This document shows positions 1 through 64,000 of a DNA stretch of 64,000 bases, in pieces (position 1 is the stretch's first letter; each line of letters starts with the position of its first letter). Below the pieces are notes generated by a model. It was given only the letters and a program-made list of their open reading frames with translations, had not been told where the DNA came from and did no database searches. Position numbers and translations under genes: made by a program. The DNA is from an uncultured Pelagibacteraceae bacterium. GTDB lineage: Bacteria; Pseudomonadota; Alphaproteobacteria; Pelagibacterales; Pelagibacteraceae. The stretch lies in assembly GCA_902606115.1 (NCBI GenBank), contig CACLFM010000001.1:1-64000 (forward strand). The letters are read 5' to 3'.

Positions 1-71
1 CAAGAAAAACATCATCTTTTTCTTGTGAAAAAAATCAAAGATACTCAAAAATCGTAGTGCTAAAAATTGTA

Positions 72-1760
72 TCATTTATTTCTAGTAAAAATATATTTGT
101 TTAACTTTTTAGTAACAACATATTCGTTTTTATTTTTACATTCTTTTTTGTGATTTTGGCATCCATTATAATTATTTATCAAATTATTAATCTTAGTTTC
201 AATTCTGAAAAACCTTGCATTATCAACATTAAAATATGGATTAATGAAAACATTATAATTATATTTTTTATTTTCTTGGATAATTCTATCAACATTTCTT
301 AAAGTAAATATTGTAACTCCAATTAATATTATAATAAAAGTTCTTTTTTTTATTTGTTTTAACTTCTGCCCATAAGTTTCAATTACTAGAGAAGATGGAA
401 TAAAGAATAGAACAGCTATCAATGAAAAACCACCATATCTCAAAGTAGGATGATTTATAAACCACTCTATAAATAAAACAATTATTGTTAAGTAAATTAA
501 TAGAATTTTTTTATTAAAAAAAATTTTTTTTTTCACATTTGAATAAAAAGTAAATTTGAAAACTAATGTCAAAACTATTAAACTAAGTAAAAAATCTGAA
601 ACTTTGTATAAAAAATATCTGTTTAACCAACCATTTATCCAATTAAGATTTTTTACATAACTGCTTGGGTCTTCGACTCTAAAATTTGGTGTCGCACCAG
701 CCTTAGACCAATTTTCATAATGGAGTGCCATCTTGTCAATTTCTTTTAATGGTATAGACCAATCAAAACTTGCAAAGCAGCTAGTCGATATTGGATAAAT
801 TAAACACCCGGTATTAAAAAAATTGGTAATTAAAACTAAAATAATTAGTAATATTGAAAAATAAAATGCTTTATTAAAAAAAATTTTTTCTAAAAAATCT
901 TTAAAATTATTACTTTTTAAAATAATAAATAATACGGGGAATATTAATAATCCATATAGAAAATAAAAAGCTTTTAAAGAAATAGTAATTGAAAATAATA
1001 TTGATAATATTGAAATCTCATAAATTGTAATCTTTTTTAATACTAAAATTCTTAAGATTTCGGTTAAAATTAAAAATATTAGTATTTGTGCAGATCTATC
1101 AGTACCGTGCTCTGCTAATCTATAAAAAAATACTAATATAAAAATTAAGGAAAATAGATCAAAATAATAAATATAATTAATCTTTTTTTTTTTAATACCT
1201 TCTCTTATATTTGAAAGAAAAATATAAACTGCAGATCCAAAAATTATAGCTGATCCTAAATGAAATAAATAATACTTTATAATTGGCAAATAAAATAGTG
1301 AATTGAAGTAAAATAAAGATGAAGGTGTTCGAAAACCATGATTAAAACTACCTATTCCTATTAATGAGGAGTTTTGAGTTAAGTAATAAGTATATGGAAA
1401 ATGGTAATATGGAAAATCATCATGCGTTTTTGAAATTAAAAAAGAAATAAATATTATAGAAAATAAAATCACTAAAAACTTAATTTCTTTCTTGGAAAAT
1501 AATCTCCTGATGTAGCTAAGATAAAAAAGAACTAAACCGATAAATAAAATAATTAGATTATGGTAAATATTATGTGCATAAAAAAAATTTGAAAGATAGG
1601 AATATATTGTTAAAAAAAATAAGCCTATCAAACCTGAGTATCCAAGACATTTTTTGTTATAAGGAATATTAATTATCCTCTGAAAGTATAATCCATATCC
1701 TAGAGTGGATAGGATGGATACCAAATAAAAAAAAAAGAGAATAAAAAAATCTAATTTCAT
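72..1760 (-). CDS. Multi-pass membrane protein of a polysaccharide locus, function unknown
   Basis: The 562-residue product is hydrophobic over most of its length, with roughly a dozen likely membrane spans separated by short Lys/Asn-rich loops. The motif DDFPYYHFPY near residue 113 recalls the acidic first loop of GT-C-type membrane glycosyltransferases and related surface-polysaccharide membrane proteins. I infer a role in assembling or modifying a surface glycan, because the next two genes on the same strand are a polyprenyl-phosphate sugar-phosphate transferase and a family 2 glycosyltransferase. The C-terminal tail of about 100 residues is hydrophilic and contains two Cys (CQNHKKEC). The ATG lies 18 bases downstream of the preceding gene. 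It could instead be a polymerase or another transporter-like glycan protein; no catalytic assignment is possible from sequence alone. Confidence 0.6.
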   Translation of the reverse strand: MKLDFFILFFFYLVSILSTLGYGLYFQRIINIPYNKKCLGYSGLIGLFFLTIYSYLSNFFYAHNIYHNLIILFIGLVLFYLSYIRRLFSKKEIKFLVILFSIIFISFLISKTHDDFPYYHFPYTYYLTQNSSLIGIGSFNHGFRTPSSLFYFNSLFYLPIIKYYLFHLGSAIIFGSAVYIFLSNIREGIKKKKINYIYYFDLFSLIFILVFFYRLAEHGTDRSAQILIFLILTEILRILVLKKITIYEISILSILFSITISLKAFYFLYGLLIFPVLFIILKSNNFKDFLEKIFFNKAFYFSILLIILVLITNFFNTGCLIYPISTSCFASFDWSIPLKEIDKMALHYENWSKAGATPNFRVEDPSSYVKNLNWINGWLNRYFLYKVSDFLLSLIVLTLVFKFTFYSNVKKKIFFNKKILLIYLTIIVLFIEWFINHPTLRYGGFSLIAVLFFIPSSLVIETYGQKLKQIKKRTFIIILIGVTIFTLRNVDRIIQENKKYNYNVFINPYFNVDNARFFRIETKINNLINNYNGCQNHKKECKNKNEYVVTKKLNKYIFTRNK

Positions 1761-1778
1761 TTAAATATTATATCAATT

Positions 1779-2798
1779 TTATAGCTGCTTTTTACTTAAA
1801 TTCTTTTTCAAAAATAAAAATGATAATAAATAAAGCGATGTGGAAAATATTATTAGTTTTATTTGATAAATGCTACTGTAGGGATTTAATGAACTAATAA
1901 AAATTATAAGAAAGTTGCAAAGAGAAATAATTATACTAATAGTATTATTTGCAGCTAATCTATTTTTAATTATTTTTTTTTTAAAACAAAATTGAAAAAA
2001 TAATTGGTGTAGATGATTATTGTCTGGTGTAAAAGGAGAAAATTTTGACTTCAGTTTTCTTGTAATAGAAAATAAATTTTCAAAACAAGGATACCATATA
2101 AGTGTTATGAAGAAATAAGGTGACACATAAGGATTTAAGTAATGACATTTAATTATCAGATACCCAACAAAAAAACTAAGAATATACGCACCAGCGTCGC
2201 CTAACATCAATAAATTACTTAAATTAAGTAAAATCATAATGGACATAAAAACTATTAAATAAACTATCAAATTTTGATTAATCTTAAGTTCATATAGCAA
2301 GTCTAGCTTTAGCAATATAAGAATAATGAAACTCATGTAGAATAATAAAAGACCGTTCAAACCATCTATAAAATTTGATCCATTGATCAAGATTAATAAA
2401 CAAAATGAGGTAAAAATAATGTTGAAAGTTGGATTTTTCAGAAAGCCATCAAACAAAATTACTTTGGAAGAAACGATTTCTAAATCTAATAAAATCACAG
2501 AAAAAATAACTAGAGTAACTTGAAAAAGTAATCTTTTTTTAGGTGAAATCAATATTTTACGATCTGAAAAAAAACCAATCAAAAAAACTAGCATTACTAA
2601 GATATTATAATTTAGATTTTGATAATTTATTAAAATAATAGGTGTAATTAAAAACATTCCACCAACAAGTGGAATGTTCTTACTATTTGAAAAAAGCTGA
2701 TGTCTGTCTCCGGTATAATTAAGAAAAAATCTTTTTTTTTTCAAAATGTAGGTTAATAAAATTATAATTAATGAATATATTAAAGTTAAGTAAAGCAT
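1779..2798 (-). CDS. WecA/MraY-family polyprenyl-phosphate glycosyl-1-phosphate transferase
   Basis: A 339-residue integral membrane protein of the glycosyltransferase 4 family, which transfers a sugar-1-phosphate from a UDP-sugar to undecaprenyl phosphate and so starts a lipid-linked glycan. Family hallmarks are visible: GFFSDRK (residues 75-81), NFIDGLNGL (142-150), LGDAGAY (199-205) and DNNHLHQ (259-265), the counterpart of the HxHH region. About ten hydrophobic segments surround these loops. The protein ends next to a family 2 glycosyltransferase (the start codons and stop codons abut), so the pair probably acts in O-antigen or exopolysaccharide synthesis at the inner membrane. MraY itself is less likely, because this context is glycan rather than cell division. 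The sugar used cannot be read from the sequence. Confidence 0.82.
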   Translation of the reverse strand: MLYLTLIYSLIIILLTYILKKKRFFLNYTGDRHQLFSNSKNIPLVGGMFLITPIILINYQNLNYNILVMLVFLIGFFSDRKILISPKKRLLFQVTLVIFSVILLDLEIVSSKVILFDGFLKNPTFNIIFTSFCLLILINGSNFIDGLNGLLLFYMSFIILILLKLDLLYELKINQNLIVYLIVFMSIMILLNLSNLLMLGDAGAYILSFFVGYLIIKCHYLNPYVSPYFFITLIWYPCFENLFSITRKLKSKFSPFTPDNNHLHQLFFQFCFKKKIIKNRLAANNTISIIISLCNFLIIFISSLNPYSSIYQIKLIIFSTSLYLLSFLFLKKNLSKKQL

Positions 2799-3542
2799 TT
2801 ATTTTTTTTTCAAAAAATTTATACTTAAACATAATAAATAATATATTGATTTTATATAACTAAAATTCATGTATTTATGGTAAACTCTAAATCCATCTAA
2901 AACTTTTTGAATAACAGATGCAGATAAAGAAGAACTAGATTTAGTCCAAGAGGTTAATATTTCATTTAGCCCGTAAATTTTAGTATTCTGCTTTAACAAT
3001 TTTAACCACAGAACAAAATCTTCTTTTGTTGTCAGTGAAGCAAATTGAACATTTTCGTTTATTAAATGTTTTTTTAATATCACAGTTGAAGTGCCTATAT
3101 CACATGATTTTAATAAATCTTTTAGCTCAAAAAAGTTTCTAGCTTTTCTAATGCCTAAAACTTTTTTATTTTTGTTAACTACTGAATATGAAGTATGAGA
3201 GATATCACAATTTCTCAATTTCATAAATTCAATTTGCTTACTTAACTTGTTAGACTCCCATGTGTCATCTGCATCTAAAAAAGCAATAAATTTTCCCTTT
3301 GAATTAACTATTCCAATATTTCTTGATTTTCCAGCCCCTTTATTTTCTTTATTTTGTACAACAGAAATTCTGGGATCTATCTTTTTAAAATCTTTTATAA
3401 AATTTAAATCATTTTTGTTTTCGTCATCATAAACAATAATTATCTCGAAATTTTTATAGGTTTGCTCTAATACAGAATTGACAGAAACTAATATTGTGTC
3501 TTTTTTTCTAAAATATGGAATTATAACACTGACTAAATCCAT
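2799..3542 (-). CDS. Family 2 glycosyltransferase
   Basis: A 247-residue GT-A fold glycosyltransferase. The N-terminus VSVIIPYF followed by SVLEQTY is the usual nucleotide-sugar-binding start, and FLDADDTW (88-95) carries the DxD metal-binding motif. NKGAGKSRNIGI (67-78) is the conserved GxxxARN-like segment. No membrane segment is evident apart from a hydrophobic stretch near the C-terminus, so the enzyme is probably cytoplasmic and membrane-associated. It abuts the WecA-like gene on the same strand and lies just beyond rpoD, which fits a surface-glycan cluster that ends at a conserved core locus. Donor and acceptor are unknown. Confidence 0.85.
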   Translation of the reverse strand: MDLVSVIIPYFRKKDTILVSVNSVLEQTYKNFEIIIVYDDENKNDLNFIKDFKKIDPRISVVQNKENKGAGKSRNIGIVNSKGKFIAFLDADDTWESNKLSKQIEFMKLRNCDISHTSYSVVNKNKKVLGIRKARNFFELKDLLKSCDIGTSTVILKKHLINENVQFASLTTKEDFVLWLKLLKQNTKIYGLNEILTSWTKSSSSLSASVIQKVLDGFRVYHKYMNFSYIKSIYYLLCLSINFLKKK

Positions 3543-3562
3543 TTATAACTAATAATGCGAAC

Positions 3563-5419
3563 TTAACTTTCTAAAAAACTTTTTAATTGCTTTGACCTAC
3601 TTGGGTGTTTTAGTTTTCTTAAAGCTTTGGCCTCTATTTGTCTTATTCTCTCCCTAGTAACAGAAAATTGCAAACCAACCTCCTCTAGAGTATGATCTGT
3701 GTTCATCCCTACTCCAAATCTCATTCTTAAAACTCTTTCCTCCCTTGGAGTTAATGTTGAAAGGATTTTAGTTGTTGCTTCGCTAAGGTTTGATTTAATT
3801 GCTTGCTCTAAAGGTGCTAACGCTTTTGTGTCCTCAATAAAGTCACCTAGGTTACTATCCTCTTCATCTCCGACTGGTTTTTCTAATGAAACTGGTTCCT
3901 TTGAAATTTTTAAAACTTTTCTTACTTTTTCAAGAGGCATTCTTAATTTTTTTGCAAGCTCCTCCGGAGTTGCTTCTCTTCCAAACTCACTAAGAATAAG
4001 TCTTTGTGTTCTAACAATTTTGTTAATTGTTTCAATCATATGAACGGGTATTCTTATTGTTCTGGCCTGATCTGCAATAGATCTTGTGATTGCTTGTCTA
4101 ATCCACCAGGTAGCGTATGTTGAAAATTTATATCCACGCCTATATTCAAATTTATCAACTGCTTTCATCAATCCAATATTTCCTTCTTGTATTAAATCAA
4201 GAAATTGTAAACCACGGTTAGTATATTTTTTTGCAATTGAAATTACTAATCTTAAATTTGCCTCTACCATTTCTTTTTTTGCAATACGTGACTCTTTTTC
4301 TCCTTTTTGTATTCTACTAACCAACTTTTTAAAATCTGTTACACTAATACCAAGTTTATGACTAATTTCTATTAACCTGTCTTTTATATTTTTAAATTCA
4401 TTTTTATTTTTATTAAAAAAGTTCTTCCAAGTAGAATTGGATGCTAAAAAATTTTTTAAGTTTGGGTTTATCTCATTTCCTATATAAAACTTAATAAATT
4501 CATCCCTTGAAATTTTGTCATCCATTGCCAATCTCAATAAATTACCTTCTAATGACACAATCTTTTTATTTTCAATGTAATGCTTTTGTACTAAATTTTC
4601 TAAAACAGATGGGGATAATTGTAGTGATTTTATGCTCTCTAAAATTTCATCGACTACCTTTTGGTGATTTTTCTCTTTAGCGGGTGAATATTTGACACTG
4701 TTCAAAATACTATTAAGTTTATCTTTTTGATTTTTAATTAATTTTGAGTAGTTTTTGGTTAAATTATTTACGGTCTCCAAAACTTTAGGTTTAATTTCAC
4801 TCTCCATAGCTGCCAGAGTTGGGTTAAATTCGTCTTCATCGTCAGGATTGTTATTTTCTTTTTTTGCCTCTTGTGAATTATTTTTATCTAGTTTTGGCTC
4901 GTCTTTATTTTTTTTACTTTTTAATCCTTGAGCTGAATTTTCGTCCTCCATATAATTTGTATCGATATCTATAATTTCCCTCACCATTATTTCATCTTTT
5001 TGGAGTTTCTCATTCCACTCATAAAATTGTTGAGCTGTAATTGGACTTTGAGATAATGCATTTAACATTACATCTTTTCCAGCTTCAATTCGTTTGGCAA
5101 TTGCTATTTCGCCTTCTCTTGATAATAATTCAACACCCCCCATCTCTCTAAGATACATTCGAATTGGATCGTCACTCTTTTCAAGACTTTTAGGTTCTTC
5201 TTTATTTTGATTGTCTCTTTTTTTAATAGCTTTGAAATCTGATTTTTTTTCTACGAGCGATATTTTTTCATCTAGAATGTGAAGAAAAGCTTGAGATAAA
5301 TTTTGACTCGATAAATTTCTCTTGCCCAATGATTTACTGAGTTCTTCATGAGTAATAAAACCTCTGTGGACACCTCTGCCCATCAGTCTAGCGAATGATT
5401 TTGTAATAATTCTTTCCAC
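3563..5419 (-). CDS. rpoD: RNA polymerase primary sigma factor RpoD (sigma-70)
   Basis: A 618-residue housekeeping sigma factor. A short region 1.1-like segment (residues 8-58) is followed by region 1.2 ([11 protein letters not shown], 84-94) and a variable spacer rich in Lys, Asn and acidic residues (about 160-200). Regions 2 to 4 then follow, with region 2 motifs such as [18 protein letters not shown] and [14 protein letters not shown] and the region 4 helix-turn-helix [20 protein letters not shown] near the end. The start is GTG; the codon two before it is a stop, so no longer N-terminus is possible. It follows dnaG and yqeY on the same strand, the classic macromolecular-synthesis arrangement without rpsU. 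A 65-base gap separates it from dnaG and could hold its own promoter. Confidence 0.97.
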
Positions 5420-5484
5420 AATTTAAAATTAGGAATTACTTATATAAAGACAATTTTAAAAAAATCTATGTTTTTTTTTTAAAT

Positions 5485-7260
5485 TTAATTAATATTTTGC
5501 TCTTTTTTTAGCCTTCTAATTTCATCGAAAGTATTTTGATTAAAATCTTCGGCAAATTTCGACTCTAACTCTTGTATTCTGAGCTCAAGACTATGAGTTT
5601 TTAAATCTTTTTTTATGTCTTCAAAAATTTCAAGAACTTTTGAGTGATTATCATCATCTCTTTTTACAATATGTTTAACGGTGGCAAACTTATTTATGTT
5701 ATCTAATAATTTATTATCAATGTTGATATCGTTAAAATTACCATTTTTTAATGATTGCTCAATTAATTGAAAAATAATTTTATTCTCTTCTGAAAAAAAC
5801 AACATTTCGCTAAATAAATCTAAACGGTGAAAAAAAAAATTTAAATTATTTAAAATTATGTATAACAATGAGAACTCTTTAATTTCAATAGAGTTAAACT
5901 TTTGTGTTTCCTTATAAATATTTTTTGTTATTTCCAGAGATTTCACATTTTTAGGTTTGTAATTATTTTGGTTAAAATTAATTTTAGACGGAAGAAAATT
6001 TGATAGTTGGTCTAAAAAATATCCTAACACATATTTTTTAACAATATTATCATCAATAGAATTAGCTAGATTTGTTAATTTTTTTTCAATCATAGCAAGT
6101 TCCGTGGGTGTCTTTTTGGAATTATTTACATAATAATTGAGAATAAACCTATGTATTTGTATTTTATTATCTTCAGAATATTTTAAGAAATATTCTTTGC
6201 CTTTGCTTTTTATAAAACTATCAGGGTCTTCTCCGTTAGGTAGGAATAAAAATGAAATTTGTTGTTCCGGTTGTAAAAATTTTAAAGAATTTTCAGCTGC
6301 TCTTAAAGCTGCTTTGAATCCACTATCATCTCCGTCAAAACAAATTGTAATCTCAGAAAAAAATTGTCTCAATAATAAAACTTGTCTGTTTGTAAGCGCA
6401 GTGCCGAGGTTTGCTACACAATTAAATATCTGGTTATTGTATAGACTTATAACATCCATATAACCCTCAACTAAATATACTTCATTATTTTTGTTAGAGA
6501 CTTTTCTTGCTTTATGTAAATTATAAAGATTGTTTCCTTTTTTAAAAAAAATTGTTTCTGGAGAATTAATATATTTTGCTATTTTTTTATTATCTTCGAT
6601 TATGCGCCCTCCGATTGCTATTGGTTTACCTGTCATAGAATAAATTGGAAAAATTAGTCTTCCTCTAAATCTGTCAACATATTCGTTTTTTCTTTCATCT
6701 AAATAAAATAGGCCTGAGTCTTGTAAACTTTTTTCTTCAAATTGACTCTTCATATTTAAAAATGTTTTAGATTCAAATGGTACATAAGCTAAACCGAACT
6801 CATCAGCAACTTTACTATCTAGATTTCTTTTTTGTAAATAGTCTAAAACTTTTTTATTTTGGTAATTTTTTGAAACTATATTTTTTTTATAACTTTCAAT
6901 ATAAGATGCATATATACCAGTATAGATATTCCAATCTTTCTCTCTTTGCTCGTCTTGTTTGGTAAATCTGTAAGGTTGAAGCCCAGCAAGATTTGCTAAA
7001 CTCCTAACTGTTTCTCCAAACTTTAAATTTTGTGTTTTCATTAAAAAATCAAAGATATTTCCATGCTCACCTGTACTAAAACAATGATAAAAACCCTTTT
7101 CATCGTTAATAGTAAATGAGGGTGTTTTTTCATTTTTAAAAGGAGACAAACCAACAAACTCTTTGCCCTTTTTTTTTATTGCTACATATTTAGATACAAC
7201 TGTAGATACTTTTAATCTTGATTTAATCTCCTCTAAATATTCTTTTGGATATTTCATCAT
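5485..7260 (-). CDS. dnaG: DNA primase DnaG with a degenerate zinc-binding site
   Basis: A 591-residue primase that makes RNA primers for replication. The N-terminal CHC2-type domain is recognisable through PFKNEKTPSFTIND (40-53) and FYHCFSTGEHGNIFDF (57-72). In the canonical protein four residues bind zinc (Cys, His, Cys, Cys). Here the equivalent positions are Ser39, Lys42, Cys60 and Thr63, so only one ligand remains. The TOPRIM core is intact: VYLVEGYMDVISLYN with its Glu, and CFDGDDSGFKAALRA with its Asp residues. The C-terminal helicase-binding region is divergent and low in complexity. The start is the first of two adjacent ATG codons, 6 bases after yqeY. The loss of ligands is not a frameshift, because similarity continues in frame on both sides. 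Confidence 0.96.
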   Translation of the reverse strand: MMKYPKEYLEEIKSRLKVSTVVSKYVAIKKKGKEFVGLSPFKNEKTPSFTINDEKGFYHCFSTGEHGNIFDFLMKTQNLKFGETVRSLANLAGLQPYRFTKQDEQREKDWNIYTGIYASYIESYKKNIVSKNYQNKKVLDYLQKRNLDSKVADEFGLAYVPFESKTFLNMKSQFEEKSLQDSGLFYLDERKNEYVDRFRGRLIFPIYSMTGKPIAIGGRIIEDNKKIAKYINSPETIFFKKGNNLYNLHKARKVSNKNNEVYLVEGYMDVISLYNNQIFNCVANLGTALTNRQVLLLRQFFSEITICFDGDDSGFKAALRAAENSLKFLQPEQQISFLFLPNGEDPDSFIKSKGKEYFLKYSEDNKIQIHRFILNYYVNNSKKTPTELAMIEKKLTNLANSIDDNIVKKYVLGYFLDQLSNFLPSKINFNQNNYKPKNVKSLEITKNIYKETQKFNSIEIKEFSLLYIILNNLNFFFHRLDLFSEMLFFSEENKIIFQLIEQSLKNGNFNDINIDNKLLDNINKFATVKHIVKRDDDNHSKVLEIFEDIKKDLKTHSLELRIQELESKFAEDFNQNTFDEIRRLKKEQNIN

Positions 7261-7266
7261 AAATTA

Positions 7267-7728
7267 TTATTTATTTAAAAGTTCTTTCAAAACCTTTCCT
7301 GCTAACGAAAAATCTAATGTATCTGAATAATTTTTCTTTAATTCCCCCATAACTTTACCAATATCTTTAATAGATGACGCATTTGTGGAGTTAATTAAGT
7401 CAACACAAATTTTTTTGGTTTCTTCCTCTGTCATTTGTTTAGGTAAATAACTTGATAAAATTTCTTGCTCTTGTTTTTCAATTTTAAGCAAATCATTTCT
7501 GTTGTTTTTTTTGTAAACTTCAATTGATTCGTTTCTTTGCTTTATCATTTTTTTTAATAATTTTTTAATATCTTCATCATCAGTTTCTTTTTTTTGAGGT
7601 CCAGATCTATTAGTAATGTCTAAATCCTTAATACCTGATAAAATTAACCTATAAGTTGATATTTTTATTTTCTCTTTTAATTTGAGGGAATTTTTATAGT
7701 CTAATTCAATTTTCTCTTTAATAAGCAT
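7267..7728 (-). CDS. GatB/YqeY domain protein
   Basis: A 153-residue soluble protein of the YqeY family, which resembles the tRNA-binding tail domain of the amidotransferase subunit GatB. The family pattern is clear: an N-terminal helix starting with LIKEKIELDYKNSLK, a central segment KKMIKQRNESIEVYKKNNR, then SYLPKQMTEEE and a C-terminal FSLAGKVLKELL. Its biochemical role is not established in the family; a link to tRNA or to aminoacyl-tRNA amidation is inferred only from the shared domain. It is the first gene of the yqeY-dnaG-rpoD group, an order found in many alphaproteobacteria, and is divergent from carA across a 125-base gap. Confidence 0.92.
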   Translation of the reverse strand: MLIKEKIELDYKNSLKLKEKIKISTYRLILSGIKDLDITNRSGPQKKETDDEDIKKLLKKMIKQRNESIEVYKKNNRNDLLKIEKQEQEILSSYLPKQMTEEETKKICVDLINSTNASSIKDIGKVMGELKKNYSDTLDFSLAGKVLKELLNK

Positions 7729-7803
7729 AATTTAAATTTACTTTTAAAAATAAAGATCTTCAAAAGAAAAAAAAGTTTTTTTTTAAATTTTCTATTAGAT
7801 ATG

Positions 7804-7832
7804 TTGCGAAAAAAAGGGTTTTATTGTATTAA
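7804..7832 (+). promoter_or_regulatory. Candidate sigma-70 promoter of carAB
   Basis: TTGCGA at 7804-7809 and TATTAA at 7827-7832 are separated by 17 bases, a good match to a sigma-70 promoter. The transcript would begin near 7839 and leave a leader of only about 15 bases before the TTG start of carA. I see no hairpin or leader peptide that would indicate attenuation. AT-rich DNA produces chance matches, so this stays tentative. Confidence 0.35.
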
Positions 7833-7853
7833 CCTTTAACTCATGAGTTGTAA

Positions 7854-9047
7854 TTGACTTTTAAACGAAAAAAAAAAGCTTCGTATTTTTCTAATTTTAA
7901 CTCGGCTATTTTAGTTCTTGAAAATAAATCAGTATATAAAGGTTTAGGATTAGGTTACCAAGGCGATGTTACAGGAGAAATTTGTTTTAACACTTCGCTA
8001 ACTGGGTATCAGGAAATTATATCAGATCCTTCTTACGCTGGACAAATAATAAACTTTACATTTCCTCATATAGGAAATGTAGGTACAAATAATGAAGACT
8101 TAGAGTCTAACAAAGTCTGGACAAGAGGAGTTATATTTAATTCAGAGATAACGAGTCCTTCAAATTATAGATCTCTTAATAATTTAGATAATTGGCTGAA
8201 AAAAAATAAAATAGTTGGCATAACTGGTCTTGACACCAGAAGTTTAACTAATTTTATAAGAGATAAAGGAGCGCCCAAAGGTACTATAGCCAATAACAAA
8301 AATGGTAAATTCAATATAAGTAAGTTATTAAAAAAAACAATAAATTGGCCTGGTTTAAAAGGTATGGATCTTGCTAAAGAAGTCACAACTCCAAAAACTT
8401 ATATTTGGAATGGATACAAAACTTGGAAAAAAATAAAAGGTTATGAAAAAAATAAAAATAAGAAATTTAAGATTGTTGCTATAGACTATGGTATAAAAAA
8501 AAATATTCTTAGATATTTTTCTGATTACGATTGTGAGGTTAGGGTAGTTTCTTGCAGAAAAAAATCGCAGGAAATTCTCAAACTAAAGCCGCATGGAGTA
8601 TTTTTATCAAATGGGCCCGGCGATCCAGCTGCAACAGGAAAGTATGCAATTAACATGGTGAAAGATTTAATTAAAAGTGGCTTGCCTTTATTTGGAATTT
8701 GTTTAGGGCATCAAATACTAGCGCTAGCTTTGAATGCAAAAACAAGAAAAATGAAATTAGGACATAGGGGTGCTAATCATCCTGTAAAAAACTTAACAAC
8801 TAATAAAGTTGAAATAACAAGTCAAAATCACGGTTTCGAAGTAATTAAGGAAAGTTTAAAGAAAGATACTGAGATTACTCACCTATCCTTATTTGATAAT
8901 TCTATTGAAGGTATAAGATTAAAAAATAAACCAGTTTTTTCTGTACAATATCATCCTGAAGCAAACCCAGGTCCTCAAGATAGTAAATATTTATTTAATC
9001 ATTTCTTAAAAGATGTAAGAAAATATGCCAAAAAGAAAAGACATTAA
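7854..9047 (+). CDS. carA: Carbamoyl-phosphate synthase small (glutaminase) subunit CarA
   Basis: This subunit hydrolyses glutamine and passes ammonia to CarB for carbamoyl phosphate, the precursor of pyrimidines and arginine. The 397 residues cover the N-terminal CarA domain ([18 protein letters not shown], 44-61; FPHIGNVG, 70-77) and the class I amidotransferase domain with LSNGPGDP (251-258), the nucleophile Cys283 in GICLGHQ, and His367 and Glu369 in YHPE. The start must be TTG at 7854: the upstream ATG at 7843 is out of frame and hits a stop after four codons. There is no clear Shine-Dalgarno sequence, and a run of ten A follows the start closely. The 3' end overlaps carB by 23 bases, which suggests coupled translation. 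Confidence 0.96.
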
Positions 9048-12000
9048 AAAAATATTAGTTATAGGTGCTGGTCCTATAATCATTGGTCAAGCATGTGAGT
9101 TTGACTATTCTGGAACGCAAGCTTGTAAGGCTCTAAAGGACGAGGGATATAAAGTAATATTAATCAATTCTAATCCAGCTACAATAATGACCGATCCTGA
9201 AGTTGCAGACAAAACATACATTGAACCAATATCATTGGAAGTTCTTGAAGAAGTTATAAAAAAAGATAGGCCTGATGCAATCTTGCCAACTATGGGTGGG
9301 CAAACTGCTTTAAATCTAGCAATTGATGCTGAAAAAAATGGTTTATTAAAAAAATATAAAATTGAACTTATAGGAGCCAACTCAAAAGCTATTGCCAACG
9401 CTGAGGATAGGAAGAAATTTAGAAAAAACATGTCTGATATTGGTTTGGATTTACCAAAATCTGAAATCTTGAATAATTTTTCTAGTTCTAAAAAATGTCT
9501 TAAAAAAATTGGTTTACCAGCAATAATTAGGCCTTCTTTTACCTTGGGTGGGTTAGGTGGTGGAATTGCACGAACAAAAAAAGATTTTTTTAAAATTGTT
9601 AAAGAGGGAATGAGAGAGTCTCCTCAAAATCAGGTTTTAATCGAAGAATGTCTTGACGGGTGGAAAGAGTTCGAAATGGAAGTTGTACGGGACAAAAACG
9701 ACAACTGTATAATAATTTGTTCTATTGAAAATGTTGATCCGATGGGAACTCATACTGGTGACTCTGTAACAATTGCCCCAGCTTTAACATTAACAGATAA
9801 AGAATATCAAGTAATGAGAAATGCATCTATTGCATGTTTAAGAAAAATTGGAGTTGAAACTGGTGGTTCCAACGTTCAATTTGCAATAAATCCAAAAAAT
9901 GGAAGGATGGTTATAATTGAAATGAATCCAAGGGTTTCAAGATCTTCCGCATTAGCATCTAAAGCAACTGGGTTTCCAATTGCAAAAATAGCTGCAAAAT
10001 TAGCTGTGGGATATACTTTGGACGAGCTTCAAAATGAAATAACAAAAGTAACTCCCGCATCTTTTGAACCGACTATAGATTATGTTGTTACAAAGGTTCC
10101 AAGATTTACTTTTGAAAAATTTTCAGACACAGATGCAGTTTTAGGGACTTCAATGAGATCCGTAGGTGAGGCAATGGCAATTGGAAGAAATTTTAAAGAA
10201 TCTTTTCAAAAGGCCCTTATTTCACTTGAAATAGGTTTGTCTGGTTTAGATAATATATTTAATTATAACAAAAAAGAAATTTTAAAAAAATTAAAAATTA
10301 ATATTCCTAATAAATTAGTTCTAATTGCTGAAGCTTTTAGAAAGAAAATTTCTTTAAATAAGATTCACAGTTTATCAAAGGTTGATCCTTGGTTTTTAAA
10401 TCAAATTAAAGAATTAGTTGATGAAGAACAAGAATTAATTTTAAGAGGATTGCCTAAAAATTTTGAGGGATTTAATAGGATAAAGTCTATAGGTTTTTCT
10501 GATAAAAAAATATCTCAATTAATTAATATAAATGAAAGTGTTGTAAAATTAAAAAGAAAAGCTTTAAAAGTTTTACCAGTATTTAAAAAAGTTGATACCT
10601 GTGCAGCAGAATTTAAATCTTTTACGCCTTATATGTATTCAACTTATCAAAGAAATTTTTCATTTAAAGCTGAGTGTGAAGCTGAGCCAAGTAGTAAAAA
10701 TAAAATTATAATTCTTGGAGGTGGTCCAAATAGAATTGGTCAGGGGATAGAGTTTGATTATTGTTGTTGTCAAGCCAGTTACTCTTTAAAAAAAGCAGGA
10801 TTTGAAACAATAATGGTTAATTGTAATCCTGAAACTGTTTCTACAGATTATGACACAAGCGATAGGTTGTATTTTGAACCCTTAATTGAGGAATATGTTG
10901 AAAATATAATTTTAAAAGAAAAATCAAAAGGGAAACTAATAGGAATTATTGCACAATTTGGAGGTCAAACTCCTATTAAACTCGCAAAATTTTTGCACGA
11001 CAATAAATTACCAATATTAGGAACACAATATAAGTCAATTGATCTAGCTGAAGACAGAGATAGATTTAGAGAATTATTAATTAAATTAAGACTAAAACAA
11101 GCTGAAAGTGGTATTGCTTATAAATTTGATCAAGCAATTAAAGTTGCAGAGAAAATTGGTTTGCCTGTTTTAGTTAGACCATCATATGTTTTAGGAGGAC
11201 GAGCAATGGAAATTGTTTACGATAAAAGTCAATTAAAACAATTTATTAATGAAGCCTTTAAAGCTTCAGAAAAAAATCCAATTTTGATAGACAAGTTTAT
11301 TGATAACGCAATGGAGGTTGATGTAGATGCCATTTCAGATGGTAAAGATGTTTATGTAGCTGGAATAATGCAGCATATTGAAGAGGCTGGTATACACTCT
11401 GGAGATTCTGCGTGTTGTTTGCCCCCTGTATCTATTAAAGAAAATATTTTACGAGAACTAAAAATACAAACTAAAAAACTTGCGATATCCTTAAAGGTTA
11501 TAGGATTTATAAATATACAGTTTGCTATTAAAAATGATGAAATATTCGTAATCGAAGTTAATCCAAGAGCAAGTAGAACTGTACCTTTTGTCTCTAAAGC
11601 AAATGGTATCCCGCTTGCAAAAATTGCATCAAGAATAATGTCAGGTGAAAAATTAAGTAAATTTAAATTAAGATATAAAACAAATAAAAAATATGCTGTT
11701 AAAGAAGCTGTTTTTCCTTTCAATAAATTTCCAGACAGCGATGTACTACTAGGTCCAGAGATGAAATCTACAGGCGAGGTAATGGGATTTGATAATGACT
11801 TTGGGATGGCTGTTGCTAAAAGTCAAATTGCAGCCTCTAACTCTTTACCAACTAAAGGGATGGCATTTCTTTCTGTAAAGGACTCACATAAACAAGAGGT
11901 GGTTGGAATTGCTCAAAGACTTGTAAAAATGGGGTTTAAATTATCAGCAACGAAAGGGACTGCAAAAATTCTTAATGAAAATAATATGAAATGTATAATG

Positions 12001-12249
12001 ATTAACAAAGTTAGTAGTGGCAGACCACACATAGTTGATGTTCTGAACTCAAAAAAAATATCATTGGTTATTAATACAGGTGGAGGTGTTAGTGAGAATA
12101 GAATTACCGATGCTAGAGCTTTAAGACGTGGAGCTTTAATTAATAAGGTGCCTTATTGTACTAATATGTCAACTGCGTATTCTTTTTTGGAAGCTATAAA
12201 ATCTCTAAAGACAAAAAAGATTACTGTTAATTCTTTACAAGAGAGCTAA
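9025..12249 (+). CDS. carB: Carbamoyl-phosphate synthase large subunit CarB
   Basis: At 1074 residues it has the usual length for CarB. It makes carbamoyl phosphate from bicarbonate, ammonia and two ATP. Two homologous ATP-grasp halves are evident. The first begins with [18 protein letters not shown] near residue 13 and carries [12 protein letters not shown]. The second begins with [17 protein letters not shown] near residue 560 and carries [12 protein letters not shown]. The C-terminal MGS-like allosteric domain begins around residue 945 (GMAFLSVKD) and includes the [19 protein letters not shown] segment. The ATG lies inside the end of carA. The gene ends one base from the oppositely oriented oxygenase gene, so there is no room for a separate terminator. 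Confidence 0.98.
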
Positions 12250-12250
12250 T

Positions 12251-12913
12251 TTAAATTACTTTCCAGTCGGTCTTAAATGTTACATAGTTCACTTGTAAAC
12301 ATCTTCTTTCTTTTACAATTTCCTTCTTTTCCATACCGTGCCATGTACCTGGTCCACTTGAAAAAAAGTACCCATAATTATCTCTATATGGAACAGTTTT
12401 TGTTAAATTAAGGTTTTTATCATAAAAATCTGTTCCAAGATCTTCGGTTTCATTTTCTTTGTTAACAAATAATAGGCAAGACATTAATTTTTCTTTAATA
12501 TCGCAATGTGGTTTTAACCAGAAACCTTTTCTATCACAAATTATCTCTACTCTTACATAAGAGTTTGATAGATCTTTATTAATTAATTTTGATATCTTAT
12601 TATGTGTTTCCTTGCTTTGAAGTTCCTCAATCAAACTTTTCAGTGCTGGAAAATTTTTTTCATTCTCTTTAGTTATAAAGCATCTAAACTTTAAAGCTTT
12701 GCCTCCATCTGATATACCTTCTCTAAATTCACCTTGACCTCCATCAATTGCTCTTGTGCCATCATAATCTAAGTTGTGCTCTATCGGGTTTGCAATTTCA
12801 GCAGTTATAATTTCATTGATTTGATCATTTGTGAGAGGTTTGTTTAATTCCCAATGATTAAAGGGGTCATTAAATTTAGTTGAATTATTATTTAACGAAT
12901 TTAAAAAAGCCAT
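12251..12913 (-). CDS. Probable 2-oxoglutarate/Fe(II)-dependent oxygenase-like protein
   Basis: A 220-residue protein with the facial triad expected of a double-stranded beta-helix 2OG-Fe(II) oxygenase: His136-x-Asp138 in KPHCDIK and a distal His192 in GTWHGM, followed by Arg203/Arg204 in ERRCLQVNYV as the probable 2-oxoglutarate-binding basic residue. KLMSCLLFVNKE between them fits a core strand. The substrate is unknown; protein or small-molecule hydroxylation is possible. It lies 2 bases downstream of an ELM1-like gene on the same strand, so the two may be co-expressed. Its 3' end is one base from that of carB. The family call rests on the motif spacing, with no close relative recognised. 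Confidence 0.65.
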   Translation of the reverse strand: MAFLNSLNNNSTKFNDPFNHWELNKPLTNDQINEIITAEIANPIEHNLDYDGTRAIDGGQGEFREGISDGGKALKFRCFITKENEKNFPALKSLIEELQSKETHNKISKLINKDLSNSYVRVEIICDRKGFWLKPHCDIKEKLMSCLLFVNKENETEDLGTDFYDKNLNLTKTVPYRDNYGYFFSSGPGTWHGMEKKEIVKERRCLQVNYVTFKTDWKVI

Positions 12914-12915
12914 AT

Positions 12916-13851
12916 TTAAAGTCTATTTTTTATCTCATAAGCTATTCTTTTAGTTTCATCAAGTTTTTCGTAATTCCAGGTCTCTAATTTTCCATCAAAT
13001 TCCCTAATGATGTTCATTTTTTCAAATAATTTTCTAAAGTTTTGAAATCTAGTATCTTTTTTTGAAGGCGGAATCATTGCCACATATAAAGGTTTACCAG
13101 TTAAAGCAGCTTCTGAAATCATTGAACTAGAGTCACAAGTAACAATTATATAATCTGCAACACCTAAGGATGATAAGTACGCATTTTTGTCAACCCTATC
13201 AATAATCAGATGTTCCTTACTAAAAAATTTTTTTGCAAGTTCAATTGTTTTAATTGGTGTTCGGTTAGAAGGTATTACTATTAATTGATAATCTTTATTT
13301 AAAATTTGTTTACTTATTTTTGAAAAAATATTGAGTATGTTCTGATTTGAATATGTATAATGTTTAGTAGGGCCACCCAAAATAAGAGTTATGATTTTTT
13401 TTTCTTTTGCTACTCGATCTGATAGATAATTTTTTTTTTCTTCAACTTCAGTTATAGTTAAATAATGAATTGCACCTTTTGAACTTATAATGTTCTCTCC
13501 TTTTAAGTCGTCATGCTCAGGAGAAATAATATAATCAAAGTTTTGGAAATTGACTTTTGGATCCTGAATATGAATATTCTTTATTTTTTTGTTATTAATT
13601 TTTTTAAGAAATATAGACGGAATAACGCTTTTTCTTCCACAAGAAATGATTATGTCGAAGTCTCTTTGAATTTTATTTTTAAAAACAAACTTTTTAACAG
13701 GTGTAATTTTCGGGGGAATAAATTTCCAAAAATTATTCAATTCAACTTTTTCGTGAAAATATTCTAAATCGAGGGCTTTAGCTAATCCTTCAACTTGACT
13801 TATCATTCCGTGTAACCCCTCTGTCAATAATAACCCTTTTAATTTGTTCAT
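12916..13851 (-). CDS. ELM1-like (COG3660 / DUF1022) protein
   Basis: A 311-residue protein resembling the ELM1 family, named after a plant mitochondrial fission factor and common in alphaproteobacteria. The N-terminus combines LLLTEGLHGMISQVEGLAKAL with the phrase KFIPPKI. Further on are LILGGPTKHY and SSSMISEAALTGKPLY, a GT-B-like nucleotide-sugar-binding pattern also seen in UDP-glycosyltransferases. Bacterial members have no established reaction. Glycosyltransferase-like activity on an envelope component is an inference from fold. The gene is divergent from trxB across only 21 bases, and is followed by the oxygenase-like gene after 2 bases. Confidence 0.75.
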   Translation of the reverse strand: MNKLKGLLLTEGLHGMISQVEGLAKALDLEYFHEKVELNNFWKFIPPKITPVKKFVFKNKIQRDFDIIISCGRKSVIPSIFLKKINNKKIKNIHIQDPKVNFQNFDYIISPEHDDLKGENIISSKGAIHYLTITEVEEKKNYLSDRVAKEKKIITLILGGPTKHYTYSNQNILNIFSKISKQILNKDYQLIVIPSNRTPIKTIELAKKFFSKEHLIIDRVDKNAYLSSLGVADYIIVTCDSSSMISEAALTGKPLYVAMIPPSKKDTRFQNFRKLFEKMNIIREFDGKLETWNYEKLDETKRIAYEIKNRL

Positions 13852-13872
13852 AAATTACTATATAGCTTTGAT

Positions 13873-14817
13873 ATGAATCAAAATCCAACTAAACACACAA
13901 AAGTGTTAATAATTGGATCGGGCCCAGCCGGATATACTGCAGCTGTTTATGCGGCAAGAGCTTTACTGAAACCAATAATGGTTACAGGAATGGAACCGGG
14001 TGGACAATTAACTACTACTACCGATGTTGAAAATTATCCCGGATTTGCAGAAGTTATTCAAGGACCTTGGTTAATGGAGCAAATGAGAGATCAAGCAAAA
14101 GCTGTGGGTACAGAAATGATTGAAGATCATATTTCATCTGTGAACCTTAAATCAAAACCATTTGAAGCAATAGGTGACGGAGGACAAAAATATACAGCTG
14201 ACTCAATAATTATCTCAACTGGTGCGCAAGCTAGGTGGTTAAATTTAGAATCTGAAAAAAAATTTAGAGGTTTTGGAGTATCGGCATGTGCAACATGCGA
14301 TGGATTTTTTTTTAAAGATAAAACCGTAGCAGTAGTTGGAGGGGGTAACGCTGCTGTCGAAGAAGCGATGTTTCTCACTAAATTTGCCTCCAATGTTAAG
14401 TTAATACACAGAAGAAATGAATTAAGAGCAGAAAAAATGCTTCAAGAAAAATTAATCAATAACAAAAAAATTGAAATTATCTGGGATAGTGTTGTTGAAG
14501 AAGTTGTAGGTGAAGATAACCCAAAAAATGTAAAGGGTTTAAAAATAAAAAATGTTAAAACAAGTAAAGTTAACGAATTAAAAGTAGATGGATTATTTAT
14601 AGCCATAGGACATGATCCAGCTACAAATTTATTTAAAGATCAGCTAGAAATGGATAATGAAGGTTATTTAAATACAAAACCAGATTCTACAGAAACTAAT
14701 GTACCTGGTGTTTTTGCTGCTGGAGATGTTAAAGATAAAATTTTTAGACAAGCCGTAACAGCTGCAGGAATGGGTTGTATGGCTGCACTAGAAGCAGAAA
14801 AATTTTTGTCACATTAA
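13873..14817 (+). CDS. trxB: Thioredoxin-disulfide reductase TrxB
   Basis: A 314-residue flavoenzyme that reduces thioredoxin with NADPH in the cytoplasm. FAD-binding GSGPAGYTAA (15-24), the redox-active CATC at residues 139-142, the second dinucleotide fold VGGGNAAVEEA (155-165) and HRRNELRAEK, whose arginines favour NADPH, are all present. The C-terminal FAD segment VFAAGDVKDK is complete. The length matches bacterial low-molecular-weight TrxB. The ATG is the only sensible start and sits 21 bases from the divergent ELM1-like gene. An ADP-ribosylglycohydrolase-like gene follows after 3 bases and is probably co-transcribed. Confidence 0.97.
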   Translation: MNQNPTKHTKVLIIGSGPAGYTAAVYAARALLKPIMVTGMEPGGQLTTTTDVENYPGFAEVIQGPWLMEQMRDQAKAVGTEMIEDHISSVNLKSKPFEAIGDGGQKYTADSIIISTGAQARWLNLESEKKFRGFGVSACATCDGFFFKDKTVAVVGGGNAAVEEAMFLTKFASNVKLIHRRNELRAEKMLQEKLINNKKIEIIWDSVVEEVVGEDNPKNVKGLKIKNVKTSKVNELKVDGLFIAIGHDPATNLFKDQLEMDNEGYLNTKPDSTETNVPGVFAAGDVKDKIFRQAVTAAGMGCMAALEAEKFLSH

Positions 14818-14820
14818 TTA

Positions 14821-15768
14821 ATGAAAAATAACCTGCATGTTTTTTTAGGAGCAACAGTTGGTGATGCAGCATCGAGACCATTACATTGGGTTTATAATCA
14901 AAAAAAACTAAACCAATATATCAAGGGAAAGAAGGATTATGCTTTTTTAAAAAAAAACAGAAGTCCTTTTTATAACATTAAAACTGGAAAAGTCTCAGGA
15001 TATAACGAAGCTGGTCAAACCATGTTTAAAACTTTACTAGAGGGTCACGAAAATATAGAGCAAAGGTTTAAAAAAAATATCTTAAAAATATTTGGGCCCG
15101 GAAGTGAATATTGGAAAAATCTAAAATTAAGGTCGAAATACAGAAAAATAAAAGATTGGCGTGGAATAATTCAAGGTCCTTGGATACACCAAAATATTAT
15201 AGAGACAATAGCTAATATTAATAAAAACAAAAAACTTACAGGAGGAATTAAAGTAAATGAGTCAGATGGTTATTGCTCAACACTTCCTTATTTTTTATAT
15301 TTTAATGATTTAAAATCTTTAAAAAAATTTATTTCCATAACTACAGTTTCCAAATTAAGTATTAAGTATAGTTTAGCTAAATTTAATTTATTAGACCTTG
15401 CACTGAAGGGTTCAAAAGATCCAATAAAAGAATTTATTAAAAAATTTAAAAAAAATTCTTATTATAGTGAAATCATTAAAGATATAATTAGTTTAAAAAA
15501 GCTAAGGAAACATCCGCACTCTAAGATGGTTAAAAAATTAGGTATGGCATGTAGTTATCCTGGAACTTTTAATAGTTCCATTCATGCTATAGTAAGTTCA
15601 AATTCTTACAAATCAGCTATATTAAAAACTATAAAAGCAGGTGGATGTAGTTGCTCACGATCTAACTTTATAGGTGCTTATTTTGCTGCGCTAAAAGGAA
15701 TAGATACTATACCCAAAACATGGATAAAAAAAACTTTACCGGCACTAAAAATATTAAAACAAAAATAA
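14821..15768 (+). CDS. ADP-ribosylglycohydrolase-like protein lacking the canonical metal motifs
   Basis: The 315-residue sequence has the ADP-ribosylglycohydrolase layout: an N-terminal LGATVGDAASRPLHW (9-23) and a C-terminal GGxxxxR...GAYFAALKGIDTIPKTW (274-301). In active DraG/ARH enzymes, magnesium is held by a DDT-type motif after the first helices and by a GDxD-type motif near the end. Here the corresponding segments read EAGQTM (63-68) and GGCSCSR (274-280), so the aspartates are replaced by Ala/Gly and Cys. It may be a pseudoenzyme, may bind another metal, or may belong to a divergent subfamily. It follows trxB by 3 bases, and a Cys-rich site next to a thiol reductase is suggestive but proves nothing. 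The family call is moderately secure; the function is unknown. Confidence 0.7.
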   Translation: MKNNLHVFLGATVGDAASRPLHWVYNQKKLNQYIKGKKDYAFLKKNRSPFYNIKTGKVSGYNEAGQTMFKTLLEGHENIEQRFKKNILKIFGPGSEYWKNLKLRSKYRKIKDWRGIIQGPWIHQNIIETIANINKNKKLTGGIKVNESDGYCSTLPYFLYFNDLKSLKKFISITTVSKLSIKYSLAKFNLLDLALKGSKDPIKEFIKKFKKNSYYSEIIKDIISLKKLRKHPHSKMVKKLGMACSYPGTFNSSIHAIVSSNSYKSAILKTIKAGGCSCSRSNFIGAYFAALKGIDTIPKTWIKKTLPALKILKQK

Positions 15769-15771
15769 AAT

Positions 15772-16989
<1,218 letters not shown>

Positions 16990-17008
16990 TTAATACTTTG
17001 TTTAATAT

Positions 17009-19183
17009 ATGCAAAATACTTATCAAGATTTAATTTCAGATATACAGAGCAAAAATACAAAGTTTGCAGGAAAACTAGAAGGTGGAAAAAAATTTAAAAT
17101 TAAATCTGATTTTGTGCCAGCAGGAGATCAGCCTCAGGCTATTAAAAAATTAGTAAAAAGTGCAAAAACAGGAGAATTCAATCAAGTATTATTAGGTGTT
17201 ACTGGATCTGGTAAAACCTTTACAATGGCTAAAGTGATTGAGGAGACAAATAGACCAGCATTAATTTTAGCTCCTAATAAAACTTTAGCAGCACAGCTAT
17301 ACGGCGAAATGAAAAGTTTTTTTCCAGATAATGCCGTAGAATATTTTGTGTCTTACTATGATTATTATACACCTGAAGCTTATGTACCAAGATCTGATAC
17401 ATATATAGAAAAAGAGGCATCTATAAATGAGCAAATTGATAGAATGAGACATTCAGCTACAAGATCTTTATTAGAAAGAGACGATGTTTTAATTGTAGCA
17501 AGTGTATCGTGCATTTATGGTTTGGGATCAGTTGAAGCATACAGCAAGATGACTTTAACACTTCAGAGAAATTATGATTATAACAGAGATCAAATAATTA
17601 AATCATTAGTTGCCTTGCAATACAAAAGAAATGATCAAAATTTTTATAGAGGAACATTTAGAGCTCGAGGTGAGTACCTAGAAATATTTCCTTCTCATTT
17701 AGAAGATAGAGCTTGGAGACTAAGTTTATTTGGAGATAAGTTAGAAAAAATAGAGGAATTTGATCCACTAACTGGAGATCAAGTAAGAGAATTAAACTTA
17801 ATTAAAGTTTATGCTAATAGTCATTATATTACACCCAAGCCTACAATCGAACAGGCGGTTATAAATATTAGAAAAGAATTAGAAATTACTTTAAAAAAAC
17901 ATAAGTCAGAAAATAAATTGTTGGAAGCTCAAAGATTAGAGGAGAGAACTAAGTTTGATTTGGAAATGATAGAAGCAACTGGATCATGTGCAGGAATTGA
18001 AAACTACTCAAGATTTCTATCAGGCAGAAAACCAGGTGAACCTCCTCCAACTTTATTTGAGTACTTTCCTGATAATACGTTAGTATTTGTGGATGAATGC
18101 CATGTTACTGTACCTCAGCTCAATGGTATGTTTAAAGGAGATAGATCTAGAAAAAGTACGCTTGCTGAGTATGGTTTCAGACTTCCGTCGTGTATGGACA
18201 ATAGACCACTAAAATTTGAAGAATGGGATTTGATGAGAACTCAAACAATATTCGTATCTGCAACCCCTGGTCCTTGGGAGTTAGAACAGACTAAAGGGAA
18301 ATTTATAGATCAAGTGATTAGACCAACAGGATTAATTGATCCACCTGTCGAAATAAAACCTGCTAAAAATCAAGTAGATGATTTGATGCATGAATGTAAG
18401 AAAGTTATAGATAAAAATTATAGAGTTTTAGTTACCACTCTTACAAAAAAAATGGCTGAAGACTTAACAGAGTATCTTCACGAAAATGGAATTAAAGTAA
18501 GATACCTTCACTCTGATATTGATACACTGGAAAGAATAGAGATTATGCGTGACCTAAGAATGGGTGTGTTCGATGTGCTTGTAGGTATCAATCTACTAAG
18601 AGAAGGTCTTGATATACCTGAGTGTGCTCTTGTCGGAATTTTAGACGCTGATAAAGAAGGTTTCTTAAGATCAGAAACATCTCTAATTCAAACTATTGGT
18701 CGAGCAGCTAGGAACGTTGATGGAAAAGTAATTCTATACGCTGATAGAGAAACGAAAAGTATTAAAAAGGCAATAAAGGAAACTGACAGAAGGAGGTCTA
18801 TTCAAGTAGATTATAATAAAAAACATAAGATTGATGCTAAATCGGTAAAAAAAGAAATTAGCGATATTTTGGAGAGTGTTTATGAAAAGGATTATGTAAA
18901 AATTAGCGAAGGTTCAAATATTGGTGGAAATTTAAAAAAACACCTCAAAGCTCTTGATAAAAAAATGAAAGAATCAGCATCTAATCTTGAATTTGAAGAA
19001 GCGGCAAAAATCCGAGATGAAATTAGAAAGTTGGAAAGCACGGAACTTGAAATAACTTTAAATCCTAAAATTAGACAATATGATGTAAAAAATAAGCTTT
19101 ACCCAAAAGGTAGATCTACTATGGGAATGCCGGGAACAAAGGTGACAAAAAAAAGAGATAAAAAGTGGAAGCACGAAAAATAA
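17009..19183 (+). CDS. uvrB: Excinuclease ABC subunit UvrB
   Basis: UvrB verifies DNA damage delivered by UvrA and recruits UvrC for dual incision. The 724-residue protein contains Walker [11 protein letters not shown] (residues 64-73), the beta-hairpin region [20 protein letters not shown], the DEAD-like box VDECH, helicase motif VSATPGPWE, motifs LREGLDIPE and QTIGRAARN, and a C-terminal UVR domain ([15 protein letters not shown], about 660-675) that contacts UvrC. It is about 50 residues longer than the E. coli protein, mainly at both termini. Its end overlaps the following SDR gene by 19 bases. uvrC lies only two genes downstream, an unusual closeness for the two subunits. Confidence 0.98.
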
Positions 19184-19917
19184 TTATTACTGGTGGAGCA
19201 ACCAGAATTGGAGCTGCAATTGCTAAAAAATTATCTGGCACTAATAGAGAAATATTAATTCATTTTAATAAATCTAAATCAAAAGCTGAAAGGTTAAAAA
19301 AAGAACTGGAAAAAAAAGGAACGAGGATTTATTTAGTAAAAGGGGATTTAAGTAAAGAAAATGATGTAAATAAAATTGTAAAATATGCAAAATCAAAATT
19401 AAAATTTTTTGACTGTTTGATTAACAATGCTTCATTGTTTGAAAACGACAAAATAGAAAATTTTACAACAAGTAGCTGGGATAAACATTTAAAAACAAAT
19501 TTAAAAACACCTGCCTTATTATCAAAAGAATTTTCCAAAAATGTAAGAGGAAAAAACAATAATATAATTAATATAATTGATCAAAGAGTTTTTAAACTTA
19601 CTCCTTATTTTTTTTCGTACACCATAAGTAAAACGGGACTTTATACTCTTACAAAAACTAGTGCTATGAGTTTAGCGCCAAACATAAGGGTCAATGGGAT
19701 AGCGCCCGGACCAACTATAAAAAATCAAAGGCAATCAGAAAAACACTTTAAAAAGCAGTATTTAGCAACTCCATTAAAAAGACAGGTTGAGGTTGAGGAA
19801 ATTTGTAATGCAGTTGACTTTTTTATTAAAAATATGTCTATTACTGGTCAAGTTTTAGCAATTGACAGTGGACAAAATCTAAATTGGCAAACACCTGATA
19901 TAATGGGCAAAGAATGA
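19165..19917 (+). CDS. SDR oxidoreductase, probable pteridine reductase (FolM-like)
   Basis: A 250-residue short-chain dehydrogenase. [13 protein letters not shown] (8-20) is the nucleotide-binding turn with the Arg typical of NADPH-dependent pteridine reductases, NNASLF matches the NNAG site, and YTISKTG holds the catalytic YxxxK pair. The phrase [10 protein letters not shown] closes the cofactor fold. The short length, the early RIG and the position directly before a dihydroneopterin aldolase gene (4-base ATGA overlap) suggest a FolM-like dihydrofolate/dihydromonapterin reductase. The start is GTG, 19 bases inside uvrB, so translation is probably coupled. A generic 3-oxoacyl or sugar reductase cannot be excluded. 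Confidence 0.8.
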
Positions 19918-20339
19918 AGAAAAATAATTTTAAAATAATTAAAATAGACAAAAATAAAAGTTTATTTAATTATGAGAAAAAAATTTTAATTAAAGAATTA
20001 ATTTTAAATTTAAAACTTGGATATTACGAATTCGAAAAAGAAGATGCTCAAAAAGTTAAGTTTAATCTTGAGGTTTTTTATGAGGATAAAAAACCAACAA
20101 ATGATGGTGATATTAAATCAATAGTAAATTATGGAAAAATAGTGAAACTCATCAAAAAACTTACAAAAAATAAACATTATAATTTTCTTGAATCGCTCGC
20201 TGAGGATGTTTTTGATGTTCTGTTTAAAGATAAACGAATTGGAAAAATTATGCTCCAAATTGAAAAGTTAGAAATTTTAAAAGAATGTACGTCAGTTGGT
20301 ATTCAGATTACCAAAAAAAGAAGTTATGATAAGCTCTGA
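19914..20339 (+). CDS. folB: Dihydroneopterin aldolase-like protein (FolB family)
   Basis: A 141-residue member of the tunnelling-fold FolB family. Conserved parts are a strand [20 protein letters not shown] (residues 26-45), [12 protein letters not shown] with the tyrosine of the active-site loop, and [13 protein letters not shown] (family ESLA). The C-terminal strand [11 protein letters not shown] is also typical. The enzyme normally cleaves dihydroneopterin to 6-hydroxymethyl-dihydropterin in folate synthesis; a related epimerase or FolX-type activity is possible. The N-terminal 25 residues are Lys/Asn-rich and divergent. It overlaps the FolM-like gene by 4 bases and uvrC by 14 bases, so pterin and repair genes share one transcript. 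Confidence 0.8.
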
Positions 20340-22161
20340 ATTTGGCAAAGAGATAATAAAAAAAGAACTTCCTCTAGTTCCTAAGCTCCCAGGCGTTTAT
20401 AGAATGCTCAACTCAAAAGGTGAAATTCTTTATGTGGGTAAAGCAAAGAATTTACCTAATAGATTGAAAAGTTATGTGTCTGAAAAAAATCACATTATCC
20501 GAACTGAGAGAATGTTGTCTCAAACAAGAAAGCTAGAAATTACTACTACCTCCAACGAAAGTGAAGCATTACTTTTAGAAGCAAATTTAATAAAAAAATT
20601 CAAACCAAAATTTAATATTCTTTTAAGAGACGATAAATCATTTCCGTTTATATTTATTGGAAATAAAGACAAGTGGCCCCAAATAAAAAGGCATAGGGGG
20701 AAAAAAACTAAAGAAGGATTTTATTTTGGCCCATTTGCTTCAGCAGGTTCAGCAAACTGGACTATTAAAATGATTCAAAAAATTTTCCACTTAAGGGTTT
20801 GTGATGACACTGTATTTAAAAACAGAGAAAGGCCTTGTATATTATATCAAATTAAAAGGTGCTCTGGTCCATGTGTTGGATACGTAAATAAAGAGGATTA
20901 CCAACAAACTGTGGATGAAGCTATTGAATTTGTTTCAGGAAAATCAAGAAGAATTCAAAAAAATCTTTCTAATCAAATGGAGAAAGCAAGTGAGGAACTC
21001 GACTTTGAAAAGGCAGTAATTTTGAGGGATAGAATAAAATCATTAAATATTATTCAATCATCTCAAAGAATAAATGAGGCAAATTTAGTCGAAGCAGATG
21101 TGATTGCGGGATACAAAGAGTCTGGCAAAGCCTGTATTCAAGTTTTTTTTTATAGGTCAAAACAAAATTGGGGAAATCAAGCTTTCTTTCCAAAACATGA
21201 TCCAGATGAGAAACTTAGTGAAATAATAAATTCATTTGTTTCACAGTTTTATGAAAATAAAAGTGTACCATCTGCAATAATTTTATCCGAAGAAATCAAA
21301 GAAAAAATATTAATCGAAAAAACACTTTCAAATAAAGAAGGAAAACAAATTAATATTTCAGTTGCAAAAAAAGGTTCAAAATTAAAAGTTATTAATCAAG
21401 CGATTAATAATGCTAAGGAAAGTTTAAATAGAAAACTTTATGAAAGTCAAAATAACAGAGAATTATTTGATGCTGTAGCTAAAAAATTTAACCTAGAAAC
21501 AAATATCAATTTAATTGAAGTTTACGACAATAGTCATATCCAGGGCACTAATAGTGTTGGCGCCTTGATTACTTATGGCGACGAGGGTTTTGTTAAAAAA
21601 AGATATAGAAAATTTAATATTAAATATAAAAAAAATGAACAAGATGATTATGGGATGATGCGAGAAGTATTGAATAGGAGATTTAAAAGAGCCGTTCAAG
21701 AAAAAGATAATTACTTAAGCTTTCCAGATTTAATTCTGGTAGATGGTGGAAAAGGTCAATATTCTGTGGCAAGAGAAAGCTTAAATGAGCTTGGTCTACA
21801 TGATATTCCTATTGTTGCAATCGCTAAAGGGAAATTCAGAAATAGTGGAGATGAGACCTTTTTTCATAATGGTAAGGGGTTTAAATTTTTGAAAAATGAT
21901 CCAACATTATTTTTCCTTCAAAGAATAAGAGATGAGTCACACAGATTTGCTATAAGCGCTCATAGAGCAAAAAGAAAGAAAGGCATCAGCAAATCTCTAC
22001 TTGATCAAATTGAAGGAATTGGATCGATAAGAAAAAGAGCATTATTAAACCATTTTGGGTCCGCAAGATCAGTGGAATCTGCAAGTTTAGATGAAATAAA
22101 ATCTGTAGAAGGTGTTGAAGAAAAAGTAGCAAAAAAGATATATAATTTTTTTCACGAATAA
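20326..22161 (+). CDS. uvrC: Excinuclease ABC subunit UvrC
   Basis: UvrC makes both incisions in nucleotide excision repair. The protein has an N-terminal GIY-YIG nuclease ([20 protein letters not shown]), a four-Cys-region motif [17 protein letters not shown], a UVR domain ([14 protein letters not shown]) that binds UvrB, the RNase H-like C-terminal nuclease ([18 protein letters not shown]) and two helix-hairpin-helix motifs at the end ([29 protein letters not shown]). I start at ATG 20326 (611 residues), which has AGAAG just upstream; an in-frame TTG at 20296 would add ten unconserved residues. It overlaps the end of folB by 14 bases. pgsA follows after 2 bases. Confidence 0.97.
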
Positions 22162-22163
22162 TT

Positions 22164-22745
22164 ATGCTAAAAAAAATTCCTAATATTCTAACAATTGGAA
22201 GAATTATTATTGTTCCTATATTTGTATTAACTTTTTTTTTACCAGGATTTTATGGAGATGTGATACCTTGTTTTTTATTTGTTCTTGCATCTTTCACTGA
22301 TTTTTTAGATGGACTTTTAGCTAGATTATTCAAAGAAGAATCTAAGTTGGGAGAGCTTTTAGATCCAATTGCTGATAAAATTATTGTAGCTACAGCTCTT
22401 ATACTTTTAGTGATGGATGGAACTATTAAAAATCTTGAGGTCGTAGCAGCAATTATTATTTTAACAAGAGAAATATTAATTTCAGGATTAAGAGAATTTT
22501 TAGCTAAGGGGCAAATTAATTTACCAGTATCAAATTTAGCAAAATTAAAAACTTTTTTACAAATGTTTTCAATCTCTATTCTACTATCCGGAGACACAGG
22601 TAACAAAATATTAAATTTTCAAGATTATAACGCTCAAACTATTGGGATAATTATTTTGTGGCTATCAGCTTTTTTAACATTATTTACAGCCTATGATTAT
22701 TTAAGAAAAGGAATTGACCATGCAATTTCAGAAGATAACAAATAA
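22164..22745 (+). CDS. pgsA: CDP-diacylglycerol-glycerol-3-phosphate 3-phosphatidyltransferase PgsA
   Basis: This inner-membrane enzyme makes phosphatidylglycerol phosphate, the committed step to phosphatidylglycerol. The CDP-alcohol phosphatidyltransferase signature D-x2-DG-x2-AR-x8-G-x3-D-x3-D is complete in the stretch FTDFLDGLLARLFKEE followed by SKLGELLDPIADK. The 193-residue length and about five hydrophobic segments fit PgsA. The N-terminus IPNILTIGRIIIVPIFV is also characteristic. It comes 2 bases after uvrC, an arrangement (uvrC-pgsA) common in proteobacteria, and its stop codon abuts that of the convergent ilvE. Confidence 0.95.
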   Translation: MLKKIPNILTIGRIIIVPIFVLTFFLPGFYGDVIPCFLFVLASFTDFLDGLLARLFKEESKLGELLDPIADKIIVATALILLVMDGTIKNLEVVAAIIILTREILISGLREFLAKGQINLPVSNLAKLKTFLQMFSISILLSGDTGNKILNFQDYNAQTIGIIILWLSAFLTLFTAYDYLRKGIDHAISEDNK

Positions 22746-23630
22746 TTAAGCAGCTTTTTTTTTTCTAACAATTAATTGATAGGAATCTGATAATTCTATT
22801 ATAGTACTACAAACTTTAAATTCAAAATTTGCAATTTTAGATACTGGAGTAACTTCTGCAGCAGTTCCTGTGAGGAAACAACCTGAAAAATTTTTAAGTT
22901 CTTCAGGAGAAATTTTTCTTTCAACAACTTTAATATTTTTTGACTTAGCAATATCTATCACTGTTCTTCTAGTTATTCCATCAAGGAATGAATCCGGAAT
23001 AGGTGTATGCAGAATTCCATCTTTATCTTTAAAAAATATGTTTGCTCCAGTAGCCTCTGCAACATTACCTTCATGATCTAACATAAGTGAATCAGTATAT
23101 CCATCTCTCTCAGCTTCATGTTTTGATAATGTGCAAATCATATATAAACCTGAAGCTTTTGTATCCCATGGAATTGTATCTGGTGCAGGTCTTTTCCACT
23201 TTGATATATTTAACTTTATCCCTTCAACTTTAAGCTTTGGATCAAAATAAGATCCCCATTCCCAAGTTGCTATAGCAACATGAATTTTTGTCTTTTGAGC
23301 TGAGATTGCCATCATTTCACTTCCACGCCAAGCAACAGGTCTTACATATCCATTTTCAACATTTTGTTTAGAAATAATAAGCTTACTAGCTTTATTTATT
23401 TGATCTTCACTATAAGGAATTTCAAAACCCATTCTTTTAGCTGAATGAAAAAATCTTGAAGTGTGCTCTTCAAGTTTGAAAATTTCACCATCATACACTC
23501 TCTCGCCCTCAAAAACACAACTTGCATAATGTAAGCCATGACTTAAAACATGCAATTTAACATCTGACCAATTTACAAGTTCAGAATTGTACCATATCTT
23601 ACCGTCTTTTTTGTCAAAAGGAATCATCAT
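22746..23630 (-). CDS. ilvE: Branched-chain amino acid aminotransferase IlvE
   Basis: A 294-residue class IV aminotransferase that performs the last step of valine, leucine and isoleucine synthesis. YASCVFEGERVYDG (36-49) and RPVAWRGSE are conserved, the PLP lysine lies in the phrase WDTKASGLYM near residue 158, and the phosphate-binding DGITRRTV and FLTGTAAEVTPVSKI segments follow. The first of two ATG codons is taken as start, with the second equally possible. It is divergent from the MarR-type regulator across 63 bases that contain a 13-base dyad, so it could be a target of that regulator. The 3' end abuts pgsA. Confidence 0.94.
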   Translation of the reverse strand: MMIPFDKKDGKIWYNSELVNWSDVKLHVLSHGLHYASCVFEGERVYDGEIFKLEEHTSRFFHSAKRMGFEIPYSEDQINKASKLIISKQNVENGYVRPVAWRGSEMMAISAQKTKIHVAIATWEWGSYFDPKLKVEGIKLNISKWKRPAPDTIPWDTKASGLYMICTLSKHEAERDGYTDSLMLDHEGNVAEATGANIFFKDKDGILHTPIPDSFLDGITRRTVIDIAKSKNIKVVERKISPEELKNFSGCFLTGTAAEVTPVSKIANFEFKVCSTIIELSDSYQLIVRKKKAA

Positions 23631-23654
23631 AAAAAGAAAATTTATAGAAAAAAT

Positions 23655-23667
23655 AACTTCCTAAGTT
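23655..23667. promoter_or_regulatory. Candidate operator dyad between ilvE and the MarR-type gene
   Basis: The sequence AACTTCCTAAGTT is a perfect inverted repeat with 5-base arms and a 3-base centre. A related half site, TAACTTACT, occurs 27 bases further on (23681-23689), close to the regulator start. MarR proteins often repress divergent promoters by binding short palindromes, so this may be an autoregulatory site. In DNA this AT-rich, short dyads also arise by chance. Confidence 0.3.
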
Positions 23668-23693
23668 TAATATGTCAATATAACTTACTTATT

Positions 23694-24137
23694 ATGAAAG
23701 ATCTTCTTTATTTAAAAGATGAACAATTAAAAGGCTTTATTGAAAAAATTTTTGTAACATACAGGGAGTCGTTTGCTGATCCCAAAAAAATACTTAAAAA
23801 ATACCAATTAGGTACCGCACACCACAAGTCCCTTCATTTAATATCATTTTATGAAGGAATTACAATTTCACAACTATTAAAAAAATTAAACGTAACCAAA
23901 CAGAGTTTGAATAGAGTTTTAAATGACTTAAAAAAGTTAGAATTTTTAGAATTCAAAAAAGGTAACAGAGATACTAGGGTTAAACATATATATTTAAGCT
24001 TTAAAGGAAATAAAATTTATAATGAAATATTTTTTTCACAAAAGAAAAGAATTTATAAAGCTTTCTTAAATTCATCAGCCAAAGAAGTTTTGAATTTTGA
24101 TCTGGTTTTAAAAAGAATAATGAATGAAAAGTTATAA
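23694..24137 (+). CDS. petP: MarR-family transcriptional regulator, PetP-like
   Basis: A 147-residue winged-helix protein. The core LKSLHLISFYEGITISQLLKKLNVTKQSLNRVLNDLKKLEFLEFKKGNRDTRVKHIYLSFKG (given here only as the region 49-110) has the MarR helix-turn-helix (ISQLLKKLNVTKQSLNRVL) and wing (GNRDTRVKHIYL). It overlaps a response-regulator gene by 14 bases and leads a MarR/response regulator/histidine kinase operon. In Rhodobacter capsulatus a MarR-type gene, petP, and an OmpR-type gene, petR, form a pair next to the bc1 genes. This pair looks like their counterpart, with the bc1 operon about 8 kb away. The symbol is by analogy. The ligand is unknown. Confidence 0.8.
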   Translation: MKDLLYLKDEQLKGFIEKIFVTYRESFADPKKILKKYQLGTAHHKSLHLISFYEGITISQLLKKLNVTKQSLNRVLNDLKKLEFLEFKKGNRDTRVKHIYLSFKGNKIYNEIFFSQKKRIYKAFLNSSAKEVLNFDLVLKRIMNEKL

Positions 24138-24801
24138 AGCCCATATACTAGTTGTAGATGACGATAATGGTATTAGAGATTTAGTAAAAAAATTTCTCAT
24201 AGAAAATAATTATTTGGTTAATACAGCTGCTAACGCTGAAGAAGCCCAAAAAAAAATTGAAATTATTAAATTTGATTTAATTATTTTAGATATCATGATG
24301 CCTGGTAAAAGTGGTTTAGAATTTTTAAATGAAAATAAGAATTTGATTGACACTCCAATAATACTCTTAACAGCTAAAGGTGAAGCTAAAGAGAGGATAC
24401 ATGGACTAGAGACGGGTGCGGACGACTATCTACCAAAACCATTTGAGGCTAAAGAATTATTGTTAAGAATAAATAATATTTTGACGAAGACCCAGAAAGT
24501 AAATCTAATAAGAACAATTAAATTTGGAAATATCAAAATAGATTTAATTAAGCTATTAATAATTAAAAATAATAAAGATTTTAAAATTAACATAACAGAA
24601 AAAAAAATATTAGAAAAAATGATAAATGAACCAGGAAAAGTTTTTAGTAGATTAGAAATTGGAAGGCTTATAAATTTAGAAAAAGAGAGGTCTATTGATG
24701 TAATTGTTACTAGGCTAAGAAAAAAAATTGAAATTAATCCCAAAAATCCCAAATATTTACAAACTATAAGAGGTACAGGATATGTTTTATGGATTGAATA
24801 A
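24124..24801 (+). CDS. petR: OmpR-family response regulator, PetR-like
   Basis: A 225-residue two-component regulator. The receiver domain has the acidic pocket VVDDD (10-14), the phosphoacceptor Asp56 in LIILDIMMPG, and the conserved Thr and Lys in LLTAKGEA and DDYLPKPFEA. The DNA-binding winged helix follows (ITEKKILEKMI, then SIDVIVTRLRKKIE and IRGTGYVLW at the C-terminus). It begins 14 bases inside the MarR-type gene and overlaps the kinase gene by 20 bases, so all three are probably translated in a coupled way. By family, PetR of Rhodobacter is needed for bc1-dependent growth. OmpR/EnvZ naming is the alternative. Confidence 0.9.
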   Translation: MKSYKAHILVVDDDNGIRDLVKKFLIENNYLVNTAANAEEAQKKIEIIKFDLIILDIMMPGKSGLEFLNENKNLIDTPIILLTAKGEAKERIHGLETGADDYLPKPFEAKELLLRINNILTKTQKVNLIRTIKFGNIKIDLIKLLIIKNNKDFKINITEKKILEKMINEPGKVFSRLEIGRLINLEKERSIDVIVTRLRKKIEINPKNPKYLQTIRGTGYVLWIE

Positions 24802-26095
24802 ATTAATAAAACAATTGCTACCTAAAAGATTATTTTATCGTGCACTACTAATTGTTGCTGCTCCAATCATTATTTTACAAATAACAATTTCAATAGTTTT
24901 TTTTGATAGTTTATGGATTAAAACAAATAAAGGAATGACAAATGCATTGATAGGGGAAATTAAGTTTTTTTTAGATGCCTATGATAATGAAGACTATAAT
25001 AAAGAAAATTTAATTCACCTATTTGAAAAACATCACAACTTTACTGTTAAGTTTGATTCTTTTGGAAACCTTCCAAAGCAAGATATGGAAAGATGGTTTA
25101 GCCCTATGGATCGTACATTAAGAAGAGAATTAAAATCCAGAAATTTAAGTTATTGGTTTGATACTACGAAATTTAAAGGATTAATTGAACTTAAAATAAA
25201 ACATTTAAATGGATATTTTGAGTTTTATATTCCTAAAGAAAGAGTGACTAGCTCTTCAGCTAGGTTGTTTGCTTTATGGATTACTTTTCCTGCTTTTTTA
25301 TTAATTACAATTGCTCTCATATTTTTAAAAAACCAAACTAGACCAATTGTTAATTTAGCCAAAGCCTCTGAAAAATTTGGAAGAGGTGAGGATGTAGGAG
25401 AATTTAGGCCATCAGGTGCGCAGGAAATTCGCCAAGCTGGTTTTGAATTTGATAGAATGAGAAAAAGAATTTTGAGACACTTAAATCAAAGATCTGAAAT
25501 GTTGTCTGGGATTAGCCATGATTTGAGAACACCGCTTACAAGAATAAAATTACAATTAGCATTTATTAAGGACAATAAAATTTCTAATAAATTATCAGAA
25601 GATATAGATGAAATGGAGAAAATGTTGAATGAATACTTACAATTTGCAAGCTCTACTTCTTCTGAAAAAGACGAATTGTTTGATATATCAAAAACAATAG
25701 AAACTTTAATTAAGAAGTACAATAATTCTTTAATAACTTTAAATATTGAAAAAAATATAACCTTTAATGGTAGAAAAAATTTGATGGTAAGATGCATAAG
25801 CAATGTTATAGATAATGCGCTCAAGTATGGTAAAAAAGTAAAGTTTTCCATTAAAAAGCTAAGTAAGATAATCGTAATAACGATAGAGGATGATGGTCCG
25901 GGTGTTCCAAAATCTGAATACGGAAATGTATTCAAGCCTTTTTACAAAATAAACAAAGGAAGAGGTGATTCAAAATCAAGCGTAGGTCTTGGACTATCTA
26001 TTGCATCTGATGTAGTAAGATCTCATGGGGGAAAAATTGATTTAAATAAATCAAAATTGGGTGGTTTAAGTGTTAAGATTTCTTTGCCTTTCTAA
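24782..26095 (+). CDS. Sensor histidine kinase, EnvZ-like, partner of the PetR-like regulator
   Basis: A 437-residue membrane kinase. It has a first membrane span (residues 21-43), a periplasmic sensor region (about 44-160), a second span (161-182), a HAMP linker, a dimerisation helix with phosphoacceptor His246 in GISHDLRTPLTR, and an ATPase domain with N box NVIDNALKYG, G1 DDGPGVP, the F segment VFKPFYKI and G2 GLGLSIASDVV. This is the EnvZ architecture. The upstream overlap with the regulator gene points to a cognate pair. The signal sensed is unknown. The 3' end overlaps the convergent UbiK-like gene by 23 bases, so both C-termini are encoded by the same DNA. Confidence 0.93.
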   Translation: MFYGLNKLIKQLLPKRLFYRALLIVAAPIIILQITISIVFFDSLWIKTNKGMTNALIGEIKFFLDAYDNEDYNKENLIHLFEKHHNFTVKFDSFGNLPKQDMERWFSPMDRTLRRELKSRNLSYWFDTTKFKGLIELKIKHLNGYFEFYIPKERVTSSSARLFALWITFPAFLLITIALIFLKNQTRPIVNLAKASEKFGRGEDVGEFRPSGAQEIRQAGFEFDRMRKRILRHLNQRSEMLSGISHDLRTPLTRIKLQLAFIKDNKISNKLSEDIDEMEKMLNEYLQFASSTSSEKDELFDISKTIETLIKKYNNSLITLNIEKNITFNGRKNLMVRCISNVIDNALKYGKKVKFSIKKLSKIIVITIEDDGPGVPKSEYGNVFKPFYKINKGRGDSKSSVGLGLSIASDVVRSHGGKIDLNKSKLGGLSVKISLPF

Positions 26096-26318
26096 TTCGT
26101 TTATTTTTTTTTAATTTACTTATTTCATTTTCTAATTTTTCAATTCTCTTTTTAAGAATATCTGTTTCTTCTTTGGTAGATATTTTCATCTTTAAAATAA
26201 TTTCGTCTCTCTGTGATCTAATTATATTAACAATTTCATTACTTAAGTCTTTGTAAGATATCAATCCCTGCGCAAGTAAACTTGTTAATTTTTCTAATAA
26301 AATTTTAGATTTTGACAT
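26073..26318 (-). CDS. UbiK/BMFP-family accessory protein
   Basis: An 81-residue coiled-coil protein matching the UbiK (YqiC, membrane fusogenic) family. An amphipathic N-terminal helix (ILLEKLTSLLAQGLISYKD) is followed by a charged coiled coil (EETDILKKRIEKLENEISKLKK) and a basic tail. In gammaproteobacteria UbiK helps assemble the aerobic ubiquinone-synthesis complex; the same role here is an inference from family. It is divergent from lgt across 31 bases, and its last 23 bases overlap the end of the kinase gene. Lengths in the family are about 80 to 100 residues, so it appears complete. Confidence 0.78.
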   Translation of the reverse strand: MSKSKILLEKLTSLLAQGLISYKDLSNEIVNIIRSQRDEIILKMKISTKEETDILKKRIEKLENEISKLKKNKRIRKAKKS

Positions 26319-26349
26319 ACATTTATTATTAAAAATAATATATTCTAAT

Positions 26350-27117
26350 TTGAATAATATGCTTATTAATAATTTGAATCCAGTAGCTTTTGAAATATTT
26401 TTTATTAAAGTTCACTGGTACTCGTTTGCATATATATTCGGAATAATCTTTGGATGGATTTATATAAAAAAAGTATTAATTAGAAACACCACTCATAACA
26501 TTTACCTTGATGATCTAATAACTTATTTAATTTTGGGTATAATTATTGGAGGAAGATTGGGTTACGTAATAATATATAATTTAGACTTCTATTTATCGAA
26601 TCCCTTAGAAATATTTTTGATATGGCATGGTGGAATGTCTTTTCATGGAGGTTTAGTAGGAATCATAGTATCTACCATTATATTTTGTAAAAAACATAAT
26701 TTAGAAAAATACGTTTTTTTTGATTTTATAGCTGTTTCAGCGCCAATTGGAATTTTTTTTGGTAGAGTCGCAAATTTTATAAATAGTGAACTTGTAGGAA
26801 AACCAACTGATTTAACTTGGGGTGTTATATTTCCAATAGTTGATTATATCCCAAGACATCCATCTCAATTATATGAGGCTACTTTAGAGGGTATTCTTCT
26901 CTTCATTATAATGAATAAACTTTACTTTAGTAAAGATTATAAGACAGGCAATTGTTCTTTTGCTTTTTTAATTTTTTATGGAATATTTAGAATATTTTCA
27001 GAAATTTTTAGGGAGCCTGATGAACAAATAGGTTATCTAATAGACTCATTAAGTATGGGGATGTTATTAAGTATATTAATGATTTTTATAGGTTCAGTAC
27101 TTTATAAAAGAAAATGA
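26350..27117 (+). CDS. lgt: Prolipoprotein diacylglyceryl transferase Lgt
   Basis: Lgt attaches diacylglycerol from phosphatidylglycerol to the lipobox Cys of prolipoproteins in the inner membrane. The 255-residue protein has about seven hydrophobic segments and the family motifs GGRLGYVIIYN, HGGMSFHGGLVG (with the essential His), and the signature GRVANFINSELVGKPT with the conserved Arg, followed by RHPSQLYEA and FRIFSEIFREPD. It starts an operon that continues with a MidA-like methyltransferase through a 4-base ATGA overlap. The neighbour on the other side is divergent. Confidence 0.96.
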   Translation: MNNMLINNLNPVAFEIFFIKVHWYSFAYIFGIIFGWIYIKKVLIRNTTHNIYLDDLITYLILGIIIGGRLGYVIIYNLDFYLSNPLEIFLIWHGGMSFHGGLVGIIVSTIIFCKKHNLEKYVFFDFIAVSAPIGIFFGRVANFINSELVGKPTDLTWGVIFPIVDYIPRHPSQLYEATLEGILLFIIMNKLYFSKDYKTGNCSFAFLIFYGIFRIFSEIFREPDEQIGYLIDSLSMGMLLSILMIFIGSVLYKRK

Positions 27118-28190
27118 AAAATTCTTTAAGAAAATTTAATATCAAACAAAATAAAAAAATTAAGATTGATGATTTTATTAACAAAGCATTATATGAACCA
27201 AAAATAGGATATTATTCAAGAAAAATACCATTTGGACAGAAAGGTGATTTCATAACGTCTCCAACTATATCAAATTTATTTTCCGAAATTATAGCTGTTT
27301 GGATAATATCTTCTTGGGAGATACTAGGAAAGCCTAAAACATTTAATATAGTAGAGCTTGGTCCAGGTGATGGTAGCTTATCAGAAGTATTAGTAAGAAC
27401 TTTTAAAAAATTTCCCGTTTTTAATAATTCTGTAAAAGTATTTTTATACGAAAAAAGTGTACTCCTAAAAAAAATCCAGAAAAAAAAAATTAGGGCAGGT
27501 AATGTAAAATGGATAAAAGATTTTCAAAAGATAAACAAAGGTCCAATTATTTTCTTTGGAAATGAATTTTTTGATGCAATACCTGTAAAACAATTTTTTT
27601 ATAAAAATAAAAAGTTATTAGAAAAATGTTATATTTTAAATAAACAAAACTTAGATGAAACTTATTGTAAGCCAAATTTAAAAGATCTATTAAATTTAAA
27701 TTCATTTAAGAGTTTACAAAAACTTGAATTTATTGAGTATCCAAAATTAGGTCTTGAAGAATTAAGTAAAATTGTGAAAAAAATAAGATCCTTGTCTGGG
27801 GGAATACTGTTAATCGATTATGGTTTTGTAGGCAAATTAAGCAAAAGCACTATACAAGTTGTTATGAAAAATAAGAAAATTCACAAAAATAATTTGTTAA
27901 AGTATATGGGTAAGGCAGACATCACATCATTAGTAAATTTTAGCTTGTTAAATGAATTTTTTCAAAAAAAAAAATTAAAAGTGAAGAAAATAGTTTCTCA
28001 GAAATTCTTTTTAGAACGTATGGGAATTATTGAAAGAGCTGAAATTTTACAAAAAAAGATGAATAAAACACAAAAAAAATATATGCTTGATACACTCTCA
28101 AGACTTTTAAATAAAAATATGATGGGAGAATTATTCAAGGTTATTTTTGCTTATAAAGGTCATAATAAAAATTTTTTTGGGTTTGAGTAA
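27114..28190 (+). CDS. MidA/NDUFAF7-family SAM-dependent methyltransferase
   Basis: A 358-residue methyltransferase of the DUF185 family. It has the family start ALYEPKIGYYSRK and FGQKGDFITSPTIS (about 35-63), the SAM-binding VELGPGDGSLSEV (82-94 region), GNEFFDAIPVKQF (motif with the conserved Glu and Asp) and GGILLIDYGF. In eukaryotes NDUFAF7 dimethylates an arginine of complex I subunit NDUFS2; the alphaproteobacterial relatives may act on NuoD, but this is inferred. It overlaps lgt by 4 bases and pgeF by 1 base. This lgt-DUF185-pgeF order is common in alphaproteobacteria. Confidence 0.88.
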   Translation: MKNSLRKFNIKQNKKIKIDDFINKALYEPKIGYYSRKIPFGQKGDFITSPTISNLFSEIIAVWIISSWEILGKPKTFNIVELGPGDGSLSEVLVRTFKKFPVFNNSVKVFLYEKSVLLKKIQKKKIRAGNVKWIKDFQKINKGPIIFFGNEFFDAIPVKQFFYKNKKLLEKCYILNKQNLDETYCKPNLKDLLNLNSFKSLQKLEFIEYPKLGLEELSKIVKKIRSLSGGILLIDYGFVGKLSKSTIQVVMKNKKIHKNNLLKYMGKADITSLVNFSLLNEFFQKKKLKVKKIVSQKFFLERMGIIERAEILQKKMNKTQKKYMLDTLSRLLNKNMMGELFKVIFAYKGHNKNFFGFE

Positions 28191-28948
28191 TGATTTTATC
28201 GAAGAAGTTATTGAAATATAAAAATATAAGACACTGTTTTTTAGGAATAGAAGGAGGAAAATCTAAAGGTATTTATAAAAGCTTAAATTGTGGAATAGGC
28301 TCCTCTGATGTAATAATAAACGTAAAAAAAAATCTTGAAATAGCGTGTCGAAAAATCAATTCTTCCTATGATAATTTAATATTATTACATCAAATTCATA
28401 GTAATAAGTTTTTTTTTGTAGATAAAAATAGGAAATATAAGAAAAAATTAATCGGAGATGCTTTAATAACTAACAAAAAAAAAATAATATTAGGAATTTT
28501 AACAGCAGACTGTGTGCCTATAATTATTTATGATCCAAAACTTAAGTATGTTTCAGCAATACATGCGGGGTGGAAAGGTGCCTATAAGGAAATTATTAAA
28601 AAAGTTGTCAAATATTTGATTAGATCAGGCAGTAGGCCTGAAGATTTAATTGCTGCGATAGGACCTTGTATAACACAGAAAAATTATGAGATTAAGTCAG
28701 ATTTTAAGCTTAAATTCTTAAAGCAGAGTATTAAGAATAAAATTTTTTTCAAAAAAATTAAAAAAAAAACATATTTTAGCCTAAATAAATATGTTTATCA
28801 TCAGTTGGAAAATCTGGGTTTAAAAAAAATCGATTTAATTGATAAAGATACATATAACTTAAAAAATAATTTTTTTAGTGCAAGAAGATCTATACATAAC
28901 AAACAAAATGATTATGGTAGAAATATCTCATTAATTATGATTAAATGA
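28190..28948 (+). CDS. pgeF: Peptidoglycan editing factor PgeF (YfiH/LACC1 family)
   Basis: A 252-residue member of the multicopper-polyphenol-oxidase-like family. In E. coli the protein removes wrongly incorporated L-Ser from peptidoglycan precursors; relatives act as purine nucleoside phosphorylase/adenosine deaminase. The metal/substrate motifs are seen: LLHQIHSN with His, LTADCVPIIIYDP with Cys, and SAIHAGWKGAYK with His. IGPCITQKNYEI and SARRSIHNKQNDYGRNISLI complete the pattern. It shares one base with the upstream methyltransferase gene and is followed by prs after 13 bases. Confidence 0.92.
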   Translation: MILSKKLLKYKNIRHCFLGIEGGKSKGIYKSLNCGIGSSDVIINVKKNLEIACRKINSSYDNLILLHQIHSNKFFFVDKNRKYKKKLIGDALITNKKKIILGILTADCVPIIIYDPKLKYVSAIHAGWKGAYKEIIKKVVKYLIRSGSRPEDLIAAIGPCITQKNYEIKSDFKLKFLKQSIKNKIFFKKIKKKTYFSLNKYVYHQLENLGLKKIDLIDKDTYNLKNNFFSARRSIHNKQNDYGRNISLIMIK

Positions 28949-28961
28949 GATTTTCAAAATA

Positions 28962-29894
28962 ATGAAACTTCTGACAGGAAATAGTAATAAAAAATTAAGT
29001 CTTAAAATTGCTAAATATTTAAAAGAGAAACTTGTAAATTCAAGTATAAGAAAATTTAAAGATGGAGAGATATATATAGAGATAAATGAAAATATTAGAG
29101 GTAATAATATTTTTATTATACAATCTATTTCATCTCCCGCTAATGATAATTTAATGGAAATGCTTTTGTGTATTGATGCATTAAAAAGATCGTCAGCAAA
29201 GAATATAACTGCTGTAATTCCTTATTTTGGTTATGCAAGACAAGATAGAAAAGTAGTGCCAAGAACATCTATCTCAGCAAAATTAGTTTCTAATTTAATT
29301 ACTAAAGCTGGTGCAGACCGTGTTGTAACCATTGATTTACATGCTGGTCAAATACAAGGTTTTTTTGACATACCGGTAGATAATTTGTTTGCTACTCCAA
29401 TTTTTGCAAGACATATAAAAAAAAGAATTAAATCGAAAAATATAATCTGCGTCTCACCAGATGTAGGTGGGGTGGCGAGAACCAGAGGTTTAAGTAAATT
29501 TCTTAATACAGGTTTAGCTATAATTGACAAAAGAAGACCCTCTCCAGGAAAATCTGAAGTAATGAATGTGATAGGTACCGTAAAAGATAAGTGTTGTATT
29601 ATGGTTGATGACATAATCGATTCAGGTGGAACAATTGTTAATGCTGCCAAAGTTTTAAAAGAGAAAGGTGCTAAAGAAATTCATGTTTATATTACTCATG
29701 GTGTTTTGAGTGGAGACGCCGTCAATAGAATAAAAAAATCAGATATTAAAAACTTGGTTATTACAGACACAATTGATAATTATAGTAAAATAAAAAGTGC
29801 TAAAAATATTGAAATTCTGTCTGTATCTAATTTAATGGCTGAAGCAATAAGACGTATTTCAAACTCAACATCTGTATCTTATCTATTTAAATAA
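28962..29894 (+). CDS. prs: Ribose-phosphate pyrophosphokinase Prs
   Basis: Prs makes PRPP from ribose 5-phosphate and ATP, supplying nucleotide, histidine and tryptophan synthesis. The 310-residue protein has the ATP loop FKDGEIYIEI, the family signature around VIPYFGYARQDRK, the phrase DLHAGQIQGFF, and the PRPP-binding loop MVDDIIDSGGTIVNAA. The length is typical. It sits between pgeF and rplY; the order prs-rplY-pth-ychF downstream is widespread in proteobacteria. The gap to rplY is 45 bases. Confidence 0.97.
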   Translation: MKLLTGNSNKKLSLKIAKYLKEKLVNSSIRKFKDGEIYIEINENIRGNNIFIIQSISSPANDNLMEMLLCIDALKRSSAKNITAVIPYFGYARQDRKVVPRTSISAKLVSNLITKAGADRVVTIDLHAGQIQGFFDIPVDNLFATPIFARHIKKRIKSKNIICVSPDVGGVARTRGLSKFLNTGLAIIDKRRPSPGKSEVMNVIGTVKDKCCIMVDDIIDSGGTIVNAAKVLKEKGAKEIHVYITHGVLSGDAVNRIKKSDIKNLVITDTIDNYSKIKSAKNIEILSVSNLMAEAIRRISNSTSVSYLFK

Positions 29895-29939
29895 TTTTCT
29901 TGTTTTATTAGTAAACATGAGTTAAAAAACTTTTTTTTT

Positions 29940-30680
29940 ATGAGTATTTTAGAAGCAAATATTAGAAATACGAAAACAGCTGGTGAACTAAAAATAGTAA
30001 GAAACCAGGGAAAAGTTCCAGGCATTATATACGGCGGATCAGAAAAAAATCAGAATGTTTCTATTTCTAGAAAAGTTTTAAAAAGTTTAATGGAGAAAGA
30101 AAATTTTCTTTCAAAAATTATTAAACTTAAAATTGATGAGAAAGAGGAAAGTGTCTTACCAAAAGAAATATCTTTTGACGTGATTACAGACGAACCAATA
30201 CACATCGACTTTTTAAGAATTATAAAGGGTTCAAGTGTTATAATTGAAATACCAGTGAAGTTCATTAATAATGATAAATCTCCGGGTTTAAAAAAGGGGG
30301 GTGTTCTAAACATAGTAAGAAGAAAAGTAGAGCTGAAATGTCCATCAGAAAATATTCCAAGTGAATTAGTAGTTGATTTAGATGGTGTGGATATAGGTTA
30401 CAGTTTTAAAATATCGTCCATAAAGTTGCCTGAGAAAGTTGTTCCGACCATTATTGGGAGGGACTTTGTAATTGCTACTGTTGCCTCTCCAACAGTTATA
30501 AAAGAACCTGAAAAGCCAGCAGAGACAGTAGAGGGAGAACAAGCCGCAGATGGATCTGCAGAAGCTCAGGATGCTGGGGCATCTAAAGAAAGCACAAATA
30601 CAAAAGGTGGAGCAGAAACAGAAAAAAAAGATGCTGACAAAAAAGATGAGGGCAAAAAACCTCAATCAGAAAAAAAATAA
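29940..30680 (+). CDS. rplY: 50S ribosomal protein L25 (CTC family, long form)
   Basis: L25 binds 5S rRNA. Residues 1-90 form the L25 domain (LEANIRNTKTAGELKIVRNQ..., GIIYGG) and about 95-185 form the TL5/CTC C-terminal beta domain (IPVKFINNDKSPGLKKGGVLN, RKVELKC). A tail of about 60 residues follows, made mainly of Ala, Glu, Lys, Gly, Asp and Ser with a Lys/Asp-rich end; it is low in complexity and its DNA is visibly richer in G and C than its neighbours. A shorter acidic/basic tail is common in alphaproteobacterial L25. A poly-T run precedes the ATG. pth follows after 20 bases. Confidence 0.95.
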   Translation: MSILEANIRNTKTAGELKIVRNQGKVPGIIYGGSEKNQNVSISRKVLKSLMEKENFLSKIIKLKIDEKEESVLPKEISFDVITDEPIHIDFLRIIKGSSVIIEIPVKFINNDKSPGLKKGGVLNIVRRKVELKCPSENIPSELVVDLDGVDIGYSFKISSIKLPEKVVPTIIGRDFVIATVASPTVIKEPEKPAETVEGEQAADGSAEAQDAGASKESTNTKGGAETEKKDADKKDEGKKPQSEKK

Positions 30681-30700
30681 TTGATTAAATTTTAATTTAA

Positions 30701-31261
30701 ATGTTTTTATTTGTAGGGCTAGGTAATCCCACACCAAATTCGGAAAATAACCGCCATAATATTGGTTTTAAAGTAATAGATACCATAAATTTTAAATTTA
30801 AATTGTCAAAACAAAAACCTAAATTTAAAGGTTTATTAACTACTGGAAATATAAATGAAAAGAAAGTTTACGCAATTAAACCATTAACATTTATGAATAA
30901 TTCTGGAATATGTATAAGAGAACTTATTGAATATTTTAAGATTGAAGCCAAAAATATTGTAGTATTTCACGATGATTTAGATATTGATTTTGGTAAAATA
31001 AAAACGAAATTTGGTGGTTCTAGCGCGGGTCATAATGGAATAGAGTCCATAGATAAATTTATTGGAAAAGATTACTCAAGGGTGAGGATAGGTATAGGTA
31101 AACCAAATGATAAATTTTCAGTTCCAGATTATGTGCTAAATGATTTTGATGATGAAGAAAAACAACAGCTTGAAACTCTAAAAAATAATATTGCAGAAAA
31201 TTTAGCCATTTTAATTGACAAAAAATTAGATCTTTTTTCAAGCACAATTAATAATAAATAA
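30701..31261 (+). CDS. pth: Peptidyl-tRNA hydrolase Pth
   Basis: Pth releases peptides from peptidyl-tRNA that drops off the ribosome. In 186 residues it shows LFVGLGNP (3-10), the catalytic His19 in NNRHNIGF, PLTFMNNSG, the Asp of FHDDLDIDFG and the tRNA-binding GGSSAGHNGIESI. The length is normal. It follows rplY and shares one base (TAATG) with ychF, so translation of the two is probably coupled. Confidence 0.96.
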   Translation: MFLFVGLGNPTPNSENNRHNIGFKVIDTINFKFKLSKQKPKFKGLLTTGNINEKKVYAIKPLTFMNNSGICIRELIEYFKIEAKNIVVFHDDLDIDFGKIKTKFGGSSAGHNGIESIDKFIGKDYSRVRIGIGKPNDKFSVPDYVLNDFDDEEKQQLETLKNNIAENLAILIDKKLDLFSSTINNK

Positions 31262-32334
31262 TGGGGTTTAAATGTGGTATTGTTGGATTGCCTAATGTAG
31301 GTAAGTCAACTTTATTTAATGCTTTAACTAATTCATCTAAAGCCCAAGCAGGCAACTTTCCCTTCTGTACTATAGAGCCTAATGTTGGTGTAGTGCCAGT
31401 TATAGATAAAAGATTAGATAAATTATTTGAAATATCGAAATCAAAAAAAAAAATTTATCCTACTGTAACCTTTCTAGATATTGCAGGGTTAGTAAAAGGT
31501 GCCTCTAAGGGTGAAGGACTAGGAAATAAATTCTTATCACATATAAGAGAAGTAGATGCAATTGTGCATTTGCTGAGGTGTTTTGACTCCAGTGATATTC
31601 AAAATGTAAATAAGGATGTAGATCCAATTAGAGACTTGAATATTATTGAAACAGAGATGAAGCTAGCTGACCTGGACTCTATACAAAAAAGAACAGATAA
31701 GAAAAATTTAAAAAAAATTACAAATGATGAGCTTGATATACTAAAAACAACCGAAAATTACATTAATAATGATAAAGATTTAAATGAACTTAGGAATTCA
31801 TTTGATTTGGATTTAATTAACAAATCTGGTTTACTTTCTTTAAAACCAAAGCTGTTTGTGTGTAATGTTGACGAAAAAAGTATTTCTTCTGGAAATAAAT
31901 ATTCAGAGTCTGTTCAAAAGATTAATAAAATTGAAAATACAATTTTAGTTTCAGCAGAGATAGAAAATCAGATAAATCAGCTGGATATCAATGAAAAGAA
32001 AAATTTTATGCAATTAATGAATATTGAAAAAACAGGTTTAAATTACTTAATTGAAAAAGGTTACAAATTACTTGAGCTTGAAACTTTTTTTACCTCTGGA
32101 CCTGAGGAGTCTAGAGCTTGGACAATAAAAAAAAATAGTACTGCACCTGTAGCTGCAGGAAAAATACACACAGATTTTGAAAAAGGTTTTATAAGAGCAG
32201 AAACAATTTCCTATAATGATTTTATCTCAAATAATGGTTGGATAAATAGTAGGAATAATGGCAAAATGAGACTAGAAGGAAAAGATTATTTAGTTGAAGA
32301 TGGAGATATTTTAAACTTCCGTTTCAATACGTGA
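31261..32334 (+). CDS. ychF: Ribosome-binding ATPase YchF
   Basis: A 357-residue OBG-family P-loop protein that prefers ATP. G1 is GLPNVGKST (9-17), and G3 is LDIAGLVKGASKGEG (residues about 71-85), the YchF hallmark. The G4 position is VCNVDE in place of NKxD, which explains ATP preference in the family. The C-terminal TGS domain ends with YLVEDGDILNFRFNT. The role is in ribosome-linked stress and protein-quality control. The last 24 bases overlap the end of the convergent petC, so the YchF C-terminus and the cytochrome c1 C-terminus share DNA. Confidence 0.97.
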   Translation: MGFKCGIVGLPNVGKSTLFNALTNSSKAQAGNFPFCTIEPNVGVVPVIDKRLDKLFEISKSKKKIYPTVTFLDIAGLVKGASKGEGLGNKFLSHIREVDAIVHLLRCFDSSDIQNVNKDVDPIRDLNIIETEMKLADLDSIQKRTDKKNLKKITNDELDILKTTENYINNDKDLNELRNSFDLDLINKSGLLSLKPKLFVCNVDEKSISSGNKYSESVQKINKIENTILVSAEIENQINQLDINEKKNFMQLMNIEKTGLNYLIEKGYKLLELETFFTSGPEESRAWTIKKNSTAPVAAGKIHTDFEKGFIRAETISYNDFISNNGWINSRNNGKMRLEGKDYLVEDGDILNFRFNT

Positions 32335-33090
32335 CCAGATTTTTTTCATGCTAAAGTAAACTAGTATACTTAATATTATAAGATAGATAATTGCTCTAAA
32401 ACCTATTTTATGTCTTTGTTCAAGGTGAGGTTCTGCCGTCCACATTAAAAAACTAACAATGTCCTTTGCCATTTGTTGTTCAGTTGCATTGGTGCCATCA
32501 GTATATTCAACAAGATCATCAGACAAAGGTGCTGGCATTTTTATCTTATTACCATACATATATTTGTTGTAGTAAACGCCATCATCTAATTTAACCCCTG
32601 CCGGAGGATCTTCATATCCAAGCAAGACTGAATATACGTAATCAGCTCCACCCTTTCTAGCTTTAACTAATACAGACATATCTGGAGGATATGCACCACC
32701 ATTTGCTGACTTGGCCTCTTCATCGTTTAAATAAGGCATTGCAAATTTATCAGATAATCTTGCTGGTCTTGTAAACATTTCACCTTCTGGATTTGGTCCG
32801 TCTAATATTTCAAAATTTGCAGCAATAGCTTTTGTTTGTTGAACTGAAAATTGTGGACCACCCTCTTCTGAGAGATTTCTATAAGACATGTATTTTAATG
32901 AATGACATGAAGCACACACTTCTTGATAGACCTGATAACCTCTTTGCAATGATGCTCTATCAAATTTGCCAAATGGTCCTTTGAAAGTCCAATCAGTTGT
33001 CAATAGTTTCTCTGATTTTTCTGCTGAAATTGCTGTGCTACTTAAAATTAAAAAAATTATTAAAGAAAAAAACTTTACAAATTTTAACAT
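32311..33090 (-). CDS. petC: Cytochrome c1 of the bc1 complex (PetC)
   Basis: A 259-residue subunit of ubiquinol-cytochrome c reductase. It has an N-terminal signal peptide (residues 1-23, FSLIIFLILSSTAISA), the haem c site CASCH at residues 59-63, the sixth-ligand Met in the phrase KIKMPAPL, and a single C-terminal membrane anchor (RAIIYLIILSILVYFSMKKIW region). The protein therefore faces the periplasm. It shares one base with petB and closes the petABC operon. The tail overlaps the end of ychF by 24 bases. No large insertion is seen compared with the short alphaproteobacterial forms. Confidence 0.96.
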   Translation of the reverse strand: MLKFVKFFSLIIFLILSSTAISAEKSEKLLTTDWTFKGPFGKFDRASLQRGYQVYQEVCASCHSLKYMSYRNLSEEGGPQFSVQQTKAIAANFEILDGPNPEGEMFTRPARLSDKFAMPYLNDEEAKSANGGAYPPDMSVLVKARKGGADYVYSVLLGYEDPPAGVKLDDGVYYNKYMYGNKIKMPAPLSDDLVEYTDGTNATEQQMAKDIVSFLMWTAEPHLEQRHKIGFRAIIYLIILSILVYFSMKKIWSRIETEV

Positions 33091-34355
33091 TACAACTTTT
33101 GAGTATTCACATTATTTCTTACAGGTTCCACATTTAAAGAGCCACCTAAAATTGGTTCAGTTATACTCATTGGTAATGGTGTGGTTTTTTCGATCTTACC
33201 TAATATTGGCAAGATTATTAAAAAGTGTGCAAAATAATAAGCGGTTCCTATTCTTGCAACTAGTAAGTACAAGCCTTCAGCAGGCATTGCTCCAACATAA
33301 CCTAAAATCAATACGTCTAAAACCAGTATCCAATAAAATTGCTTGTAAAGTGGTCTAAAAACAGCAGATCTTATTTTTGAAGTATCAAGCCATGGCAATG
33401 CTGCTAAAATTAAAATTGCTGACAACATTGCTATTACTCCCATAAGCTTATCTGGGATTGATCTAAGAATTGCATAAAAAGGTAAGAGATACCACTCAGG
33501 TACAATATGTGCTGGGGTTACCAATGGATTGGCCTCGATATAATTATCAGCATGTCCTAGAACATTTGGTGAGTAAAAAACAAAAAATGCAAATAATATT
33601 AAAAATAATAAAAGTGCAAATAAATCTTTAATAACTATGTATGGATGGAATGAAACTGTATCTTTAGATGGTTTTTTTATATCAATACCAATTGGATTAT
33701 TATTTCCAGGAACGTGTAAGGCCCATATATGCAAAACAACCAAACCTAATATTAAAAATGGAATTAAATAATGTAATGTAAAAAATCTTGTTAATGTTGG
33801 GTTATCTACAGAATAGCCACCCCACAACCATGTAGTAATACTTTCACCTACTAAAGGAATTGCGCTAAATAGATTTGTTATTACAGTAGCCCCCCAAAAA
33901 CTCATTTGTCCCCACGGCAGAACATATCCCATGAAAGCAGCCGCCATCATTAATAAATAAATTAAGATTCCTAAAATCCAAATTATTTCTCTTGGTGATT
34001 TGTATGAACCATAAAATAGTGATCTAAATATATGTATATAAACTGCAAGAAAGAACATTGATGCTCCATTTGCATGAATGTATCTTATTAACCAACCATA
34101 ATTAACATCTCTCATTATATGTTCTACACTGCTAAACGCTAAATCTGCATGAGCAATATAGTGCATGGCTAAAACTAAACCTGTTATAATTTGAGTTATT
34201 AGACAAAAAGTTAAAATTCCGCCAAATGTCCACCAATAATTTAAATTTTTTGGTGTTGGGTAATCAGTTAAATGATTTGCCAATGTTAACAAAGGCAGTC
34301 TGTCATTAAACCATTTTCCAAATTTCGATTTAGGTTGATAATTATGTTCACTCAT
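33090..34355 (-). CDS. petB: Cytochrome b of the bc1 complex (PetB)
   Basis: The 421-residue membrane subunit that carries the two haems b and both quinone sites. It has about eight transmembrane helices. Haem-ligand histidines lie in [30 protein letters not shown] and [13 protein letters not shown], and the quinol-oxidation site motif PEWY is in [17 protein letters not shown]. The [14 protein letters not shown] cd1-helix region is complete. Uncut, bc-type length (not the split b6/IV form). It lies 5 bases after petA and shares one base with petC. Confidence 0.97.
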
Positions 34356-34360
34356 ATTTT

Positions 34361-34873
34361 TTATCCAATTTTAATTGTATTACTATTAACAAATTCATAT
34401 TTTGGTATTTCTAAATTGGTAGGTGCCGGACCTTTCCTAATCCTGCCAGATGTATCATAGTGAGAACCGTGGCAGGGACAAAACCAACCTTTATAATCCC
34501 CTTTATCAGCAAGAGGTACACATCCAAGATGAGTGCATACTCCTAGCATCACAAGCCACTCCGGATTTGATGCTCTATCTTCATCTTTTTCTGGATGTTT
34601 AAGTTCAGTTAAACTTACTGATTTCGCCTCACTAATTTCGTTCTCTGTTCTTCTTTTAATAAATACTGGTTTTCCTCTCCACAATACAGTAATAGACTGG
34701 CCTGGTTTAACTGATGTCACATCAACTTCTGTTGTGGCAAGCGCTTTAACCGAAGCGTCAGGATTCATTTGATCTATCAAAGGCCAAGCCGCCGCTCCTA
34801 CCCCAACAACCCCAACTACTGTTGATGCTGTGTAAATAAAGTCTCTTCGATTAACTTTTTTTTGATCTGACAT
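34361..34873 (-). CDS. petA: Rieske iron-sulfur subunit of the bc1 complex (PetA)
   Basis: A 170-residue protein with an N-terminal twin-arginine signal anchor ([20 protein letters not shown], 8-27), so it is probably exported folded by Tat and stays anchored. The Rieske cluster ligands are Cys113 and His115 in CTHLGC and Cys132 and His135 in CPCHGSHYD; Cys118 and Cys134 form the usual disulfide. It heads the petABC operon. The 68-base gap to the divergent trmL gene is AT-rich and must hold both promoters. Confidence 0.97.
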
Positions 34874-34941
34874 TTTAATTATTAAATATACCTAATATAT
34901 GTATTCATATAGTATAAAAGTTAAATATATCCATAGTAAGA

Positions 34942-35400
34942 ATGACACATAATAGACCAAAAATTGCACTTTATCAGCCAGATATACCGCAGAATACGGC
35001 ATCGATTATTAGGACCTGCTCATGTTTAGGTATAATGCTAGAAATTATTGAGCCATGTGGATTTATTGTAAATGACCAAAAATTTAAAAGAGTTGTGATG
35101 GATTATTACGATGCTAAAAACATCAATTTTTATAAAAGTCCAGAAAAGTTCTTTATGAGTAAAATAAATACAAGATTAATTTTAATGACAACCAAGTCTA
35201 AAAAATCGTATGAAGAATTCTTATTTAGGCAAGATGACACAGTGATATTTGGTAGAGAAAGTTTTGGTGTACCAACTGGAGTACATAAGAAAGTCAATCA
35301 TAGATTAACTATTCCTATGATTAATAAAAAGCGATCACTAAATTTGTCTTCATCAGTATCAATTGTTATATCAAAAATACTTAACCAAGATAATTTTTAA
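34942..35400 (+). CDS. trmL: tRNA (cytidine/uridine-34-2'-O)-methyltransferase TrmL-like (SPOUT)
   Basis: A 152-residue SPOUT methyltransferase that in the family modifies the wobble base of tRNA-Leu isoacceptors. The start IALYQPDIPQNTASIIRTCSCLG, the central VIFGRESFGVP (family FGxExxG knot segment) and the C-terminal LTIPMINKKRSLNLSSSVSIV are all clear. It is about the usual length for TrmL. The stop codon directly abuts the hemF start. The call as TrmL rather than another short SpoU protein rests on size and on the N-terminal motif. Confidence 0.92.
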   Translation: MTHNRPKIALYQPDIPQNTASIIRTCSCLGIMLEIIEPCGFIVNDQKFKRVVMDYYDAKNINFYKSPEKFFMSKINTRLILMTTKSKKSYEEFLFRQDDTVIFGRESFGVPTGVHKKVNHRLTIPMINKKRSLNLSSSVSIVISKILNQDNF

Positions 35401-36228
35401 ATGGATCAAGATTTAAAAAAAAAATTAACTAGGAATTGGTTTATCAATCTTCAAGAAATGATATGTAAAGAAATAAAGCAAATTGAGGGGGAGAAAATAA
35501 AATTTTTAAAAAAAACATGGAAAAGAGATAAAAGAAAAGATGAAGGTGGTGGTTGTTATTACATTCTTGAAAATGGAAAAGTATTTGACAAGGTAGGCGT
35601 AAACTTCTCAGAAGTTTACGGAAAACTATCCAAAGACTTCAAAAAAAAAATTCCTGGAACAAATAATAATAAAAAGTTTTGGGCGTCTGGTATTTCAGTT
35701 GTAATGCATATGAAGAATCCTCATGTTCCAGCAATGCATTTTAATACCAGATATATTTGCACAAATCATGGCTGGTTTGGAGGGGGTATGGATATTACTC
35801 CATGTTTTGATGATGCAATCATCAAAAAATTTCTATTCAAAAAATTAAAAAAAATGTGCGATAGTCACGATAAAAAGTACTTTAAAAAATACAAAAAATG
35901 GTGCGATGAATATTTTTATTTGGCCCATAGAAAAGAGTCTAGAGGAATTGGGGGAATTTTTTTTGATTATAAAAAAGGTACTTGGGAAAAAAATTTTAGA
36001 TTTGTAAGAGATTTAGGTATAAATTTTACTCAAATTTTTAAGCAAATTATTAATCTTAAAAATAATAAAGGATGGAACCTAAAACAAAAAGATATTCAAT
36101 ATTTTAAGAGAGGCAGATACGTTGAGTTTAATCTATTATATGACAGAGGTACTAAATTTGGATTACAAACAGGTGGAAATGTTGAGGCTATATTAATGTC
36201 ACTTCCTCCATTAGCAAAATGGAAATAA
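35401..36228 (+). CDS. hemF: Oxygen-dependent coproporphyrinogen III oxidase HemF
   Basis: HemF decarboxylates coproporphyrinogen III to protoporphyrinogen IX with oxygen, a late haem step that serves the cytochromes in this window. Conserved phrases are GGGCYYILENGKVFDKVGVNFS (split here across about 42-63), MHMKNPHVPAMHFNTRY, WFGGGMDITPC, the signature RGIGGIFFDY and the C-terminal GRYVEFNLLYDRGTKFGLQTGG. At 275 residues it is slightly shorter than the E. coli enzyme but includes all motifs. It directly abuts trmL, and greA follows 3 bases later. Confidence 0.96.
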   Translation: MDQDLKKKLTRNWFINLQEMICKEIKQIEGEKIKFLKKTWKRDKRKDEGGGCYYILENGKVFDKVGVNFSEVYGKLSKDFKKKIPGTNNNKKFWASGISVVMHMKNPHVPAMHFNTRYICTNHGWFGGGMDITPCFDDAIIKKFLFKKLKKMCDSHDKKYFKKYKKWCDEYFYLAHRKESRGIGGIFFDYKKGTWEKNFRFVRDLGINFTQIFKQIINLKNNKGWNLKQKDIQYFKRGRYVEFNLLYDRGTKFGLQTGGNVEAILMSLPPLAKWK

Positions 36229-36231
36229 AAT

Positions 36232-36711
36232 ATGAGCAACAAAGAACCAATAACGGTAGAGGGGCTAAAAAGATTGTCAGAGGAATTAGTTTTTTTAAAA
36301 GAAAAAAAAAGACCAGAGATTGTTAGCGCTATATCAGAAGCTAGATCACACGGCGATTTAAAAGAGAACGCTGAATATCATGCAGCAAAAGAACAACAGT
36401 CATTAAATGAAGGAAGAATTCAAGTGGTTGAAGATACTATTGCAAGAGCAAACGTAATAGATGTAACAAAAATTGAAAATATTGGGAAAGTTATTTTTGG
36501 TTCAACAGTTTCTTTGCAAGATTTAGATAGCAATGAAAAAATTAAATATAAACTGGTTGGTAAAGACGAGGCAGAAATTAAAAAAAAACTCATATTTTAT
36601 CAGTCTCCGATTGGCAAAGGACTTATAGGGAAAAATAAAGGAGACTTTGTTGAAATAAATACTCCGTCAGGTAAAAAAAGCTTTGAGATTATTAATGTAG
36701 ATTATATCTAA
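36232..36711 (+). CDS. greA: Transcription elongation factor GreA
   Basis: GreA stimulates cleavage of back-tracked transcripts by RNA polymerase. The 159-residue protein has the N-terminal coiled coil with [19 protein letters not shown] (family acidic tip DxxENxEY) and the C-terminal FKBP-like domain with the phrase [14 protein letters not shown]. The length is normal. It closes the trmL-hemF-greA run, and its last 4 bases overlap the end of the convergent cca gene. Confidence 0.96.
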
Positions 36712-37973
36712 TCTCTTAAAATATTATCTACTTTTTCAATAGGTAGCTTAAAGTTATTATTAAGCCAGACTGATTCTAATTCTTTAAGTTTATCACCTAA
36801 TAATTTACCATCTTTGAAATTATATTTTTCTTTTAAAAGTTTTGCATTATAAGGAAAAACTGGAGTCTCTTCTATTTTGTAAAAATTATTTAATTCATCA
36901 ATATTTTGAATATTCTTTGATCTTAAAATATGAAGTTTGATTAAATCAATTACTTTTTGTCTACCATGTTTGTAGAGCATTATCTTTATATTTTTTTTTT
37001 GAAAAAAATCATTGTTTAAATTTTTATAAGTATTTTTAAGGAATAATATTCTATCTTTTTCAAATTTAGATAAATTAAATTTATGCATAAAATATTCTGC
37101 ATTATCAGACTCATCAATTATTAGAAAGCTTATTAAAAAAGGAAAATCATTGTCTTCAAATAGAGATTTGCAATCTTTTTTTTCAAATTTTGTCATAACT
37201 TCAAAATTTTTTAGTTGAGGAAAAATTAATTGTATAATTTCTTTTGAAAATTTGTCTTGGGAAATTTTTAAAAAGCCTTTGGATAAAAGGATTTTTTTTA
37301 ATTCATTGAGCAATCTATCATTTGAGATTTTATTAATACCATTAATATTTTGCTTTATTATTTTTTTTATTTCTTCCGAGTGATTATTTTTTGAATAGAT
37401 CAAGAAAAATCTTATATACCTCAAAATTCTCAAGTAATCTTCTTTTATTCTGGTTTTGGGATTTCCTATAAATTTGACGTATCCATTTAATAAATCAACT
37501 CTTCCATTAAATGGATCAAATAATTCTCCATTCAAATTTGAATAAATTGAGTTAAATGTGAAATCTCTTCTATTTGCGTCCTCTTTCCAGCTCTTACAAT
37601 ACTGAACTTCAGCGTGCCTTCCATCAGTTTTAATATCTTTTCTTAAAGAAGTAATTTCAAATTTTTTTTTTTCTATAATTGCTGTTATTGTTCCATACTT
37701 TTTTCCAATATCAATAAATTTAATTTTATTTTTATTTAAACAATTTATAACCTCATCTGGTTCAAGGTTAGTTGCCAAATCAATATCTTCTACTTTCTCT
37801 CCTAAAATATTTTGTCTAACACATCCGCCGACAAAAAGTATTTCACTTTCAATTGAGTAATCGTTTATTGAATTAAATAAATATATAATTTTTGGATCAT
37901 CCTTCAAATCTTGAACGCTGTTTAAATGACCAGATTTTTTTTTATTAAAAATTTTTAAAAACTTTTTTAACAT
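36708..37973 (-). CDS. cca: CCA tRNA nucleotidyltransferase (poly(A) polymerase family)
   Basis: A 421-residue class II nucleotidyltransferase that adds or repairs the 3' CCA of tRNAs. Seen are the catalytic [22 protein letters not shown] segment (about 47-68, with the DxD pair), [25 protein letters not shown] and RILRYIRFF. The C-terminal half is divergent and Lys/Phe-rich. Distinguishing CCA addition from poly(A) polymerase is not possible from motifs alone, but the alphaproteobacterial type is usually the CCA enzyme. The ATG lies only 4 bases after the encoded CCA of tRNA-Gln, and no Shine-Dalgarno sequence is visible. The 3' end overlaps greA by 4 bases. Confidence 0.92.
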
Positions 37974-37977
37974 ATTA

Positions 37978-38052
37978 TGGCTGGGGCGCTAGGATTCGAA
38001 CCTAGGAATGGCGGTACCAAAAACCGCTGCCTTACCACTTGGCTACGCCCCA
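37978..38052 (-). tRNA. tRNA-Gln (anticodon UUG) with encoded CCA
   Basis: A 75-base cloverleaf. It has a 7-bp acceptor stem TGGGGCG/CGCCCCA including the U1-A72 pair typical of bacterial tRNA-Gln, a D arm GCC/GGC, a 5-bp anticodon stem GCGGT/ACCGC with loop TTTTGGT (anticodon TTG), a variable loop of 5, and a T arm CTAGG-TTCGAAT-CCTAG. The discriminator is G and CCA is encoded. It sits between ispE (33 bases before) and cca (4 bases after) on the same strand, so it may be part of a mixed mRNA-tRNA transcript. Confidence 0.98.
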
Positions 38053-38085
38053 AAATCAATTTCTTATAACATAAAGTTCTAATAT

Positions 38086-38916
38086 TTATATAGTTTTAGA
38101 CAAAACAGACCAATATTTTGGGTAATTTTTTCTAAATTTTATAACACTATTTATAATAGAATTTTTAGATTTAGAATAGGCGACAAAACATGACCCTGAT
38201 CCTGTCATTTTAACAAACTTAATACCTGGCTGATTTTTAACAAATTTAATTGGTTTTTTTAATTCTGGATATTTTTTTATAACGATTTCCTCTAAATCGT
38301 TTTTTAAATCATCTAGATTATCGAGCCTCTTATTAAGATTTTTTAATGGTTTTGAAAATTTTTTAACTTTAGAAAAAATAGACTTTGTCGAGCATCCATA
38401 TTTTGGCATGAATAGCAATAAAAAATATTTTGTCATTTTATTTAATGTTTTTATTCTGTTATTGCTATTTAAGTACATTGTGTTTTTACAAAAGCCTAAC
38501 TTAACATCCTGCCCAATAGAGTCACATAAGTTTTTTAATTTCTTCTTATCGATTTTAATTATTTTTTTTTGAATTAAAATTTTGATTAAAGTAGCAGCAT
38601 TCATAGATCCACCGCCCATTCCCGATTTTGATGGTATATTTTTTTTAATTGACACTAAATATTTTTTTTTTAGCAATTTTTTTTTGTCCAAAATACTTAA
38701 AGTTTTGTGAATTGTATTTCGACTAGAAATTTTTTTGGAAAATTCTCCTGTAAATAAAATCTTATGACTTCGGTATTTTATTTGCTTAAGAGTGACCTCA
38801 TCGTGAAGCGAAATAAGTGATATTATGCTTTGTAATTTGTGAAATTTTCTGTTTTTGCCTGTAATATTTAAATTTAAATTTATCTTTGCATGAGATTTTA
38901 CTGAATTCTTGTTCAT
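38086..38916 (-). CDS. ispE: 4-diphosphocytidyl-2-C-methyl-D-erythritol kinase IspE
   Basis: A 276-residue GHMP kinase of the MEP isoprenoid pathway that phosphorylates CDP-methylerythritol. The N-terminal SHAKINLNLNITGK (8-21), the ATP loop IPSKSGMGGGSMNAAT and the C-terminal KMTGSGSCFVAYS are conserved. The sequence is heavily Lys/Ile-rich and more divergent than its neighbours. It follows the TPR gene by 24 bases and precedes tRNA-Gln. Together with ispH in this window it supplies the isopentenyl units used for ubiquinone, haem a and carotenoids. Confidence 0.93.
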   Translation of the reverse strand: MNKNSVKSHAKINLNLNITGKNRKFHKLQSIISLISLHDEVTLKQIKYRSHKILFTGEFSKKISSRNTIHKTLSILDKKKLLKKKYLVSIKKNIPSKSGMGGGSMNAATLIKILIQKKIIKIDKKKLKNLCDSIGQDVKLGFCKNTMYLNSNNRIKTLNKMTKYFLLLFMPKYGCSTKSIFSKVKKFSKPLKNLNKRLDNLDDLKNDLEEIVIKKYPELKKPIKFVKNQPGIKFVKMTGSGSCFVAYSKSKNSIINSVIKFRKNYPKYWSVLSKTI

Positions 38917-38940
38917 AGTATTTGATTTATTAATAGAAAA

Positions 38941-40608
38941 TTATAATCCAAAAACTAATTTTTTTTCAATTTTTTTTTTTAATTCTTTTTCTGTATCATC
39001 TAATTTTAAAACCCCATTCCAAAAATATCTTGCTTGCACTTTTTTGTTAAGTTTCCATAATACATCGCCATAATGGTCGTTAACAATTGGATCATATGGC
39101 ATTAACTTTACAGCTTTTTCAAGATATTTTTTTGCATTCATGAAATCTCCGATTAAATAATACGCCCATCCAATTGAGTCTGTTATATAAGGATCATTTT
39201 CTCTTAAACTATATGCCTTCTTGAGCATACCCATTGCATCAGGAATTTTGTAAGATCTTTCAAGCCAACTATATCCAAGATAATTTAAAACATAAGGTTC
39301 ATTAGAAACTATACTAAGAGATTCTAATAAATCTTCATCAGCTTTTAAATAATCTTTTTTTCTTTCATAACTAGTTCCTCTTTTATATAAAAGATCAGAA
39401 TATTCCTCAGCACTGTAATTTGAATATTCTATTAAATTTGAATAAATATCTATTGCACCTTCATAATCTTGGAAGTTTCTTAATATATTAGCCATATCAA
39501 ACAAAACTTTGTTAGATGGTTTTTGTATTTTTTTATATTCTCTTTTAATAAATCTAAGAGCACTACTTTCATCTTTAGTTTCTTGAATGATTGAAGCAGT
39601 TTTTTTTAATTTAAACCAAGTATATATTGCGTTGTCTTTATCAATATTATCCAACTCATTTTCTACCAATTTATATTTTTTAGTATCCATGTAATTTTCT
39701 ACTAGTAATGTTGAATTTAGTGTAAATTCTGTATTAAGATATTTTGATAACATGATATAAAAGTTTGAGTCTTTGAACAAACTTTGAGACGCATAAAGAT
39801 TTGCAATTAGATAAAAAAATTCGGCAATTATGTCTTTCTCATTTTTGCAAGAAAATAAATCATTTAACTTTTTGTATTTTTTTTTTTCTATCCAATTTAC
39901 TGATTGGGCTACTATTAATGGTTTGTTAAGTTGATTAATATCCTTTAAAACCAAATCAATTTTACTAATTTTTTTTTTCTCTATTAAATAATCTAAGTAA
40001 AAATATATGTATCTTGAACTACTTCCATCATATGCAATAAATTCTTCAAATCTTTTATCTGTATTTTCCAAGTCTAAATAACAGCTTAAAAAGGCTAAAC
40101 TTATATCATCTAATTCCGCAAAATTATTATTTTTATAACTTTTAATGTTTTTATTTTTAAAAACTTCTAAATAATTTCTTAAAACTTTCGTAAGAATAAT
40201 GTGATACCTATTATTTGGATTAATTAATCTTTCTATATTTTTTAAATTAGAGTTACTTTTTTCAAAATTTTTGTTTATTACGTTATCTACTAGAAGAATC
40301 AGTTCCTTTTCCAAAAAAAAATAGTTGTTCTCAGAGGATCTAATTTTTTTTATTGCAATATCAATCTTTTCATTTGCAACCAGTGATTTTATATATTTTT
40401 TAAAATATTCCTCATGTTTGTTGTTTAAAATCTTAGAATTTTCTAAGAATTTTAAGGAATTTTTTGCATCATTATTATTTATAGATAGTATTGCTGAAAA
40501 ATAATTTGACAAATTTTTTTGGTCAAATTTTTCTATATCACTTATTTTAGAAAATAATGATGTCTGATATAATAAAAATATTATAAAAAAATAAAAGCAT
40601 TTTTGCAT
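38941..40608 (-). CDS. Secreted or membrane-anchored TPR protein
   Basis: A 555-residue protein with an N-terminal signal-like segment (CFYFFIIFLLYQTSLF, residues 4-19) and tetratricopeptide repeats, clearest in the last third: YEGAIDIYSNLIEYSN, SDLLYKRGTSYERKKDYLKADEDLLESL, YVLNYLGYSWLERSYKIPDAMGMLKKAY, and YYLIGDFMNAKKYLEKAVKLMPYDP. It resembles the tetratricopeptide proteins found before ispE in many alphaproteobacteria. A periplasmic scaffold for envelope protein assembly is plausible. The middle (about 60-330) has no clear motif. It is divergent from the UDG gene across only 11 bases. Confidence 0.8.
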   Translation of the reverse strand: MQKCFYFFIIFLLYQTSLFSKISDIEKFDQKNLSNYFSAILSINNNDAKNSLKFLENSKILNNKHEEYFKKYIKSLVANEKIDIAIKKIRSSENNYFFLEKELILLVDNVINKNFEKSNSNLKNIERLINPNNRYHIILTKVLRNYLEVFKNKNIKSYKNNNFAELDDISLAFLSCYLDLENTDKRFEEFIAYDGSSSRYIYFYLDYLIEKKKISKIDLVLKDINQLNKPLIVAQSVNWIEKKKYKKLNDLFSCKNEKDIIAEFFYLIANLYASQSLFKDSNFYIMLSKYLNTEFTLNSTLLVENYMDTKKYKLVENELDNIDKDNAIYTWFKLKKTASIIQETKDESSALRFIKREYKKIQKPSNKVLFDMANILRNFQDYEGAIDIYSNLIEYSNYSAEEYSDLLYKRGTSYERKKDYLKADEDLLESLSIVSNEPYVLNYLGYSWLERSYKIPDAMGMLKKAYSLRENDPYITDSIGWAYYLIGDFMNAKKYLEKAVKLMPYDPIVNDHYGDVLWKLNKKVQARYFWNGVLKLDDTEKELKKKIEKKLVFGL

Positions 40609-40619
40609 TTATTTAACAT

Positions 40620-41315
40620 ATGACTAAAAATAATTTAAATCAAAGAAATAAATTAGAAAATTACTTATTCAAACCTAAGTTTGATTACGAAAATAAACCA
40701 ATTAACAGATTCGAAAAGGATAAAATTTTTAATAATAAATTAGAACTATTAAAAAAATTAAAATCAAAAATTGAAAATTTACAAGAATGTGAGCTAAAAA
40801 ATAATGCTAGTAAAATTGTATTTGGTGATGGTAATACAGAGAGTCCATTAATGATTATAGGTGAAGGCCCAGGTCAGAAAGAGGACGAGCTAGGCAAACC
40901 ATTTGTGGGTGACGCGGGTATCTTGTTAAATAAAATGCTCGCAGCAATTAATATAAATAGGAAAGATATTTATATTACTAACGTTGTAAATTATAGACCA
41001 CCTTCAAATAGAAAACCTGAGACGAAAGAAATTAAAAGATATACTGAATTTTTATATGAACATGTTGATATTGTTAAACCAAAAATCCTTATTTTATTGG
41101 GCAGCACTGCAATGGAAGCATTTTTTGGATCAAATTTAAAAATATCCAAAGAGAGAGGCGTATGGAAAGAAATACTTATTAAAGACATTACTTTTTTAAC
41201 AATGGTAACCTTTCATCCAGCATATTTACTAAGACAAGGTGATCAAAAAAAACATTCTTGGATAGATTTAAAAGAAATAAGAAAAAAAATTGATGAACTT
41301 AAAATCAATATTTAA
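40620..41315 (+). CDS. Uracil-DNA glycosylase, family 4-like, without the Fe-S cysteines
   Basis: A 231-residue uracil-DNA glycosylase that would start base-excision repair of deaminated cytosine. Motif 1 GEGPGQKEDELGKPFVG, motif NVVNYRPPSNRKP and motif 3 FHPAYLLRQ are present. Classical family 4 enzymes bind a 4Fe-4S cluster through four Cys. Here only one Cys near the first pair (QECELK) remains, and the two in the NVVxC and later positions are Tyr. Related alphaproteobacterial proteins also appear to lack these cysteines, so this may be a lineage trait. The gene overlaps rnhB by 23 bases. Confidence 0.88.
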   Translation: MTKNNLNQRNKLENYLFKPKFDYENKPINRFEKDKIFNNKLELLKKLKSKIENLQECELKNNASKIVFGDGNTESPLMIIGEGPGQKEDELGKPFVGDAGILLNKMLAAININRKDIYITNVVNYRPPSNRKPETKEIKRYTEFLYEHVDIVKPKILILLGSTAMEAFFGSNLKISKERGVWKEILIKDITFLTMVTFHPAYLLRQGDQKKHSWIDLKEIRKKIDELKINI

Positions 41316-41889
41316 AATAAAAAAGAACATAGCAGGTGTTGATGAAGTAGGTAGAGGGAGTTTAATAGGACCCGTTTATGCATCTGCGGTAATTTTAAAA
41401 AAAAACTGTGATATAAAAAAATTAAAAGACTCAAAAAAATTAACCAAGAAAGAACGTGGAGTTTTAAACAAATATATAAAAAAAAATTCTTATTGGTCTA
41501 TAGCGTCTGCTTCAAGAAAGGAGATAGAGAAATTAAACATTTTAAATGCTTCTTTGCTAGCCATGCAAAGGGCAATTAAAAAATTAAAAAAAAAACCTAG
41601 TATAGTATTAATTGATGGAAACCATATCCCGGTTATGAAAAATTATAATATAAAATACGTAATTAAGGGTGATCAAAAAATACCTCAGATCTCAGCAGCC
41701 TCAATAATTGCCAAAGTTTCTAGAGACAGTTTAATGAAAAAAATCTCAAAGAATTTTTTGAAATATCAATGGAATAAAAATTGTGGATATGGAACAAAAG
41801 TTCATATTCAAGCAATTAGAAAATTTGGTATAACAAAGCATCACAGACGAACTTTTAAGCCTATACACAACATATTGATTTCAAAATAA
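41293..41889 (+). CDS. rnhB: Ribonuclease HII
   Basis: RNase HII removes RNA from DNA-RNA hybrids and starts ribonucleotide excision. The active-site signature AGVDEVGRGSLIGPVYA places the first acidic pair at Asp17 and Glu18. The third and fourth acidic residues fall in VLIDGNHIP and SRDSLMK, and the C-terminal CGYGTKVHIQAI and HHRRTFKP are conserved. I start at ATG 41293 (198 residues); a TTG one codon earlier is possible but less likely. It starts inside the UDG gene. ccrM follows after 80 bases. Confidence 0.95.
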   Translation: MNLKSIFKIKKNIAGVDEVGRGSLIGPVYASAVILKKNCDIKKLKDSKKLTKKERGVLNKYIKKNSYWSIASASRKEIEKLNILNASLLAMQRAIKKLKKKPSIVLIDGNHIPVMKNYNIKYVIKGDQKIPQISAASIIAKVSRDSLMKKISKNFLKYQWNKNCGYGTKVHIQAIRKFGITKHHRRTFKPIHNILISK

Positions 41890-41927
41890 TTATAAACACA
41901 ATTAATCTAAAATAATTCAATCATAAG

Positions 41928-41956
41928 TTGACGTCGAGTCCTGCCTAGAGTCTAAT
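41928..41956 (+). promoter_or_regulatory. Candidate ccrM promoter with two GANTC sites
   Basis: TTGACG (41928-41933) and TCTAAT (41951-41956) are 17 bases apart and would drive ccrM. Two GAGTC sequences, substrates of CcrM-type methylases, lie inside this span: 41936-41940 just after the -35, and 41948-41952 overlapping the -10. GANTC is rare in AT-rich DNA, so two copies within 17 bases are unlikely to be random. Methylation could therefore feed back on ccrM transcription. Confidence 0.5.
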
Positions 41957-41969
41957 AATTTTTTTTAAA

Positions 41970-43052
41970 ATGAATGAGTTAAATTTAAAAAATAGGATTA
42001 TAAATGGGGACAGTCTTAAAGAGCTGAAAAAAATCCCTAATGAAAGTTTCGATTTAATTTTTGCAGACCCACCTTACAATTTACAATTAAAAAATAAACT
42101 TACTAGACCAGATAGATCTAAGGTGATCGCAGTAAATGATAAATGGGATCAGTTTGAAAACTTTAAAAAATACGACGATTTTACATATGCGTGGCTTGGT
42201 GAATGTAAAAGAGTTTTAAAAAAAAATGGAGCTATTTGGGTAATTGGCAGTTATCACAATATTTTCAGAGTTGGAACAGCTATTCAAAATTTGGGTTTTT
42301 GGATATTAAATGATGTCATATGGAATAAAAAAAATCCAATGCCTAATTTTAGAGGAACACGATTTACTAACGCTCACGAAACCTTAATTTGGGCGTCAAA
42401 GTCTGAAAAGTCTAAATACACTTTTAACTATCAATCTTTAAAATGTTTAAATGATGATTTACAAATGAGATCAAATTGGGAACTACCTATTTGTAATGGA
42501 TCAGAGAGACTAAAAAAAAATGGTAAAAAAGTTCACTCAACTCAAAAACCTGAAGCTTTATTACATAGAATTTTATTAGCTACTTCTAACAAAAATGAAT
42601 TGATTTTAGATCCCTTCTTAGGTTCGGGAACAACTGCAACAGTAGCTAAAAAATTAGGTAGAAATTATTACGGAATTGAAAAGGAAAAAACTTATTTTAA
42701 AGCTGCAGAAAGAAGATTAAAGAAAACAAAACCTATAGAAGATGATTATTTAGATACTCTAAAGAACGGCAGATCTAAACCAAGAGTACCTTTTGGTTCA
42801 TTAGTTGAATTAGGAATAATTAAACCAGGTACTAATATTTTTGATAATAAAAAGAAGATTACTGCAAAAATAATGGCTGATGGGAGCATCAAACATGCTC
42901 AAGCAGAGGGCTCAATTCATAAAGTGGCAGCTACTATTTTAGGTGCCGAAAGCTGTAATGGTTGGACTTATTGGCATTGTGAATTAGGAAGTAACTTTGT
43001 GCCGATAGATGACTTAAGGCAGAAGTTCCTTAATAAAAGGGATTGGGTTTAA
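41970..43052 (+). CDS. ccrM: CcrM-type DNA adenine methyltransferase (GANTC)
   Basis: A 360-residue beta-class N6-adenine methyltransferase. Target motif DPPYNL is at 33-38 and the SAM-binding DPFLGSGTT at 214-222, the order expected for beta class. The C-terminal domain (about 270-360, with SIHKVAATILGAESCNGWTYWH) is the RAMA-type extension that marks CcrM proteins and separates it from restriction enzymes. In Caulobacter CcrM methylates GANTC late in replication and controls cell-cycle genes; the same target here is inferred from family. There is no restriction nuclease next to it. The end overlaps the convergent FAD monooxygenase gene by 4 bases. Confidence 0.94.
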   Translation: MNELNLKNRIINGDSLKELKKIPNESFDLIFADPPYNLQLKNKLTRPDRSKVIAVNDKWDQFENFKKYDDFTYAWLGECKRVLKKNGAIWVIGSYHNIFRVGTAIQNLGFWILNDVIWNKKNPMPNFRGTRFTNAHETLIWASKSEKSKYTFNYQSLKCLNDDLQMRSNWELPICNGSERLKKNGKKVHSTQKPEALLHRILLATSNKNELILDPFLGSGTTATVAKKLGRNYYGIEKEKTYFKAAERRLKKTKPIEDDYLDTLKNGRSKPRVPFGSLVELGIIKPGTNIFDNKKKITAKIMADGSIKHAQAEGSIHKVAATILGAESCNGWTYWHCELGSNFVPIDDLRQKFLNKRDWV

Positions 43053-44197
43053 TGTTTTCTATAAATTTTACCGAGATAGCTTTCTAAAAATTTTTTATTT
43101 TTTACTAATCTTTTTAAAAAAAAATTTCTAAAAAACCTAGTTAAAGGATTAGATAAATGAAATGCAAATTGATTAAGTTTTGACCTGATATTTACCATTT
43201 TGGTTTTGCTTGCTCTGTTTTTAAAATATGTATTTTCCATATTTTTTTCTATACTTTCGAATAATTCATAAGCACCCTCTATTGATTGAGATGCTCCTTG
43301 TGCAAATGATGGTGGAAAAGCAAAAAAAGCATCACCTATTAAATGAATATTGTTATTCTGTATTTTTAAAAACTTATCACTCACAAACACTGGAAATATT
43401 TTTAATTCCTTAATATCTGCAAAAAATTCTTTAAATTCGTGAGGAACATTTTCTAAAATTTTGTTGATAAAAGAACTCTCACTAAATAATGAATAATTTC
43501 CTTGTTCATTTAATGAAAGAGCATGTTTCATAATAGCAATAAAATTTAAATCGCCACTAGAGTTTAATGGGTAAATAACTTGATGGAAGTTTGGACCTAA
43601 AAACAAAGCTATATTTTTGTTATCCACATTTTCAGGAAATTTAGTCAATTTGCCTCTGATTGCTAATGTGTCGTTATATTTGGGTATTATTTTGTTATTT
43701 GAGATTAAACTTTTACTCTTGGAAAAAACTCCATCAGCAATAATCAAGTAATCACATTCTTCAGTTTCATTATTCTCAAAAGAAATCTTAATTTTTTTTT
43801 CTTGGTCATTTATTTTTGAAATTTCAAAACCAGTTTTTATTACGTCATCCAAATCGTTTTTTAAAAAATTTATTAAAGTTGATCTTTTTAATGTAGTATA
43901 CTCGCTGTCATCTGTATTGAACTCTGTAATGTCTAGATCACAAATTTTATTTGAATGTTTAACTGAAAAAAAATCTATTTTTTCAGGAGTGAATTTTTGA
44001 TTGTCAGATAATTTACTAAATCCAATTCCATTAAGAAGCTTAACACTATTTACTGAAAGTTGAATACCGTAGCCTTTTTCTAAATTAATAGTGTCATTTT
44101 TTTCATAGATTGTAATTTCATAATTTGAACTTTTTTTAAAAAGATTGGCAATATATAATCCTGAGATACCCGCTCCAATTATTGCAATTTTTTTCAT
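43049..44197 (-). CDS. FAD-dependent monooxygenase of the UbiH/salicylate-hydroxylase group
   Basis: A 382-residue flavoprotein aromatic-hydroxylase-type enzyme. The Rossmann GxGxxG is AIIGAGISGLYIA (4-16), the DG motif CDYLIIADGVFS is in the middle (about 147-158), and the GD motif HLIGDAFFAFPPSFAQGASQ lies near 276-295. It is the right size for a UbiH/UbiI-like ubiquinone hydroxylase or for a salicylate hydroxylase-like enzyme. The substrate cannot be assigned. It sits directly after mutY (shared base), and its end overlaps ccrM by 4 bases. Confidence 0.8.
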   Translation of the reverse strand: MKKIAIIGAGISGLYIANLFKKSSNYEITIYEKNDTINLEKGYGIQLSVNSVKLLNGIGFSKLSDNQKFTPEKIDFFSVKHSNKICDLDITEFNTDDSEYTTLKRSTLINFLKNDLDDVIKTGFEISKINDQEKKIKISFENNETEECDYLIIADGVFSKSKSLISNNKIIPKYNDTLAIRGKLTKFPENVDNKNIALFLGPNFHQVIYPLNSSGDLNFIAIMKHALSLNEQGNYSLFSESSFINKILENVPHEFKEFFADIKELKIFPVFVSDKFLKIQNNNIHLIGDAFFAFPPSFAQGASQSIEGAYELFESIEKNMENTYFKNRASKTKMVNIRSKLNQFAFHLSNPLTRFFRNFFLKRLVKNKKFLESYLGKIYRKH

Positions 44198-45177
44198 TAA
44201 TTTCTCTCCAGATATTTAACTACTTTTTTAGTGAATGTTGGCAACATGTAAATATTAAGTTTTCTTTGATCAATCCAATACGATGAAGGAAATTTTTTAT
44301 TATTTTTTAAATTTAATATTTTTATATTCATATTCATATTAGACATTTTAATATTAAGATCTTTGTTAAATTTTTTTGGCTTATGTAATTCTTCCATAGG
44401 AAAAATTCTTAAATTTTTTAAAAAATTAAATTTGGTATTTTTAATTAATAAATATTTTTGGTCCTTTTTATAAACCTTAAGTATAAAATATTTATCTTTA
44501 TACTTTTTTGAGTTTTTTGTTAAATTAAATTCTTTTTTTTTAAAGGATTTGCATTTATTAGTTATCGGACATTGATAGCACATGGGATTGTTATGTTTGC
44601 AAATTAAAGCACCAAATTCCATAAGTGCCTGAGCATAATCACTTGACCGATTTGAAAATCCTAATACAGATTTTTTTTCAATTAAATTTTCTTTCTGAAT
44701 TTCATTTTCTTTTTTTAAATAAAGATATCTTTTTAAAATTCTTTCAACATTTCCGTCCAGTGGAATATATGGCTTATTAAATGCAATAGCTAAAATTGCA
44801 TTAGCTGTATAATCTCCAATGCCAGGTAGTGACTTTAAATCGTCAAAATTATCAGGTATTTTTCCATTAAATTTTCTGATTACAAACTGCGCTGCTTTTT
44901 TTAAGTTTCGTGCTCTTGAATAATATCCAAGACCTTCCCAAAGTTTAATTAATTTTTTGTTATCAACACTTGCAAGTTTTTTTATGTTAGGAATTTCCTT
45001 AATAAATTTGTTAAAATACGGAATAACAGTTGCAACCTTTGTTTGTTGTAACATAAATTCACTTACAAACGTGTAAAATTGTCTTTTCTGACTAGAGACA
45101 TTTTTTCGCCACGGTAATGATCTCTTATTTAAATCATACCATTTAAGAATTTTTTTTGTTACAAATTGATCTTTCAT
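44197..45177 (-). CDS. mutY: Adenine DNA glycosylase MutY
   Basis: MutY removes adenine mispaired with 8-oxoguanine. It has the N-terminal WYDLNKRSLPWRKN, the catalytic Glu helix FMLQQTKVATVIPYF, the helix-hairpin-helix LKSLPGIGDYTANAILAIAF with catalytic Asp in the stretch PYIPLDGNVERIL, and an intact Fe-S motif CKHNNPMCYQCPITNKC (C-x6-C-x2-C-x5-C). The C-terminal NUDIX-like recognition domain is present but divergent. I start at the internal Met (45177, 326 residues), directly before the conserved part; the frame extends to 45222, but that would overlap the divergent gene. The chosen start codon and the ATG of the dciA-like gene form CATATG with no base between them. Confidence 0.94.
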   Translation of the reverse strand: MKDQFVTKKILKWYDLNKRSLPWRKNVSSQKRQFYTFVSEFMLQQTKVATVIPYFNKFIKEIPNIKKLASVDNKKLIKLWEGLGYYSRARNLKKAAQFVIRKFNGKIPDNFDDLKSLPGIGDYTANAILAIAFNKPYIPLDGNVERILKRYLYLKKENEIQKENLIEKKSVLGFSNRSSDYAQALMEFGALICKHNNPMCYQCPITNKCKSFKKKEFNLTKNSKKYKDKYFILKVYKKDQKYLLIKNTKFNFLKNLRIFPMEELHKPKKFNKDLNIKMSNMNMNIKILNLKNNKKFPSSYWIDQRKLNIYMLPTFTKKVVKYLERN

Positions 45178-45654
45178 ATGCAATTTAAAAAATATACTAA
45201 GCAGAGATCTAGGAGCATTCAAGGTTTAAGATCTTTTAAAGACACTTTGCCTATAAAAGTAAAAAAAATAATTAATAAAAAAGGAAGTATATATCCTGAA
45301 ATTTTAAATAATTGGAAATATATGGTAGGCAAGGATTTGTTCAATATTTGTTATCCAAACAAATTCAAAAGTTCAAATTCATTGAGGGGCTCAACATTGG
45401 AGATTATGGTAAACAGAGGTTGCGAAGTAAATGTTGAATATTCAAAAAAAACAATTATTAATAAAATAAATTCGTTTTTTGGTTATGTTGCAGTTGAAAG
45501 ACTAAAAATAATCGCTTTTGAAAAAAATGAAAAAAATAATTTAGAGAAAATTAAAATTGTGTCAAAAAAAGATTTTTCTAAAAATTTAAAAAATATCAAA
45601 AATACGAATTTAAAAAACGCTCTTATGGATTTAATTAAATCGTATAAACAGTAG
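45178..45654 (+). CDS. DUF721 / DciA-like protein
   Basis: A 158-residue basic protein of the DUF721 family. The N-terminal core is recognised by the series ILNNWKYMVGKDLFNICYPNKF, LEIMVNRGCEVNVEYSKKTIINKINSFFGYVAVERLKII (region about 45-115). DciA proteins load the replicative helicase in bacteria that lack DnaC, so this may be a replication initiation factor; that role is known for other bacteria, not shown here. Genes for a DsbA-like protein and SMC follow, an order kept in alphaproteobacteria. The ATG at 45178 is adjacent to the divergent mutY start. A longer TTG start at 45166 exists but would lie inside mutY. Confidence 0.78.
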   Translation: MQFKKYTKQRSRSIQGLRSFKDTLPIKVKKIINKKGSIYPEILNNWKYMVGKDLFNICYPNKFKSSNSLRGSTLEIMVNRGCEVNVEYSKKTIINKINSFFGYVAVERLKIIAFEKNEKNNLEKIKIVSKKDFSKNLKNIKNTNLKNALMDLIKSYKQ

Positions 45655-46236
45655 ATGAAAAAAACTAAAATTATATTATTATTTATCTTGGGTTTGACTA
45701 TCAATTCATCTTATGCCGATACAGTAAAACCGATTATAGATGGAAATAATGATGCAAAAATAAAGATTATAATTTTTGAGTCTTTAACTTGCTCACATTG
45801 TGCTAACTTTCATAAAAATGTGTATCCAGATTTAAAAAAAGAATTTATAGACAAGGGAATTTTATCAATAGAATATAAAAGCTTTCCTCTAAATATTGCT
45901 GCTTTGAATGCTTCTAAGTTAGCACATTGCAATAATGATGGAAATTCTAAATTACTTCATTTTTTGTATGACAACCAAAGCAAGTGGGCAAATGGGTCAT
46001 CTGTTGAAGAATTAAATAAAAATTTAATTAAGACAATTAAAACTGGAAATTTTAATATAGACGACCAGAAGTGCTTGGATGACAAAATATTGGAGGATCA
46101 TGTTTTAAATGATCGAATCGAAGGAGTTAAAAAATTCAATATAAACTCAACTCCTACTCTACTAATAAACGGAAAAAAGTTCGAAAAATCAATTACATTC
46201 AAAAATTTGAAAAAAGTCATAGAAAAACTATTATAG
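45655..46236 (+). CDS. DsbA-family thiol-disulfide protein
   Basis: A 193-residue secreted thioredoxin-fold protein. Residues 1-21 form a signal peptide (IILLFILGLTINSSYA). The active site is CSHC in FESLTCSHCANFH (near residue 47), and the cis-Pro segment STPTLLING is near 165. It probably forms or shuffles disulfides in the periplasm, for example in cytochromes. The gene abuts the dciA-like stop codon, and smc follows after 5 bases. It belongs to the DsbA/DSBA-like single-domain class rather than DsbC or DsbD. Confidence 0.9.
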   Translation: MKKTKIILLFILGLTINSSYADTVKPIIDGNNDAKIKIIIFESLTCSHCANFHKNVYPDLKKEFIDKGILSIEYKSFPLNIAALNASKLAHCNNDGNSKLLHFLYDNQSKWANGSSVEELNKNLIKTIKTGNFNIDDQKCLDDKILEDHVLNDRIEGVKKFNINSTPTLLINGKKFEKSITFKNLKKVIEKLL

Positions 46237-46241
46237 TTTTA

Positions 46242-48638
46242 ATGGAATTTAAAAAAATTCAATTAAATGGATTTAAGTCATTTGCCGACAAAACTGATTT
46301 GTTAATAGAAGATGGTTTAACTGGTATTGTAGGACCTAATGGTTGTGGGAAGTCAAATATAGTTGAATCATTACGATGGTGTATGGGGGAAACTTCAGCA
46401 AAAAGTATGAGAGGGGCTGGGATGGAAGATGTAATTTTCTCTGGTACTTCAAATAAACCATCAAAAAATATTGCAGAAGTTACTTTGAATTTGTTAAATA
46501 ATGATAATGAAGGTTCTCAGCAATATAAGAATTCTCCCAATATAGAAATTAAAAGAAAGATCGAGAAAGATAAAGGTTCAAAATTTTCAATCAATGGAAA
46601 AGAGGTAAGAGCAAAAGATGCTCAGATGTTTTTTGCAGACTTATCAACTGGAGCACATTCGCCATCCTTGATCAGTCAAGGTAGAATTGGTTCATTAGTA
46701 ACAGCAAAACCAAGTGATAGAAGAGCTATTTTAGAGGAAGCCGCGGGTATTGCGGGTCTACATGCAAGAAGACATGAAGCTGAAATCAGATTGAACGCTG
46801 CTGAAAATAACCTTAAAAGAGCAGATGAATTGAGACGACAACAAGAAAAACAATTATCAAATTTACAAAAACAAGCAGAAGAAGCAAATAAGTATAAATT
46901 AATTTCAAATGATATAAAAAAAATAGAAGCTGGCCTGTATTATCTTAAACTTCAAGATATTGATAAAGAAATTAAGCTAGAAAAAGAAATTAATCAGGAC
47001 TCAGATAAAGAATTTGAAAAATTTAATAATCAAATTGAAGATTTAAAAAATAAGATACAAAATGAGTTAAATACAATCGAACCTGTTAAGCAAAAAAATT
47101 TTGAAAATTTATCAAAAATACAAAGATTAAATTTAGAATTAAAAAGTCTAGACGAAGAAAATATTAGAATTCAAGATGAAATAGAAAAACTTAATGAAAA
47201 TCTGAGTATTTTAGATCAAGATAAAGATCGAGAAAAAAGTATCATAATTGATGCAAATTCGAATGAGAAAAGAATTAAAGAGGAAAAAAAAGATTTAATT
47301 GAAATAGACTCAAAATACTACGAAACTGAAAAACAATCTTCTTCGGATTTGAAAAGTTTTAAAGATAAATTAAATGCAGAACTAAATTCAATTAAAGATC
47401 TAATTATGTCAAAAAAAAGTGATGATGCTATTTTAGCTCTAGATAATTTTAAAGATACAATCGATGGGTACTCTGAAGTATATAGTAAAAATCAAAATAT
47501 TAAAAGAGAGTCTATAAAAAGGTCTGAGAGAATACAAAATATTGATCAAGAAATCGAAAGCTGGAAAAACCTCCTAAATAAATCAGAAATTACAATTAAT
47601 AAACTTGATGATAGAAAAGGCAAGGCACTTCAACAACTAAAAGGGTTAGAGGCTAAACCAAAAGATCAAGCAGAAAAAAAGGGTCAACTTAATGAAAATT
47701 TAAGATTATCAAATTTAGATAAGGAACAGAATGATCAAGTTATTACAGAAAGTGAGAATAACCTATCAAAATTAAATAATAATTTTAATGAAGTTAAAGA
47801 AAACTCTATTGAGATTAGGGAAAGGAAGGCTAGTTCAGCTGCAACTATAGATGGGTTGAACAAAAGAAGATTGGATTTACTTGAAAGAATTGAAAATGAA
47901 CTTAACTTACATGAAAATAATATACTTGAATTCTCAAATTTAGAAGCGAATGAAGAATTTCCAGATGCAGTCACTCAAGAGGAATTGCTAGATAAAAAAA
48001 AACGAGAGAGAGATAAATTAGGCTCTGTTAACTTAAGAGCTGATGAAGAGACCAGCAAATACCAAGTTGAAATAAAAAGAATGGAGAAAGATAGATCTGA
48101 TTTAGTCACTGCAATCACAAAATTAAAAGAGAGTATTAATGAGCTAAATCAGAAAGGTAGAGAAAGATTAATTGAAGCTTTTGAAAAAGTTAATAGAAAA
48201 TTTAATGAAGTATATACAAAACTCTTTAATGGTGGCAGTGCTAAACTTGAGTTAATTGACTCAGATGATCCACTTGATGCTGGGTTAGAGATGCTAGTAA
48301 GTCCTCCGGGAAAAAGATTGCAATCAATAACACTTTTATCTGGTGGAGAACAAGCGCTTACAGCTTTATCTTTGGTATTTGCAGTCTTTCTAACAAATCC
48401 AGCCCCAATTTGCGTTTTGGATGAAGTTGATGCTCCGTTGGATGATGCCAATGTAACTAGATTTTGTAACTTACTTGAAGATTTAACGAAAATTACAAAA
48501 ACAAAATTTGTTATTGTTACACACCACGCACTAACTATGTCAAAAATGAACCGCCTTTATGGTGTTACAATGCCTGAAAAAGGCATTAGTCAGCTTGTAG
48601 CTGTAGATCTTGAAAAAGCTGAGAGCATGGTTGCGTAA
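46242..48638 (+). CDS. smc: SMC chromosome-segregation ATPase, short form without a recognisable hinge
   Basis: A condensin ATPase. The N-terminal head has Walker A GPNGCGKSN (31-39) and the SMC-specific GRIGSLVTAKPSDRRAILEEAAG (147-169). The C-terminal head has the signature LSGGEQ (699-704), Walker B ICVLDEVDAPLDD (723-735) and the THH switch (760-762). Between them are only about 470 residues, all charged and helical, and no hinge-like Gly-rich globular domain or CxxC hook can be seen. Typical bacterial SMCs are about 1150 to 1200 residues with a 150-residue hinge. Cys occurs only at 35, 47, 724 and 742. The possible turn of a helical hairpin lies near 388-410. Neighbours on the same strand are dciA-like and dsbA-like genes upstream and atpI downstream. 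Confidence 0.93.
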   Translation: MEFKKIQLNGFKSFADKTDLLIEDGLTGIVGPNGCGKSNIVESLRWCMGETSAKSMRGAGMEDVIFSGTSNKPSKNIAEVTLNLLNNDNEGSQQYKNSPNIEIKRKIEKDKGSKFSINGKEVRAKDAQMFFADLSTGAHSPSLISQGRIGSLVTAKPSDRRAILEEAAGIAGLHARRHEAEIRLNAAENNLKRADELRRQQEKQLSNLQKQAEEANKYKLISNDIKKIEAGLYYLKLQDIDKEIKLEKEINQDSDKEFEKFNNQIEDLKNKIQNELNTIEPVKQKNFENLSKIQRLNLELKSLDEENIRIQDEIEKLNENLSILDQDKDREKSIIIDANSNEKRIKEEKKDLIEIDSKYYETEKQSSSDLKSFKDKLNAELNSIKDLIMSKKSDDAILALDNFKDTIDGYSEVYSKNQNIKRESIKRSERIQNIDQEIESWKNLLNKSEITINKLDDRKGKALQQLKGLEAKPKDQAEKKGQLNENLRLSNLDKEQNDQVITESENNLSKLNNNFNEVKENSIEIRERKASSAATIDGLNKRRLDLLERIENELNLHENNILEFSNLEANEEFPDAVTQEELLDKKKRERDKLGSVNLRADEETSKYQVEIKRMEKDRSDLVTAITKLKESINELNQKGRERLIEAFEKVNRKFNEVYTKLFNGGSAKLELIDSDDPLDAGLEMLVSPPGKRLQSITLLSGGEQALTALSLVFAVFLTNPAPICVLDEVDAPLDDANVTRFCNLLEDLTKITKTKFVIVTHHALTMSKMNRLYGVTMPEKGISQLVAVDLEKAESMVA

Positions 48639-48908
48639 ATGAAAAAAGATGATGAGCTTAAAGTTCGCCTAAAAATTGCAAAAAAGAAAATAAATTCAAA
48701 AAAAGAACTCTCTGCCCAATCTAATTTTGGACAGGCCTTTAAAATGAGCACTGAGCTTGTTTCTGCGGTTTTAGTTGGGACAATTATTGGGTTTATTTTA
48801 GACACTTGGTTTGATACTAAACCATGGTTAATTTTAATTTTTTTTTTTGTAGGTGTTGTAGCGGGTATTACAAATGTTATTAATTTTGCAAAAAAAATAC
48901 AAAAGTAA
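48639..48908 (+). CDS. atpI: AtpI/AtpZ-type F0F1 ATP synthase accessory protein
   Basis: An 89-residue membrane protein that starts the F0 gene group. Two hydrophobic helices (SAVLVGTIIGFILDTWF, and LILIFFFVGVVAGITNVI) are separated by FDTKPW, the usual AtpI/AtpZ layout. The N-terminal 40 residues are Lys-rich. The family aids assembly of the c-ring or magnesium transport; the precise role is not settled. It abuts the smc stop codon, and atpB follows after 5 bases. Confidence 0.87.
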   Translation: MKKDDELKVRLKIAKKKINSKKELSAQSNFGQAFKMSTELVSAVLVGTIIGFILDTWFDTKPWLILIFFFVGVVAGITNVINFAKKIQK

Positions 48909-48913
48909 ATTTT

Positions 48914-49648
48914 ATGGCCGCAAATCCAATGTATCAATTCAATGTTTATAGAATTGGACCAGAAATAAAAATAGGGGAAATTGATATATCCTTCACCAAT
49001 GCCAGTTTATTTATGGTCATAAGTACAATAGCTATACTATTTGTTTTTAATCTTGGATCAAAGAAAAAATCTCTCATACCCGACAAAATTCAATTATTAT
49101 CTGAACTAAGTTATTCATTTATTTCAAAAATGATAAATGATACTGCGGGAGCAAAAGCAAAGCCTTATTTTTCATTTATATTTTCATTATTTATGTTCGT
49201 ATTGTTTTGTAACATGTTTGGAATGATACCTTATTCATTTACAGTAACTAGTCACATAATAGTTACTTTTGTTCTAGCAGCGTTTATTTTTATTGGGGTG
49301 ACTATTATTGGTTTTTTAAAACATGGTTTAGGATATTTAAAACTTTTTGTCCCTAGCGGAGTACCGATTTTTCTTTTACCATTAATAATTGTTATAGAGA
49401 TAATCTCTTATCTAAGCAGACCAGTCAGTTTATCTGTAAGATTATTTGCTAACATGATGGCTGGTCATACAATGATGAAGGTATTTGGGGGTTTCGTGGT
49501 AAGTCTAGGAATAATGGGAGGTTGGCTTCCATTAGGCTTTTCAGTTGCATTAACAGGTTTGGAAATATTAGTTGCTTTTCTTCAAGCTTATGTTTTTGCA
49601 ATTTTAACATGTATCTATTTAAATGATGCATTAAATTTACACCATTAA
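48914..49648 (+). CDS. atpB: F0F1 ATP synthase subunit a
   Basis: The 244-residue stator subunit that forms the proton half-channels next to the c-ring. About six membrane helices are seen. The essential Arg is in SVRLFANMMAGH (residues about 175-186), and the family C-terminal region LEILVAFLQAYVFAILTCIYLNDAL is complete. The start, MAANPMYQFNVYRIGPE, is conserved in alphaproteobacteria. Order is atpI, atpB, atpE, b', b; the F1 genes are not in the window, consistent with a split ATP synthase operon. Confidence 0.97.
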   Translation: MAANPMYQFNVYRIGPEIKIGEIDISFTNASLFMVISTIAILFVFNLGSKKKSLIPDKIQLLSELSYSFISKMINDTAGAKAKPYFSFIFSLFMFVLFCNMFGMIPYSFTVTSHIIVTFVLAAFIFIGVTIIGFLKHGLGYLKLFVPSGVPIFLLPLIIVIEIISYLSRPVSLSVRLFANMMAGHTMMKVFGGFVVSLGIMGGWLPLGFSVALTGLEILVAFLQAYVFAILTCIYLNDALNLHH

Positions 49649-49649
49649 A

Positions 49650-49655
49650 AGGAGG
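49650..49655 (+). promoter_or_regulatory. Perfect Shine-Dalgarno site of atpE
   Basis: AGGAGG lies 5 bases before the atpE ATG at 49661, complementary to the anti-Shine-Dalgarno end of 16S rRNA. Most genes in this window have weak or no such site. The c subunit is needed in about ten copies per complex, so strong initiation on this gene fits its stoichiometry. Confidence 0.85.
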
Positions 49656-49660
49656 ATAGT

Positions 49661-49888
49661 ATGGAACTAGAAGCAGCAAAAATGATTGGAGCAGGTCTAG
49701 CGGCAATAGCGCTAGCCGGCGCAGGGGTAGGTATCGGAATTATTTTCGGTAACTATTTATCTGGTGCAATGAGGAATCCATCTGCAGCCCAAAAACAGTT
49801 TCCTAATTTATTATTAGGTTTCGCTTTAGCTGAAGCCACAGGTCTTTTTGGACTTGTTGTTGCATTAATTATTTTATTTGCATTTTAA
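49661..49888 (+). CDS. atpE: F0F1 ATP synthase subunit c
   Basis: A 75-residue hairpin of two membrane helices. The ion-carrying carboxylate is Glu58 in GFALAEATG, and the first helix has GAGVGIGIIFG (20-30), the Gly pattern that packs the ring. The loop has the conserved RNPSAAQ (38-44). The sequence AEAT after the Glu lacks the Ser/Thr directly beside it that is part of sodium sites, so proton coupling is likely. The gene has a strong ribosome binding site. Confidence 0.97.
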   Translation: MELEAAKMIGAGLAAIALAGAGVGIGIIFGNYLSGAMRNPSAAQKQFPNLLLGFALAEATGLFGLVVALIILFAF

Positions 49889-49897
49889 ATCAAGTTT

Positions 49898-50470
49898 GTG
49901 AAAAAAATAATAATTTACCTATTAGCACTTTTTAGCGTTAATCAAATTGCTATAAGTGCTGAAACGGGTGGCATGCCCCAGTTAAATCCTGAATTTTGGA
50001 TTTCCCAAGTATTTTGGTTAGTCGTTACTTTTGGAATTTTGTTGATTGTACTGTCTAAATTTATTTTGCCAAATATAAGAAATAACTTAGAGAAAAGAAA
50101 ATCACAAATAATGGAAAATATTGAAATTGCAGATAATCAAAAAATTGATAGCGAAAAAAATATAAAGGAATACGATAGAATAATTCTCGATGCTAAGGTT
50201 GCGGCTAAGAAAACTTTTAGTTTAGCAAAGGAAAAAATACAATTAGATTTAACCAAAAAAAAAGAAAAGATAGAAAGTGAACTTAATTCTGAGATTGATG
50301 TTGTTGAGAAAGAAATAAATGATTTAAAAAAGTCTGCTCCAGAGAAAATAGGTTTAATAGCTGTCGATACTGCATCTGAAATTGTCAATAAACTAATCGG
50401 AGTTGAAGTGAATAAAAGTAATGTTTCAGCAATTGTCAATGAACAAATCAAGCTCTTAGGAGATAAATAA
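49898..50470 (+). CDS. F0F1 ATP synthase subunit b'
   Basis: A 190-residue peripheral-stalk subunit. An N-terminal signal-like helix (IIYLLALFSVNQIAISA, 4-20) is followed by a membrane anchor (PEFWISQVFWLVVTFGILLIVLSKFIL, roughly 30-55) and a long charged coiled coil up to the C-terminus (IGLIAVDTASEIVNKLIG). It is the b' form found in alphaproteobacteria and phototrophs. The start codon is GTG. The gene lies 9 bases after atpE and shares one base with the following b gene, so the two are probably made in equal amounts. Confidence 0.92.
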   Translation: MKKIIIYLLALFSVNQIAISAETGGMPQLNPEFWISQVFWLVVTFGILLIVLSKFILPNIRNNLEKRKSQIMENIEIADNQKIDSEKNIKEYDRIILDAKVAAKKTFSLAKEKIQLDLTKKKEKIESELNSEIDVVEKEINDLKKSAPEKIGLIAVDTASEIVNKLIGVEVNKSNVSAIVNEQIKLLGDK

Positions 50471-50970
50471 TGGTTTTTGATGCAACTTTTTGGGTGGCAA
50501 TTTCTTTCATTATTTTTTGTGGAGTACTAGTTTATTTAAAAGTTCCTGTCAAAATTAACGAAAATCTAAATAAACTAATTGCTGATATAAAAAATGAACT
50601 TCAAGAAAGTGAAAAATTAAGAAAAGAAACAAAAGAATTTTTAGATCAATCCCAGTCAAAATTAAACACAGCTTCAGATGAAACAAAAGTTATAATAGAA
50701 AGTGCTAAAAAAGATGCCAATATTATGGTTCAACAAATGAAAGATAAATTTAATAAATCAGCTGAAATTAAAAAAAGATTAACCGAAGAAAAAATTACGC
50801 AAATGAAAGAACAAACAATTAAAGAGATAACAAATATATCTTTAAATATTGCGCTCACCTCAGTAGAAAAAATTATAAAAAATTCAATAGATAAGTCAAA
50901 ATTAGATAGTATTTTCCAAAAAAATATAGAAGAAAGTAAAGAAGCGCTTAAAAATTTAAAATCAAACTAA
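50470..50970 (+). CDS. atpF: F0F1 ATP synthase subunit b
   Basis: A 166-residue partner of b' in the peripheral stalk. It has an N-terminal membrane helix (FWVAISFIIFCGVLVYLKVPV, 7-27), then an unbroken charged coiled coil. ELQESEKLRKETKEF and the C-terminal TSVEKIIKNSIDKSK are typical. It overlaps b' by one base and is the last F0 gene; crtI starts 43 bases later on the same strand. Confidence 0.92.
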   Translation: MVFDATFWVAISFIIFCGVLVYLKVPVKINENLNKLIADIKNELQESEKLRKETKEFLDQSQSKLNTASDETKVIIESAKKDANIMVQQMKDKFNKSAEIKKRLTEEKITQMKEQTIKEITNISLNIALTSVEKIIKNSIDKSKLDSIFQKNIEESKEALKNLKSN

Positions 50971-51013
50971 AAATTTTCTTACTTTCGAATTTAAAAAAAT
51001 ATAAATTATTAAT

Positions 51014-52471
51014 ATGAAATCTATAATAATTGGTTCAGGATTTGGTGGTTTATCAGCTGCATTGAGACTAAGAGCTAAGGGGCATGATGTTACTTTAGTT
51101 GAAAAACACAAAGATTTAGGGGGAAGAGCAAGAGTTTTTGAAAGGAATGGATTTAAGTTTGATGCAGGGCCTACAGTAATTACTGCGCCATATTTAATAA
51201 ATGAGTTATTTGAATTATTTGGAAAAAATGTAGACGATTATTTAAATATTAAGCCGCTACAAACTTGGTACCAATTTGTTTTCGAGGATGGTTATAAATT
51301 TAATTATTCTGGAAATGAGGAAGAAATGAAAAAACAAATTTCACAAATTTCAAATAAGGACATCAACGGCTATTTAAATCTCGTAAATTTCACCAAAAAA
51401 ATTTTTGACAAAGGTTATTTAGAACTTTCTGATGTTCCTTTTAATAAACCTTTTTTTATGCTTAAGCAAATTCCATCCTTGCTAAAACTTAAAAGTTATA
51501 AATCAGTTTACTCGCTTGTCTCGTCATATGTCAAAAATGAAAAGCTAAGAAGAATATTTAGCATGCATCCGCTTTTGGTAGGAGGAAACCCTTTTACAAC
51601 AACATCTATTTACGGATTAATATTATATCTGGAAAAAAAATGGGGAATTCACTACTCCATGGGTGGCACAGGTAATATTGTTAAAGGGTTAGAAACTTTA
51701 ATGATAGAGGAAAATATAAAAGTGATTAAAGGAGTAGAGGCTAAAAAAATTATTGAAGATAATAAAAATATTAAAGGTGTTGAATTAAATAATGGTGAAA
51801 AAATATTAGCAGATAATGTTGTTTGTAATGCTGATCCACCAGGAGTGTATGAAAAATTATTAAATCAAAAAAAAGGAAATTTATTTTTTAATTGGAAAAG
51901 AAATAGAATGGATTATTCGATGGGTTTGTTTGTTTATTATTTTGGAACAAATAAAGTTTATAGTGATGTAGAGCATCATACGATAAAATTTGGAAATAAG
52001 TATAAAGAACACCTTGATGATATATTTAATAAGAAAAAACTAAACGATGATATAAGTTATTATTTACATAGACCAACCGCTACAGATAAATCAATGGCTC
52101 CTGAGGGAAATGATTGTTTTTATGTTTTAGTACCAGTTCCAAATAATCAATCGAATATTGATTGGTCCATAGAGGGAGAAAAAATTAAAAAACTTATTAT
52201 AAGAAAAATGCAGAATGATTTATTGCCAGATCTTGAAAAAAATATAGTAGAGGATTTTTATTTAACTCCTGATTATTTTGAAAATGATTTAAATACAAAA
52301 TTTGGATCAGGTTTTTCAATCCAGCCAAAATTTACTCAATCTGCATACTTTCGTTTTCACAATAAGTCAGAAGTTTACAAAGGGTTATATTTCGTTGGTG
52401 CTGGTACTCACCCCGGTGCAGGAGTACCTGGTGTACTATCTTCCGCTAAAGTATTAGATAAAATATTGTAA
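51014..52471 (+). CDS. crtI: Phytoene desaturase CrtI
   Basis: A 485-residue FAD enzyme that introduces four double bonds into phytoene to give lycopene. The dinucleotide fold is IIGSGFGGLSAALRL (4-18), followed by ERNGFKFDAGPTVI, and the CrtI C-terminal signature is in YFVGAGTHPGAGVPGVL (near 460-476), which distinguishes it from other amine-oxidase-like enzymes. A 43-base AT-rich gap separates it from the ATP synthase genes, with TATAAA at 51000-51005 as a possible -10, only 8 bases from the start. It shares one base with crtB. Confidence 0.96.
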   Translation: MKSIIIGSGFGGLSAALRLRAKGHDVTLVEKHKDLGGRARVFERNGFKFDAGPTVITAPYLINELFELFGKNVDDYLNIKPLQTWYQFVFEDGYKFNYSGNEEEMKKQISQISNKDINGYLNLVNFTKKIFDKGYLELSDVPFNKPFFMLKQIPSLLKLKSYKSVYSLVSSYVKNEKLRRIFSMHPLLVGGNPFTTTSIYGLILYLEKKWGIHYSMGGTGNIVKGLETLMIEENIKVIKGVEAKKIIEDNKNIKGVELNNGEKILADNVVCNADPPGVYEKLLNQKKGNLFFNWKRNRMDYSMGLFVYYFGTNKVYSDVEHHTIKFGNKYKEHLDDIFNKKKLNDDISYYLHRPTATDKSMAPEGNDCFYVLVPVPNNQSNIDWSIEGEKIKKLIIRKMQNDLLPDLEKNIVEDFYLTPDYFENDLNTKFGSGFSIQPKFTQSAYFRFHNKSEVYKGLYFVGAGTHPGAGVPGVLSSAKVLDKIL

Positions 52472-53319
52472 TGTCAAATAACCTAATCTCGACACATGCG
52501 AAATCGTTTAGTTGGGCAGGTTTTTTTTTAGCTAAACAAACATTCAAAAATGGATCAAGTCTTTATGACTTTTGTCGAACTTTAGATGACATAGCAGATG
52601 AAAACACATCTTTAGACTCAAAAAAACAAAAATTTAATAAAATGAAAAAAGATTTCATTGAAAGAAACTTTGAAAATATTTTAATTAAAAATATCGATAA
52701 TCTTATTAAGAAATTTAATATTTCAGAAAAAGTAGTTCTTGATCTTTTTGATGGTATTGAATCTGATATTAAAGAAAATATTGAATTTAAAACAAAGAGG
52801 GAGTTACTTTTGTACTCATACAGAGTTGCTGGTACAGTAGGACTAATGATGGCAAAAATATTAAAAGTAGATTCAAAAATTGCTCTTAGATCTGCAGTAG
52901 ATCTTGGAATAGCAATGCAATTAACTAATATAGCGAGAGACGTGGTAGAGGATAGTGATAGAAATAGAAAATATATAGATCATAATTTTATGAAAATAAA
53001 AGAGACATTAGGTATAGCTGAACTATTTTATAAAAGCTCTTTTAAATCTATAAAAGAAATTCCTCTTGTAAATAGATTTGCAATTTTGGTAGCTCGAAGA
53101 ATTTATAGGGAAATTGGAAATAATATAATAAAAAAAAAAAATTTAATAAATTATAATAATTCTGGAAAAATTTTTGTTAACAAAATTGGTAAAATCAAAC
53201 AGACAATGTTTAGTATATTTGATCTATTCGTATTAATATTCTCTAAATCAGATATTCATTTAACTGATGAAGAGCATATGGAAATTAGTAAGGAAATTAA
53301 TTTGAATGAAAGATTTTGA
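52471..53319 (+). CDS. crtB: Phytoene synthase CrtB
   Basis: A 282-residue squalene/phytoene synthase that joins two geranylgeranyl diphosphates. The first Asp-rich motif is DDIAD (39-43) in CRTLDDIADE, and the second is LTNIARDVVED (151-161); the YRVAGTVG segment between them matches the family. It shares one base with crtI and overlaps crtY by 14 bases. No geranylgeranyl diphosphate synthase gene lies in the window, so the substrate must come from a gene elsewhere. Confidence 0.96.
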   Translation: MSNNLISTHAKSFSWAGFFLAKQTFKNGSSLYDFCRTLDDIADENTSLDSKKQKFNKMKKDFIERNFENILIKNIDNLIKKFNISEKVVLDLFDGIESDIKENIEFKTKRELLLYSYRVAGTVGLMMAKILKVDSKIALRSAVDLGIAMQLTNIARDVVEDSDRNRKYIDHNFMKIKETLGIAELFYKSSFKSIKEIPLVNRFAILVARRIYREIGNNIIKKKNLINYNNSGKIFVNKIGKIKQTMFSIFDLFVLIFSKSDIHLTDEEHMEISKEINLNERF

Positions 53320-54370
53320 TTACATTATTATTGGGGGCGGATGCGCTGGTTTATCCCTTGCTTATGAGTTAGATGCTAGAAATAAGTTGAAAGATAAAAC
53401 TCTTGCTATAATTGAAACGAGAAGCAGATATAAAAGAGATAAGACTTGGTCATTTTGGAAAGTTATAGATCATAATTTTGAGGATTGTGTTATCAAAAGT
53501 TGGGATAATTTTTCAGTAAATACAGAAACAGGCCACCACGAAATTAAAAATAAAGACTTCCCTTATCAAACTATTGATAGTGGTCTTTTTTATGAAAAAA
53601 TTCTTAAACGAATAAGTTCAAATAAAAATATAAAATTTTACAAAAATACAGAAAATCTTAATCTTCAAAACTCTATAATATTCAATAGCATTCCACCTAA
53701 AAGTAATAATGAGTTAAACCTTTGGCAACACTTTAAAGGTGTGGAAATAAAAACAGAAAAAAATATTTTTGATGATGAAATTTTTAATTTAATGGATTTT
53801 AATTGTGATCAAAGAAAAAATGTTCATTTTTTTTACACTCTTCCTTTTGCAAAAAATAAGGCATTAATTGAAACAACCTGGCTGTCTAAACTAAACAACA
53901 ATACGTTAAATGATTACGACACTCAGCTTCAAGATTATATTAAAAATATTTTAAAGATTAAAAATTATGAAATTAGATACAAAGAGCAAGGAGCAATACC
54001 GTTGTTTTTTCCAAAATCTGAAAAAAAGAATAATACAATTAATATAGGATCTGCTGGTGGTATGACAAGATTAAGCACAGGATATACCTTTTTTAATATT
54101 CAAGATCATTCAAGATATATAGTTAATCAAATTGAAAACATTAAAAATGCAGAAATTTATGATATTGGAAGAAAATATCGATTTTTAGATAATATTTTTT
54201 TAAAAGTTTTAAATAGATACCCTGAAAAAATGCCAAGTATATTCTTTAACATGTTTCAAGCACCTTCAAGATCAGTAATTAAATTTTTGTCGAACAAAAG
54301 TAATATTTTAGATGACTTAACAGTAATCCTTAAAATGCCAAAGTGGTTATTTATAAAGAATATTTTTTAA
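53306..54370 (+). CDS. crtY: Lycopene beta-cyclase CrtY
   Basis: A 354-residue flavoprotein that makes beta-carotene from lycopene. The FAD motif DYIIIGGGCAGLSLAYEL (4-21) and the CrtY phrase DKTWSFWK (45-52) are clear; GAIPLFFPK and GSAGGMTRLSTGYTFFN carry the conserved C-terminal half. The size and motifs fit the bacterial CrtY type, not the heterodimeric CrtYcd. It starts within the end of crtB (14-base overlap) and is followed by blh after 4 bases. Confidence 0.93.
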   Translation: MKDFDYIIIGGGCAGLSLAYELDARNKLKDKTLAIIETRSRYKRDKTWSFWKVIDHNFEDCVIKSWDNFSVNTETGHHEIKNKDFPYQTIDSGLFYEKILKRISSNKNIKFYKNTENLNLQNSIIFNSIPPKSNNELNLWQHFKGVEIKTEKNIFDDEIFNLMDFNCDQRKNVHFFYTLPFAKNKALIETTWLSKLNNNTLNDYDTQLQDYIKNILKIKNYEIRYKEQGAIPLFFPKSEKKNNTINIGSAGGMTRLSTGYTFFNIQDHSRYIVNQIENIKNAEIYDIGRKYRFLDNIFLKVLNRYPEKMPSIFFNMFQAPSRSVIKFLSNKSNILDDLTVILKMPKWLFIKNIF

Positions 54371-54374
54371 CATA

Positions 54375-55274
54375 ATGAGTAAAATTAATTATTATCATTC
54401 TTTAATTTTCTTTAATTTATGTATTTTTTTATCAGCATTTGAATTTTTAAGAAATGACGACCCTTTAATTGTTTGCTTATTTTTAATATTGAGTTTGGGT
54501 ATATCACATGGTGCGCTTGATCATCTTAAAGGTATAAAACTTCTAAAAATTTATAACTATAGGTCCACCTTATTATTTTATGTTTCATATATTTTTGTCG
54601 GATTATCTGTAATTATATTTTGGCTTATATTCCCAAAATTAATATTGATATTATTTTTGATAGTGGCAAGCTATCATTTCGGTAAAGAGGACTCAGAATT
54701 CATTAACAGCTCGTCTAATTTTGAATTGATATATTTCTTAAAAGGGTGTGTGATTATTGTAGCTCCATTAATTTTTCATAAATCCGAGACACTAGCTATT
54801 TTTGAATATTTAAATTTTGAAATTTCTGAAAGCTTTTTGATAACTAATATCTTTCTTTGTTCAATTTTAATATTAAGCTTTATTGCAAATATTTTAATCT
54901 CATTTAATAAAAATTTTGAGATAAAGTCTCTACTACTTATGGACTATATCTCAATTTTAATTTTAAATTTCTTTTTAAATCCTTTGTTGGCTTTTACAAT
55001 TTATTTTTGTTTTTTGCATTCAACTAGACATTCATTTAAACTGTCTAACGAACTTAACAAAAAATCACTAATAGAGGGTTTCAAGAAATTCACTTTAAAA
55101 GCAATACCTTTGACAATTATAACTGCTATTTTATTTGTAATATCTTTAATTATTTTAAAAAATTATTATGTATTGGATAATGCTGTATCGAAAATTATAT
55201 TTATTGGTTTGGCGTCTTTAACCTTTCCGCATATATTGCTTGAATATCTTTTAGAAAAAAATGAGAAAAAATGA
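54375..55274 (+). CDS. blh: Beta-carotene 15,15'-dioxygenase Blh
   Basis: A 299-residue membrane enzyme of the Brp/Blh family that cleaves beta-carotene to two retinal molecules. There are about seven to eight hydrophobic spans, and the family's metal-binding His residues are in GISHGALDHLKG, ASYHFGKEDSEF, FLHSTRHSF and LTFPHILLEYL. Its product is the chromophore of proteorhodopsin. No rhodopsin gene lies nearby in this window. The last 14 bases overlap ispH, which is in the same direction. Confidence 0.93.
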   Translation: MSKINYYHSLIFFNLCIFLSAFEFLRNDDPLIVCLFLILSLGISHGALDHLKGIKLLKIYNYRSTLLFYVSYIFVGLSVIIFWLIFPKLILILFLIVASYHFGKEDSEFINSSSNFELIYFLKGCVIIVAPLIFHKSETLAIFEYLNFEISESFLITNIFLCSILILSFIANILISFNKNFEIKSLLLMDYISILILNFFLNPLLAFTIYFCFLHSTRHSFKLSNELNKKSLIEGFKKFTLKAIPLTIITAILFVISLIILKNYYVLDNAVSKIIFIGLASLTFPHILLEYLLEKNEKK

Positions 55275-56205
55275 ATTAAAAATTTATTTAGCATCCCCAA
55301 GAGGCTTCTGTGCAGGAGTAGATAGAGCAATTGAAATAGTAAAAAAAAGTATTGATAAATTTGGTCCCCCTGTATACGTAAGGCACGAGATTGTTCATAA
55401 TAAACATGTTGTTGAGAGCTTAAAAAAAATCGGTGCTATTTTTGTTGAAGAGATTAAAGAAATTAAAGATAAATCTAGACCTGTAATATTTTCTGCACAC
55501 GGCGTTCCAAAAAAAGTTCCAAAAGAAGCAGAGGAATTAAATATGAAATATGTTGATGCAACTTGTCCCTTGGTGTCAAAGGTTCATAGAGAGGCAGAAA
55601 ATATGCATAAAAGTGGATATCATATAATATTAATTGGCCATAAGGGGCACCCAGAGGTAATTGGAACGATGGGTCAAATTCCAGAACATGGTATTACGCT
55701 TATTGAAACAGTAGAAGACGTAAAAAAAATCATTTTTAAAAAAGAAGAAAAGCTAGCATTTATTACACAAACTACCTTGTCTGTGGATGATACGAAAGAA
55801 ATAATAGAATGTTTAAAGAAAAGGTTCCCAAAAATTAACGAGCCAAAAAAAGAGGATATTTGTTACGCTACTACAAATAGACAGGCCGCAGTAAAAAAAA
55901 TTGCTAAACTTTGTGATATGTTTTTTGTGATTGGTAGTAGAAATTCATCTAATTCAAAAAGGTTAGTTGAAGTTGCTAGTAAAGCGGGATGTAATGAGTC
56001 TGAATTAATTCATTCAGAAAGTGAAATACCATTAGATAAAATCGGTAAATGTAAAACTATCGGTATTTCCTCAGGAGCATCAGCGCCTGAGATAATTGTG
56101 CAAGATTTTATAAATAAAATAAAAGAAAAATACGAGGTTCAAATCGAAGAAGTTGAGATTGTTAAAGAAAATGTATTTTTTAAGATCCCCGGTATGCTAA
56201 ATTAA
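55261..56205 (+). CDS. ispH: 4-hydroxy-3-methylbut-2-enyl diphosphate reductase IspH
   Basis: The last MEP-pathway enzyme, making IPP and DMAPP with a Fe-S cluster. The cluster Cys are Cys17 in SPRGFCAGVDRA, Cys102 in DATCPLVSKVH and Cys201 in EDICYATTNRQ. IFSAHGVPKKV and IGHKGHPEVIGTMGQ are conserved loops. At 314 residues it has normal length. The start is 14 bases within blh, so the retinal genes and this isoprenoid step are translated from one message. thrB shares its last base. Confidence 0.97.
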   Translation: MRKNELKIYLASPRGFCAGVDRAIEIVKKSIDKFGPPVYVRHEIVHNKHVVESLKKIGAIFVEEIKEIKDKSRPVIFSAHGVPKKVPKEAEELNMKYVDATCPLVSKVHREAENMHKSGYHIILIGHKGHPEVIGTMGQIPEHGITLIETVEDVKKIIFKKEEKLAFITQTTLSVDDTKEIIECLKKRFPKINEPKKEDICYATTNRQAAVKKIAKLCDMFFVIGSRNSSNSKRLVEVASKAGCNESELIHSESEIPLDKIGKCKTIGISSGASAPEIIVQDFINKIKEKYEVQIEEVEIVKENVFFKIPGMLN

Positions 56206-57176
56206 TGGCTGTTTTTACCAAAATAAATAAAAGAGATATATATGACATCCAAAATTTTTTTAACATCGGAAAAATTATTAGTTACCATGGAATAAAAGAA
56301 GGAATAGAAAATACAAATTATCTTATTTTTACTAAAAGACAAAAGTTTATTTTAACGATATTTGAAAAAAGAGTTAAAAAAAAAGATCTCCCATTTTTTA
56401 TGAAACTAATGGACAAATTATCAAATTTAAAAATTAAATGTCCTAGTCCACTTAAAAGTAAAAAAGGAAACTATTTATTTAACTTAAAGTCTAAAAAAGC
56501 CTGCCTAGTCAGTTTTTTAAAAGGTAAAGATAAGAAAAAATTAAAAAAAAAGGATTTATACGTGATAGGTAAAAATATCGGTAAAATGCACAAAGCCTTA
56601 AGAAAAATTAAATTATACAGGAAAAATTCTTTTTCCCCCCTTAAAATAAAAAATTTATTAGACGGTATAAATGAAAATAAAATTAATAAGCTCTCAAAAA
56701 ATTTAGTTTCGGAGATGCAAAATACATTTATGGAAATTAAGCAAGGGTGGCCAAAAACATTGCCTAAAAACATAATACATGGTGATCTATTTATAGATAA
56801 TATATTTTTTCACAAAGGAAAATTTTTAGGGTTTATTGATTTTTATTTTTCATCTAATGATTTTGAGGCTTACGAGTTAGCTACATGCATAAACGCCTTA
56901 TGTTTCAATAAGAGAAAAAAAATTTTTTCCTATGACAAAGGCAAAACTTTGCAATTAATTAAGGGTTACGAAACAATAAGAAAATTACAAAAAAAAGAGA
57001 AAGATTGTTTAAATATACTTTGTAAAGGATCTGCACTTAGATATCTCGCTACTAGATCGTATGATTATATAAATACTCCAAAATCAGCAATTATAAAAAA
57101 AAAGGATCCAAGAGAATATATTCAAAAATTAGCTTTTCATAAAAAAATTAATTCTTTTAGCTCTTATATTAAATAA
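56205..57176 (+). CDS. thrB: Homoserine kinase ThrB (aminoglycoside phosphotransferase-fold type)
   Basis: A 323-residue homoserine kinase of the APH fold used by alphaproteobacteria, not the GHMP type. The catalytic loop IIHGDLFIDNIFF holds the conserved HGDxxxxN pattern, and the metal-binding Asp follows in LGFIDFYF. The N-terminus has the nucleotide-binding ENTNYLIFTKRQKFILTIFEKR. It shares one base with ispH and with rnhA; ispH-thrB-rnhA is an alphaproteobacterial order. thrC, its pathway partner, lies close by on the opposite strand. Confidence 0.92.
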   Translation: MAVFTKINKRDIYDIQNFFNIGKIISYHGIKEGIENTNYLIFTKRQKFILTIFEKRVKKKDLPFFMKLMDKLSNLKIKCPSPLKSKKGNYLFNLKSKKACLVSFLKGKDKKKLKKKDLYVIGKNIGKMHKALRKIKLYRKNSFSPLKIKNLLDGINENKINKLSKNLVSEMQNTFMEIKQGWPKTLPKNIIHGDLFIDNIFFHKGKFLGFIDFYFSSNDFEAYELATCINALCFNKRKKIFSYDKGKTLQLIKGYETIRKLQKKEKDCLNILCKGSALRYLATRSYDYINTPKSAIIKKKDPREYIQKLAFHKKINSFSSYIK

Positions 57177-57598
57177 TGATTAAAATTTATACAGATGGTT
57201 CATGTATTGGAAATCCTGGGAAGGGTGGCTGGGCTGCAATAATTTTTAAGAATAATGAAAAAAAAATTTTAAAAGGCTCAAAAGATTTAACAACAAATAA
57301 TCAAATGGAACTCACAGCTACTATAAAAGCATTAGAATGTATTAGTACGAGAGATAAAATTCACATTTATACAGACTCTAAATATGTAAAGCAGGGAATA
57401 ACTGAATGGATAACAAAATGGAAGATTAATGGATGGAAAACATCAAAAAAAGAAGAGGTTAAAAATAAAGATTTGTGGCTTGAATTAGACAATTTAACTT
57501 CTAAGAATTCTATAGAATGGGTTTGGGTTAAAGCTCACTCAGATAATGATTTGAATAATGAAGTTGATTTATTAGCTAGAAAAGAAGCTGGTCTATAA
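57176..57598 (+). CDS. rnhA: Ribonuclease HI
   Basis: A 140-residue RNase HI that degrades RNA in RNA-DNA hybrids. The catalytic acids are Asp7 in YTDGSCIGNPGKGGW, Glu45 in NQMELTATI, Asp67 in YTDSKYVK and the Asp of VDLLARKEA, all present; the basic handle KWKINGWKTSKKEEVKN is also intact. It shares one base with thrB, and its last 6 bases overlap the end of the convergent peroxiredoxin gene. Both RNase H types, HI and HII, occur in this window. Confidence 0.97.
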   Translation: MIKIYTDGSCIGNPGKGGWAAIIFKNNEKKILKGSKDLTTNNQMELTATIKALECISTRDKIHIYTDSKYVKQGITEWITKWKINGWKTSKKEEVKNKDLWLELDNLTSKNSIEWVWVKAHSDNDLNNEVDLLARKEAGL

Positions 57599-58078
57599 TA
57601 ATTTTAAAAAATTCTCAGCACTTGATATATCACAAACTCCGGTCTCTTTTTCCTCTTGAATTTTTAAAACATTTAAATTGTCAATTAGCATTGTATATCT
57701 ATTTGATCTTAAGCCAAGTCCCCTCCCCGACTTGTCAACTTCTGCACCTATTGACTTTGTAAAATTTAGAAAAGGATCAGCTAACATCATAATATTGTTT
57801 TCAACCTTATTTATTTTGCCCCATGCATTCATCACAAATGGATCATTTGCTGCAATACAAAAAATCTGGTCAACTCCTTTCTCATAAAACTTTTTTGAAT
57901 GATTGATAAAACTTGGCAAATGTTTTGCAGAACAGACTGATGTAAATGCTCCCGGCATTCCCAATAAAATAATCTTTTTTTTTGAAAATAGGCTGTAAAT
58001 CTTAAATTTTACAGGATCATCATTTATAAGCTGAAAAACTTCACTGTCTGGAAGTTTTTCGTTAATTTTTATTTTCAT
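57593..58078 (-). CDS. Peroxiredoxin of the Prx5 type
   Basis: A 161-residue thiol peroxidase. The active-site pattern is PGAFTSVC with Pro42, Thr46 and the peroxidatic Cys49; a candidate resolving Cys149 is in ETGVCDISSA. The Arg of SNRYTMLI (near 126) completes the site. It reduces hydroperoxides in the cytoplasm using thioredoxin or glutaredoxin, and TrxB is also encoded in the window. It starts 17 bases within thrC, as the last gene of the cytochrome oxidase/thrC run. Confidence 0.93.
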   Translation of the reverse strand: MKIKINEKLPDSEVFQLINDDPVKFKIYSLFSKKKIILLGMPGAFTSVCSAKHLPSFINHSKKFYEKGVDQIFCIAANDPFVMNAWGKINKVENNIMMLADPFLNFTKSIGAEVDKSGRGLGLRSNRYTMLIDNLNVLKIQEEKETGVCDISSAENFLKLL

Positions 58079-59447
58079 TTACCTTATTTAAAATATAGTT
58101 TTTTACTTTATCCAAACTGTTTTCTAAAATTTCAAACTTTTCTTCCTCTTTTAATACTTTTCTTAAATCTTTTGGGAGTTCTTCATTTTTCCCTAATGCA
58201 TTTTTAATCGCCTCTGGAAATTTACTGGGATGTGCAGTCGATAAAATTACACAGTTATTATCTTGCTCAAGTTTTTTTGCAGCTCCATAACCTATAGCTG
58301 TATGCGGATCTAAAACAATATTGTGTTTTTCAAATACATCTTTTATTTCATTAATTGTTTCTTCCTCATTGAGTTTTTCTGATAAAAAATCTTTTTTAAT
58401 TTTGCTTAAAGAAGTGTCATCTAATTTATAGTTATTTTCTTTTACCTTAACCATAATATCTTTTGTTTTGTCTGAATTACGTCCTTGTATCTCAAATATA
58501 AGTCTCTCAAAATTACTGGCAATCTGTATGTCCATGCTGGGTGAAAAAGTTTCAGAAACTTTTTTTGATGTGTAATCTCCTTTAGAAATAGCCCTGTGTA
58601 ATATATCGTTTTGATTTGTTGCTACAATTAATTTGTCTATCGGCAGACCCATTTTTTTGGCTAGATATCCTGCATAAATATCCCCGAAGTTTCCTGTGGG
58701 AACAGAAAAATTTAATTTTTTAGATTTTAATGAAAAGAAACAAAAAAAATAATATACTGTCTGTGCTACTATTCTAGCCCAATTTATTGAATTAACACCA
58801 GACATATTAATCTTTTTTGAGAAATTTTGGTCAACAAACATTGCTTTAACTAAGTTTTGACAATCATCAAAATTACCTTCTATGGCTATATTAAAAACAT
58901 TTTTTTCTTTAACAGTACTCATTATTCTTCTTTGAACCGATGAAATTCTATTATGGGGATGAAGAACAAAAATATTAAGATTTTTTTTTCCTTTTATTGC
59001 GTCTATTGCAGCTGCTCCTGTGTCGCCAGACGTAGCGACTATTATATTTATAAAATTTTCATTTTTTGACAGATAATACTCATAAAAATTACCAATTAAT
59101 TGCATAGCGATATCTTTAAAAGCTAATGTTGGACCATGAAATAATTCCAATATGTTGAACTTTCCAACTTGTCTTAATTTTACAACATCTTCAGATCTGA
59201 AAGATGAATAAGATTTTTTAACTAATTTGTGTAAATGATCCTTTTGGATAAAGTCTCCTGTAAATTTATGAATGATTTCAGTAGCGAGCTCATAATAACT
59301 CATATTTTGCATTTTTAAAAAATCTTTTTCATTAAATTTATAATCTGTCTCTGGTAAAAAAAGTCCACCATCATCAGCAAGACTTTTTATAAATACGCTT
59401 TCAAAAGACAATCTTTCTGAACTACTTCTTGTGCTAATATATTTCAT
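58062..59447 (-). CDS. thrC: Threonine synthase ThrC
   Basis: A 461-residue PLP enzyme that converts O-phosphohomoserine to threonine. The N-terminal YISTRSSSERLSFESVF fits the family start; the PLP Lys lies in GPTLAFKDIAMQLIGNF (near residue 110), and ATSGDTGAAAIDAIKG is the phosphate-binding loop. SVPTGNFGDIYAGY and ILSTAHPSKFPEA are also typical of the long class. It follows surf1 (shared base) and overlaps the peroxiredoxin gene by 17 bases. Confidence 0.97.
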   Translation of the reverse strand: MKYISTRSSSERLSFESVFIKSLADDGGLFLPETDYKFNEKDFLKMQNMSYYELATEIIHKFTGDFIQKDHLHKLVKKSYSSFRSEDVVKLRQVGKFNILELFHGPTLAFKDIAMQLIGNFYEYYLSKNENFINIIVATSGDTGAAAIDAIKGKKNLNIFVLHPHNRISSVQRRIMSTVKEKNVFNIAIEGNFDDCQNLVKAMFVDQNFSKKINMSGVNSINWARIVAQTVYYFFCFFSLKSKKLNFSVPTGNFGDIYAGYLAKKMGLPIDKLIVATNQNDILHRAISKGDYTSKKVSETFSPSMDIQIASNFERLIFEIQGRNSDKTKDIMVKVKENNYKLDDTSLSKIKKDFLSEKLNEEETINEIKDVFEKHNIVLDPHTAIGYGAAKKLEQDNNCVILSTAHPSKFPEAIKNALGKNEELPKDLRKVLKEEEKFEILENSLDKVKNYILNKVNENKN

Positions 59448-60103
59448 TAATAATTTTTTTTTCTAAAATACAAATATATTAAAAAAATCGAAATCGCTAA
59501 TGAAAACCATGTGAGTGCATATTTTAGATGATTATTGGAAATATTTGCTGTAATATTTTTTTGAAGAGGAATCGATTGCTCGTTAACTCTATTATTGAGG
59601 TAGATTATGTATTTAGAAAATTTTTTTCCTGTAAAATTATTTAAATCTTCATCCTTCAATGTAAACCAATAATTATTTACCAAATCATTATCAGGTTTAA
59701 AATAATTAAACTTTGATTTTTCTTTGAGAATTGCTGAAAAACTATTAGTTTTCGAGGGAAATTTATTTCCCTTTTGGTCTTTAGGAACCCATCCACGATT
59801 AATTAAAAAAGATTTATTATTAATTTCTATAGGATTTATTAAATCAAAACCTGGAGCTCCTTTAATATTCAAACTGTAAAGGTAAATTTGTTTTTCATAA
59901 TCAACTTTTCCATCAAATTTAATGTTTTTAAAATTTATAATGTTTGTACCATCAAAATCTGAAGGCTCGCTATTAATTGATTGATTAATCTGTTTTATTA
60001 ATGTTAATTTCCAATCAAGTCTTATCATTTGCCAAATACCCAAAGACAAAAAGACTAATATGAAAAAATATACAAATAAAGAAAATGCTAATTTATTTTT
60101 CAA
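59447..60103 (-). CDS. surf1: SURF1 cytochrome oxidase assembly factor
   Basis: A 218-residue inner-membrane assembly factor of the aa3 oxidase, which helps insert haem a. Two membrane helices lie at the ends (LAFSLFVYFFILVFLSLGIWQM, near 4-25, and ALTWFSLAISIFLIYLYFR, near 197-215), with a periplasmic domain between them. The family motifs are GIWQMIRLDWK, GAPGFDLINPI and FLINRGWVPKD. The gene follows ctaE by 6 bases and shares one base with thrC, which is frequent in alphaproteobacteria. Confidence 0.92.
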   Translation of the reverse strand: MKNKLAFSLFVYFFILVFLSLGIWQMIRLDWKLTLIKQINQSINSEPSDFDGTNIINFKNIKFDGKVDYEKQIYLYSLNIKGAPGFDLINPIEINNKSFLINRGWVPKDQKGNKFPSKTNSFSAILKEKSKFNYFKPDNDLVNNYWFTLKDEDLNNFTGKKFSKYIIYLNNRVNEQSIPLQKNITANISNNHLKYALTWFSLAISIFLIYLYFRKKNY

Positions 60104-60109
60104 TATTTT

Positions 60110-60901
60110 TTAACTGCCCCAAATATAAATAGCTGCAAATAAAAATAACCAAACAACGTCAACGAAATGCCAATACCATGCCGCAGCTTCAAATCCGAAA
60201 TGATGATCTTTATTAAAGTGACCAAGTTTACCTCTCCACAAGCATACTGCTAGAAATATTGTTCCAACTAAAACATGAAAACCATGAAATCCTGTTGCCA
60301 TGTAAAATGTTGCACCATATATATGACCAGAGAAATCGAAACTTGCATGTTGATACTCATAAATTTGTAGCGCTGTAAAACAAGCACCTAATATAACTGT
60401 CAGCACTAAGCCTTGTATAAAACTTTTTCGGTCGTCCTCAAGTAGGGCGTGGTGGGACCAGGTTACTGTTGTACCTGACAATAATAATACTAGAGTATTA
60501 ATCAAAGGAATATCCCAAGGATCAAAAGTTTCAATATCTTTAGGAGGCCAAACATTACCTACAAACTCTCCTGGAAATAAACTTGCATCAAAATAAGCCC
60601 AAAACCATGCAACAAAAAACATTACCTCTGATGCTATGAATAACGTCATTCCATATCTATGGTGAATTTGAACTACTGGTGTGTGATGTCCTTGGTACTC
60701 TGCTTCGTTAACAACATCTCTGAACCACATGAAGGCTCCATAAGTTAATAGGGCAAATCCAAAAAGCATGGCCCACATAATTTTTGAGTGAAAATAATAG
60801 ACTGTACCGATAGCGGTTATCAATGTAGCAAAAGAGGTGTAAATAGGCCAAGGACTTGGATCCACTAAATGATAATCATGTTTTTGATCTTTTGCAGACA
60901 T
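60110..60901 (-). CDS. ctaE: Cytochrome c oxidase subunit III
   Basis: A 263-residue integral membrane subunit of the aa3 oxidase, with seven helices. The family sequences HDYHLVDPSPWPIYTSF at the start, EVMFFVAWFWAYFDASLFP (with the conserved Glu) and TGFHGFHVLVGTIFLAVCLWR are clear, and WYWHFVDVVWLFLFAAIYIWGS ends the protein. It follows ctaG with no gap and is followed by surf1. Confidence 0.97.
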   Translation of the reverse strand: MSAKDQKHDYHLVDPSPWPIYTSFATLITAIGTVYYFHSKIMWAMLFGFALLTYGAFMWFRDVVNEAEYQGHHTPVVQIHHRYGMTLFIASEVMFFVAWFWAYFDASLFPGEFVGNVWPPKDIETFDPWDIPLINTLVLLLSGTTVTWSHHALLEDDRKSFIQGLVLTVILGACFTALQIYEYQHASFDFSGHIYGATFYMATGFHGFHVLVGTIFLAVCLWRGKLGHFNKDHHFGFEAAAWYWHFVDVVWLFLFAAIYIWGS

Positions 60902-61450
60902 TTATTTGATTACCTTTGTTTGCTTGTAATAATCTGATGAAAAAAAAGTATATGATAAAGTAACATCACTTACATTTTTTGTTTTTGGATCATTTACTAC
61001 CTCTGGATCAAGATAAAAAGTCATAAAGTAGCTTTTCTTTTCACCAGGATTTAAAGTTTGTTTTTCAAAGCAAAAACAGCCTAATTTATTAAAGTAAGGA
61101 CCAAATGATGATGGAGAAACGTTATAGCTTGCAACACCACTAGTTGGATTATTACTGAAGTTTTCAACAATAAAATTTACTCTGTAAACTTTGCCTGGTT
61201 TTACGTCAACTAAATTGTTTTCAGTTTCAAAATTCCAAGACAAATCAGTTTGAACATTAGTATCCAGTCTTACAGATACAGGCTCATCTATTACAATTTT
61301 TGGTATATTTTTTGAAACTTGTGTTGTTCCACCAAAACCAGTTACACGGCAAAAAAGATCATATAAAGGTACTGCAGCAAATGACATTCCTAGCATTAAT
61401 AAAAATATTAAAGATAATAATAAAGGAGTTAGTTTTTTTTTAGATATCAT
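60902..61450 (-). CDS. ctaG: Copper chaperone CtaG (Cox11)
   Basis: A 182-residue protein that delivers copper to the CuB site of oxidase subunit I. One N-terminal membrane helix (LTPLLLSLIFLLMLGMSFAAVPLY, near 7-30) is followed by a periplasmic domain with the copper-binding pair Cys125 and Cys127 in LGCFCFEKQ and the conserved Cys34 in DLFCRVTGFGG. PSSFGPYFNKLGCFCF is the usual signature. The start overlaps the 40-residue CoxF-like gene in an ATGA. Confidence 0.95.
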   Translation of the reverse strand: MISKKKLTPLLLSLIFLLMLGMSFAAVPLYDLFCRVTGFGGTTQVSKNIPKIVIDEPVSVRLDTNVQTDLSWNFETENNLVDVKPGKVYRVNFIVENFSNNPTSGVASYNVSPSSFGPYFNKLGCFCFEKQTLNPGEKKSYFMTFYLDPEVVNDPKTKNVSDVTLSYTFFSSDYYKQTKVIK

Positions 61451-61569
61451 ATTATTCTTTCAAATACTCCAACATTATACAATGTAAAAATAAATAATAA
61501 GATCATAAATATTACAAGTGCAATACCTGTTAAAATATTTTTTTTTTTTACTTTCTTATCAATTTCCAT
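61447..61569 (-). CDS. CoxF-like single-span membrane protein, 40 residues
   Basis: A short gene between ctaB and ctaG. It has a Lys-rich cytoplasmic start (MEIDKKVKKKN), one membrane helix (ILTGIALVIFMILLFIFTLY) and a short tail. Its ATG overlaps the ctaB stop (ATGA) and its stop overlaps the ctaG start (ATGA), so it is translated in the oxidase operon. Small CoxF-type proteins of similar size and topology sit at this place in other alphaproteobacteria; the biochemical role is not established. Confidence 0.8.
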   Translation of the reverse strand: MEIDKKVKKKNILTGIALVIFMILLFIFTLYNVGVFERII

Positions 61570-62480
61570 CACACAAAACTATCAACTAAAAATAATACAA
61601 AAATTGCAAACAAGTAGATTATTGAGTAACTAAATACTTTCTTAGCTTTTAAAATATTAAATTTTTGTTTTTCATCTTTATAAAGGTCAAAACAAATATA
61701 GTTATAATATATTGTTAAGGGTAAACATAAGATTGCAAATAAGTTTCCTACGAAACCAATATGATATGGCAGATACAAAACTGGTAACATAAGTATTGAA
61801 TAAACTAATATATTTTTTTTTGTACTTTGTATTCCACTTATAACTGGCAACATTGGGATTTTCGCTAACCTATAATCTTCGGCTTTGTATAAACTTAGAG
61901 CCCAAAAATGTGAAGGTGTCCAAAAAAATATAATTAGAAAAAAAGAAATTGCTTCTAATGATAAGTTGCCAGTCGCAATTGTCCAGCCTATAACTGGAGG
62001 TAATGCACCAGCTGCACCTCCTATTACTATATTTTGAGGCGTCCTTCTCTTTAACCATACTGTATAAACGACAACATAAAAGAAAATAGTAAAAAAAAGT
62101 ATGAATGCTGATAAAATATTTGAAAAATAATATAATCCATAAATTGAGATTACAGATAAAGCTAATCCAAAAATTAAAGCTTGTGACTTGTTCACTTTAC
62201 CTGTTGGTATTGGTCTTAAACAAGTTCTAGACATCAATTTATCAAGGTCTGCCTCATACCACATATTTAAAGCTCCAGCTGCACCAGCACCTAGTGTTAC
62301 AAACCCTATACTTATTATTGCATCAAATACATATATATGATTTGGGGCCGTGAGTAAGCCAACAGCACATGTAAAAATTACTAAGGACATCACCCTTGGT
62401 TTCATAAGGTCAATCAAACCATTAAATAGTTTAATTTCACCAAGTAGATTTAGTTTTAATAATGAGTTTATGACGTTCAT
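61569..62480 (-). CDS. ctaB: Protohaem IX farnesyltransferase CtaB (CyoE/COX10)
   Basis: A 303-residue membrane prenyltransferase that makes haem o from haem b, the first step to haem a of the oxidase. The Asp-rich motif is in NMWYEADLDKLMSRT (near 92-106) with RPIPTGKV following, and the second motif is in LYKAEDYRLAKIPMLPVISG. Eight to nine membrane helices are seen. It is placed between ctaD and the CoxF-like gene. Its ATG is 16 bases after the ctaD stop. Confidence 0.95.
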   Translation of the reverse strand: MNVINSLLKLNLLGEIKLFNGLIDLMKPRVMSLVIFTCAVGLLTAPNHIYVFDAIISIGFVTLGAGAAGALNMWYEADLDKLMSRTCLRPIPTGKVNKSQALIFGLALSVISIYGLYYFSNILSAFILFFTIFFYVVVYTVWLKRRTPQNIVIGGAAGALPPVIGWTIATGNLSLEAISFFLIIFFWTPSHFWALSLYKAEDYRLAKIPMLPVISGIQSTKKNILVYSILMLPVLYLPYHIGFVGNLFAILCLPLTIYYNYICFDLYKDEKQKFNILKAKKVFSYSIIYLFAIFVLFLVDSFV

Positions 62481-62496
62481 TGGAAATTAATCTTAA

Positions 62497-64000
<1,504 letters not shown>

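Follow-up and report, generated by a model that had tools for sequence, protein, structure and literature searches.

Control of ccrM by methylation state, acting on two GANTC sites at the promoter of this GANTC methylase gene, is already published as a proposal for Caulobacter crescentus, where the gene is described as being expressed from the hemimethylated state (PMC10073500, PMC2217572). The Caulobacter promoter is activated by CtrA, and it is mainly in this organism, via CtrA, that the control of CcrM is understood. Stephens, in 1995, is said to have placed the GANTC sites 3' to the CtrA-dependent promoter. Further Caulobacter promoters, namely those of mipZ, ftsZ, ftsN and podJ together with ctrA P1, have GANTC in or beside a sigma70-type core promoter in a genome that encodes GcrA, which as a dimer binds GANTC in its methylated form and brings in RNA polymerase (PMC3667746). 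One temporal class is distinguished by a GANTC located between -10 and -35 (PMC4287350). A feedback loop on the other member of the GcrA-CcrM pair is described in Agrobacterium tumefaciens, whose gcrA promoter holds six GANTC sites and is repressed by CcrM (PMC11514494).

The locus presented here was found in the window, by which is meant the whole stretch of 64,000 nucleotides that was analyzed, and comes from a genome of the Pelagibacter type. It shares with Caulobacter ccrM the two GANTC sites at the methylase promoter, but CtrA was not detected in SAR11, and the sites occupy the spacer and the start of the -10 hexamer instead of lying 3' to the promoter as reported for Caulobacter. With the mipZ group it shares the core-promoter position of GANTC and the presence of GcrA in the genome; it differs in that the target is ccrM itself, with two sites one helical turn apart, and in that the role of GcrA is putative. 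The difference from Agrobacterium is that the sites stand on gcrA there and on ccrM in SAR11.

The ccrM gene and its core promoter

The window's genome (G000) comprises 1.02 Mb in 33 contigs and is 86% complete, and the closest named relatives of its ccrM are Pelagibacteraceae. The gene lies between that for RNase HII and one encoded on the opposite strand. Both domains by which CcrM is recognized were found by Pfam in its product, N6_N4_Mtase (1.6e-68) and the C-terminal RAMA (1.3e-18), and the NCBIfam CcrM model is by far the best match, with 571 bits over 346 of its 350 positions. This score does not reach the equivalog cut-off of 830 bits, and the name of the 830-bit model points to Caulobacter-type CcrM. 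The gene is called CcrM-type on the basis of its domains and the literature, from which GANTC methylation in vivo is likewise taken: GANTC is methylated in Pelagibacter, and in strain NP1 99.86% was fully methylated in bulk DNA from culture (PMC9516812). Given this figure, any unmethylated state would be brief in SAR11.

A sigma70-type promoter ends 13 bp before the ccrM start (Table 1). The original prediction had placed two copies of GAGTC between and overlapping the candidate -35 and -10 hexamers, and both are present at the positions claimed, the first in the spacer and the second extending from the end of the spacer two bases into the -10. GANTC is found within the core promoter, as in promoters controlled by GcrA and CcrM. 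The candidate promoter is called from its hexamers and their conservation; it was not listed by the promoter scanner, because the scanner requires A at -10 position 2. The transcript start and short leader are predictions from the same hexamers. Equivalent geometry in nine other genomes of the class would give ccrM leaders of 0-3 nt, which suggests that their ccrM mRNAs may be leaderless.

Upstream, TTCAATC and GTTGAC (41916-41932) form an imperfect dyad over the -35, TCAATC-N3-(A/G)GTTGA, possibly an operator for some regulatory factor. The string TTCAATC-N4-GTTGAC occurs once in the complete genome G215 and once in contig C1 of G000, both times at ccrM.

Table 1. Features of the ccrM locus, in window coordinates.
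Feature	Position	Strand	Basis or remark
TTCAATC conserved block, 5 bp upstream of -35	41916-41922	+	near-invariant in Pelagibacter promoters
-35-like hexamer TTGACG, 5/6 match	41928-41933	+	sequence; GTTGAC 41927-41932 invariant
CcrM target site 1, GAGTC, +8 from TTGAC, wholly in spacer	41936-41940	+	sequence, conservation
CcrM target site 2, GAGTC, +20 from TTGAC	41948-41952	+	sequence, conservation
-10-like hexamer TCTAAT, 5/6 match, 17-bp spacer to -35	41951-41956	+	sequence; 41949-41956 invariant
Predicted transcript start (near 41963) and leader of about 7 nt	41963-41969	+	inferred from -10 geometry
ccrM, GANTC adenine methyltransferase, 360 aa	41970-43052	+	Pfam N6_N4_Mtase and RAMA, NCBIfam CcrM model

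Conservation of the paired sites in Pelagibacter

An alignment of eighty related loci, anchored at the start codon, gave 78 distinct promoters, which were scored for changes on the ccrM tree. GTTGAC and the run AGTCTAAT have not changed once, while third codon positions show a mean of 11 changes each; in the TTCAATC block six of the seven columns are invariant and one has 3 changes. With further genomes added, 67 distinct Pelagibacter core sequences were compared, from related genomes that are not independent of one another. Conservation in other SAR11 ccrM promoters had been named as a check on the original prediction, which its absence would have refuted, and both GANTC sites are indeed kept in 58 of these 67 cores, site 1 being lost in 6 and site 2 in 3. 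Where site 1 is kept (61 cores), its middle base is A in 41, C in 12, G in 5 and T in 3, and the site occurs in two registers, +8 or +9 from TTGAC. Site 2, kept in 64 cores, stands always at +20 and has G as its middle base throughout the genus.

The fixed GA-TC, the free middle base and the sliding register of site 1 suggest that the sites have been selected as GANTC, while at site 2, with its constant G within the genus, selection for a CcrM target is less clear. This constancy, the invariance of 41949-41956 and the adjacent conserved TTCAATC-N4-GTTGAC, itself no GANTC site, would suit ordinary promoter or operator letters, such as an extended -10 (GAGTCTAAT) or a factor site, at which targeting by CcrM is incidental. 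Such an origin is nevertheless improbable in our judgment: site 1 varies in N and register yet keeps GA-TC, the middle base outside the genus is C or A at site 2 and any base at site 1, and the pair is found almost exclusively at the gene encoding the enzyme that methylates it. To judge from the 9 of 67 Pelagibacter cores and the several Pelagibacteraceae genera that lack one or both sites, the pair is dispensable.

As GANTC is short and occurs throughout the genome, a chance 5-bp motif in an AT-rich promoter was also weighed. The window contains 85 GANTC where 161 are expected, a depletion of about two-fold. Counting across the genome was another check attached to the original prediction; GANTC pairs separated by 3-12 bp number only 21 in the 1.02 Mb, and a single TTGAC-N10..15-GANTCTAAT was found in all of it. 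The 120 bp upstream of 329 orthologous genes, on 339 kb or about one third of the window's genome, were further compared with the complete relative G215, and two conserved GANTC sites were found only at ccrM; a single conserved site occurs at 17 further genes, in several cases inside tRNA genes or coding sequence. Conservation and geometry at ccrM far exceed shuffles and controls, and chance occurrence, to which we give practically no credence, is refuted by the comparative data.

Intergenic GANTC is not enriched in G215 (92 found against 86 expected), which speaks against a broad GANTC regulon there and, given this expected intergenic level, the depletion seems to be located in coding sequence. 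On contig C1 of G000 the intergenic count is 25 against 12 expected. A single GANTC (CATACGAATCAGTTTGATTAT) conserved with G215 lies in the divergent ubiA/DUF2721 promoter (C1 69236-69287; L249:9236-9287), which is possibly a second methylation-sensitive promoter.

Spread of the layout across the class

The layout is not peculiar to SAR11 and is widespread in the class. A sister family (f2) carries TTGACCTC-GATTC-TATTTT-GAATCATATT upstream of ccrM; its genera g2 and g4 have TTGAC-N3-GANTC-N6-GANTC (+8, +19), and g3 keeps site 2 only. Among other Pelagibacteraceae, site 1 is kept and the -10-proximal site absent in g173 (with one exception) and g174, while g171 and g172 have one site or none and g5 has none, all retaining ccrM (L201-L205, L127). 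A GcrA match was seen in G123, a g5 genome devoid of promoter sites.

At least two GANTC lie within 150 bp upstream of ccrM in 48 of 60 class genomes, against 7 expected from shuffles. Among 62 TTGACs upstream of ccrM in the 59 class genomes outside the genus, GANTC stands exactly at +19 in 25 (middle base C in 17, A in 8) and at +8 in 17 (G in 6, T in 4, A in 4, C in 3); on the reverse strand of the same 59 genomes, taken as control, no GANTC was found at either offset. The strict pattern is present upstream of ccrM in 22 of 60 class genomes against a shuffle mean of 0.007, and neither canonical offset is present in 25 of the 60. A gene-blind search of whole genomes returned 66 copies of TTGAC-N3-GANTC-N6-GANTC in 65 of 387 class genomes and 4 of the reversed control pattern; ccrM lies directly downstream of 26 of the 30 copies examined. 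This pattern appears close to a ccrM-specific signature, of which the window's copy (+8, +20) is a one-base variant that stands outside the strict-pattern counts. Several class genomes have an extra GANTC about 14-16 bp upstream of TTGAC, and others hold four to eight GANTC in the 150 bp upstream of ccrM (L128-L185).

From GANTC counts per 500 bp, a survey of 2010 judged that control by methylation could not be deduced (PMC2877005); the signal missed by such counting emerges when spacing is measured relative to TTGAC. No description of the fixed TTGAC/+8/+19 geometry, its class-wide spread or its presence in SAR11 was found in the open literature searched, outside which many older key papers lie, and all three features seem to be new.

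Candidate readers of the mark and a proposed feedback on ccrM

GcrA is encoded in 36 of 41 genomes, that is, in the window's own (a full-length PF07750 match at C2:92657-93085, 4.5e-39) and in 35 of 40 relatives. No GcrA match was obtained in 6 of 60 class genomes; GANTC pairs nevertheless precede ccrM in several of these 6, although a divergent GcrA may escape such a search. CtrA was not detected: G000 scores no higher than 104 bits against the CtrA model, whose cut-off is 350, and none of six further Pelagibacter genomes exceeds 143 bits, whereas four genomes from elsewhere in the class reach 416-426 bits. The CtrA activation that characterizes Caulobacter-type ccrM control was not found in SAR11, and the negative CtrA search agrees with Brilli et al. 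2010. Feedback through methylation of gcrA was considered for SAR11 and rejected: the gcrA promoters examined lack GANTC altogether or carry a single one at about -136, and because none has a GANTC nearby, feedback does not seem to run by this route. The other SAR11 promoters examined have almost no conserved GANTC.

Based on the comparative sequence evidence, we consider it likely that the two GANTC sites are selected cis-elements and that the ccrM core promoter is controlled by the m6A which its own product lays at GANTC. Passage of the replication fork would leave both sites hemimethylated, and in that state the promoter would fire and CcrM would accumulate until it restores full methylation and firing falls. 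Each round of replication would bring a single burst of CcrM, and the level of the enzyme would be homeostatic. The methylation state would probably be read by GcrA with sigma70, for whose dimer two sites one helical turn (11-12 bp) apart between -35 and -10 could naturally serve as a platform. Alternatively, sigma70/RNA polymerase might read that state directly, which is conceivable because site 2 overlaps the -10; in either case the CtrA step of Caulobacter would not be needed.

A promoter that is on when hemimethylated and off when fully methylated is favored over methylation-activated control because of the accounts of Caulobacter ccrM and the methylation gradient along the Pelagibacter chromosome, which has been read as delayed methylation of the daughter strand (PMC9516812). 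The opposite sign, in which GcrA and sigma70 activate ccrM only when the sites are methylated and thereby form a self-maintaining loop, is a serious rival, though in our estimation rather unlikely. It would be in keeping with the recruitment of RNA polymerase to methylated promoters by Caulobacter GcrA, with the lowered transcription that follows GANTC mutations at ftsZ, mipZ and ftsN, and with the weakness of the -10s next to site 2 in other genera (CATGGT, for instance), a trait to be expected of activator-dependent promoters. Such a loop, however, would not be easily restarted from unmethylated DNA, and expression of Caulobacter ccrM from hemimethylated DNA and repression of the Agrobacterium gcrA promoter by methylation both argue against it. 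Of the retained methylation feedback switch that was originally proposed, the sites stand, being conserved and apparently selected as GANTC in SAR11, and they are joined by the published proposal that SAR11 methylation lags behind replication. Identity of the arrangement with that of Caulobacter is not supported in the form proposed, given the reported place of the Caulobacter sites 3' to a CtrA-dependent promoter. The promoter's character as a switch and its sign belong, with the methylation dependence, the reader protein and the cell-cycle timing, to what we infer.

Tentatively, and with some doubt, the class-wide ccrM-specific signature (TTGAC, GANTC at +8 and +19/20) may be read as an ancestral alphaproteobacterial autoregulatory methylation switch, older than or independent of CtrA control, and in SAR11 the GcrA-CcrM system may have shrunk to little beyond this self-loop. 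By way of an ancient and conserved switch in the DNA, CcrM probably monitors its own output. Since SAR11 has this layout in common with many distant Alphaproteobacteria, direct methylation feedback may be the general mode of control. The layout also gives assays of promoter activity and methylation in cultivable species a small and precise target, and it opens a way to study cell-cycle timing in some of the ocean's most abundant cells, in which CtrA is not detectable.
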